Shown here one piece after another: positions 1 through 33,703 of a stretch of DNA of 33,703 nucleotides. Source of the stretch: Candidatus Altarchaeota archaeon (GTDB lineage Archaea; Altiarchaeota; Altiarchaeia; IMC4; QMZM01); the NCBI GenBank assembly GCA_030609775.1, contig JAUWTD010000009.1, positions 1-33,703 on the forward strand, written 5' to 3'. The number at the start of each line of letters is the position of its first letter. Position 1 is the first letter of the stretch. The notes beneath the pieces are model-generated. The model was not told the DNA's origin and did not search any database. It worked only from the letters and a program-made list of their open reading frames with translations. Made by a program: the position numbers and the translations under genes.

Positions 1-1
1 A

Positions 2-613
2 TTTTACCAGTTCCTTGAACTATTCCTTGAAAAACTTAGCAGTGAAGGCCCCACAATAGATACACTCATATTTGGAGGAGTGGGTTCAGTTGCAGGATTC
101 ATCGCATTCATAATAGCCGTCCGCGCAGCATTCTTCTCTCTTAGAAAAATTCATTTAAGGGGGAAAGTCCCTGGAAAAATAGTAACTGCAGCCAAAGAAG
201 ACAGCAAAAGAAAAATCAAAAAACATGACATAAAAGAAATAACCTCGATCCAAGCACTCAAAGAAGACAAAAGGCTAGGTGTTGTAGTCGCCTACCTTAT
301 TGTTGCAGAATTCGGAGTCATATCATCAAAAACCATCGCAGCCCCAAATACCACAGTGGGTATGGCATTCTTCGCCACATTCATGCTAGCGGCGTTTTTC
401 TTCATCTATCAAAGCTACAGCGACTACCTGAAGGGACTGAGGCATTTAATGGTCGTTTTCGTGGTGGGGGGAATACTTTCAATAATACTAGGATATTTCT
501 GGGGAGGATACCCTCTAGAAGAACTGCTATCTGAAGCATATTTTGTCTCAGATTCAATGGTAGCATTCGTAACAGGCATAGCAGTAAGCCTCTTTATGGG
601 AAGCAAAGGATAA
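2..613 (+). CDS. Membrane protein, 5'-truncated by the window edge
   Basis: Frame is open from base 2 through the GTG at 80; several hydrophobic segments (AFFATFMLAAFFFIYQ, HLMVVFVVGGILSIILGYFWGG). Confidence 0.7.
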   Translation, partial: FYQFLELFLEKLSSEGPTIDTLIFGGVGSVAGFIAFIIAVRAAFFSLRKIHLRGKVPGKIVTAAKEDSKRKIKKHDIKEITSIQALKEDKRLGVVVAYLIVAEFGVISSKTIAAPNTTVGMAFFATFMLAAFFFIYQSYSDYLKGLRHLMVVFVVGGILSIILGYFWGGYPLEELLSEAYFVSDSMVAFVTGIAVSLFMGSKG

Positions 614-674
614 AAGGTTATTCTCAGATAATCTGCCATTAACCTTGCTAAAAAAATAGTATGTTTCTTGCATT

Positions 675-797
675 TTACCAGGAGGGATCAACCTCCATCT
701 TCCCGTCTTTGAATTTGATATACTTCTTAATCAGGCACTTAACAACCTTCACTAAAGCATCTACTTTTTCTTTGTCTCGAGGTTTACGCCTAATCAT
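675..797 (-). CDS. Small Lys-rich protein, 40 aa (MIRRKPRDKEKVDALVKVVKCLIKKYIKFKDGKMEVDPSW)
   Basis: ATG-to-TAA minus-strand ORF below the 60-aa track cutoff; protein-like composition, in an otherwise empty gap. Confidence 0.4.
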   Translation of the reverse strand: MIRRKPRDKEKVDALVKVVKCLIKKYIKFKDGKMEVDPSW

Positions 798-907
798 CTT
801 TTATCTATTCCCTCTGTTAATTATTGCAATTAGTTATTTTTGAGGTATGCACATAAAACATCCACAGAAAGAAACATGTTGGTGAAACCCACAGCATCGA
901 AAAAACC

Positions 908-967
908 GTGGAGAAAACTGTGGAGAAAACTTCGGAGAAAACTGTGGAGAAAACTTCGGAGAAAAAA
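908..967. repeat. Five tandem copies of a 12-bp unit (gtggagaaaact / tcggagaaaact)
   Basis: Units at 908, 920, 932, 944 and 956, with alternating gt/tc starts; last unit diverges at its end. Confidence 0.9.
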
Positions 968-1088
968 ACCAGATTAATAAAGGAAATCCTGTAATCACCA
1001 CGAAAAAAACTAAACAAAGAATAACCTATCTAATGATAAAGTGTGTTGGATAGCAGATTATTTTATATTGTGTAATCAGAGTTATATT

Positions 1089-1997
1089 ATGGTGAAAACC
1101 TTGTATGTTAAAGACATAGGATCAGAGAAACCCGTAGAGATGCAGTTAGCAGTATACTCGATCCGAGTCAAAAAAACCCGGAACGGCGACCACTTCATCC
1201 AGTTTGTTTTAGGTGACAGAACCGGCACAATAAATGCGAACCACTGGACCTCCAAAACCAAAAAAACCCACCAGATACTAGACGGGTTAACTGAAGGAGA
1301 CGTCGTTGAGGTTAAAGGCAGTGTAGGAAGATTCAACAACGAATACAATCTAACAGTCAGCCCCAATAAAGGAGAATACGTGCGCCGCATAGATACGGCA
1401 GAGTATGATGAATCCGACTTCAAGTACGCAGTAGACCGAGACCGGGATAAATTATTTGCTGAACTCAAAGAGTATATGGACCAAGTCACTGACACCTTCC
1501 TAAAGACGCTGGTGGAATCATTTCTATGTGACCCGGAACTAAAACAGTCTTTTATTAATTGCCCGGCCGCCCAAAGAAAACACCACAACTACCTAGGGGG
1601 TCTGATGGAGCACACATTGGGTGTGCTCAAACTCTGCGACTGCATGCAAGCATATTATAAGGGGATTGATCGAGACCTGGTTATTGTAGGGGCAATACTG
1701 CATGATTTAGGTAAAATATATACATACGAGTACGAGCGTATGGCGATATCCTGGACCGAAGAAGGAACACACCTAAACCACATAATATCATGCGATCAAC
1801 TGATATCAGAACACATCAAGGAAATAAATAACTTTCCTAAGGATTTAGAATTAAAGTTGCGTAATATGCTGTTAAGTCATCATGGGGAGGTGTCGAATGG
1901 CTGGGGTTCGGCGGTGAACCCCCAGACACCTGAAGCAGTTCTACTACATTACGCAGATTTATTGGATTCCAGGGTTAAAGGAAGACTAGATGAGTAG
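1089..1997 (+). CDS. YhaM-like 3'-5' exoribonuclease (OB fold + HD domain)
   Basis: N-terminal OB-like region (QFVLGDRTGTINANHW...EGDVVEVKGSVGRFNNEYNLTV); HD motifs HHNYLGGLMEHTLGV, ILHDLGK, LLSHHGE. ATG at 1089 preferred over the track start at 1041. Confidence 0.85.
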   Translation: MVKTLYVKDIGSEKPVEMQLAVYSIRVKKTRNGDHFIQFVLGDRTGTINANHWTSKTKKTHQILDGLTEGDVVEVKGSVGRFNNEYNLTVSPNKGEYVRRIDTAEYDESDFKYAVDRDRDKLFAELKEYMDQVTDTFLKTLVESFLCDPELKQSFINCPAAQRKHHNYLGGLMEHTLGVLKLCDCMQAYYKGIDRDLVIVGAILHDLGKIYTYEYERMAISWTEEGTHLNHIISCDQLISEHIKEINNFPKDLELKLRNMLLSHHGEVSNGWGSAVNPQTPEAVLLHYADLLDSRVKGRLDE

Positions 1998-2000
1998 GTA

Positions 2001-4481
2001 TTATATGTATGTGTTTATCGTATCTTGTTTATCAGTTATTTTCAGCACAGGATACCGGCCCCGGGTTCGATGAATCACGTCCTTGGAGATTAGATCATTT
2101 ATTTTATCAAGCACCTGCTTCTGCGTTAAATGCGACAAAACACCATAATATTTGGACTCATTGAATCCTTTCCCGATTATTTTTTTGTTTTTTGATCCGG
2201 TTAATATACCCGAAACCAATCCGCTTCCGAACCGTGATTTAGTTTCTGTGATAGTTTCCAAAATGAGTTGGGTTAGGTTTAAATCAACCCGACCTGAATC
2301 GGTTTTAGGAGGTAGAGTATCTTCTACACTGGAATCCTTGGATAGGTCTGGCCCCTGCATGGAACCCCATTCCTTGATTTTTTGGGTTATTAATGATTCG
2401 GCTTCATTTGAATGAATCACCTGCATTTCATTTTGCATCCAATCCGGAAGCAATTTCATAACACCAAAGGAGGACACATCACAGTACCGTGAATCACCTA
2501 AGAGGAGTATTCCCCGCTCCCGGGGGCTTCTTATGCATCGACCCAAGGCCTGGACTGCCGCAGTTACAGCTGAGAGATAATAGCCTATCTCTTTACCTGC
2601 GCCCCGCCCAAACATACGCTCATAGTAGTGATTGATTTTCTTTTGTTTCAGGTTCCACTGAGATAGGGGAAGACCTATAACTGCTACAGCGTTCATTGCT
2701 TCCCCTGTGAAATCAACGCCTTCACTAAAACTCCCCCGGCATACACCCAATAAAGCGGCGTTCCCATGATTTTTGTATTCTTCGATAAATTTGTGTTTGT
2801 TTATCATCCGGCTTTCATCCATTAATTCCTTCCCAGACCTCTGAGACAGGCCCAGAGAGTAGCTAAGATATTCTTCTTTCAAACCATAACTTGTGAAAAA
2901 TAATGCAATATTTCCTTCAACTGCAAACAATGCTTTCATGCATTCTTTTATGTTAGCACGGTTCATCTCATTTTCACGGAGTCTCCTCTGAGAACTTGTG
3001 TCCTTACAGCAGAGTATAAACCGGTTTTCCAGAGGAAACGGAGAAGAAATGTTCATTTCCCGAGTATTGATTTCATCATAGAACAAAAGCTTACGATATA
3101 GTTTTGTCGGCGTTAATGTCCCGGAAAGGAGTGTTAGTGATCTGAAAGAGTCCGAGAGATATTTCACTGCATCCCGGGGATCTATATCGATTATTTTCAT
3201 GGAGATATCATAGTCTTCGATATTGATTCGCCCATCAAGGGTTTCTCCAACAGTTTTCGACAAAGGTTTGATGGATACCATCTTGATGTATCGGTCCTCT
3301 GATTTGTCAAGGATCTGTTTTAATGCTTCAGCCACCCGACATATGCCCGGAAGAGGTGTTTCATCAGGGATCTGCAGGCTCTGTTTCTTTTTATGGAATT
3401 GGGTTCTTATGGATTCTGCTGCAGAATATAAACGCTCTAATGATTCAGAATCAGGCTTAAACATTTCTTCTTTAGACACTACATCCTCAATTAATCCACC
3501 TAAAAGCTCAGAGTTGTGTTTACTTGAAAACCAATTATACAAAAAAAGGTTAAGGTCTTCTAGGAGGATGACTACGTCAACAATATTTTTTTTAATTGAT
3601 TCCAGGGAATATTCGATGTCATATAGTTTTCCCTCATTAACTAACTGAAGTGCATCCAAAACATCTTTTTTACTGAACTCCAGTGAACAGATATCTTGCA
3701 GATACGCAGATAGATTATGTGCTTCATCCACTACCAGATGCACATCTTCAAAGCCACAGCCAAACCAATTAGAGCTAATAACAGATTCCCTGACATTCGG
3801 ATCAAGAAGATAATGATAGTGGAGGACTATAACATCAGATCTGCTTAACGTATTCTTCATAAGCTCATAGGGACACTTAGGATATATTCGGTTAACACAG
3901 TACATAAAAAATTTTTCAGGGGTCACAGGATTATTTAGCTGATCATTAATCAGCCTCATCGCTTCACCATTAAACAAAGACTTACTCTGATCCTCTTGGA
4001 AACAATTAATGAGATACGGACAGAATAATTCATCAGGCTTAGTAAAGCCCATGCTAGAAATCCAGTCCCGACCATACCAAACAACACCCTTTTTTATCCG
4101 GGATAAAGAATTCTTACGCATGAGACCGCATAAGTCATAGTCCACATTCATTGGGCAAACATTACCTCGTCCAACAAGCAAACCAAATTTTAAGTTGCTA
4201 TGTTTTCTTTTAACACGCATAAATTCCTGAATAAACATCCGATACTGGCTGTGGGTTCTAGTAATTACGGCAAGTTTCTCATCCTTTGACATAGCCTCCA
4301 AGACACCACCCAAAACCATGGCAGTCTTCCCTGTTCCAGTCGGACTATTCAACAATAAAGGAATACCTTCCCTAACAGAATCAAATATGCCTTCCACACC
4401 CTCTTTTTGGTGAGGTCTAAAACATTTATGTGGAAAAAACCAAAATCTTCGTCCAGAACAGCCATCGATACTATTTAACAC
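2001..4481 (-). CDS. XPD/Rad3/DinG-like SF2 helicase with Cys-rich (probable FeS) insertion and C-terminal RQC-like winged helix
   Basis: Walker A NSPTGTGKTA; GRGNVC plus downstream Cys; VVDEAHNL; LLSGTLTP; QALGRCIRSPRERG; C-terminal RFGSGLVSGILTGSKNKKI...YYG...YPVLKIT. Confidence 0.88.
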   Translation of the reverse strand: MLNSIDGCSGRRFWFFPHKCFRPHQKEGVEGIFDSVREGIPLLLNSPTGTGKTAMVLGGVLEAMSKDEKLAVITRTHSQYRMFIQEFMRVKRKHSNLKFGLLVGRGNVCPMNVDYDLCGLMRKNSLSRIKKGVVWYGRDWISSMGFTKPDELFCPYLINCFQEDQSKSLFNGEAMRLINDQLNNPVTPEKFFMYCVNRIYPKCPYELMKNTLSRSDVIVLHYHYLLDPNVRESVISSNWFGCGFEDVHLVVDEAHNLSAYLQDICSLEFSKKDVLDALQLVNEGKLYDIEYSLESIKKNIVDVVILLEDLNLFLYNWFSSKHNSELLGGLIEDVVSKEEMFKPDSESLERLYSAAESIRTQFHKKKQSLQIPDETPLPGICRVAEALKQILDKSEDRYIKMVSIKPLSKTVGETLDGRINIEDYDISMKIIDIDPRDAVKYLSDSFRSLTLLSGTLTPTKLYRKLLFYDEINTREMNISSPFPLENRFILCCKDTSSQRRLRENEMNRANIKECMKALFAVEGNIALFFTSYGLKEEYLSYSLGLSQRSGKELMDESRMINKHKFIEEYKNHGNAALLGVCRGSFSEGVDFTGEAMNAVAVIGLPLSQWNLKQKKINHYYERMFGRGAGKEIGYYLSAVTAAVQALGRCIRSPRERGILLLGDSRYCDVSSFGVMKLLPDWMQNEMQVIHSNEAESLITQKIKEWGSMQGPDLSKDSSVEDTLPPKTDSGRVDLNLTQLILETITETKSRFGSGLVSGILTGSKNKKIIGKGFNESKYYGVLSHLTQKQVLDKINDLISKDVIHRTRGRYPVLKITDKQDTINTYI

Positions 4482-4493
4482 ATCAACAATAAC

Positions 4494-5147
4494 TTAATAA
4501 CACCAAGGGGGTATGATTCGAATTGGTGCCTCGTTTCTAGGTATTCCAAACCAGTTTAAGGCTTTTGCTATGAGGTTTATAATAGAGAGCCCAATCCAAA
4601 ACATGACCATCAACAAAAATGAAGAGACTACCAAAAAGAAGATGAATATGATTAGGGATTTATCAAAGCCAAATCTCGCATTGATTGCAACATATAACAG
4701 ATACAGCCCATAGCCTATGCCCAGGTAATGCAAGACTATTGTTAATATATGGGCTCTGAATAGTCCAGTGAGCAGGACAACTGATAGAGGATATGCGATA
4801 ATAGAGATAATTTCTTCGGGTTCTACTTCCCTGCCAGTCAGGCCTTTACCGAAAAGAGAGATGATGGCCCCAGCTGCAATAGGCAAAAACACAAGAACAA
4901 GATAGGTAACAAACGCTGATTCAATAGCTGAATTAATCTGGCATGTGCTCTCAGAATCAAACCCTGCCTTATAATAGAGGTTCATAAAATAACCTATAAA
5001 GAGGGGGACACCAAAAGCCAATAGGTATCCGACCATATGACGGGAGGACTCCGGATCCAGTTCTTCGAAGAATTTGTTTGTTTTAGACGGAGTTATCATC
5101 CTAACAAAATTGATAACTTCGTTTTTAAATGACTTGATAAGACCCAT
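4494..5147 (-). CDS. Yip1-domain-like integral membrane protein
   Basis: About five hydrophobic segments; N-terminal amphipathic part then multi-TM core. Confidence 0.6.
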   Translation of the reverse strand: MGLIKSFKNEVINFVRMITPSKTNKFFEELDPESSRHMVGYLLAFGVPLFIGYFMNLYYKAGFDSESTCQINSAIESAFVTYLVLVFLPIAAGAIISLFGKGLTGREVEPEEIISIIAYPLSVVLLTGLFRAHILTIVLHYLGIGYGLYLLYVAINARFGFDKSLIIFIFFLVVSSFLLMVMFWIGLSIINLIAKALNWFGIPRNEAPIRIIPPWCY

Positions 5148-5212
5148 TTTTATCCCCAGATAGTTAATTGTTATTATTACTCTTTCATTAAATTAGTAAT
5201 CCGTAAATAAAA

Positions 5213-6331
5213 ATGTATAGCATTGTAGTAGTCAGATATGGAGAAATATTTTTAAAAAGCGAGTATGTTAAAAGAAAGTTTGAAAACAGATTCATAGAAA
5301 ATATACGATATATGCTCAAGAAAAAAGGTCTTGAAGGCAAAATCATGCGGAGAAGGCATAGAATATACATAAAAACCAGTGAAGCCGACCAGATTGCTCA
5401 TTTTCTGAGCAGGGTCTTTGGCGTGGTATCTGTAAGCCCTGCAATCGAAACCTCGGCAGATATTGAAATAATCGCTGAGGAAGGGCTTAAACTGGCAAAA
5501 AAAACAATATCAGAGAAAGAATGTTTCGCTGTGAGAGCCAAGAGAACAGGACAGCACAGCTTCGGCAGCATGGATGTGGAAAGAGCGGTCGCATCAAGGA
5601 TAATAGAGGAAATCGGTGCCCCGGTTAACTTAACTAACCCAGACAAAACAATATTTGTAGAGATAATGCAAGAAGACGCATTCGTATTTGATAAAAAGAT
5701 ACAAGGAGTGGGAGGACTACCCTATGGAACACAAAGCAAAGTCGTTGCGTTAGTCTCTTTGGGAATTGATTCCCCGGTGGCTGCGTGGATGATGATGCAT
5801 AGAGGCTGCAAGGTAGTTGCGCTGCACTTCAACATAGAAGAGAGGACAGGAGGAATAGAAGATATCCTAAAGGTACTTGAGGAGTTTTCCATTCACAGGA
5901 TAAAGCTTTATGTCGTACCCTATGACAATATTCTTGCAGATATTGCAAAAAATTCAGGCAAATATGCCTGCGTTATCTGTAAAAGAACCATGCTGAGGAT
6001 TGCACAAAAAATATCTGCCATAGAGAAAGCCCATGGCATAGTCACAGGAGACAGCATTGGACAGGTTGCAAGCCAGACCATCGAAAATTTGGAGACACTC
6101 AGCGAGGTTGCATCACCCATCTACAGGCCCTTGATAGGCATGGACAAAAAAGAGATAATAGACAAAGCAAGGATAATAGAAACCTATAAACTTGCGGATA
6201 AAAGAAGATGCTGGTTTGTACCTAAAAAACCTGCAACAATATCAGATCTGGATGAAATAAAGGCAATAGAGTCAAAGATAGGTATAGGGAAACTTATAGA
6301 TGAAATAGATTTAGAATGTTTAGTAAAATAG
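5213..6331 (+). CDS. thiI: tRNA 4-thiouridine sulfurtransferase ThiI (archaeal, no rhodanese domain)
   Basis: THUMP-like N-terminus, PP-loop VSLGIDSPVAAW, CVIC (CXXC) motif. Confidence 0.9.
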   Translation: MYSIVVVRYGEIFLKSEYVKRKFENRFIENIRYMLKKKGLEGKIMRRRHRIYIKTSEADQIAHFLSRVFGVVSVSPAIETSADIEIIAEEGLKLAKKTISEKECFAVRAKRTGQHSFGSMDVERAVASRIIEEIGAPVNLTNPDKTIFVEIMQEDAFVFDKKIQGVGGLPYGTQSKVVALVSLGIDSPVAAWMMMHRGCKVVALHFNIEERTGGIEDILKVLEEFSIHRIKLYVVPYDNILADIAKNSGKYACVICKRTMLRIAQKISAIEKAHGIVTGDSIGQVASQTIENLETLSEVASPIYRPLIGMDKKEIIDKARIIETYKLADKRRCWFVPKKPATISDLDEIKAIESKIGIGKLIDEIDLECLVK

Positions 6332-7059
6332 TTTTATTTTATAGTAGAGACTCCGCCGGAAGAAATATTGCAAGAATCCTGGAAAAAATATCTGATGTGA
6401 ACATAGTCAGAGTAGAAAAAGAAATCCTATATCATAAGACGCTGCAAATAAACCCGGAGGTATGTATTGTTGCATCAAGGCATAAATCAGACTCAGGGAT
6501 CCAGGTTCTAACAACCCATTCACCAGGAAACTTTGGCACTGCAGAGTTTGGCGGAAATCTGCGTGAACTCTCTATTGCCCCGGCAACGTATCTGCGGAAG
6601 GCACTCATCTGTCTGGAGGAGGAAAAAGAAAAAAGAGACCTAGAATATGAAACAAGCTTTGAGGCAACACATCATGGACCAACATCCCTTGGATTCCCGA
6701 TAATGTTTGTTGAGGTAGGCAGCTCAGAAAAACAATGGAGTGATTTGGATGCATGCAGCGCTGTTGCAGAGGCCATAAAAAGGCTTGTTGAATCAGAGCC
6801 TGAGGACACACCTTCTGCAATAGGTTTAGGGGGAGGACACTATTGCAGAAAGTTTTCAAAGATCAGAAAATATGCAATAGGCCACATCTGCCCAAAACAC
6901 AATTTAGGTAGATTAGATAAGGTCATGATAGAGCAGATGATAGCAAAAACAATGCCTAAACCAGAGGTTGCATTAATTGAGAAAAAAGGCATGGGCACAG
7001 AAAAACATAGGATCATCGGTTTACTTGAAGAAACAGGATTAGATGTTGTGAAAATCTAA
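6316..7059 (+). CDS. dtdA: Archaeal D-aminoacyl-tRNA deacylase (DTD2 family)
   Basis: ATHHGPTSLGFPIMFVEVGSSEKQW, GGGHYCRKF; overlaps the thiI 3' end by 16 bp. Confidence 0.88.
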   Translation: MFSKIVLFYSRDSAGRNIARILEKISDVNIVRVEKEILYHKTLQINPEVCIVASRHKSDSGIQVLTTHSPGNFGTAEFGGNLRELSIAPATYLRKALICLEEEKEKRDLEYETSFEATHHGPTSLGFPIMFVEVGSSEKQWSDLDACSAVAEAIKRLVESEPEDTPSAIGLGGGHYCRKFSKIRKYAIGHICPKHNLGRLDKVMIEQMIAKTMPKPEVALIEKKGMGTEKHRIIGLLEETGLDVVKI

Positions 7060-8060
7060 CCCTCCCTCATATTCCGATATAATGGATCCACGTCATTTTC
7101 TGCAATCAAGGCATCCAAAACACCCCCTATCTTCAGCCTCCTCGTCAAATAGTCAGTTAACCTCATAGGATAGATCTGGGTGTGCAATATGTCATCTTCC
7201 ATAAGCCATAAGCCTGCGATAACTGCTAGATCCTGCCTGAAATCGTCGTATGAGAACTCCCACCTAACAACTAAAGGATTGCTTTTTCTTGAATGAATAT
7301 AATTCAGAGGTTTTGAAGGTAGCTTCAGGTGACATATATTTACGCCGTCTTTTTTCTCTGACACATACTCACAATCATCCAAAACCATATCCAATAAAAC
7401 AATATTCGGAACTTCAAAACCCATGCGCCTTGCCAGATCAGATGAATGAGAATCCTCAACCAAACCAATAACCTTCCCCATACCCATTAATTCCTTATGC
7501 AATCTAAGAGCCGCCTTATGTTCAGGGAATCCTGAAATCTTAGCTTCATTTTTCAACCTCGCAAGGTTAGTTTGGAGGCTTCCATCCACCAAAAAATAAT
7601 CCACACTCCCTGAATCCATACACCTATATGAATCCATTAAAGAGGCATACTCTCCCATAATCCTAAGAGAATTCATTCTAGAGTCTATATGCCTATACGG
7701 CAAAAAAACCCCGATATCAGGAAAAGAATTATACATTAGATTCACATACCCTATTTCCCCCTGCGCCAAAGGATCAGGATGCCTGCTTCCATCGAATTCA
7801 GAGTATAAGACAACCGGATGAGAACCCCAGATCGCATGATATCTAAGCTCTTTTTTGACTATTGCAGAGTCAACAGACAAAAAAGATATGTTTTTGGGTG
7901 TCTCTGGTTTCAGTTTTTGCACCCTAACATCCTCGGCAATAAATCTTTTGCGTAACAGCTCCCGATCAAACTCCTTTTTTGTTAATTCACCTGCAATATT
8001 TTTGAATTTATCCTCAAGAAAGGACGCATCAAACCTGAAGTCGGGGCTAAGAATCTCCAT
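7056..8060 (-). CDS. NurA-domain-like nuclease
   Basis: VDSAIVKKELRYH, YFLVDGSLQTNLARLK, IGLVEDSHSSDLARR are NurA-like Asp motifs. Confidence 0.65.
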   Translation of the reverse strand: MEILSPDFRFDASFLEDKFKNIAGELTKKEFDRELLRKRFIAEDVRVQKLKPETPKNISFLSVDSAIVKKELRYHAIWGSHPVVLYSEFDGSRHPDPLAQGEIGYVNLMYNSFPDIGVFLPYRHIDSRMNSLRIMGEYASLMDSYRCMDSGSVDYFLVDGSLQTNLARLKNEAKISGFPEHKAALRLHKELMGMGKVIGLVEDSHSSDLARRMGFEVPNIVLLDMVLDDCEYVSEKKDGVNICHLKLPSKPLNYIHSRKSNPLVVRWEFSYDDFRQDLAVIAGLWLMEDDILHTQIYPMRLTDYLTRRLKIGGVLDALIAENDVDPLYRNMREG

Positions 8061-8105
8061 TTTTAATCTATTGACTCAGAATAATATTATGAGTGGACAA
8101 TTAAA

Positions 8106-9362
8106 ATGAATCAAAAATTTCTTTTAAAGATAGCAGAAAAATTAGGCACACCCCTGTATGTTTACAGCGAAGAGCAGATAAGGAAAAATTATAGAGAATT
8201 TCTGTCAGCATTCAAGAGCAGATACAGGAATACAAAAATATTTTATGCATTAAAGGCCAATTCCTCACTTGCAATCTGCCACATACTCCGCCAAGAGGGT
8301 TCTTGCGCGGATGTTGTGTCCATAGGCGAACTTAAGGTAGCCCAGAGAATAGGTATAAAACCAAAAGATATAATATTCACAAACAACAGCAAAACAGACC
8401 AAGATTTAGATGACGCCATTGAAGCAGGTATCATAGTAAACATTGATTCAATCGATGAATTACATAGGTTACATAAGATAGCGAAAAACAAAAGAAAAGC
8501 AGTAAATGTCTCTTTTAGGGTGAATCCAGCAATAGATCCGAAAACACACCCAAAGATATCTACCGGCCTTAAAGAGTCTAAGTTCGGAATTCACTTAGAG
8601 AATAACATAGCGTTGGATGCATACATTACTGCCCAAACCCTTGATTGGATAGAAATCAAAGGAATACACACACATATAGGCTCACAGATAACAGACATGA
8701 ACGCATTTAAGGATATGACAGAAAAAATAATGCAGTTTACATTAGAGCTTAAAGAGAAAATAGGATTAGAGTTGAAATTCATAGACCTTGGAGGAGGACT
8801 AGGCATCCAATACACCGATGATGCGACTCCGACACCAGACGATTATGCAGGAACAATAATACCGGTTGTTAATGAATACAACAAAAAACTTAATTACGAA
8901 CCGGAACTATGGTTTGAACCAGGCAGATATATTTTAGGAAACGTAGGAGTGCTTTTATGCAAGGTCACAGGAGTTAAGGAGACCCCATATAAGAAGTTCG
9001 TAAACGTTGATGCAGGATTCAATGTATTGATGAGGCCTTCTATGTATGATTCATATCATAGAATCCAGGTCTTAAACAGGATTGATGAAAACGCAACCGA
9101 GACATATGACATAGTCGGAAACATCTGTGAATCAGGGGATATCTTGGCAAGAGAAAGAAAACTTCCAAGAGTCAAAGGAGGAGACATAATAGCAGTATAT
9201 GACACAGGCGCATATGGATTTAGTATGTCCAGCCAATACAACCAAAGACCCCGGCCTGCTGAAATACTTACATGGGGTGGAACAGTAGAGGTCATCAGGG
9301 AAAAAGAAACCTTTGACGACCTACTCAGAAACCAAAAAGCACCCAACGACCTCATAGATTAA
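8106..9362 (+). CDS. lysA: Diaminopimelate decarboxylase
   Basis: GTPLYVYSEEQIR, FYALKANSS, HTHIGSQI, GGGLGIQY, EPGRYI, ESGD. Confidence 0.95.
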   Translation: MNQKFLLKIAEKLGTPLYVYSEEQIRKNYREFLSAFKSRYRNTKIFYALKANSSLAICHILRQEGSCADVVSIGELKVAQRIGIKPKDIIFTNNSKTDQDLDDAIEAGIIVNIDSIDELHRLHKIAKNKRKAVNVSFRVNPAIDPKTHPKISTGLKESKFGIHLENNIALDAYITAQTLDWIEIKGIHTHIGSQITDMNAFKDMTEKIMQFTLELKEKIGLELKFIDLGGGLGIQYTDDATPTPDDYAGTIIPVVNEYNKKLNYEPELWFEPGRYILGNVGVLLCKVTGVKETPYKKFVNVDAGFNVLMRPSMYDSYHRIQVLNRIDENATETYDIVGNICESGDILARERKLPRVKGGDIIAVYDTGAYGFSMSSQYNQRPRPAEILTWGGTVEVIREKETFDDLLRNQKAPNDLID

Positions 9363-10702
9363 AGGATTATCTGATGCTTTTTAAGTTCATGTTCAATAAT
9401 TTCCTTAATTTCGGCAAGCCTCTTTTTTGTCTTAGCCTCAAACCTCAGAATCAATGCAGGCTCCGTGTTTGATGCACGCACAAGACCCCAGCCATCTTTG
9501 AATTGTATTCTTGCACCGTCAACAGTAATAACATCATATGATTTCTTGAATTTCTCAGTTATTTCCCCGACAATTTTGAACTTGACATCATCAGGACAAG
9601 GAATCCTTATCTCAGGGGTTGACTCATATTGAGGGGTTCGGGCAATAATATCTGAGAGCAACATATCAGAATTCGACAGGATCTGCGCCATTCGCAGAGA
9701 CGCAAATATTGCATCATCAAAACCATAATAGTTGTCTGCAAAAAAGAAGTGACCAGACATCTCCCCGGCAAGCAAAGCATCCTCTTCCTTCATCTTCTTT
9801 TTTATGAACGAATGACCGGTTCGATACATGATAGGTATGCCCCCATGCTCTTTGATATCTTCAATTAACGCCTGAGAACACTTCACTTCCAGGATTATCT
9901 TTGCTTTTTTGTGTTTTTTGAGGATTTCTCTTGAAAACAACATCAAAGCCTGATCACCCCGAATTATTGAGCCCTTATCATCCACGAACCCGGCCCGGTC
10001 GCCGTCGCCGTCATATGCTACACCAAAATCTGCATCCTCCACCCGCACCCTTTCAATCAAATCCGCAAGTACTGCATCCACTGTCGGATCAGGATGATGG
10101 TTCGGGAAACTGCCGTCAGGTTCACAGTATAGTGGCACTACAGTGCAGCCAAGATCCTTAAATAGTTTTAGCGCAGTTGGTCCGGCAGATCCGTTTCCTG
10201 CATCCACCACAACTTTTAGGGGTCTTCCCAAGTTTATCTTTTCCTTCACTAACTCCACATAGTCATCTGTTATCTCTTTTTTAACAACCCGGCCATTACC
10301 CACCGAATAGTCTCCGGACTCAATTATCCTTCTAATCTTTTGTATACTGTCACCGTATAGTGCTTCGGTTCCCCGGCACATCTTAAAGCCATTATATTCC
10401 GCTGCATTATGTGATCCGGTAATCATGATACCTCCATCCATCTCACAGCATCTGATTGAAAAATATAGAACAGGGGTGGGAACCATTCCAATATCAGTCA
10501 CATTACATCCTACAGAAACCAATCCCTTGATGAGTGCATCATTTAACGCAGGAGAACTCAACCTACAGTCTGCTCCAACAACAATATCGCCGCCGCCAAC
10601 ATATGTCCCAAAAGCCTTCCCTATATTCTGGGCCATGTCCTCAGACAAATCCTTGCCAACCACACCACGTATATCATATGCACGAAATATAGACATATTC
10701 AC
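9359..10702 (-). CDS. Phosphomannomutase/phosphoglucomutase family
   Basis: ITGSHNAAEYNGFKM (catalytic Ser), VAYDGDGDRAGFVDD, GEMSGHFFF, VRASNTEPALILRFEA. Confidence 0.93.
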   Translation of the reverse strand: MNMSIFRAYDIRGVVGKDLSEDMAQNIGKAFGTYVGGGDIVVGADCRLSSPALNDALIKGLVSVGCNVTDIGMVPTPVLYFSIRCCEMDGGIMITGSHNAAEYNGFKMCRGTEALYGDSIQKIRRIIESGDYSVGNGRVVKKEITDDYVELVKEKINLGRPLKVVVDAGNGSAGPTALKLFKDLGCTVVPLYCEPDGSFPNHHPDPTVDAVLADLIERVRVEDADFGVAYDGDGDRAGFVDDKGSIIRGDQALMLFSREILKKHKKAKIILEVKCSQALIEDIKEHGGIPIMYRTGHSFIKKKMKEEDALLAGEMSGHFFFADNYYGFDDAIFASLRMAQILSNSDMLLSDIIARTPQYESTPEIRIPCPDDVKFKIVGEITEKFKKSYDVITVDGARIQFKDGWGLVRASNTEPALILRFEAKTKKRLAEIKEIIEHELKKHQIIL

Positions 10703-10711
10703 ACCCTCACT

Positions 10712-11542
10712 TTAGTTAATTCCCTTCCATTCTTTTATTGCTTTCTCATAAGCGTCATGGGTTCCGGTATCAAACCACTGCCCATCAAACGGGTAGCCGA
10801 AGAGTCTGCCGTCTTGTGCAAGCCGGGGAAATACATCAGTTTCCATCATAGCCTTGCCCTCAGGTACATAATCCAGAACCTTAGGATCTATCACATAGAC
10901 ACCCGCGTTTATGAGCTTTGAGTGTACACCGGTTGAGGGTTTCTCGATGAACTCCAGTATCTGGTTCCCCCGAAGCCTTGCAACACCAAAACGCGAAGGA
11001 TCTTTTACAGGGGTCAACGCGATTGTTGCAAGCGCATTACTCTCACCGTGAAACATTATGAAATTATGGAGGTCTATATTTGCAAGAATATCTCCATTAA
11101 ACATAAGAAAAGAACCCTTCAAAACATCCCTCATTAGATTTAATGCACCGGCCGTACCCAGTTCATCCTCTTCCTCAATATAGGATATGTCTACACCAAG
11201 CTTTGAACCATCACCAAAGTATTCCCTGATCTTATCACCCATGTATCCTGTTGAGAGGATTATGTCCCTTATATCATATCTCCTCAACAGCTCAATGATA
11301 TGCTGCACAAGAGGTTTACCCTGAACAGGAATCATTGGCTTAGGCATCTCATAGGTGAATGGCCGCATCCTTGTCCCTTTGCCGCCTGCAAGAATCACTG
11401 CCTTATTGACCTTTTTTGCATACAGCAGCCTTGAGAGGATTATCTCAATCGCATGCGACCTATCTTTTACCTCCACTCCATCTACCATACGATCTATCCC
11501 AGACACAAGATCATCCCGAAGATTTATCCTAAACTCAGTCAT
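10712..11542 (-). CDS. Sugar-phosphate nucleotidyltransferase with N-terminal ribbon-helix-helix-like domain
   Basis: N-term RINLRDDLVSGIDRMVDGVEVKDRSHAIEIILSRLL; then AVILAGGKGTRMRPFTYEMPKPMIPVQGKP, FNGDILANID, EFIEKP. Confidence 0.9.
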   Translation of the reverse strand: MTEFRINLRDDLVSGIDRMVDGVEVKDRSHAIEIILSRLLYAKKVNKAVILAGGKGTRMRPFTYEMPKPMIPVQGKPLVQHIIELLRRYDIRDIILSTGYMGDKIREYFGDGSKLGVDISYIEEEDELGTAGALNLMRDVLKGSFLMFNGDILANIDLHNFIMFHGESNALATIALTPVKDPSRFGVARLRGNQILEFIEKPSTGVHSKLINAGVYVIDPKVLDYVPEGKAMMETDVFPRLAQDGRLFGYPFDGQWFDTGTHDAYEKAIKEWKGIN

Positions 11543-11580
11543 TTCGTGATTAAATATTTGGTTTCCTTCAAATTAAATAC

Positions 11581-12606
11581 ATGAAGATGATATCCATCAA
11601 CGGAGCACGTGGAGAAGGCGGCGGACAGATCCTGAGGACATGTACCGCATTAAGTGCAGTAACTGGTGAGAAATTCAGGATAGAGAATATAAGAGCCAAC
11701 AGACCAAATCCAGGTATAAGGCCGCAACACCTGCATGCGATAGATGCGGTAGCCAGACTCTGTGATGCGAAAGTGGACGGGCTTTATATTGGATCAAGTA
11801 AGCTGGAGTTTAATCCAGGAAACCTTCAAGGAGGCAGAATAAAGCTCAACATAGGCACGGCAGGATCAGTAACATTACTCCTGCAAGCCATAATGATCCC
11901 TGCAATGTTTACAAAAAAAGCAGTTAAACTAAGGATTACAGGAGGAACCGATGTAAAATGGAGCCCATCCATAGATTATCTAAGATACGTTACGCTGCCG
12001 GTTTTGAAGAGATTCGGTTACAAAGCAAATATCAGCCTTGATAGGAGAGGATATTATCCAAGAGGAGGCGGCATAGTTGAAGCAGAGATAGAGCCCATCA
12101 AAGGAATGGAAAAAATTAATCTAACCAAGCAGGGAAAACTTCTCAGGGTTAGAGGGATCTCACATGCCCACAGAAACCTGAAGAATGCAGAGGTCGCAAA
12201 GAGACAGATGGAATCCGCAAGATCTCTGTTATATAACAGGCTAACAGATACAGACATCAGAGAAAACATAAAAATCAAAGAAGAATACTCAGACACCTTA
12301 TGTTATGGTTCAGGGATCACATTATGGGTAAAAACAGAGAATACAATACTTGGATCAGACCATATCGGAGAAAAAGGGAAAAAATCAGAGGCTGTTGGAA
12401 AAGAGGCTGCAGAAGACATAATCAAAGAGATAGATTCAAATGCCGCATTAGACAAGTACATGGCAGACCAGATCATACCGTATCTTGCCTTATTGGGTGG
12501 GTGTGTAAGGGTAAGTGAGATAACACAGCATACGAAAACCAATGTGGATGTGGCAACTGAATTCGGCTTCAAGATACGCATTAAAGGAAACACTATTCAA
12601 GGCTAA
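11581..12606 (+). CDS. rtcA: RNA 3'-terminal phosphate cyclase
   Basis: GARGEGGGQILRTCTALSAVTG, RPNPGIRPQHLHAI, GTAGSVTLLLQ, GYYPRGGG, TDVKWSPS. Confidence 0.95.
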   Translation: MKMISINGARGEGGGQILRTCTALSAVTGEKFRIENIRANRPNPGIRPQHLHAIDAVARLCDAKVDGLYIGSSKLEFNPGNLQGGRIKLNIGTAGSVTLLLQAIMIPAMFTKKAVKLRITGGTDVKWSPSIDYLRYVTLPVLKRFGYKANISLDRRGYYPRGGGIVEAEIEPIKGMEKINLTKQGKLLRVRGISHAHRNLKNAEVAKRQMESARSLLYNRLTDTDIRENIKIKEEYSDTLCYGSGITLWVKTENTILGSDHIGEKGKKSEAVGKEAAEDIIKEIDSNAALDKYMADQIIPYLALLGGCVRVSEITQHTKTNVDVATEFGFKIRIKGNTIQG

Positions 12607-13406
12607 AGATGTTTTTTGATGACTCTTTTGATGTCATCGAATACAATATCAATAGGTTTTGATGCATTAATCTTCACTAAATCATCGAACTTAAGGTAGT
12701 TTTCTCTTACCCTGCCAAGGAACATATCATATTTACTGGTCTCAGATTCTAATGTTGTGGGCTTTTCAAATCTCTCAAATTTCAGATACTTTGATTTTTC
12801 AAGCTCGTATTCTTCCTCTGCATTCACAAGCTTCCGGTTCAACTCAAGAATCTCATCTGCAGCCTTCTTCTGGTTAAGTTTCCCAAACATTGCCCTCCGG
12901 TTGTTCAGGTAATGCTTCCTGAGATCTTCAACCTTTCTGCGAGACCTCTCAAGCAATTCCCTGAATTTTCTGTCTTTCTCCTGGATCTTAGGTATCGCAA
13001 CATTAGGGGATATATCAAGCAAAAACGCAATATCTGGCTTATTTTCAATCGCATAAGAATTTATGGTTTTAAGCCAGTTCCAGTCAACATACTGCGCCGC
13101 CTGATAGGCTATTGTAGAGTAATAATATCTCTCGGATATGACAATCTTCTTAGACTCTAACGCAGGTGCTATCTCGGTTTTAATATGTTCATACCGGTCA
13201 GATGTAAACAACAATGCAAGAGCACTCGAATCAATCTCTTTGCCACTAGAAAGTATCTCCCTGACACATGATCCGATGACATTCTTTGTTGGCTCAGTTG
13301 TTATTAGAACATCCGACCCTTCACTTATAAGCCAGTCATATAGAAGCCGAGCCTGCGTCGATTTACCGCATCCATCTATTCCCTCCAAGACAATAAACAT
13401 TATCAT
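12603..13406 (-). CDS. tmk: Thymidylate kinase with large LID-region insertion
   Basis: [53 protein letters not shown]; 267 aa rather than about 200. Confidence 0.85.
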
Positions 13407-14290
13407 ACACCCCTATGTTGGAGGAGATCACTATCATCAAGACATTTTATGTCAATGCCCTTCATAGCACCCTGCAACCCCTTCGACACCTCAGATAGAA
13501 GTTTAGGATCATCATAATGCGCCGTAGACTCAACTATTGCTTTTGCCATAGTCTCAGGATCATCGGACTTAAAGATCCCTGAACCAACAAAGTTACCGTC
13601 TGCTCCAAGCTGCATCATCAAGGCAGCGTCTGCAGGGCTTGCTATGCCGCCTGCCGCAAAATTAACCAAAGGAAGCCTCCCATGATCTTTAACATCTCTT
13701 AGATTACATAAAGGCACCTGCAGGTTTTTAGCCTCAGTATATAGTTCATCCTCATCCATGTTCTGAACCTTCCTGATCTGAGAGTTTATCAGACGCATAT
13801 GCCTCACCGCCTCAACGATGTTGCCTGTGCCTGCCTCACCCTTTGTCCGGAGCATCGCAGCACCTTCCGAGATCCTTCTTAAGGCCTCACCCAGATCTCT
13901 TGCACCGCAAACAAACGGGATCTTGAATTTCTGCTTGTTTATATGATTATTCTCATCTGCAGGAGTCAAAACCTCGGATTCATCAATCATGTCAACCCCA
14001 AGGCTTTCTAGAATCTGCGCCTCAACGAAGTGCCCAATTCGCACCTTAGCCATAACAGGAATTGACACAACATCCATTATCTCAAGTATCTTCTCAGGAT
14101 CAGCCATGCGAGCAACACCCCCCACAGCCCTTATATCTGCCGGAACTCTCTCAAGAGCCATCACCGCAACTGCACCAGCATCTTCTGCAATCCTCGCCTG
14201 CTCAGCATTCGTGACATCCATTACAACGCCACCTTTAACCATCTTTGCAAAACCCGTCTTAAGTAGGTCTGTTCCTGTTTTTGCTTTCAT
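13403..14290 (-). CDS. pdxS: Pyridoxal 5'-phosphate synthase lyase subunit PdxS
   Basis: [67 protein letters not shown]. Confidence 0.97.
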
Positions 14291-14352
14291 TCCATCCTCC
14301 TAAGACAATATTTGATTTAATTAAAATAAGTAATACCTAATTATTTTTAATA

Positions 14353-15090
14353 ATGGAATATGAACAGATTACAAAAGAATTGAGACTTGACATAGGAAAA
14401 GACAGAAAGTCAGCTGAATTACTCAACAGCCTAATTAGGAAAGCAGACATTAACCAATTCTATTCCATAAAGAAAAAATGTGTTATCGTGTTCGGCGCAG
14501 GACCCTCCCTTACATTAGATATAGACCAGATCAAAACAGAGAGCCTTCAGAAAGAGTGTATCCTGATTGCAGCAGATGGAGCAGTTAAAGCACTTCTTGA
14601 ATATAAGCTAATCCCTAGAATACAGGTAACAGACCTCGATGGAGACACCGATGCAATAATCAATGCAAACAAAAGAGGAACCATAACAGTTGTGCACGCC
14701 CACGCAGACAACATTGACAAAATCATAAAATATGTTCCAGATATGGAAAATGTTGTAGGTACAACACAGGTTAAACCATTCGGGAAACTGCTCAACTTCG
14801 GCGGATTCACTGACGGCGACAGAGCAGTCTTCCTTGCAGACCACTTTAAGGCAGGGATTATAGCCCTTGCAGGAATGGACTTTGGCTCAGAGATAGGAGA
14901 GTACTCAGGAGACTATAACAAAGAGTTTAAGCTAAAGAAGCTAACCATAGGGAAAACACTACTCGAAAACATAGCAAAAAAATCAAGTGCACACCTGGTT
15001 AATCTCACAGACAACGGCGAAAGGATTAAAGGAATTCCACGGATATCTGCAAAACAGCTTAAGGTGCTTTCAAGTCATATGCTCCGATAA
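14353..15090 (+). CDS. MptE-like 6-hydroxymethyl-7,8-dihydropterin pyrophosphokinase (DUF115)
   Basis: VFGAGPSL, AADGAVKALLEYKLIPRIQVTDLDGD, HAHADN, NFGGFTDGDRAVFLA. Confidence 0.85.
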   Translation: MEYEQITKELRLDIGKDRKSAELLNSLIRKADINQFYSIKKKCVIVFGAGPSLTLDIDQIKTESLQKECILIAADGAVKALLEYKLIPRIQVTDLDGDTDAIINANKRGTITVVHAHADNIDKIIKYVPDMENVVGTTQVKPFGKLLNFGGFTDGDRAVFLADHFKAGIIALAGMDFGSEIGEYSGDYNKEFKLKKLTIGKTLLENIAKKSSAHLVNLTDNGERIKGIPRISAKQLKVLSSHMLR

Positions 15091-15385
15091 ACACTTCCAT
15101 AAAATCACGTATACGACCATCCACAACGACGATGCCTTCAGAAGTCAAGATTTTAATCTTCTCAGAGATACCTTGACTGTAGCCTCCAATCAGGCCATCT
15201 GAGCATACAACCCGATGGCATGGAATCTTCACAGGCTCAGGATTCTTATTTAATGCATTCCCCACAGCCCTTGCAAACTGCACATCCCCTAACGCCCCAG
15301 CAATCGCCTTATACGTTGAGATCCGTCCATAAGGTATCTTCTCTACCATTAACAGAACTGATCCAGTGAAATTTGTTAAATCCAT
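15059..15385 (-). CDS. ogt: Methylated-DNA--protein-cysteine methyltransferase-like protein
   Basis: IPYGRISTYKAIAGALG, ARAVGNALNKNPEPVKIPCHRVVCSDG (PCHRV); 32-bp tail-to-tail overlap with the DUF115 gene. Confidence 0.92.
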   Translation of the reverse strand: MDLTNFTGSVLLMVEKIPYGRISTYKAIAGALGDVQFARAVGNALNKNPEPVKIPCHRVVCSDGLIGGYSQGISEKIKILTSEGIVVVDGRIRDFMEVFIGAYDLKAP

Positions 15386-15469
15386 CTAATAACCTCAGAA
15401 CATAACGAAAATAGGGAAAAAAACGTAGTGTATTTAATAGATAAGGATAATTAATAATATAGAATTAAA

Positions 15470-16177
15470 ATGGTTGAACTAATAAAAACAGGAATTCCTG
15501 AACTGGATGAGATATTAAACGGCGGAATCCCAAAAGGGAACTCTGTGCTCCTGTCAGGGAGCTGTGGTACAGGCAAAACAATTCTTGCTGAACACTTCCT
15601 TTTTAACGGAGCAAAAAAGTATGATGAAACAGGGATCTATATATCTCTCTCAGAGCCAAGAGATAAGATAATATCAAACCTTGAACCGTTCAAGTTCTAT
15701 GATCCTAAACTTGTTGAGGATGATAAAGTAAAGATACTAGACATAACACAAGACGCTAGATTGATAAACCTCGAGCCTCTGACTGTGAACGGCATAATAA
15801 ACATGATAAGTTCCATTATAAGAGACAGCGAAGCTCAGAGAGTCTGCATTGACTCACTAACCGCAATCTGCAACAGTTTAGGTACTGAAAAAAATATCCG
15901 CGAATTCATATTCGAGCTTGGACTTCAATTAGGTTACCTTAACTGCACAACATTATTCATCTCAGAGATACCGCCAATGACGTTCCAATACTCTGTCTAC
16001 GGCATAGAAGAATTCATAGCAGACGGAGTAATCCTGCTAAGAGAACACGAGGATAAAGGAGAACTTATAAGAACCCTACAGGTAGTGAAGATGAGAGGAG
16101 TGCACCACTCCAGAAATAAACAGATACTACAGATCTCTGAGGAAGGTATAATCCTAAAACCAATGTTCGAGTTATAA
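15470..16177 (+). CDS. KaiC-like RecA-superfamily ATPase, intact Walker A
   Basis: TGIPELDEILNGGIPKGNSVLLSGSCGTGKTILAEHFLFNG; Walker B RVCIDSLTAI. Confidence 0.88.
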   Translation: MVELIKTGIPELDEILNGGIPKGNSVLLSGSCGTGKTILAEHFLFNGAKKYDETGIYISLSEPRDKIISNLEPFKFYDPKLVEDDKVKILDITQDARLINLEPLTVNGIINMISSIIRDSEAQRVCIDSLTAICNSLGTEKNIREFIFELGLQLGYLNCTTLFISEIPPMTFQYSVYGIEEFIADGVILLREHEDKGELIRTLQVVKMRGVHHSRNKQILQISEEGIILKPMFEL

Positions 16178-16212
16178 AGGGTTTTTTCCCCTTATCTTTT
16201 TTTTTCTTTTTT
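16174..16212 (+). terminator. Hairpin plus poly-T at a convergent gene junction
   Basis: ataaaggg-tttttt-ccccttat followed by a T-rich tract. Confidence 0.6.
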
Positions 16213-16236
16213 AGTATTCCAGATAAAACCCAGCAC

Positions 16237-16956
16237 TTATTTGGGATCTATAACAAAACCATTTTTTGTCAGATTCATGTGTGCCGCCCTAACCGGAGAG
16301 GGAGTAGGTAGACTAAGTATCTTCAAATCAAGATTATCGTTTATCTCAATTGTCCCATCCATCATATAGCGCAAGGTCATCTCAACCTGGGGATCATGCA
16401 TCCCAGAACCCATAAGGAAGAATCCAAGCCCATTTGAGTCCCTAAGCTTAGGTAGTATCGTTCTCAGAAACCGATAGATTGTATTCGGGTCATTGTAAAT
16501 GAACAGAGTAGATAATGAATCAAAAACAAACTTGTAGTAGTCATTCATCGAAAAAAAATCTTTCTGAGCCTGAGACATTCCAATCGTTAAATCAGATAAT
16601 GCAATTGAGCCACCAATCCTCTTTATTGTATCAGTGCTTGTCACGTCTTTTCTCGCATTCAATGAGTAACCATCAACCCAACGTATAAGATTCTGCTGCT
16701 CCCCTCTTGCCAGAAACCATCCATAGGGCATGGCTCTGAGTTTCAGATCCTCAGGAGAATAATTCATAGTAACAATTAATCCAGGCTCCTTTTCAAGGAT
16801 TCCTCTATAGATATACTCAAGACAAAACAAATGCGCATCAATCACAGGAGGAACAATGAGCAGAATGCATGAACCACGAGGTAACCCACCTCCTGCAATC
16901 TCATCAAAACCTGCAATATTTGTTGGAATAATGCTTAATTGCTCTGCCATAATCAC
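16237..16956 (-). CDS. KaiC-like protein lacking a recognisable Walker A
   Basis: IAGFDEIAGGGLPRGSCILLIVPPVIDAHLFCLEYIYRG (no GKT/S); Walker-B-like KFVFDSLSTLF. Confidence 0.8.
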   Translation of the reverse strand: MIMAEQLSIIPTNIAGFDEIAGGGLPRGSCILLIVPPVIDAHLFCLEYIYRGILEKEPGLIVTMNYSPEDLKLRAMPYGWFLARGEQQNLIRWVDGYSLNARKDVTSTDTIKRIGGSIALSDLTIGMSQAQKDFFSMNDYYKFVFDSLSTLFIYNDPNTIYRFLRTILPKLRDSNGLGFFLMGSGMHDPQVEMTLRYMMDGTIEINDNLDLKILSLPTPSPVRAAHMNLTKNGFVIDPK

Positions 16957-17024
16957 ACCAGCTATAAGATAAATAGGGATTCATTTAATAAAAAAACAAG
17001 AGAGTACCCCAAAAAAAAAGTAGC

Positions 17025-17459
17025 TTAATCCATCAAAGCCTTTATCTCACCTGTAGCAGCCTTCAATTTAACAAGAACCAAACCAATGTTCGCACCAGCA
17101 CTAATAAGAGCAACAAGAAGCGTCGAAAATCCAGCGTCAACAACTACAAGAGTGAACTCATCGGTCTCAGTATAAACCCAATACACACAATCATCCCGTA
17201 ATTCCTTTATCGTCGTCTCCGCCGCACAAAACATTGCCGCAGACATCCCTGAAAAAGCCATCACATCAACATCCCTCGGAAGCCTAGTAGATATCGGAAG
17301 ACCATCTTTGGTAATGGCTGCTATCCCCTTCATACCCTTAACCGAAATCTCCAGATTACGTAAAAGATATCCGAACGCATCTTTTTTAGAAACAGATCTC
17401 GTATCACTGGAGTCCTCTATTATCCACTTATGTAAACTACTCTCTTGTTTATCTACCAT
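17025..17459 (-). CDS. Roadblock/LC7-domain protein
   Basis: GIAAITKDGLPISTRLPRDVDVMAFSGMSAAMFCAAETTIKEL...ANIGLVLVKL; paralog of 18566..18937. Confidence 0.88.
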   Translation of the reverse strand: MVDKQESSLHKWIIEDSSDTRSVSKKDAFGYLLRNLEISVKGMKGIAAITKDGLPISTRLPRDVDVMAFSGMSAAMFCAAETTIKELRDDCVYWVYTETDEFTLVVVDAGFSTLLVALISAGANIGLVLVKLKAATGEIKALMD

Positions 17460-17537
17460 ATGTCACACACCACACACCTACAGACCACATCCACAGTATG
17501 TCTACCTTTTTTTACCATATGGAAAAAAAAAGCAGCC

Positions 17538-18443
17538 TTATTTAATATATCCTCTTTGGGTTAATTTATCCGCCAAATCAATAATGACATCCTCACCTAG
17601 ATTAAGGCTACCTGCAATCTCTTTCAATGTTCGCTTACCATTCATAAGTCCCATCGCAGTTAAGGCATTTGGAAACCTGAAAAATCTTAACTTATCAGCG
17701 AAACTGATAGTTTTCACAACCAAAGGCTTAGTTTTGAGCAAATCCATTTTATCATCGGTTGACTCCACCGCCTCTCCACCCTCATCCACAGCATTAACTT
17801 CATCCACCTGACTTAGGGTTTTATCCACTCCAACAGATAACTCCTTTGAATCTATCTTCTCCCACTCAACCTCCAACCTATGCCACTCCTCATCACACGC
17901 CCCTAATTCACTCAACCAGTCTTCATCTTCCTTTTTATTCCGACCATCCCCCCCACCAACAGCCTCCGAGGGTTTCTGTTCTGCCTTATATGCCTTAGCT
18001 ACCTTAGCTTCATCAAGGCCGCCTTCAGATCCATCACCCACTCCATTATCTACCTTATCCTGGTTTCCTCCAGAACCTATACATATCTCCTTGAAACGGT
18101 CGAGAGACAATGCAGACTTAAACATTATTTTCTCATTCACATTGAAAGCAAGAGACATTTCAGCATCATTAAACAGGTAAATTTCCACATCACAGTTATT
18201 ATCCCCAAGAACTTCTTTTTTTAACTCCTCAAAGGCTGCCTCACCATAAATGCTTGAATCATTACCAAGAGAAACACAGAGAATACTCCCATCATCCACT
18301 AACAGATCACATTTATAGGATCTATCATCTGCTTTAATAAAAATACGGATAACACCCCTAAAACCATCAGGCAGCTTCCCATAAACTGATTCAAGATTAG
18401 CTATCTTCTCGGAGAGAATATGTTTCCCCGCAGGTAGATCCAT
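17538..18443 (-). CDS. DUF2226-like N-terminal domain, acidic linker with Trp motif, C-terminal winged-helix-like segment
   Basis: MDLPAGKHILSEKIANLESVYGKLPDGFRGVIRIFI...DLLVDDGSILCVSLG; linker EEWHRLEVEWEKID; end NGKRTLKEIAGSLNLGEDVIIDLADKLTQRGYIK. ATG at 18443 preferred over 18476. Confidence 0.7.
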   Translation of the reverse strand: MDLPAGKHILSEKIANLESVYGKLPDGFRGVIRIFIKADDRSYKCDLLVDDGSILCVSLGNDSSIYGEAAFEELKKEVLGDNNCDVEIYLFNDAEMSLAFNVNEKIMFKSALSLDRFKEICIGSGGNQDKVDNGVGDGSEGGLDEAKVAKAYKAEQKPSEAVGGGDGRNKKEDEDWLSELGACDEEWHRLEVEWEKIDSKELSVGVDKTLSQVDEVNAVDEGGEAVESTDDKMDLLKTKPLVVKTISFADKLRFFRFPNALTAMGLMNGKRTLKEIAGSLNLGEDVIIDLADKLTQRGYIK

Positions 18444-18454
18444 TTTAATGATAT

Positions 18455-18490
18455 ACAATTGTATTATAAAGAACAATTGAATTATAAAGA
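18455..18490. repeat. Two tandem 18-bp repeats upstream of the DUF2226-like gene
   Basis: acaattgtattataaaga / acaattgaattataaaga, 1 mismatch; each has CAATTG and, on the minus strand, tttataat. Confidence 0.85.
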
Positions 18491-18565
18491 TTTAGTTTAC
18501 ATCAAAATAGGTTAGGATAGATGACTATATTCTCAGATCTACATCATATCAGATATATCTACTAA

Positions 18566-18937
18566 TCATTTCATCAACTCCTTTGTTGCGTTCGCTACCT
18601 TTAGTATTTCTATAAGAACTAAACCCAGATTAGCTTCAGATCGCACTAAGGCAACCACCGCAGCACTCGGACCAGCATCCACAGCAACCAGTTTACAGTC
18701 CTCTGCTTCGGATATAACCCGTTTAACAGAACCCTTCTTTAATTCAGATACTGCAGTCTCAGCTGCACCATACATTGTCGCAGACATAGCAGCAAATGTC
18801 TCGGCATTAACATCTCTGGGTAAACGAGAAGCAACAAGTAACCCATCCCTAGTTGTTATAGCTGCACCATCTATATCCCCCACATTTTCAAGTTCTTTTA
18901 GTAGATCAGCAAGTTCCTCTTTTTTCGATTTTGGCAT
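18566..18937 (-). CDS. Roadblock/LC7-domain protein
   Basis: GAAITTRDGLLVASRLPRDVNAETFAAMSATMYGAAETAVSELKKG...ANLGLVLIEI. Confidence 0.92.
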   Translation of the reverse strand: MPKSKKEELADLLKELENVGDIDGAAITTRDGLLVASRLPRDVNAETFAAMSATMYGAAETAVSELKKGSVKRVISEAEDCKLVAVDAGPSAAVVALVRSEANLGLVLIEILKVANATKELMK

Positions 18938-18958
18938 TTCTTCACCTCATAATATAAA

Positions 18959-20182
18959 TTAAACAATCCGGCTAAATAAAGCATCAAGAACCGCGTGCAC
19001 ATCCTCATCTTTTAATTTAGCAGGCTCATTCACCTTAACCTTGGATAAATCCTCCGCAGTCACTGGAACGATTGGCACAGCATCGGACACATGCATTTTT
19101 TCCCTGATTTTATCAATACTTAAAGCACCCTCGAGATTCGCTTTGTTTGCAACGATTACAACAGGCAAACCAATACTCTTAGACCTGATTAACATATCGT
19201 TCACCCTATGAAAACTCTGTTCGTTTGTTGAATCAACTACTGCGATAACCCCTAGGGATTCGCCGCCTAAAAGCTCGAGAATGGGATCAAATCTCTCCTG
19301 CCCCGGGGTTCCAAAGAGATCAACTGAAAAACCAGAGTAATCTACGTGACCATGATCCAATGCAACTGTTGTCCCCACCCGGTCAACTGAAACAGCTTTT
19401 GTCGAAGCAGAATGTACAAACGAGCTTTTCCCGGCATTATAGGCTCCAGTCACAAGAATCTTGGGAATATAAACTTTCACACCACCAGGCACAGATATCT
19501 TAAATGGAACAGATACACCCTCCTTTGATTTACCGTTCCATGAAACCTTTGAAACAATGAAAAACTCCCGAAGTATCACTTTCTCCTCTATCGCCTTTAG
19601 TTGGATGATTGCATCAGATATAAGCCGGGCCTTGTTAAGAACCTTAGTCTCATACGGCCATTCAGTGAACAAAAAAAAGCCTGTGGCATTTTTTTCCTTG
19701 AATATATCCTTCCACTTAATTAATTCATCTAAACAGTTTTCACCGCAGTGATCAATCAAGGTAGATAATGAATCACACACAACAAGAGTATGCCCCGACC
19801 CAGTAGCATCCAATGCATTTTTTAGGGCATCAGTTATCTGTGTTATATCCTTTGCATTCTTTACAGAAAACCTCTCCTCAGATTCGGCATTTATCAGACC
19901 ACTGTAGGCGTCAAGGAAAAAAAATTTACCCGCCTCCTTATATTTCTCAATACCCCAGCCATAGTGTCTAATCTCATCTTCAACAGTTAAACCCAGCTTT
20001 GACTGAGTTATATAGATACACGAATCCCCGGATTCAAGACGCTCCATAAGGGTCTGATATGCAAACGGGGCATTCTCTATCCCAGGATAGGCCCAGAGAA
20101 CAGTAAGTGTTGAAGGTTTTAATCCACCATCCAAAAATTCATCAAGACGAGGGATACTAGTAGCATATGTGTTCATTTTCAA
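18959..20182 (-). CDS. Walker-A-less KaiC-like domain fused to C-terminal Ras/MglA/CvnD-like small GTPase
   Basis: N-term TSIPRLDEFLDGGLKPSTLTVLWAYPGIENAPF, Walker-B-like LVVCDSLSTL; C-term G1 GAYNAGKSS, G3 DLFGTPGQERF, G4 NKAN. Confidence 0.88.
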   Translation of the reverse strand: MKMNTYATSIPRLDEFLDGGLKPSTLTVLWAYPGIENAPFAYQTLMERLESGDSCIYITQSKLGLTVEDEIRHYGWGIEKYKEAGKFFFLDAYSGLINAESEERFSVKNAKDITQITDALKNALDATGSGHTLVVCDSLSTLIDHCGENCLDELIKWKDIFKEKNATGFFLFTEWPYETKVLNKARLISDAIIQLKAIEEKVILREFFIVSKVSWNGKSKEGVSVPFKISVPGGVKVYIPKILVTGAYNAGKSSFVHSASTKAVSVDRVGTTVALDHGHVDYSGFSVDLFGTPGQERFDPILELLGGESLGVIAVVDSTNEQSFHRVNDMLIRSKSIGLPVVIVANKANLEGALSIDKIREKMHVSDAVPIVPVTAEDLSKVKVNEPAKLKDEDVHAVLDALFSRIV

Positions 20183-20282
20183 TTAATCTCCATTATTTCT
20201 CATATATATCGTCTATATGTAGATATTATCTAATCACATATAAAACCATTTCCCTTTTTCCCCCTCCAGATACAATTATTGA

Positions 20283-21209
20283 TTACAATTTCCTAAAATG
20301 TTCATAACCTCGTCTCTGCAGGAGAGATTCTTTGCTTCCATCAACTGATATTATGTTCTTTTCATGGGTAACCTCCCCTATCCGAGTTATGTCGAGGTTT
20401 TTTTTAATCACTTCAAAATCATCCTCAGACACAGTAAAGACCAACTCATAATCCCCGCCGCCATAAAGCACATACTCTAAAGGATCCTTATTTAAATCGT
20501 CTAACAGGTTCACTAAATCATCGGCCACAGGCAGCTCAGATGTATCAATCCAAGCTCCGGTATTGCTCTGGGAACATATATTATAGAGACTTATCGCAAG
20601 ACTATCTGATATATCAGTCATCGCAGAAGCATAATCATTAAGAAAGACTCCCTCCTCCACCCTCGGTTCAGGTTCCATGGCCTTTTTTATAAGCCCTTTA
20701 GGGCATTTCCGGTTCTCTAATAGACAATCTATTGCAAAAGATGCAGTTCCGAGGTATCCTGTAACCGCGATCACATCACCTTCCCGGGCACCGGAACGTA
20801 GAATGGGTTTACCTGTTAAGCCTGCTGCAGTTCCCGTAAGCGTAAGCTTTTGAGTATATTTCGTGTCACCGCCAACATATTTCACACCAAACTTACTGCA
20901 TTGCTTTTCTGCTGCATTAATCAGAGCTTCGAAGTTTTCTATGCATGTATCAGGTCCGCCGTACGCAAGCATGAATGCAAACGGCTTTGCACCCATTGAA
21001 GCTATATCACTTAAATTCACACTAACAATAAACATACCCACCTGCTCAAAACTCATGCCAGGTAACAGATGAGTGTCTGAATAGAACATATCAGTTGACA
21101 ATATGAGGTATCCCTCACCCATTTTGATGTATGCCGCATCATCCCCTATATCCAGAAAGCGGCTTATCCTCGCAATAATTTCTTTTTCGCCAAGATCAGA
21201 TAATCTCAT
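20283..21209 (-). CDS. thiL: Thiamine-monophosphate kinase
   Basis: IGDDAAYI, LILSTDMFYSDTHLLPGMSFEQVG, VNLSDIASMGAKP, GGDTKYTQKLTLTGTAAG, DISDSLA. Confidence 0.93.
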   Translation of the reverse strand: MRLSDLGEKEIIARISRFLDIGDDAAYIKMGEGYLILSTDMFYSDTHLLPGMSFEQVGMFIVSVNLSDIASMGAKPFAFMLAYGGPDTCIENFEALINAAEKQCSKFGVKYVGGDTKYTQKLTLTGTAAGLTGKPILRSGAREGDVIAVTGYLGTASFAIDCLLENRKCPKGLIKKAMEPEPRVEEGVFLNDYASAMTDISDSLAISLYNICSQSNTGAWIDTSELPVADDLVNLLDDLNKDPLEYVLYGGGDYELVFTVSEDDFEVIKKNLDITRIGEVTHEKNIISVDGSKESLLQRRGYEHFRKL

Positions 21210-21259
21210 TTTAAAGATATTATTAATAATCTAAAATAGTAATTTTATAAGGATACAAG

Positions 21260-22741
21260 ATGAAAGAATGGACAAAAGAAACGAAAGGAAAACCCCACAA
21301 CATACATGATCTCATACAGGAGACAAGAGAGGCATTTATGGGTATGGGTTTTAATGAGGTCGAAAATCAAGTTTTTATCCCTGAAGATGACGTCTATAAG
21401 CAATACGGATCAGAAGCACCTATAATATTAGATAGATGCTATTATCTCGCAGGTCTTACCCGCCCAGATATTGGTCTTGGAAAAAATCAGATGAAGTCCA
21501 TAAGGGAAATAAGCCCGGAATTAGATTTTGAGTCATTCACTAAGATACTTAGAGAGTACAGGGAAGGCTCTGTTGAAGGTGATAACCTATCAGAGGAAAT
21601 GATGAATAGGCTTAAAATAGGTAAATGCGAAGCTATGAATATAATAGACATAATACCTGAGTTTAAAACAATAACTCCTGTTGCAAGCAGGATAACCCTG
21701 CGCTCCCATATGACAGCTGCCTGGTATCCTACACTCGTAGCAATGCAAGACACCTATGAGCTGCCACTTAGGTTGTTCTCCGTCGGCTTGAGATTCAGGC
21801 GAGAACAGAAGGTGGACGCAACCCATCTCAGGGTGCATTATGGGGCATCGTGTGTTGTCATGGATAACGACTTCAGCCTTGATGATGGAAAAAAACTAAG
21901 CTATGAAATACTCTCAAAACTTAGGTTCGAAAACAATAAATTTGTGAAAAAGACCGCCACATCAAACTATTATGAAGAGAACACTGAATTTGAGATCTAT
22001 TCAGATGACATCGAGATAGCTGACTGCGGCATGTATTCGAAGGTTTCGCTTTCAAATTATGGTATAAAGTATCCTGTATTCAACCTAGGCTTTGGCCTTG
22101 AAAGAATCCTGATGGTAAGACGTGATGAGGAGGACATACGCAGGATAATGTATCCCCAGTTTTACAGGGTATTGAATCTAAGCGATGAAGAAATCGCAGA
22201 AAATGTAAAAATCAAGCTAGAACCAAAGACAGAGGAAGGCAAAAAGCTTGTGGAACTTCTAAAGAAGTATGCTGAGAAGTATGGAAATGAAAAATCCCCC
22301 TGCAGGTTCCTTGTCTACTCCGGAAGTTTCCTTGGAAAGAATATTAGCATTTACCTTATTGAAAAAGAAGAGAACACAAAACTCCTTGGCCCTGCAGCAT
22401 TTAATGAGGTCTATGTTTACGAGGGAGGTGTTTACGGCATTCCAAGAGATGCTGGAAAGCTTGCCAAGAAGCTTGATGAGGTGAAAGAGAAGGGAATCTA
22501 TGCAGGTTTCTCTTATCTTGACGCTGTCTTAAATCTTTTTGCAGCAGGAATAGAAGAATTTATAAGAAAAGAAAAAAAAGAGGCCTTCTTCCAGGTTAAG
22601 ATGGCAAAAACGCCTGCAGACGTGAACATAACAGTAGGTAAGGCAGCTAGGAGATTTATAACCTCAAAGAATAAAGGCATTTATGTGAAGGGCCCGGTTT
22701 TCACTGCCCTGGAGGTGAATGCAGATGCAGTGAAGGAATAA
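21260..22741 (+). CDS. sepS: O-phosphoseryl-tRNA(Cys) synthetase (SepRS)
   Basis: Class II motifs; TPVASRITLRSHMTAAWYPTL, FSVGLRFRREQKVDATHLRVHYGASCVVMD, NLGFGLERILMV. Confidence 0.93.
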   Translation: MKEWTKETKGKPHNIHDLIQETREAFMGMGFNEVENQVFIPEDDVYKQYGSEAPIILDRCYYLAGLTRPDIGLGKNQMKSIREISPELDFESFTKILREYREGSVEGDNLSEEMMNRLKIGKCEAMNIIDIIPEFKTITPVASRITLRSHMTAAWYPTLVAMQDTYELPLRLFSVGLRFRREQKVDATHLRVHYGASCVVMDNDFSLDDGKKLSYEILSKLRFENNKFVKKTATSNYYEENTEFEIYSDDIEIADCGMYSKVSLSNYGIKYPVFNLGFGLERILMVRRDEEDIRRIMYPQFYRVLNLSDEEIAENVKIKLEPKTEEGKKLVELLKKYAEKYGNEKSPCRFLVYSGSFLGKNISIYLIEKEENTKLLGPAAFNEVYVYEGGVYGIPRDAGKLAKKLDEVKEKGIYAGFSYLDAVLNLFAAGIEEFIRKEKKEAFFQVKMAKTPADVNITVGKAARRFITSKNKGIYVKGPVFTALEVNADAVKE

Positions 22742-22856
22742 TTAAGGTAACATTTATATACCAAAGTACAGATATATAACATAATCATAATAGATATTCA
22801 ACATAACCATAAATTTTTGATACAATCTATGAATTTGGGTGTTAAATATAAAAAAA

Positions 22857-24650
22857 ATGAAGCCCACCCTCCAAATTACTGCCAACCTTGAGAACCTCAA
22901 TGATGCAATCAAGATGGTGAAGAATGCAGTTTCCACAAACAGTGTAGGCTGGATAAGCATAGGGAAAAAACTCATAAAGAGCAATGGACTTCACGCCGTT
23001 AAAGAATTCAAAAAAAGATTCCCAGAAAAACACATCATAGTAGACATAAGCATTCTCGGACGCTCCCGCACACTGACGTCAGTAACAGACGCAGGCACAG
23101 ATATTCTGATGATACCTGACTACACATCAGGAGACATAACACAAAAATTCATTGAGGAATTCAAGAAAAACGGAATTGAAACAATGGTCGACCTAACAAA
23201 AGAATCCTCTCGGATAGATATCCCGAAAAAATTAGAGAAAATGGGTATCGACTACATAATAGTCAGTTTAGACGACCTTGAGGCTGTTTCAGAATCCATC
23301 ACCATACCCATAGCAGTTAAAATAGATCCAAATCGAGAAGATGTTTCCGATGCAGTTAACCTCGGAGCACAAATCATAGTACTTGACGAATCAATAACCA
23401 AAAAAGAAAACATAAAAGAGATTATTTATGATGTAAATAAAACACTTGCAGAAATACCCACACCAGAAACTGAACCAGGAACACATGAAGAACGCCAAAA
23501 CATACACAAAAACATACACACATACAAAGGATACATGGAAGGGAAACCATTAGAAGAAATGGAAAAAAATCCAACAGAATACGAAACCACAAGAGAAAAG
23601 AAAACCCAAAACATAAAACAAGAGCTAGATGAAATAAGAAATGAATGGAATAAGATAGAAAATGAATGGATTAGATTAGACGAAAATAAACAAGAGCTAG
23701 ATGAAAAGATACAAAAAATTGATTCAGAGTGGAAGAGAATAGAAAACCTAAAAGAGGAAGGATACCTGATTTCAGAGAATAATACAACAAAAAATGAAGA
23801 AAGTAGAGAATCAGAGGAAAATAGGTTAAGTGGAATAGAATTAAATGAGGTTGAAAAAGAATGGGGGGATATAGAAAACATGTGGAACAGAATAAACAAA
23901 GAAAAACAAGAAGCGGAGACAAAGAAAATAGAGATTGAAGAAGAATGGAAGAGATTGGCTGCAATGAGAGAAAAAATAGAACAAGAACAAGAAACAATAA
24001 ACAAACAAAGAGATGAAATAGAACAAGAACAAGAAACAATAAACAAACAAAGAGATGAGATGGATGCATACAGAATTTCAGATCTGGTTAAGCGTGTATC
24101 AGACATCAACAAGATAGAGATTAGTGAGGTACACAGAAAGGATAAAGTAGATAAGCTCACAGAATTAGAAAACGGCCTAAATAAAAAACAGATAGAGATC
24201 AAAGAAACTAAAGATGGATTAAATGCCAAAGAAGAAAAGATAAATAAAGAAATTAAGATGCTCGAAGAGGAATGGCATAAAATCGATGACATAAAAAGAA
24301 GATGGGGTGAAGAAGAAGACATAAAAAGAAGCGCAAATGGGTCTCTTGCATACCTCCAGAAACTCAAAAGAGAACATGAAAAACCAAAAACAAAGACAAA
24401 AGAAAAAGACAATCTAACAGACGATAAGACAAAAGACATGATCAATAGACTGATAGATCTTGTAGATGAAAGAGGAGAAATCAAACTCAAAGACGCTGCA
24501 AAAGAACTGCAGATTCAAGAATATCTTGCAAGAAGATGGACTAACCTCCTTGAAAAAAGATATATAATCGAAGTCAAAACACCCCTTGTCGGAGACATCA
24601 TACTTAAAAGAGGTGCAAACATAAACAAAATAAGCAAGTCACGGCAATAA
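22857..24650 (+). CDS. Degenerate HPS/OMPDC-like barrel + long coiled coil + C-terminal winged helix
   Basis: LQITANLENLNDAIKMVKNAV...GKKLIKSNGLHAVKEFKKRFPEKHIIVDISILGRS; Glu/Lys/Trp-rich coil; LVDERGEIKLKDAAKELQIQEYLARRWTNLLEKRYIIEVKTP. ATG at 22857 preferred over GTG at 22839. Confidence 0.78.
   Translation: MKPTLQITANLENLNDAIKMVKNAVSTNSVGWISIGKKLIKSNGLHAVKEFKKRFPEKHIIVDISILGRSRTLTSVTDAGTDILMIPDYTSGDITQKFIEEFKKNGIETMVDLTKESSRIDIPKKLEKMGIDYIIVSLDDLEAVSESITIPIAVKIDPNREDVSDAVNLGAQIIVLDESITKKENIKEIIYDVNKTLAEIPTPETEPGTHEERQNIHKNIHTYKGYMEGKPLEEMEKNPTEYETTREKKTQNIKQELDEIRNEWNKIENEWIRLDENKQELDEKIQKIDSEWKRIENLKEEGYLISENNTTKNEESRESEENRLSGIELNEVEKEWGDIENMWNRINKEKQEAETKKIEIEEEWKRLAAMREKIEQEQETINKQRDEIEQEQETINKQRDEMDAYRISDLVKRVSDINKIEISEVHRKDKVDKLTELENGLNKKQIEIKETKDGLNAKEEKINKEIKMLEEEWHKIDDIKRRWGEEEDIKRSANGSLAYLQKLKREHEKPKTKTKEKDNLTDDKTKDMINRLIDLVDERGEIKLKDAAKELQIQEYLARRWTNLLEKRYIIEVKTPLVGDIILKRGANINKISKSRQ
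23976..24059 (+). repeat. Two tandem 42-bp in-frame repeats encoding IEQEQETINKQRDE
   Basis: Units 23976-24017 and 24018-24059, essentially identical. Confidence 0.9.
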
Positions 24651-24838
24651 GGGGAGTGTAACGTTTTTTTCTGAAAACACCCCCTAATCGCGACTTCCCA
24701 GTCTTCTTACTAGGGCAGTTACGGGAATTAGAAGGAATTAGGAGTCTCCTTGTTACGTCAATCATACCAAGAGTAACCCAATTCATACATTAATTCTTCC
24801 TCCAACACCTTACTGCAAAACATCCAGGATCTGCACAA

Positions 24839-24861
24839 TAAAAGCATCCTCGATGCTTTTA
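24839..24861. terminator. Perfect hairpin TAAAAGCATC-CTC-GATGCTTTTA
   Basis: 10-bp stem, 3-nt loop, in a gap between convergent genes. Confidence 0.5.
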
Positions 24862-24949
24862 GCGTTCTTCAAATTATTCACCCTTAAAATGCCTTATCTA
24901 CTCCTTTGATACATAATGGTTCCATTTTGCTTAAGCCCCTTATAACCTA

Positions 24950-24981
24950 TTTGGAAGTTTCAGCAAAATTATTTATACTAC
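24950..24981. repeat. Direct repeat, copy A
   Basis: tttggaagtttcagcaaaattatttatactac; near-identical to 26617-26649 (one indel, one substitution). Confidence 0.85.
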
Positions 24982-26433
24982 GGATATACTGCTAAATTTA
25001 TATATTGCCGAGTAACCTCTGCCTTCAGAACATTCAAAAACCTTTTCTAGATTTTTATCTAGATCTTTTTTAATTTTAATATGCTCTTCGTCGTTTAATG
25101 GCATATCCAAATCTGTAAAAAATACAAAACTATTTTTTTCTGAGTAGTGATTTTTTATTAAATTCTTCAATGATTCATAACTCCAAGGATTAGGATAAAA
25201 CTGTGTGCTTTGCTTTGTATAATAATAAATAATTGAAGATTCATCAGTTATAATTAAGGCATTTTCCTCATTTTCTAAAAACTTACTTCCTTCTAGAAAA
25301 CATTTATGTGTACTGGTATAAGAATTTTTATGGATCGTATAAAATTGAGAGGATAAAGATAACAAAGTGACGATAACAACCATGATTAACACTAATTTTT
25401 CATGTTTCTTTATTTTATCTATAAAATATCCTGAAATTAAGGCAATTGTTGGAACAATTGCTAAAATAAATCTGTCTTCTTTATGGGGCATATAAATTGC
25501 CATTCCTAAGAAAAACGCAAACCAGATTAAAAGCAAGTACATCTCCTTTTTTAAAAAATCTTTTTTATACAAAATATAGATTAATCCAACAACAAAAACA
25601 AAGCCAATTATAGAAAACATCTGCCACCAATAGTCAAAAAAGAAATGCCAAGAATGTGATCCCCCCCAATAAGAAGATGCTTTTGCTCCATGAATAAAAG
25701 CACCTACCGGGTTATTGTATTCAAACATTCCATAAATAAACCAAGGGGTTAGAGTTAGGAAAAAAGTTAGAATTGAATACCATAAAAATTTGTCTTTCAA
25801 AAATTTAAAAGATTTATCTCTTGCTAAAAAATACAAGAGAAAAACAGGCATTATCCATAAAGCAGTATATCTTGATAAAAGGGCTAAAGCCAAAAAAACT
25901 CCGAATAAAACTTTGTATTTTTTATCTCCCTCTTCGTAACCTTTCCAAAAGCTAAAAAAAGTAAGTAATACAAAAAAAGTAAATAAAACACCGGTTAGAA
26001 TTTTTGCACTATAAATTACGTGTAAGGGGATTAATAAAAACAAAATTGCCGAATAAATGGCAACGTTTTTATTAAACATCTTTTTTCCCAACAAATAAAC
26101 TAAACAAACAGATAAAGAACCAACATATACCATAAAAAAATTCACTAAGAAACCTAAATTAAATAGGTAAAGAGACGACAAAAGATAAGGCAATAACGGA
26201 GCTCTAAATCCCATTCTGGGCCAAGCATAAAAATTGTCTCCGCCAGAAGGAATAAAATCACCCCACCCATTGTTCTTTACAGAATAATCCAAAGGATTGT
26301 TGCTTAAATCATAGCCTAAATTTGCATAAACTGTTTCATCCCAAAGTTTTAGAGGAGTGACAAAAACAAAAATCCCCCTAATAATAAAAGCGAGTAGGAA
26401 TAAAGCAATTAAAATTTTAGTTTCCTTTTTCAT
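24973..26433 (-). CDS. Membrane glycosyltransferase, PMT/ArnT-like (dolichyl-phosphate-mannose mannosyltransferase superfamily)
   Basis: Many TM segments; N-terminal TPLKLWDETVYANLGYDLSNN (acidic D-E in the first loop); Lys-rich, locally AT-rich sequence. Confidence 0.82.
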   Translation of the reverse strand: MKKETKILIALFLLAFIIRGIFVFVTPLKLWDETVYANLGYDLSNNPLDYSVKNNGWGDFIPSGGDNFYAWPRMGFRAPLLPYLLSSLYLFNLGFLVNFFMVYVGSLSVCLVYLLGKKMFNKNVAIYSAILFLLIPLHVIYSAKILTGVLFTFFVLLTFFSFWKGYEEGDKKYKVLFGVFLALALLSRYTALWIMPVFLLYFLARDKSFKFLKDKFLWYSILTFFLTLTPWFIYGMFEYNNPVGAFIHGAKASSYWGGSHSWHFFFDYWWQMFSIIGFVFVVGLIYILYKKDFLKKEMYLLLIWFAFFLGMAIYMPHKEDRFILAIVPTIALISGYFIDKIKKHEKLVLIMVVIVTLLSLSSQFYTIHKNSYTSTHKCFLEGSKFLENEENALIITDESSIIYYYTKQSTQFYPNPWSYESLKNLIKNHYSEKNSFVFFTDLDMPLNDEEHIKIKKDLDKNLEKVFECSEGRGYSAIYKFSSISVV

Positions 26434-26549
26434 CTTCTAAAACCTCTTTTATTGTTTTTTACTTCAACGCCTTCATTATTTATACATTCTAAGACTTCTT
26501 TAAACTTTTGTTCTAGGAAAAAATCCCATAGAGTTTTTCTTCTCCAATA
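26430..26549 (-). pseudogene. Possible 3' remnant of a gene upstream of the glycosyltransferase
   Basis: Open minus-strand frame YWRRKTLWDFFLEQKFKEVLECINNEGVEVKNNKRGFRR*, TGA overlapping the glycosyltransferase ATG (ATGA). Confidence 0.35.
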
Positions 26550-26616
26550 TTATGAAAATGAGGCTATTAGAGTAACTCAATTTTATGAGGAGGATAAGGG
26601 ACCTCCAAATAGATTA

Positions 26617-26649
26617 TTTGGAAGTTTTCAGCAAAATTATTTACACTAC
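26617..26649. repeat. Direct repeat, copy B
   Basis: tttggaagttttcagcaaaattatttacactac. Confidence 0.85.
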
Positions 26650-27221
26650 CCTATTCTCTCCACCCATAATTCCAGAAAATATTTTTCAAAATAATCTGCC
26701 ACATGCCCTGAAACAATAAGAACATTAGCCTCATTGTTCCGATCCAAGCCATAGTAGCTGAAGTTCGTCGATCCGAGGACAACAACCTCTCCATCGATTA
26801 TGATCAACTTCGCGTGAGTTGTCACATCCTTGCCGTCATATCTGATAGGTACACCCTTATCTCTCAAATATTCGAATGCATTATTCTCCTTAGAATATTC
26901 ATCCACAATTATGCGGACATCAACACCTCGCCTATGAGCATCTAACAGAGCCTCAACAAGAGTGTTTTGGTTGCTTTCAGGATACTTCAAATAATATTTT
27001 AGTTCAAATGATGCTATGTGAATAGACTCCTGAGCCCCCTGTAATGCATCATAGACCACTGGAAAATATCCTCGATCAGATAAGGGAACTACAGATGCCT
27101 GATCAATGCAAAGGGTTTGGGGACACACATCATCCTCTGCGAAATGAACTACTTCAACACCCAGAACAACCCCAAAAAAAATCCCTAAAAGGAATACATA
27201 CCAAATCTTTGCTTGCTTCAT
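26646..27221 (-). CDS. Secreted or membrane-anchored phospholipase D-like protein with a single HKD motif
   Basis: MKQAKIWYVFLLGIFFGVVLGVEV anchor; THAKLIIIDGEVVVLGSTNFSYYGLDRNNEANV. Start at 27221 preferred over 27305. Confidence 0.87.
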   Translation of the reverse strand: MKQAKIWYVFLLGIFFGVVLGVEVVHFAEDDVCPQTLCIDQASVVPLSDRGYFPVVYDALQGAQESIHIASFELKYYLKYPESNQNTLVEALLDAHRRGVDVRIIVDEYSKENNAFEYLRDKGVPIRYDGKDVTTHAKLIIIDGEVVVLGSTNFSYYGLDRNNEANVLIVSGHVADYFEKYFLELWVERIG

Positions 27222-27231
27222 ATTGAAGCAA
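27213..27231. promoter_or_regulatory. Perfect inverted repeat covering the PLD start codon
   Basis: TTGCTTCA-TAT-TGAAGCAA. Confidence 0.5.
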
Positions 27232-27250
27232 TTATTAGATATTATTAGAT
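27231..27250. repeat. Tandem 10-bp repeat attattagat x2 in a divergent promoter
   Basis: Perfect direct repeat between divergent genes. Confidence 0.8.
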
Positions 27251-27272
27251 AAGAAACCAAAATAAGGTAATT

Positions 27273-27548
27273 ATGGAAAGGAAAGATCCAATAATAAGGG
27301 AACACCTTACATCAGGTAAAAGTATGCAATGGCATCTGGACCAGATGAAGTCACATGTAGAGGAGATAAGGGAGCTATATGAGGCAGGTGATGAACCCTA
27401 TAAAGGAAACAAGACGTGTAGAGACCATGCAAGAGTTGAAGGCTATGATCTCATAGTTTTGACGGCTGAAGCCTTTGATATGCCAGAGATATTAGAGCAG
27501 ATCCCCGAAGGGATAAAAGATAGGTTCAGGAAAAAAAGATTAAAATAA
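27273..27548 (+). CDS. Small conserved-looking protein of unknown function, 91 aa
   Basis: MERKDPIIREHLTSGKSMQWHLDQMKSHVEEIRELYEAG...; compact ORF filling the gap. Confidence 0.65.
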   Translation: MERKDPIIREHLTSGKSMQWHLDQMKSHVEEIRELYEAGDEPYKGNKTCRDHARVEGYDLIVLTAEAFDMPEILEQIPEGIKDRFRKKRLK

Positions 27549-28034
27549 TAGATCTTTTACCGGCTTCCTCTCAGGTATTTTACCCTCTTCTGCCCGATGA
27601 CCTATTGCAACAACAGCCATAAGCTCAAAACCGTGAGGTATGTTAAATAATCGAGAAAACAGTTCCTTATTTTTTAGGATTTCACCCAGCCACACCGCAC
27701 CAAGCCCTATAGAATGCGCTTCGAGTAACATATTCTGGATGCATGCACCAATTGCAAGCAAATCCTTTGTCTGATCATAGGCTGCTGACTCATCCGAAAA
27801 GACTGCGATGTTAACAGATGCATCACGAATTATTCTGCCGTAGTGTGTAAGTTTCGCTGCCTCCTCCTTTACCTCATCCTCCCTAAAAACTAGAAACCGC
27901 CAAGGCTGATTATTGAGTCCGGACGGAGCCCACCTCCCCGCCTCAAGAATCCGCATAAGATCCACGTCACCTACATCCACCGACGAAAATTTGCGAATAC
28001 TGCGCCTACTCTTTATTGTCTCCAACAGATCCAT
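27540..28034 (-). CDS. Nitroreductase-family flavoprotein
   Basis: LLETIKSRRSIRKFSS, EAGRWAPSGLNNQPWRFLVF, IGACIQNMLLEAHSIGLGAVWLGEI. Start at 28034 preferred over 28055. Confidence 0.92.
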   Translation of the reverse strand: MDLLETIKSRRSIRKFSSVDVGDVDLMRILEAGRWAPSGLNNQPWRFLVFREDEVKEEAAKLTHYGRIIRDASVNIAVFSDESAAYDQTKDLLAIGACIQNMLLEAHSIGLGAVWLGEILKNKELFSRLFNIPHGFELMAVVAIGHRAEEGKIPERKPVKDLLF

Positions 28035-29385
28035 GATAAGATGAAGAAGAAACAAATGTTAAGGGTTTGGTTCCCATCTTCCGGATAACCCCCGCCTTAA
28101 CCATAGTTGTTAAGGTATTGCGCAGATGATACTCAAAAACATTGAACTCATCCATTAACTCAGACACAGTCTTAGGTATATTTAAAGCCTCCGATAAAGT
28201 CCTCTCAAAATATATCTTAGACAGCTTCCCGCGTATAGGTATCTTAACACCGGTTCTTTTCTCTAACATATGGAATCTACTAAGCAAACCCTGCCAATTG
28301 AAATACGGATCCGTCTGCAACCTAACATATTTCGTAAACAACCTATCCCAGCATAATTTCTCATTAAGTAATAGATGCTCACAACCAAAAATGTCTCCGC
28401 ATTTATTTGAAAGAGATTTAGAGAAAAACATATCATCATGCGAAGAATAGGTTACCTCTTCAACTCCAACACCTATTCCATCATCCATTAAACCAATAAC
28501 CTGGGTCTGCAGATCCATCCACGAATCAACAACATCAAAACGCAGAGCCAACTCATCAATACAAAACATATCCATCTGCGCATTATTTTTCATATAAAAC
28601 TCGCAGACTAAAGAAAACAAATCTTCATTCTCAGAACACCTTAAGGAATGGATAAAGATCTCTTCGACTGTTAACTCCTTTCCCGGAACATGATAATAAG
28701 AATAATCCGGCGAATAATTGACGTTGAAGTCAACAAACCTTGAAAACGCCGTCAACGAACCATTAACACAATTCCTGCTCTTAAACAGCCCCCCCTCATG
28801 TGAAGACCATATCTGAACAATATCTGAAACCTGCTCTTTTTGCTCTCTTGCGGCCTTTAAAAATCCTATGAGATTAGATCTATCCTCTTTTACCCTGAAA
28901 CATCGGTTATCTTGCTCTACCAGAGGACTAAGCTCTTTTAGATATTTGTAGACAGATGGAATAGAAATATTTCTATGGGCTGCAATCTGCTCTATACTCT
29001 TCCAATCGAGAAGAGATTGCAGAATGAAAAAACGTTCACCTATAAGTGCCTCAAAATTAAAGCCCTCATGCTGCAGATGATAAAAGAATTCAGTAAACTC
29101 ATTCTTCTTTAACTCAATAGAGTTTTTTTTCTCCTCAACCAACGAAAAATGCTTCAGTTTTCTTAGGGAGAGATACACCGAAACCCTTGACTTCCTTATA
29201 TCTTCCCTAAGATCCCTAAGATTTCTCCTGTCGTGTATAAGAAGAGCCTGGATAATAGAGACATCGGTCATATTGAATATAAACTCCTCTGGCACACCCT
29301 CAGCATCCACATTTATCTTTACACCCTCGTCCCTGTTTTCCTCAATAGCGGCCTTTAGTATATGCCAATCGTTCATAGACTCCAT
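28006..29385 (-). CDS. Multi-winged-helix protein of unknown function
   Basis: Candidate wHTH segments near the N-terminus (DVSIIQALLIHDRRNLRDLREDIRKSRVSVYLSLRKL), next (SIEQIAAHRNISIPSVYKYLKEL) and at the C-terminus (TVSELMDEFNVFEYHLRNTLTTMVKAGVI). Start at 29385 preferred. Confidence 0.7.
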   Translation of the reverse strand: MESMNDWHILKAAIEENRDEGVKINVDAEGVPEEFIFNMTDVSIIQALLIHDRRNLRDLREDIRKSRVSVYLSLRKLKHFSLVEEKKNSIELKKNEFTEFFYHLQHEGFNFEALIGERFFILQSLLDWKSIEQIAAHRNISIPSVYKYLKELSPLVEQDNRCFRVKEDRSNLIGFLKAAREQKEQVSDIVQIWSSHEGGLFKSRNCVNGSLTAFSRFVDFNVNYSPDYSYYHVPGKELTVEEIFIHSLRCSENEDLFSLVCEFYMKNNAQMDMFCIDELALRFDVVDSWMDLQTQVIGLMDDGIGVGVEEVTYSSHDDMFFSKSLSNKCGDIFGCEHLLLNEKLCWDRLFTKYVRLQTDPYFNWQGLLSRFHMLEKRTGVKIPIRGKLSKIYFERTLSEALNIPKTVSELMDEFNVFEYHLRNTLTTMVKAGVIRKMGTKPLTFVSSSSYHGSVGDNKE

Positions 29386-29386
29386 C

Positions 29387-30778
29387 TTATCTGAAATCAC
29401 CCTCCTTAAATGCAACAACCTGATACTTATAAATCCTAGCCTCCGGTTCCCTCCAGCAATCTCCGGATAGACCTGCCTTCATACATAGACTCGACAGAAA
29501 CTCCTCTTTTCCAGGAAGCGTCTCCCATACCTGAGGAAGATAGGTTGCACTCCGGCCACCACATTCGAGTATTATGCCATCAGATCCTGGCCGGATTTTC
29601 TCAAGATACGCTTCAGGCGAATCTGCAACAACTAACTCAGGAACAGTTAAAACAGAAACCTCAATTTCTATATCAGCTAGTTCACTTACATCAACTGGCT
29701 TAAAACGGGGATCATGGAATGCCGCATTTATAGCATTATCCCTAACATCAATATAAAGAGGCTGCATGCCTTCAAGATGACCTATACAACCCCTAAGCTG
29801 CCCGTTTTTTTCAAGTGTTACGAAAACGCCTTTATTCTCCTTTAACATAGGATCATTTGTCTGAGGCTCAAGTCGTTTCCCTTCCCGCACATAAAGTTTG
29901 ATGGCATCTCTTGCCAGCTTCAAAAGATACCTTCCCTGATCAGAGCTCAACGCCTCCCTTTTGTTAGCTTCATAGAATGCAAATGCAGCATAACCTACTA
30001 CACCGGAGGTGTCACCAGTATCGCCAATAACATCACCTGAATTCATATACTTTAGAAGCCGGTTAAACCAATTCAGTTTCTGAGCAATCTTCATTGTCAC
30101 AAGAACAGGGAAATAACCACACATCTCACACCCTGCAGCCTGCTCTATATTTAAAGACAATATGGAATCAATACACTGGTTATCAAGTGAAACAGCCTCA
30201 TTATAAGGATGAAAATGCGAAAGATCAGTGCTTGCAACAAGCAGGGTGCTTTCATCCATATGCTGTATGATAAGATCAGAGAATTCATCAATATCAGACC
30301 TAGACAATTCCCCAACAAGTAGGGGAACAACCTCAAAATCAGTTAACATATACTGAAGAAAAGGTATTTCTATTTCGGCTGCATGCTCTTTTAAATGAGC
30401 TTCAGATACATTAGAAACCAAAGAAGAGCTCTTTCTTATTTTCTCTGCCACACAAGAAACCTTAACCTCACCTAAAGGAGTCGCATAATGAGTATGATTA
30501 GAAACCGACACACCCTTAAGAGGATACTGATGCGAAGGCGCAAGGATTATAACGGTTTTATAGATTCCACCTTCAAGCTGCCTGAAAGCATTCGCTGCAA
30601 CCTCGCCCGAGTAGGCATACCCTGCATGAGGCGCAATCAACGCCTTCACCTCACCAGATTCTTGCTTTTCTGTTTTAGCGAAAAAAGCTTCAAGCTGCTG
30701 CAAAAGAGCATCCGCTGAACCAGGATACCAGCTACCAGCCACAACAGACTTACGCACATATTTTTTTATTGATACCAT
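29387..30778 (-). CDS. MEMO1-AMMECR1 fusion protein
   Basis: VVAGSWYPGSADAL, LIAPHAGYAYSGEVAA, LAPSHQYP, EHAAEIEIPFLQ; then GVFVTLEKNGQLRGCIGHLEG, AFHDPRFKPV. Confidence 0.93.
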   Translation of the reverse strand: MVSIKKYVRKSVVAGSWYPGSADALLQQLEAFFAKTEKQESGEVKALIAPHAGYAYSGEVAANAFRQLEGGIYKTVIILAPSHQYPLKGVSVSNHTHYATPLGEVKVSCVAEKIRKSSSLVSNVSEAHLKEHAAEIEIPFLQYMLTDFEVVPLLVGELSRSDIDEFSDLIIQHMDESTLLVASTDLSHFHPYNEAVSLDNQCIDSILSLNIEQAAGCEMCGYFPVLVTMKIAQKLNWFNRLLKYMNSGDVIGDTGDTSGVVGYAAFAFYEANKREALSSDQGRYLLKLARDAIKLYVREGKRLEPQTNDPMLKENKGVFVTLEKNGQLRGCIGHLEGMQPLYIDVRDNAINAAFHDPRFKPVDVSELADIEIEVSVLTVPELVVADSPEAYLEKIRPGSDGIILECGGRSATYLPQVWETLPGKEEFLSSLCMKAGLSGDCWREPEARIYKYQVVAFKEGDFR

Positions 30779-30879
30779 TCACCCCCTCCAACATAAATCA
30801 ATACAAACAAAAAAAAAGTACAATTAAAGATAATAACAAAGATCAATAAAATACAGCCACACCCTATACCCCCATCCAA

Positions 30880-30899
30880 ATTTCCGTTAATTTCCGTTA
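30880..30899. repeat. Tandem 10-bp repeat atttccgtta x2
   Basis: Perfect direct repeat in a divergent intergenic region. Confidence 0.8.
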
Positions 30900-30934
30900 T
30901 AATCTCTATATCCAATATAAGTGAGGGGTGGTGG

Positions 30935-31162
30935 ATGAGAAAAACAAAAATCGATGACATGATAGATGACATGGATGCTGAAGGCTTAGTGAAGGTCTTA
31001 ATTAATCCTGAAGAGGGGATCATATACAAAGGAACAAAAAACAAGCCATTCATCCAGATTCTTTACAATGGATGCTGGTTCATCCAGAAGAATGCCTCAA
31101 CTGCTAAAGGATTAGGGGAAGATAAACTTGATTTGCTTAGCCAAACCCTTAAGAAAAAATAG
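30935..31162 (+). CDS. Small protein of unknown function, 75 aa
   Basis: Purine-rich RBS-like gaggggtggtgg before ATG; 3 bp from tyrA. Confidence 0.65.
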   Translation: MRKTKIDDMIDDMDAEGLVKVLINPEEGIIYKGTKNKPFIQILYNGCWFIQKNASTAKGLGEDKLDLLSQTLKKK

Positions 31163-31165
31163 ATA

Positions 31166-32491
31166 ATGAAGGAAAAAATTGCTATAATAGGGGGATACGG
31201 AGGCATGGGAAGGTTCTTTGCAAGGCTTTTTGCAAAGGAAGGCTTTGATGTAATAATAACTGGATCTGACCAAACCAAGGGCAAAGCAACCGCAAAAGAA
31301 CTAGGGGTTTCATATGAAAGAGACAACAAAAAGGCTGCAGAAGACGCAGATGTAGTGATTATATCGGTTCCTATTGATGCTACAATACAGGTAATAAAAG
31401 AGGTTGCTCCAAGGGTTAGGGAGGGTTCACTGCTTATGGATGTGACCTCTCTTAAAGAAAACCCTTGTAAAGCAATGCTAGAATACTCCAAGGAGGGTGT
31501 CGAAGTCATAGGAACACATCCCGTATTCAGCCATAGAGTAGGGGACATAGAAGGGCAAGTGTTTATTTTAACCCCGCTCAAAAAAGAAGGTAAATGGCTT
31601 AAATGGCTCAAGAAACTCCTGAAAAAACATAAGGCAAGGGTCTATGAGTCAACACCCAGGGAACATGATGAAATAATGACTGTCGTACAGGGACTCACTC
31701 ACTTTATTTATATCTCCATCGGCAAAACATTGCAAGAAATTGATTTTGACATAAAGAAATCAAGGCAATTTTCTTCTCCAATATATGAATTAATGCTGGA
31801 TATGATGGGAAGAACCATCGGCCAGAATCCGGGACTTTATGCATCAATCCAGATGCAGAACCCTAAAACAACCCAAATCCATAATAAATTCCTTGAAGTC
31901 GCAGGGAAACTTAGTAAGGCAATAGAGAACAAAGACAGAGAAGAATTCGGAGAGATTATGTCTTCTGCTGCACGACACTTTGACGACGTTGAGCAGGCAA
32001 TGGGAAGATCAGATAAGGCCATATCGTCTCTTGTCTCTGAATTATCCTACCTGAAAAAATCAGTTGGAAAAGAATTATGCCTAAAACACATATATTCCGA
32101 ACAAATCCATTTAGGTATCGTTAAATCAGTAAACCCCGAAAAAGTCGTCCTCAAAGATTCCGGGAGAGAATATACCCTCAACATATCAAATATAAGGATT
32201 CTGGGAGATGCTGAAAAGATAGAGTACAAAAAAAATAAGTATGGCACGGTAAAAAGAGATTTCTCAATTATCCTTGATGAGAGGGTAAACGAAGAGTTTC
32301 TTTCAACCTTGCTTATAAACTTTGATGAACTGATTTATGGTGTCGAAATCAAAGACATCTACAGGGGGTCACAGATAGAAGAAAACAAAAAAAGCGTCTG
32401 CTTCGGTGTCGAGATAATAAATTCAGAGACTAAGAAAACAGAGAAAAAAATAAACATATTCTTTAGTGACCTAGGCGGCAAGCTAAGATAA
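31166..32491 (+). CDS. tyrA: Prephenate dehydrogenase with C-terminal FDX-ACB-like domain
   Basis: IAIIGGYGGMGRFFARLFAKEGFDV, SVPIDATIQVIKEVAP, LLMDVTSLKENP, GTHPVFSH; C-term VKRDFSIILDERV...DIYRGSQIEENKKSVCFGVEI. Confidence 0.87.
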   Translation: MKEKIAIIGGYGGMGRFFARLFAKEGFDVIITGSDQTKGKATAKELGVSYERDNKKAAEDADVVIISVPIDATIQVIKEVAPRVREGSLLMDVTSLKENPCKAMLEYSKEGVEVIGTHPVFSHRVGDIEGQVFILTPLKKEGKWLKWLKKLLKKHKARVYESTPREHDEIMTVVQGLTHFIYISIGKTLQEIDFDIKKSRQFSSPIYELMLDMMGRTIGQNPGLYASIQMQNPKTTQIHNKFLEVAGKLSKAIENKDREEFGEIMSSAARHFDDVEQAMGRSDKAISSLVSELSYLKKSVGKELCLKHIYSEQIHLGIVKSVNPEKVVLKDSGREYTLNISNIRILGDAEKIEYKKNKYGTVKRDFSIILDERVNEEFLSTLLINFDELIYGVEIKDIYRGSQIEENKKSVCFGVEIINSETKKTEKKINIFFSDLGGKLR

Positions 32492-32494
32492 AAA

Positions 32495-32552
32495 CAACCT
32501 TCAGAAAGGTTGATCATCACAACGAGTATATGAGGGGTTTAAAAACCCCTCA
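32495..32552 (+). terminator. Two hairpins downstream of tyrA
   Basis: caacctt-caga-aaggttg (32495-32512); tgaggggttt-aa-aaacccctca (32531-32552). Confidence 0.5.
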
Positions 32553-32704
32553 GAACGCATTATAACAAACCCGGAAACACCCATCCAGAACCCCATACGT
32601 ACCATACAAACCTAGATTTTATAATACAATAAAAAAAATGGGGGATTAAGACTGAACTGATTTATTTTAATTTTATCACAATATTTGTATTAAGGTGAAT
32701 GATT

Positions 32705-33691
32705 ATGACAAAGGTTTATTATGATGATGATGCGGATTTAAGCATCCTTGATGGTAGGATTATAGCAGTTATGGGCTTTGGAAACCAGGGAGCTGCCCAG
32801 GCACAGAATATGAGAGACTCAGGTCTTGAGGTTATAATCGGGGCGAGACGGGGAAGCAGTTGGGATAAGGCAAAAGAAAAAGGCTTCGAGGTTATGGAGG
32901 TAAATGATGCTGCAAAGAAGGCAGACATAATCCATATACTGCTACCAGACGAGATCCAGGCCGAGGTATACGCAAAAGAAATCAAGCCAAACCTTGAGGA
33001 GGGGAATGCCTTAATGTTCTCCCATGGATTCAGCATAAGATTCAATGCAATTAAACCACCTGAATATGTTGACGTCATCATGGTTGCACCAAAGGGTCCG
33101 GGCATTCTTGTGAGGGAAACATTGTTGGAGGGCTTCGGAACCCCGGCACTCATCGCAGTAGAACAAGATTATACCGGAAAGGCAAAGGATACGGTGCTTG
33201 CAATCTCGAAAGCATTAGGCGCTACACGCGCAGGCGTATTGGAGACAACCTTTCCAGAGGAGACTGAAACAGATCTCTTCGGGGAACAAGTCGACTTATG
33301 CGGCGGCGTAAGTGAGTTGGTTAAGGCCTCATTTGAAACTCTGGTAGAGAACGGATACCAGCCAGAGATTGCATACTTTGAAACATTGCATGAACTAAAG
33401 CTGATAACCGACCTAATCCAGAAGGGTGGGCTTGAATACATGTGGACGTGTGTTTCCAACACTGCAGAATACGGTGGAAGAACCCGAGGATCAAAGATAA
33501 TAACCTCGGAAACCCGGGAAAACATGAAAAAAATCCTGGAAGACATCAAAACAGATAAATTCGCAGAGGAATGGATCAATGAATACAAATCAGGCTTACC
33601 TAACCTGAAAAAAATGAGAGAAGAAGATAAAGAACACCAAATCGAGAAAGTAGGGGCGAAACTGAGAAAAATGTTTATGAAAAAAAAATAA
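32705..33691 (+). CDS. ilvC: Ketol-acid reductoisomerase
   Basis: IIAVMGFGNQGAAQAQNMRDSG, LLPDEIQAEVY, FSHGFSIRFN, VIMVAPKGPG, DLFGEQVDLCGG. aaggtga RBS favours ATG at 32705 over 32699. Confidence 0.96.
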   Translation: MTKVYYDDDADLSILDGRIIAVMGFGNQGAAQAQNMRDSGLEVIIGARRGSSWDKAKEKGFEVMEVNDAAKKADIIHILLPDEIQAEVYAKEIKPNLEEGNALMFSHGFSIRFNAIKPPEYVDVIMVAPKGPGILVRETLLEGFGTPALIAVEQDYTGKAKDTVLAISKALGATRAGVLETTFPEETETDLFGEQVDLCGGVSELVKASFETLVENGYQPEIAYFETLHELKLITDLIQKGGLEYMWTCVSNTAEYGGRTRGSKIITSETRENMKKILEDIKTDKFAEEWINEYKSGLPNLKKMREEDKEHQIEKVGAKLRKMFMKKK

Positions 33692-33703
33692 TACCCCACC
33701 CAA

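Follow-up and report, generated by a model that had tools for sequence, protein, structure and literature searches.

RecQ helicases translocate 3′ to 5′ on DNA. In WRN and BLM, the RQC domain uses a Gly-Ser loop and a wing to bind duplex ends and branch points of any sequence, and it acts as a strand-splitting wedge; a 2014 review called the domain unique to RecQ (PMC4212688). Helicases of the XPD/DinG family run the other way: in DinG the 5′ end of the single-stranded DNA lies on HD2, and the enzyme moves 5′ to 3′ with HD1 and the Fe-S domain leading (PMC6300356). Members of this family can carry an accessory domain, which in the DinG proteins of S. aureus and B. subtilis is an N-terminal DEDD exonuclease; a 2025 review of DinG-like proteins makes no mention of RQC (PMC11981726). 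Here we describe an archaeal protein that also joins an XPD-family motor to an accessory domain, but in which that domain is a C-terminal RQC. No description of an XPD motor with an RQC was found in the open-access literature, which is what our search covered. The RQC and the XPD motor are each known; what is new is the combination, its recurrence and the twist in polarity.

The window, the whole 33,703-nt stretch of DNA that was analyzed, is contig C50 of an Altiarchaeota metagenome-assembled genome (G000; 1.36 Mb, 74% complete). The helicase is encoded by a single uninterrupted open reading frame of 826 codons, and its motor has the following features.

2001..4481, minus strand: gene for the XPD-RQC helicase of 826 aa, with GTG as start codon; the interval includes the stop codon
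2391..4439, minus strand: XPD/Rad3-type motor (HD1, Fe-S, Arch, HD2), residues ~15-697, from TIGR00604 (15-693), AlphaFold and fold match
4323..4343, minus strand: Walker A, P47-T53 (PTGTGKT), intact
3873..4157, minus strand: Fe-S domain with C109, C118, C154 and C203, from the XPD alignment
3717..3728, minus strand: motif II DEAH, residues 252-255, intact
2529..2552, minus strand: motif VI QALGRCIR, residues 644-651, intact

The rad3 model TIGR00604 matches the motor with an E value of 4e-60 (204 bits, under the model's 247-bit cut-off), and DEAD_2, HBB and Helicase_C_2 occur in that order, all exceeding their Pfam cut-offs. Most of the motor is modeled by AlphaFold with pLDDT 85-98; its best fold matches are the Thermoplasma acidophilum XPD structures 9p55 and 4a15, and the Fe-S and Arch domains are seen in the XPD fold of the model, with TM ≤0.81 when normalised to the XPD chain. 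Motif V is intact along with the motifs listed above, and the columns holding the four Fe-S cysteines are nearly all Cys among 49 aligned XPDs. These results bear out the earlier note, which had taken the remainder of the protein to be an XPD/DinG-like SF2 helicase. Judged by its motor and Fe-S motifs, the window protein is an XPD-family Fe-S helicase with its catalytic apparatus intact, and family membership predicts 5′ to 3′ translocation. It resembles archaeal XPD of T. acidophilum (4a15/9p55) in its HD1, Fe-S, Arch and HD2 domains, its four Fe-S cysteines and its motifs I, II, V and VI; in contrast to that protein, with which it shares ~20% identity in the structure alignment, it has an enlarged Fe-S region and an added linker and RQC.

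Behind the motor lie these elements.

2274..2351, minus strand: flexible linker, residues 711-736 (~26), pLDDT < 50
2025..2273, minus strand: RQC domain, predicted winged helix, residues 737-819, from PF09382 and from RecQ structures by sequence and fold
2193..2198, minus strand: G762-S763, in the loop used by WRN and BLM to contact DNA, from the profile alignment to WRN 3aaf

An RQC domain had been proposed at 2004-2288 from the sequence, and the PF09382 match falls inside that interval. Pfam RQC is the best profile match, ahead of any generic winged helix (E 1.4e-17 with the whole protein as query; E 4.9e-19 and 68.7 bits, against a gathering cut-off of 23, with the C-terminal 109 residues), and the runner-up family on the C-terminal piece has an E value of 0.06. 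The proposed length of ~95 residues did not stand: the domain spans ~83-91, and the peptide quoted for it has 79 letters. The NCBIfam RecQ model matches the protein through its RQC part (736-817, E 1.6e-8), sequence searches of the PDB return Cronobacter RecQ 4tmu (E 2e-4) and E. coli RecQ 1oyw, and a family-profile search adds Deinococcus RecQ and the WRN RQC 3aaf. The RQC was modeled without a usable alignment, viral RecQ scans having yielded one usable RQC, and its pLDDT is accordingly 30-57; even so, the five best PDB matches of the low-confidence RQC-only model (mean pLDDT 57) are RecQ cores (prob 1.00, TM 0.6), with MarR-type winged helices ranking behind them. A generic winged helix is thus ruled out by profile, sequence and fold, all of which point to RQC/RecQ. 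The Gly-Ser loop and the lysines for DNA contact are kept in nearly all RQC copies compared, and the wing is short (RGRYP), like that of bacterial RecQ, with WRN's aromatic tip absent.

The resemblance to RecQ (E. coli 1oyw, Cronobacter 4tmu and the archaeal L138-L150) is to the RQC, with its Gly-(Ser/Ala) loop and short wing, and, among relatives of the window protein, to HRDC. The remainder differs: the window protein has an XPD/Rad3 Fe-S motor of predicted 5′ to 3′ polarity, as opposed to a DEAD/Helicase_C motor running 3′ to 5′. The RecQ motor model (DEAD + Helicase_C, TIGR00614) scores 11.5 bits on the protein against 219.8, and PF16124, the zinc-binding subdomain that usually precedes RQC, has no match in it. 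The join of two helicase lineages announced by the earlier note is accordingly one of a true RQC with a true XPD-type motor. A type IV CRISPR DinG (CasDinG) was considered and rejected: plain archaeal XPDs outscore the window protein on the same PADLOC model, 408 vs 281 bits, which makes the 'typeIV_DinG' match uninformative, and the genes at 80-12606 are housekeeping or unmatched, with no CRISPR neighbors among them.

The helicase gene is flanked by the following genes.

4494..5147, minus strand: Yip1-domain membrane protein, in the same direction as the helicase gene and 12 bp upstream of it
1041..1997, plus strand: OB-fold and HD-domain protein, convergent neighbor of the helicase gene

Within the family the Yip1 gene is a conserved neighbor of ThiI. 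In G001, a genome of the same genus, the order Yip1, ThiI, D-aminoacyl-tRNA deacylase and onward is kept, with identities of 55-79%, yet neither the helicase nor the OB-HD gene is present beyond Yip1; because it is missing there, the helicase gene is considered accessory at the locus. Within the family the OB-fold and HD gene is confined to G000, G002 and G004; the G004 copy lies 5.5 kb from a gene for a helicase of the order XPD-HRDC-RQC. An assembly or binning artefact was rejected, since the reading frame is intact, the nearby ThiI (62-67% identical within the family) is collinear in G001, and an RQC on an XPD motor is also present in the independent genome G004, where the RQC is 39% identical to that of the window. 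A virus or plasmid origin was rejected as well, no closely related copy having been found in viral contigs, phages or plasmids.

The protein of G004, which belongs to the same family, is the closest relative; its motor is 56% identical, and it has an HRDC (E 2.4e-14) at the position of the linker, between motor and RQC. This group probably has a third member in G010, seen as a fragment at a contig end. G010 also has a separate ordinary XPD, and none was found in G000 (74% complete) or G004 (92% complete), both of which have a full-length XPD-RQC of the window type. A second group, ~26% identical overall to the window protein, comprises proteins of G002 (XPD-RQC-HTH_40-RQC), G013 and G025 (XPD-RQC-HRDC), G026 (XPD-RQC-RQC-HRDC) and G027 (XPD-RQC-HRDC, fused in frame to PsyrT). 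RQC is thus found in 7 of 29 Altiarchaeota genomes, on an XPD-type motor in all seven, and five of the seven proteins also carry HRDC. RecQ proper was not found in the 29 genomes, two PsyrT copies aside: the only RecQ-family motors that pass the cut-off are those of G026 and G027, both PsyrT.

In G027 (contig C53), one frame of 1588 aa at L032 4416-9182 comprises XPD-RQC-HRDC and a full-length PsyrT (RecQ motor, Zn domain and phosphoribosyltransferase; PADLOC E 1e-267), and it is adjoined by a probable PsyrA, ortholog of the adjacent PsyrA of G026. The helicase, PsyrT and PsyrA of G026 (L038) are separate adjacent genes, and the corresponding locus of G025 (L031) is without PsyrTA. G013 also encodes an RQC-HRDC-HEAT protein with no helicase motor (L033 3623-5425, contig C224), whose N-terminal part ahead of the RQC is unassigned and which adjoins a gene for a UvrD-like helicase. 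Outside the XPD-RQC and RQC-HRDC-HEAT proteins, the only Altiarchaeota proteins with HRDC are RNase D-like ones from G000 and G004 (L233 7048-8148 on G000:C42 and L234 7062-8135 on G004:C11), which combine a DEDD 3′-5′ exonuclease with HRDC; in these two genomes with full-length window-type XPD-RQC, the parts of the two proteins together resemble those of WRN, in trans.

When 394 archaeal genomes were surveyed, XPD joined to RQC appeared only in Altiarchaeota, and none of the papers searched mentions the architecture. RQC was present in 25 of the 394, on XPD-type motors in 7, RecQ in 13 and UvrD-like helicases in 4, with 1 apparent chance match; the best 80 matches listed in a scan of genome contigs are plain XPDs, none with RQC. 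The rarity holds for the sampled archaea, as bacteria were covered only via phages, plasmids, viral contigs and the nearest XPDs. The UvrD/Rep-like SF1 helicases (L151, L152 and L153, with L154 weaker) form a third RQC-bearing helicase lineage; they share with the window protein an RQC on a non-RecQ motor, but their motor is of SF1 type and their RQC is N-terminal.

Among 76 motors placed in a tree, those of the window protein and of G004 group (SH-aLRT 99%) with a pair of RQC-less proteins from a different archaeal family, forming a deep branch separate from archaeal XPD, whereas the other five XPD-RQC motors nest in ordinary XPDs, beside Methanophagales XPD. The RQC-less sisters (L166 4736-7006 of G290 and L167 5068-7278 of G204) have XPD-type motors and share with the window motor its enlarged Fe-S region and C-terminal end. 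A single origin of all XPD-RQC proteins was rejected with these sisters included, monophyly costing 95 log units (p-AU 3.1e-6); without them the same test is not significant (p-AU 0.09), so the double-origin result rests partly on the sisters, and the tree is a quick one with some long branches. A tree of the RQC domains, too short to discriminate by itself (p-AU 0.09 for a single origin), groups the window RQC with RecQ, the RQCs of the second group lying closer to the UvrD type; weak as this tree is, it is in agreement with the motor tree. From these comparisons it is very probable that XPD motors captured an RQC at least twice. Its presence in two non-sister motor clades suggests selection for the combination, and a join made at least twice suggests that the RQC is a movable module.

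How would an RQC serve a motor of this polarity? We somewhat favor a model in which the domain, on its tether, recognizes duplex ends and branch points and docks the 5′ to 3′ motor on junction DNA from the trailing side. An XPD-family motor would have acquired RecQ's RQC at its C-terminus through a flexible linker. The RQC family and the conserved G762-S763 of the DNA-contacting loop predict junction binding, and the site bound, by analogy with WRN and BLM, is presumably a duplex end or branch point of any sequence. The domain would thereby dock the single-strand motor at forks, gaps, flaps or D-loops and confer a RecQ-like choice of substrate. Since HD2 is the trailing part of a 5′ to 3′ motor and the RQC comes after it, the domain is expected on the trailing (5′) side, where it would act as an anchor or loading clamp, whereas in RecQ it sits ahead, as a wedge. 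The docking model is supported by the recurrence of RQC on XPD motors, often with HRDC, in a phylum without ordinary RecQ; weighed against it are the low confidence of the RQC model, which leaves the position of the domain relative to the motor a prediction, the accessory nature of the gene, absent in G001, and the missing RecQ Zn subdomain. G4 processing by the window protein is possible. The earlier note had suggested G4, fork or junction processing from the presence of RQC, but G4 activity is not diagnostic of the domain, since G4 is also unwound by XPD/DinG helicases that lack RQC (PMC10400533).

The linker, long and disordered (pLDDT < 50), may let the RQC reach either side of the motor. 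Were the domain to cross to the leading edge, its wing could split the duplex ahead, making the protein a RecQ-like helicase of reverse polarity, as the strand splitting by the WRN/BLM RQC would allow (PMC4212688). We think this unlikely: HD2, which precedes the RQC, trails in a 5′ to 3′ SF2 motor (PMC6300356), Fe-S and Arch already serve XPD as separation elements, and the short RGRYP wing, which is without WRN's aromatic tip, fits a clamp better than a wedge. It is similarly improbable that the RQC, with HRDC in the relatives, serves as a module for protein-protein contacts or autoregulation, without acting on DNA directly. Protein binding is common among HRDC and other winged helices, and the order and number of domains vary among the relatives (XPD-RQC, XPD-HRDC-RQC, XPD-RQC-HRDC, XPD-RQC-RQC-HRDC and XPD-RQC-HTH_40-RQC), as such a module might permit; the retention of the DNA-contacting Gly-Ser loop and lysines in nearly all copies argues otherwise.

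The function of the protein might also lie in defence against foreign DNA and not in repair. An intact PsyrT-PsyrA pair directly downstream of the helicase of G026, the in-frame fusion to PsyrT in G027 and the patchy distribution of the gene would fit such a role. Yet the same LeuRS/tubulin-like locus in G025 has the helicase without PsyrTA, the neighbors in the window are housekeeping genes, the 'typeIV_DinG' match carries no information for the reason given above, and viral contigs, phages and plasmids hold no closely related copy; we therefore give defence little weight. Returning to the docking model, a broader version can be put forward tentatively, as conceivable though short of probable: RQC, with HRDC, would be a transferable cassette for reading branched DNA, which RecQ-lacking archaea joined on more than one occasion, from different donors, to 5′ to 3′ XPD motors (elsewhere to UvrD-like ones), yielding reverse-polarity stand-ins for RecQ with the RQC behind the motor.

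The XPD-RQC proteins amount to a natural experiment, in which an RQC is placed on a motor predicted to run opposite to that of RecQ. An RQC that sits on XPD motors expected to run the other way, as the probable result of two joins, allows the role of the domain to be separated from that of the RecQ motor, and the question of wedge versus junction reader becomes testable in one compact enzyme. For the Altiarchaeota, a phylum without ordinary RecQ, the XPD-RQC helicases suggest a route for the processing of branched DNA.

Follow-up and report, generated by a model that had tools for sequence, protein, structure and literature searches.

Results

The window, by which we mean the whole analyzed stretch of 33,703 nucleotides from an Altiarchaeota metagenome-assembled genome, contains an open reading frame at 18959–20182 on the minus strand, which has 407 codons when read from a TTG at 20182. 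An ATG at 20176, two codons inside, is more likely to be the start than the called TTG, because its K-M start context is common to close orthologs. The predicted product joins a degenerate KaiC-like domain to a small GTPase domain, with the following features.

18959–20176, minus strand: coding sequence of the pseudo-KaiC/small GTPase fusion, 405 aa from ATG 20176 (407 aa from TTG 20182)
20063–20095, minus strand: degenerate Walker A of the KaiC-like domain, WAYPGIENAPF; GK[ST] is found here in 0/50 family members
19757–19777, minus strand: Walker-B-like CDSLSTL
19421–19447, minus strand: G1 P-loop GAYNAGKSS; Gly251 and Lys252 are invariant in the family
19355–19375, minus strand: G2 region GTTVALD; Thr272 is invariant in the family
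19289–19321, minus strand: G3 DLFGTPGQERF
19136–19147, minus strand: G4 NKAN; Asn349 has codon AAT, where most relatives have GAY for Asp
19052–19060, minus strand: G5 TAE, with Glu at a position that is often acidic in SpoIVA (PMC7952092)
19013–19051 (approximate limits), minus strand: insertion of about 13 residues directly after G5, present in 17/50 members

The Pfam scan places KaiC (PF06745) on residues 8–239 (1.4e-20) and Arf/Ras on residues 241–400 (about 3e-9). An AlphaFold2 model of the fusion (mean pLDDT 89.5) is KaiC-like in the N half and Arf-like in the C half; in the PDB the full model comes closest to 2dr3, the archaeal KaiC-like ATPase PH0284 (TM 0.85–0.89 by target length), and the GTPase domain alone matches Arf/Arl proteins. 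Pfam, motif coordinates and fold model thus bear out the pseudo-KaiC and GTPase architecture that an earlier note had proposed for this protein. Compared with KaiC-family ATPases, the fusion has the RecA/KaiC fold without a functional Walker A. Compared with the Ras superfamily and MglA, it has the P-loop GxxxxGK[ST], GTPGQ in G3 and Thr-Thr at G2, while G4 reads NKAN instead of [NT]KxD. The same note's reading of NKAN in place of NKxD at G4 holds, as the register agrees with ANKQDL of Arl3 in the alignment.

Family members and conservation of the dead KaiC half

Fifty full-length archaeal sequences were aligned. The window's own family has a full-length copy in 11 genomes, the ten others being 61–82% identical to the window protein; the closest comes from the same genus, with 82% identity overall and NKSN at G4. 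The nearest named records (71–78% identity) are Altiarchaeota metagenome assemblies, the search of named records having given just three loci, all from Altiarchaeota. Other archaeal phyla also contain members, and the phylum of genome G030 contributes a large group. In the genomes carrying it, the fusion is the sole Ras-type GTPase detected. Because none of the 50 members has GK[ST] in Walker A, the inactivation of the KaiC half goes far back in the family's history. No prior description of a pseudo-KaiC/Ras-type GTPase fusion was found in the literature searched, which did not cover the main 2017 KaiC paper, so an earlier mention is possible.

A conserved gene module with roadblock proteins

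The fusion gene lies among roadblock and KaiC-like genes.

18566–18937, minus strand: Roadblock/LC7 protein (MglB-like), a predicted regulator, 21 nt downstream of the fusion (PF03259, 1e-14)
17538–18476, minus strand: DUF2226-like protein in the same gene run (PF09987, 1.4e-5), kept in several family genomes
17025–17459, minus strand: second Roadblock/LC7 protein (PF03259, 5e-7)
16237–16956, minus strand: second KaiC-like protein with degenerate Walker A IVPPVIDAHLF; methanogen-type counterparts are intact (GPPKVGKS)
15470–16177, plus strand: KaiC-like ATPase with intact Walker A GSCGTGKT (PF06745, 3e-60)

Of the 33 loci whose flanks could be read, 32 have a roadblock gene adjoining the fusion, across archaeal phyla; in the exception, G105, the fusion sits at a contig end. 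Extra KaiC-like genes also adjoin it in many genomes, with the P-loop intact in the G030-phylum group and degenerate in the window. Within the window's family, Ras-type GTPase and roadblock proteins are both present in 11 of 13 genomes and both absent from two. Such co-presence and co-absence speaks for a GTPase and a roadblock protein that work together, like MglA and MglB (PMC4316618). The two genomes lacking both, G004 and G010, belong to one genus and have neither Ras-type GTPases nor any roadblock protein, an apparent co-loss that is probably one event in one genus, seen in draft genomes. G010 keeps the KaiC half without the GTPase domain (L102, G010:C74, 1093–1836).

Several other genes were noted in passing. 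At L094 (6435–7898), one stop codon (7584–7586) interrupts an O-phosphoseryl-tRNA synthetase-like gene, through either recoding or an assembly error. A thymidylate kinase (window 12603–13406, minus strand) has 267 aa, over the usual length, and its C-terminal half contains a charged stretch that resembles a coiled coil. Memo and AMMECR1 domains are fused in one protein at window 29387–30778 (minus strand). At window 22839–24650 (plus strand), a 603-aa charged coiled-coil protein carries the short tandem repeat EQEQETINKQRDEI and has no Pfam match; its relatives lie near SepRS in sister genomes.

Recurrent replacement of the G4 Asp by Asn

In the alignment, 39 of the 50 sequences end G4 with Asp and 11 with Asn, no other residue occurring there, and the codons are GAY versus AAY in every case. 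NKAN or NKSN is carried by the window protein, its genus neighbor, L007, L011 and L072, and a separate clade of six sequences has NFQN. A shifted G4 (NKED) was considered possible for the NFQN clade, but the ungapped alignment puts NFQN at G4.

The source of the window is a 74%-complete metagenome assembly, in which NKAN could have arisen as a sequencing or assembly error. This account is rejected, with a practically negligible chance of being right, as Asn occurs in independent genomes and different codon contexts, with NKSN in the same-genus relative and NKxN or NFQN in three other lineages.

With the G4 columns left out of tree building, the tree shows five D/N changes (five in 917 and four in 82 of 1000 bootstrap trees). 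The AU test rejects one ancestral D-to-N change behind all four Altiarchaeota Asn sequences (p = 4e-6). It does not reject a change shared by L007 and L011 (p = 0.33), so the count is four to five. Asn at G4 thus appears to have been gained four to five separate times; the D-to-N direction is clear for L072, whose genus is otherwise NKAD (L115–L117), and likely for the window's genus, and is assigned for these only.

In the same alignment, 36 of 173 inferred changes from Asp (21%) go to Asn. Finding Asn in all four to five replacements would have a chance of about 0.002–0.0004 in this post hoc test. On the other hand, since D-to-N is such an easy substitution, drift that was tolerated may account for some of the recurrence. 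The earlier note had named NKxD in orthologs as evidence against its reading. The ortholog alignment at G4 does give Asp in most members, but the Asn recurs, and nothing else replaces the Asp.

An insertion after G5 and the base pocket

The insertion, typically AEDLSKxxxNEPxKLK, is present in all NKxN members. The third place of G4 is Ala, Ser or Asn in the insertion members; NKQD is found in 26 of 27 members that lack the insertion and keep the G4 Lys. Because all NKxN cases fall in the insertion lineages, the base pocket is, as far as the alignment indicates, remodeled there. In L072, as in the window protein, the G4 Asn goes together with a Glu in G5.

The placement of the four NKxN changes, all on insertion lineages that make up 35% of the tree length (P about 0.016, post hoc), would also suit an ordinary GTP switch, in which the insertion or the roadblock partner supplies or stabilizes base contacts and GTP is bound specifically, if somewhat more weakly. 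Asp and Asn proteins are alike in gene neighborhood and constraint (below), as this account would have it. However, the Asn proteins L007 and L011 lack the insertion's best conserved acids (AED), and across the Asn lineages no alignment column shows a consistent gain of an acid. Furthermore, the same replacement in Ffh (D251N) lowers GTP affinity about 200-fold, while raising XTP affinity about 100-fold (PMC517823). We regard the ordinary switch as a serious but still unlikely alternative. The insertion Glu as a general substitute for the G4 Asp is ruled out by its absence in L007 and L011.

Constraint on the Asn proteins

G-domain dN/dS is 0.03–0.04 in the two computable Asn pairs (dS being saturated for the closest Asn pair), compared with 0.02–0.08 in Asp pairs, so that the Asn proteins appear to be under strong purifying selection.

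Elsewhere in the family, the Mg-coordinating G3 Asp is replaced by Asn in L016, L059 and L060, and G3 of L074 reads GLPGLERF, without the catalytic Gln. Such changes, the loss of the domain in G010, and the deadness of the fused KaiC domain itself would be in line with a pseudo-GTPase, that is, Asn lineages losing nucleotide control with the domain kept as a binding surface. But in all NKxN members the G1, G2 and G3 motifs are intact (P-loop Lys, G2 Thr and GTPGQ unchanged), dN/dS is low, and the Asp is replaced by Asn alone, never by a random residue, which makes decay of the switch quite improbable.

Discussion

Nucleotide specificity

In the textbook view, Asn for Asp at G4 confers XTP preference (PMC517823, PMC7952092), and the protein could on that basis be a genuine switch for xanthine or inosine nucleotides, one that reports, say, purine damage or salvage. 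However, a Ham1-type XTP/ITP pyrophosphatase is encoded in all four family genomes with Asn, that of the window included, so XTP is expected to be scarce and is unlikely to be the natural ligand; nor did purine-salvage genes turn up next to the module in the window and family loci. We therefore consider such a switch very improbable. The earlier note's proposal of altered or relaxed specificity survives as the best inference, given the Ffh precedent, while XTP as the natural ligand is disfavored. The roadblock neighbor, the insertion behind G5 and the wide spread of the family come in addition to what the note described.

We favor, at a probability of about 45%, a roadblock-regulated switch of the Ras/Arf/MglA type carried by a dead KaiC domain, whose guanine selectivity would be weakened such that it accepts GTP, and probably ATP or other purine NTPs as well. 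In this scheme, the nucleotide switch would operate within an archaeal signaling module. Asn at G4, together with the remodeled G5 loop, would lower both selectivity and affinity for guanine, so that the GTPase could load and release nucleotide quickly, taking GTP and other abundant purine NTPs. The neighboring MglB-like roadblock protein would set the on/off balance, and the pseudo-KaiC half could act as a scaffold for assembly with KaiC partners.

Perhaps the fusion GTPase uses ATP. There are precedents by analogy, as Era came to prefer ATP once its G4 was altered and its G5 read SAE (PMC7952092), to be compared with NKAN and TAE in the window protein, and YchF, with NMSE at G4, prefers ATP with a hydrophobic residue in place of Lys (PMC8959515). 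A bolder version holds that a Ras-type lineage has repeatedly left guanine specificity and runs on ATP or mixed purines, under roadblock control and on a pseudo-KaiC scaffold, linking a KaiC hub to energy state; by analogy with these proteins it can be conceived, but it is rather unlikely. Most relatives have NKQD or NKAD and are probably ordinary GTPases, and the function of the module thus does not require altered specificity.

To our knowledge, nearly all Ras-type switches select guanine through the Asp of NKxD, and Asn in its place is known mainly as a laboratory tool. Here a natural and recurrent change affects a near-obligatory residue in a conserved, uncharacterized archaeal signaling module, which joins two archaeal signaling themes, KaiC-like hubs and roadblock/MglA-type switches. 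Because the natural D-to-N change is repeated, matched Asp and Asn orthologs are available, making relaxed base selectivity of a Ras-type switch directly testable.

Comparison with known systems

Among the closest known systems are MglA Groups 2–5, especially the archaeal Group 4 (PMC4316618), with which the fusion shares GTPGQ in G3 and a Thr, not an Arg, next to the G2 Thr. As with MglA/MglB, it lies next to a roadblock gene, and an Asp-Gly pair is present in the window's own roadblock protein and many others. It differs from these groups in its fusion to pseudo-KaiC, its length of about 400 aa, the G4 Asn and the post-G5 insertion. The MglA survey classified proteins of 240 aa or less (PMC4316618), so the 405–407-aa fusion would have been outside it.

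With iKaiC, the inactivated KaiC-like domains of archaeal signaling, as outlined in PMC5847659 (citing Makarova et al. 2017), the fusion shares a KaiC fold, a lost Walker A and a place in a multidomain signaling protein; it differs in that its output is a Ras-type GTPase.

Natural departure from NKxD is shared with SpoIVA and YchF/OLA1 (PMC7952092, PMC8959515), which are different families with different domain architecture. The resemblance to SpoIVA is one of motifs, NKAN plus TAE with its G5 Glu (PMC7952092), as the Pfam scan gave no SpoIVA family match. As for YchF/OLA1, the fusion has NKAN and not NxxE, and no YchF C-terminal domain in the Pfam scan; the NFQN clade, like YchF with NMSE (PMC8959515), has a hydrophobic residue for the G4 Lys. 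The window protein retains this Lys, unlike YchF/OLA1 and also unlike SpoIVA and the Era variant, in both of which it was changed as well.

Finally, the G4 Asp-to-Asn replacement is identical to that of the engineered XTP-specific GTPases Ffh D251N, FtsY D449N, Ras D119N and EF-Tu D138N. Those are laboratory mutants, whereas the Asn of the fusion is natural and recurrent.

What the first reader, a model, noticed from the sequence alone, without database searches (positions are those of the whole stretch)
22857..24650. Pseudo-enzyme barrel + coiled coil + winged helix
The N-terminus resembles 3-hexulose-6-phosphate synthase (OMPDC superfamily), but the catalytic DxKxxD stretch reads D-I-S-I-L-G (about 23043-23060), so Lys and the second Asp are missing. 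A roughly 300-residue Glu/Lys/Trp-rich coil and a C-terminal winged helix follow. Inference: a sugar-phosphate-sensing or structural regulator derived from a metabolic enzyme, possibly DNA-binding and filament-like.
Basis: partly seen in the sequence, partly recalled or inferred. Interest (0 to 1): 0.75.

Follow-up and report, generated by a model that had tools for sequence, protein, structure and literature searches.

The report
Dead-enzyme barrel on coiled-coil scaffold
An uncultivated archaeon has turned a duplicate of a sugar-metabolism enzyme into an inactive cap on a long rod-like protein, which looks like an internal scaffold linked by a shared tryptophan motif to a neighbouring cell-signalling gene cluster.

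Summary
Window 22857-24650 encodes a 597-residue protein. Its N-terminus is a true HPS/OMPDC-fold (beta/alpha)8 barrel (best PDB match is an HPS, TM 0.81). A roughly 280-residue Glu/Lys/Trp coiled coil and a winged helix follow. DxKxxD reads DISILG at exactly 23043-23060. The organism is an altiarchaeote. Nine barrel-bearing orthologs, all in one GTDB family, form one fast-evolving clade. All nine lack the second Asp, and only four keep the Lys. The beta-6 His, beta-7 GG and beta-8 phosphate-loop Gly are gone wherever readable, while 30 genuine HPS keep them. So the barrel is a fixed pseudoenzyme, but "sugar-phosphate sensor" is not supported, because the phosphate site is lost too. One relative lost the barrel by an exact in-frame 606-bp deletion and kept coil plus winged helix; another also lacks it. 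New here: a rare Trp-heptad motif, E-W-x-x-[IL]-[ED]-x-x-W-x-x-[IL], is shared almost exclusively with a DUF2226-like gene of the neighbouring KaiC-GTPase/roadblock cluster, a membrane propeller protein's cytoplasmic tail, and ParA-linked coils. Best reading: a cytoplasmic coiled-coil scaffold resembling FrzS/AglZ in architecture. DNA binding is unproven. New variant of a known kind.

The parts
22857..24650 (+). Whole gene: pseudo-HPS barrel + Trp-heptad coiled coil + winged helix, 597 aa
   Evidence: ORF; orthologs
22857..23456 (+). Degenerate HPS (OMPDC-superfamily) (beta/alpha)8 barrel, residues 1-200
23043..23060 (+). Remnant of catalytic DxKxxD, reads DISILG
23562..24392 (+). Glu/Lys/Trp-rich coiled coil, residues about 236-512
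23622..24053 (+). Two tandem ~72-residue coil repeats (residues 256-327 and 328-399), each carrying W-x6-W-x20-W; 23 of 75 identical at shift 72 versus 6-10 at neighbouring shifts
23643..23678 (+). Double-Trp motif 1, EWNKIENEWIRL
23859..23894 (+). Double-Trp motif 2, EWGDIENMWNRI
24411..24626 (+). C-terminal winged helix, residues 519-590
17538..18443 (-). DUF2226-like protein with the same double-Trp motif (EEWHRLEVEWEKI); proposed partner
18566..18937 (-). Roadblock-like 123-aa protein of the linked cluster; family assigned by 45% identity to the neighbouring Pfam Robl_LC7 protein at 17025-17459
18959..20182 (-). KaiC-like domain without a Walker A motif fused to an apparently intact Ras/MglA-like small GTPase
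21260..22741 (+). SepS-like (O-phosphoserine-tRNA ligase) gene immediately upstream; housekeeping neighbour, named from family knowledge

Best explanation
The protein is a lineage-specific coiled-coil scaffold of one Altiarchaeota family. A duplicated HPS barrel lost both its catalytic and its phosphate-binding sites and was kept as a folded, non-catalytic head, probably for protein binding or dimerisation. The Trp-heptad rod is the constant part: it probably pairs with, or shares a binding partner with, the DUF2226-like protein of the neighbouring KaiC-GTPase/roadblock cluster through a common double-Trp heptad. The winged helix, where present, docks to DNA or to another protein. Shown by computation: fold, loss of both sites, single origin of the barrel clade, barrel dispensability in relatives, motif sharing, gene linkage. 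Inferred: scaffold role, the partner, and any role in polarity or GTPase output.
For: Catalytic and phosphate residues are lost in all nine (or all eight covered) orthologs against near-invariance in 30 genuine HPS. The barrel clade has 100/100 support and evolves faster than the genuine HPS of the same genomes, 49 vs 71% and 25 vs 64% identity. The model is still a well-predicted barrel. The barrel is deleted in-frame in G005 with start and coil kept, and absent from G003, so the coil is the core. In 8 family genomes (~10 Mb) the double-Trp DNA pattern hits 11 times, reversed control 0; 10 hits lie in this gene and the DUF2226-like gene and 1 in a membrane protein's cytoplasmic tail. The cluster DUF2226-like / roadblock-like / KaiC-GTPase / ThiL / SepS / this gene is conserved in most family genomes. 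In genus g4, which lacks roadblock and the GTPase half, the DUF2226-like gene is retained, and in G004 it lies on the same contig as this gene.
Against: No experiment or complex prediction shows an interaction. The motif was noticed by eye before it was counted. Gene order around SepS is broadly conserved in this family, so linkage may be inertia, and in G006 and G007 the gene is not beside SepS. Absence of GTPase and roadblock in g4 weakens a GTPase-effector role. Three orthologs lack the winged helix.
Confidence: 0.5

Rival explanations
1. One reading: a sugar-phosphate-sensing, DNA-binding transcription regulator in which the dead barrel is the ligand domain and the winged helix binds DNA.
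For: Barrel fold of a sugar-phosphate enzyme; winged helix with MarR/ArsR/AspA-like fold.
Against: Phosphate-binding beta-7 and beta-8 loops and the beta-6 loop are lost in all orthologs that cover them. The barrel is deleted in a relative that keeps coil plus winged helix, and the winged helix is missing in others that keep the barrel. A ~280-residue rod (over 1000 residues in G004) is unusual for a repressor.
Confidence: 0.1
2. A chromosome-organising or segregation scaffold: the winged helix binds DNA, the coil bridges, and the barrel caps a dimer, as in winged-helix plus coil proteins of ParA- or SMC-type systems.
For: Winged-helix Foldseek hits include the centromere-binding proteins AspA and the pNOB8 protein. 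Related Trp-heptad coils in G006 and G008 sit next to a ParA-type ATPase gene.
Against: No ParA gene is linked to this protein. The winged helix is not universal. The strongest motif links are to a DUF2226-like protein and a membrane tail, not to DNA proteins.
Confidence: 0.2
3. Effector of the linked MglA-like GTPase and roadblock proteins, working like Myxococcus FrzS/AglZ (pseudo-receiver plus coiled coil) in polarity or surface-structure control. This is a narrower form of the scaffold reading and overlaps with it.
For: GTPase with intact GxxxxGKS, GTPGQ and NKxD-type motifs and a roadblock-like gene in the conserved cluster. FrzS has a non-phosphorylatable pseudo-receiver plus a 258-residue coil, and AglZ has a similar domain structure (PMC1974792).
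Against: Genus g4 keeps the protein without roadblock or GTPase half. Linkage may be inertia. No motility phenotype is known here.
Confidence: 0.25
4. The barrel is an active enzyme with altered chemistry.
For: The fold is intact, and some orthologs keep the beta-2 Glu and the first Asp of beta-3.
Against: The second Asp is lost in all nine, Lys in five, the phosphate site in all that cover it; retained residues differ from ortholog to ortholog; the barrel is lacking in two relatives.
Confidence: 0.04

Closest known systems
3-hexulose-6-phosphate synthase domain of archaeal HPS-RraA / HPS-PHI (NF005442, NF041755; PDB 9lj9)
   Same: Fold, topology and detectable sequence homology along the whole barrel
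   Different: DxKxxD, beta-1 Asp, beta-6 His, beta-7 GG and beta-8 Gly lost; RraA/PHI partner domain replaced by a coiled coil
Myxococcus FrzS / AglZ (pseudo-receiver + coiled coil)
   Same: Inactive enzyme-like N-terminal domain plus long coiled coil (PMC1974792), here in a context of MglA-like GTPase and roadblock-like genes
   Different: The head is an HPS barrel, not a receiver; extra winged helix; archaeal; an analogy of architecture, no homology shown
Winged-helix domains of the MarR / ArsR / AspA class
   Same: Same small fold
   Different: No Pfam family reached its cut-off; the domain sits at the end of a coil; paralogs carry it at the N-terminus of other coiled coils
DUF2226 (PF09987) proteins of archaea
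   Same: The neighbouring protein matches DUF2226 above its gathering score and shares the double-Trp motif
   Different: This protein has no DUF2226 domain itself

Membership tests
3-hexulose-6-phosphate synthase (functional enzyme) | OMPDC-superfamily (beta/alpha)8 fold with HPS sequence similarity | tested here: met
3-hexulose-6-phosphate synthase (functional enzyme) | Catalytic DxKxxD on beta-3 | tested here: not met
   DISILG here; second Asp 0 of 9 orthologs, Lys 4 of 9, versus 30 of 30 genuine HPS
3-hexulose-6-phosphate synthase (functional enzyme) | Phosphate-binding loops of beta-7 (GG) and beta-8 (VG[GSA]) | tested here: not met
   Lost in all 8 orthologs covering the region
3-hexulose-6-phosphate synthase (functional enzyme) | NCBIfam equivalog score | tested here: not met
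   92.3 bits against cut-off 593 for the best model
FrzS/AglZ-like polarity scaffold | Inactive enzyme-like N-terminal domain followed by a long coiled coil | tested here: met
FrzS/AglZ-like polarity scaffold | Receiver-domain homology | tested here: not met
   Head is an HPS barrel
FrzS/AglZ-like polarity scaffold | Function with an MglA-type GTPase | not testable with these tools
   Only genomic linkage, absent in genus g4
DNA-binding winged-helix regulator | Winged-helix fold | tested here: met
DNA-binding winged-helix regulator | Binds DNA | not testable with these tools
   The fold class includes DNA-binding and non-DNA-binding members
Coiled-coil filament protein | Heptad periodicity over a long segment | tested here: met
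   Sub-segments p at most 0.004 by shuffling
Coiled-coil filament protein | Assembles into filaments | not testable with these tools
   Needs biochemistry or microscopy

The most novel reading that the evidence does not exclude
An Altiarchaeota-specific intracellular scaffold system built on tryptophan-core coiled coils: one motif, E-W-x-x-[IL]-[ED]-x-x-W-x-x-[IL], joins a surface beta-propeller protein's cytoplasmic tail, a DUF2226-like protein of a KaiC-GTPase/roadblock module, ParA-linked coils and a rod capped by a dead HPS enzyme. It would be an archaeal cytoskeleton-like polarity machinery not described before.
Probability: 0.2. Interest if true: 0.75.

Novelty: new variant of a known kind. 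Interest (0 to 1): 0.52.

Why it matters
It is a clear case of a central-carbon enzyme duplicated, stripped of its active site across a whole clade, and reused as the head of a structural protein. Intermediates (some still with the Lys or the beta-2 Glu) and a later clean loss of the barrel are visible in relatives. The shared double-Trp heptad gives specific, testable partners for otherwise unannotated Altiarchaeota proteins, and points to a possible cytoskeletal or polarity module in a phylum whose cell organisation is little known.

Tried and rejected
Active HPS with shifted catalytic residues: rejected, no DxKxxD anywhere in any of the nine barrels.

Barrel as a chance TIM-like match: rejected, HPS is the top hit by profile, sequence and structure.

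Architecture outside Altiarchaeota: a scan of 85,462 genomes with three close orthologs returned only two altiarchaeotes with the coil. The Scalindua-type hits inspected (two of five read) are genuine HPS-RraA proteins with no coil in the reading frame. That scan reaches only close relatives.

ParA linkage of this protein: not found. The best ParA-like genes of the window's own genome, its genus-mate, G011 and G005 sit beside unrelated, partly chemotaxis-like genes.

Other double-Trp hits in families f3 and f5: judged chance, in globular or membrane contexts.

Pfam name for the winged helix: none above cut-off. Solved relatives of the winged helix by sequence: none.

Literature on HPS pseudoenzymes, on DUF2226 in archaea, or on roadblock proteins in Altiarchaeota: nothing specific in the held library.

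Alignment A1 could not seed a genome scan.

Full report
THE OBSERVATION. Window 22857-24650 (+) is one open frame of 597 residues. Profile search gives HPS families as the top hits (NF005442 bifunctional HPS/RraA E 2.4e-26, HxlAB 1.9e-19, HxlA 6.9e-16), all far below their equivalog cut-offs. PDB sequence search gives HPS 9lj9 at E 7e-20. An AlphaFold2 model of residues 1-215 from 25 aligned sequences has pLDDT 89.8 with the strand/helix order of a complete (beta/alpha)8 barrel. Foldseek ranks HPS 9lj9 first (E 2.6e-15, TM 0.81), then KGPDC and HPS entries. DxKxxD reads DISILG at 23043-23060 exactly as stated. The coil (about residues 236-512) is Glu/Lys-rich, with seven of its eight tryptophans in W-x-x-[IL] contexts. 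Hydrophobic periodicity near 3.5 is significant in each sub-segment, p at most 0.004. It contains two tandem ~72-residue repeats, 23 of 75 identical at shift 72 against 6-10 at other shifts. The winged helix is modelled at pLDDT 86.5 and matches MarR/ArsR/AspA-type folds.

ORGANISM AND ORTHOLOGS. Orthologs named in the genome collection are Candidatus Altiarchaeota archaea. Barrel-bearing orthologs were found in eight other genomes, all of the same GTDB family f1. The other families of the class gave only genuine HPS hits or separate winged-helix hits in that search. The coil/winged-helix end alone was found in further f1 genomes (G003, G005, G007; in G007 the gene runs off the contig).

THE PSEUDOENZYME IS REAL, AND DEEPER THAN STATED. 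Nine pseudo-barrels were aligned with 30 genuine HPS. The second Asp of DxKxxD is 0 of 9 against 30 of 30. Lys is 4 of 9 against 30 of 30. The beta-1 Asp is 3 of 9 and the beta-2 Glu 5 of 9, against all genuine sequences that cover them. The beta-6 His is 0 of 8, the first Gly of the beta-7 GG pair 0 of 8, and the beta-8 Gly 0 of 8, with one truncated sequence (L045) not covering these. The phosphate-binding elements are therefore gone together with the catalytic ones, which argues against sugar-phosphate sensing at the ancestral site. No DxKxxD occurs elsewhere in these domains. The barrels form one clade (100/100), with long branches noted by the program. They diverge faster than the genuine HPS of the same genomes, e.g. 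49 vs 71% and 25 vs 64% identity. The same genome keeps an HPS-RraA gene (G000:C40, cut at the contig start) and a Fae-HPS-type gene (G000:C10), so HPS function is not missing.

THE BARREL IS DISPENSABLE; THE COIL IS THE CORE. In G005 the gene starts with the same upstream sequence and start codon as in its genus-mate G011, then lacks exactly 606 bp (202 codons), with the junction at a short repeat, and continues in frame through coil and winged helix at 84% nucleotide identity over the aligned part. G003 also has coil plus winged helix without barrel. Conversely G004 (1451 aa), G006 and G008 keep barrel and coil and end, inside their contigs, without the winged helix. Between the window and its genus-mate the winged helix is 64%, the barrel 52% and the coil 40% identical.

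NEIGHBOURHOOD. In most f1 genomes the order is DUF2226-like / roadblock-like / KaiC-GTPase / ThiL / SepS / this gene, as far as the contigs reach. The KaiC-like half has lost the Walker A motif, while the GTPase half has GxxxxGKS, GTPGQ and NKxD-type motifs. The KaiC-GTPase fusion is confined to f1 and one f3 genome among 29 of the class. Caution: the surroundings are broadly syntenic in this family, so linkage alone is weak evidence. In G006 the gene sits beside genes that read as a V/A-type ATPase operon, and in G007 away from SepS. Genus g4 (G004, G010) has no roadblock match and no GTPase half, yet keeps the DUF2226-like gene; these genomes are incomplete drafts.

THE DOUBLE-TRYPTOPHAN MOTIF. 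The coil carries E-W-x-x-[IL]-[ED]-x-x-W-x-x-[IL] twice; Trp and Ile/Leu sit three apart and the Trp pair seven apart, which fits a/d heptad positions. In 413 ORFs of the fetched loci the relaxed motif occurs only in this family, in the DUF2226-like proteins of the cluster, and once in a hydrophobic glycosyltransferase-like protein. In charged ORFs it is seen 9 times, against 0.14 expected by shuffling. In eight whole genomes the DNA pattern hits 11 times, reversed control 0: five in this family, five in DUF2226-like genes (one a broken copy in G002), one in the extreme C-terminal cytoplasmic tail of an FG-GAP-repeat membrane protein in G001. Across the class the only further convincing hits are DUF2226-like genes in g4 and Trp-heptad coils of G006 and G008, each with a ParA-type ATPase gene beside it (in G008 on another contig that carries the start of such a coil). 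In the G006 protein 14 of 15 Trp-Trp spacings are multiples of seven. The motif was noticed by eye before it was counted, which I discount for; the reversed-pattern control was run with the count.

MECHANISM. Shown: dead barrel, lost phosphate site, single origin, dispensability, coil core, motif sharing, linkage. Inferred: the rod scaffolds a complex with the DUF2226-like protein and perhaps the GTPase/roadblock module and the membrane; the barrel is a binding or dimerisation head; the winged helix is an optional docking domain. FrzS and AglZ of Myxococcus (non-phosphorylatable pseudo-receiver plus coil, PMC1974792) are a good analogy of design, not relatives. I put the scaffold reading at about 0.5, chromosome-organising 0.2, GTPase effector specifically 0.25 (overlapping with the scaffold reading), sugar-phosphate-sensing regulator 0.1.

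VERDICT.

Noticed in passing
L145:2482-4794(-) and 4797-5651(-) (G006); L144:3-1184(+) and L165:1-1507(-) (G008): Trp-heptad coiled-coil gene next to a ParA-type ATPase gene; in the 770-aa G006 protein all 16 Trp are in E-W-x-x-[IL] contexts and 14 of 15 Trp spacings are multiples of 7.
   Followed up: partly
L134:2587-4641(-) (G001): 684-aa protein with apparent signal peptide, FG-GAP repeats, TPR-like region and a TM helix, ending in a cytoplasmic double-Trp motif (KEWESLEEHWKKLEEI).
   Followed up: partly
L048:6871-9259(+) (G008); L110:13948-15423(+) (G015): Bacterial DnaA ATPase domain (PF00308, E 2.8e-66) embedded in a winged-helix/coiled-coil archaeal protein in G008, and a protein in G015 whose sequence looks DnaA-like.
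   Followed up: no
window 18959-20182(-): KaiC-like domain that has lost its Walker A motif, fused to an apparently intact Ras/MglA-like GTPase; in G010 (L143:1105-1839) the GTPase half is missing.
   Followed up: partly
L109:4499-7308(+) (G014, family f3): A genuine HPS-RraA gene lies directly upstream of SepS, on the same strand; in f1 the pseudo-HPS lies directly downstream of SepS, which may hint at a local duplication.
   Followed up: no
L035:3340-3720(-) (G002): The DUF2226-like gene is broken there (internal loss and frame shift), in a genome that keeps this gene.
   Followed up: no
L039:7390-8300 against L041:9700-10060(-): Exact in-frame 606-bp deletion of the barrel in G005 relative to G011, with its junction at a short direct repeat.
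   Followed up: yes
window 22735-22857: Upstream region has an archaeal TATA-like stretch (tttatata near 22754) about 100 bases before the ATG; the sigma-70 scan is not informative here.
   Followed up: no
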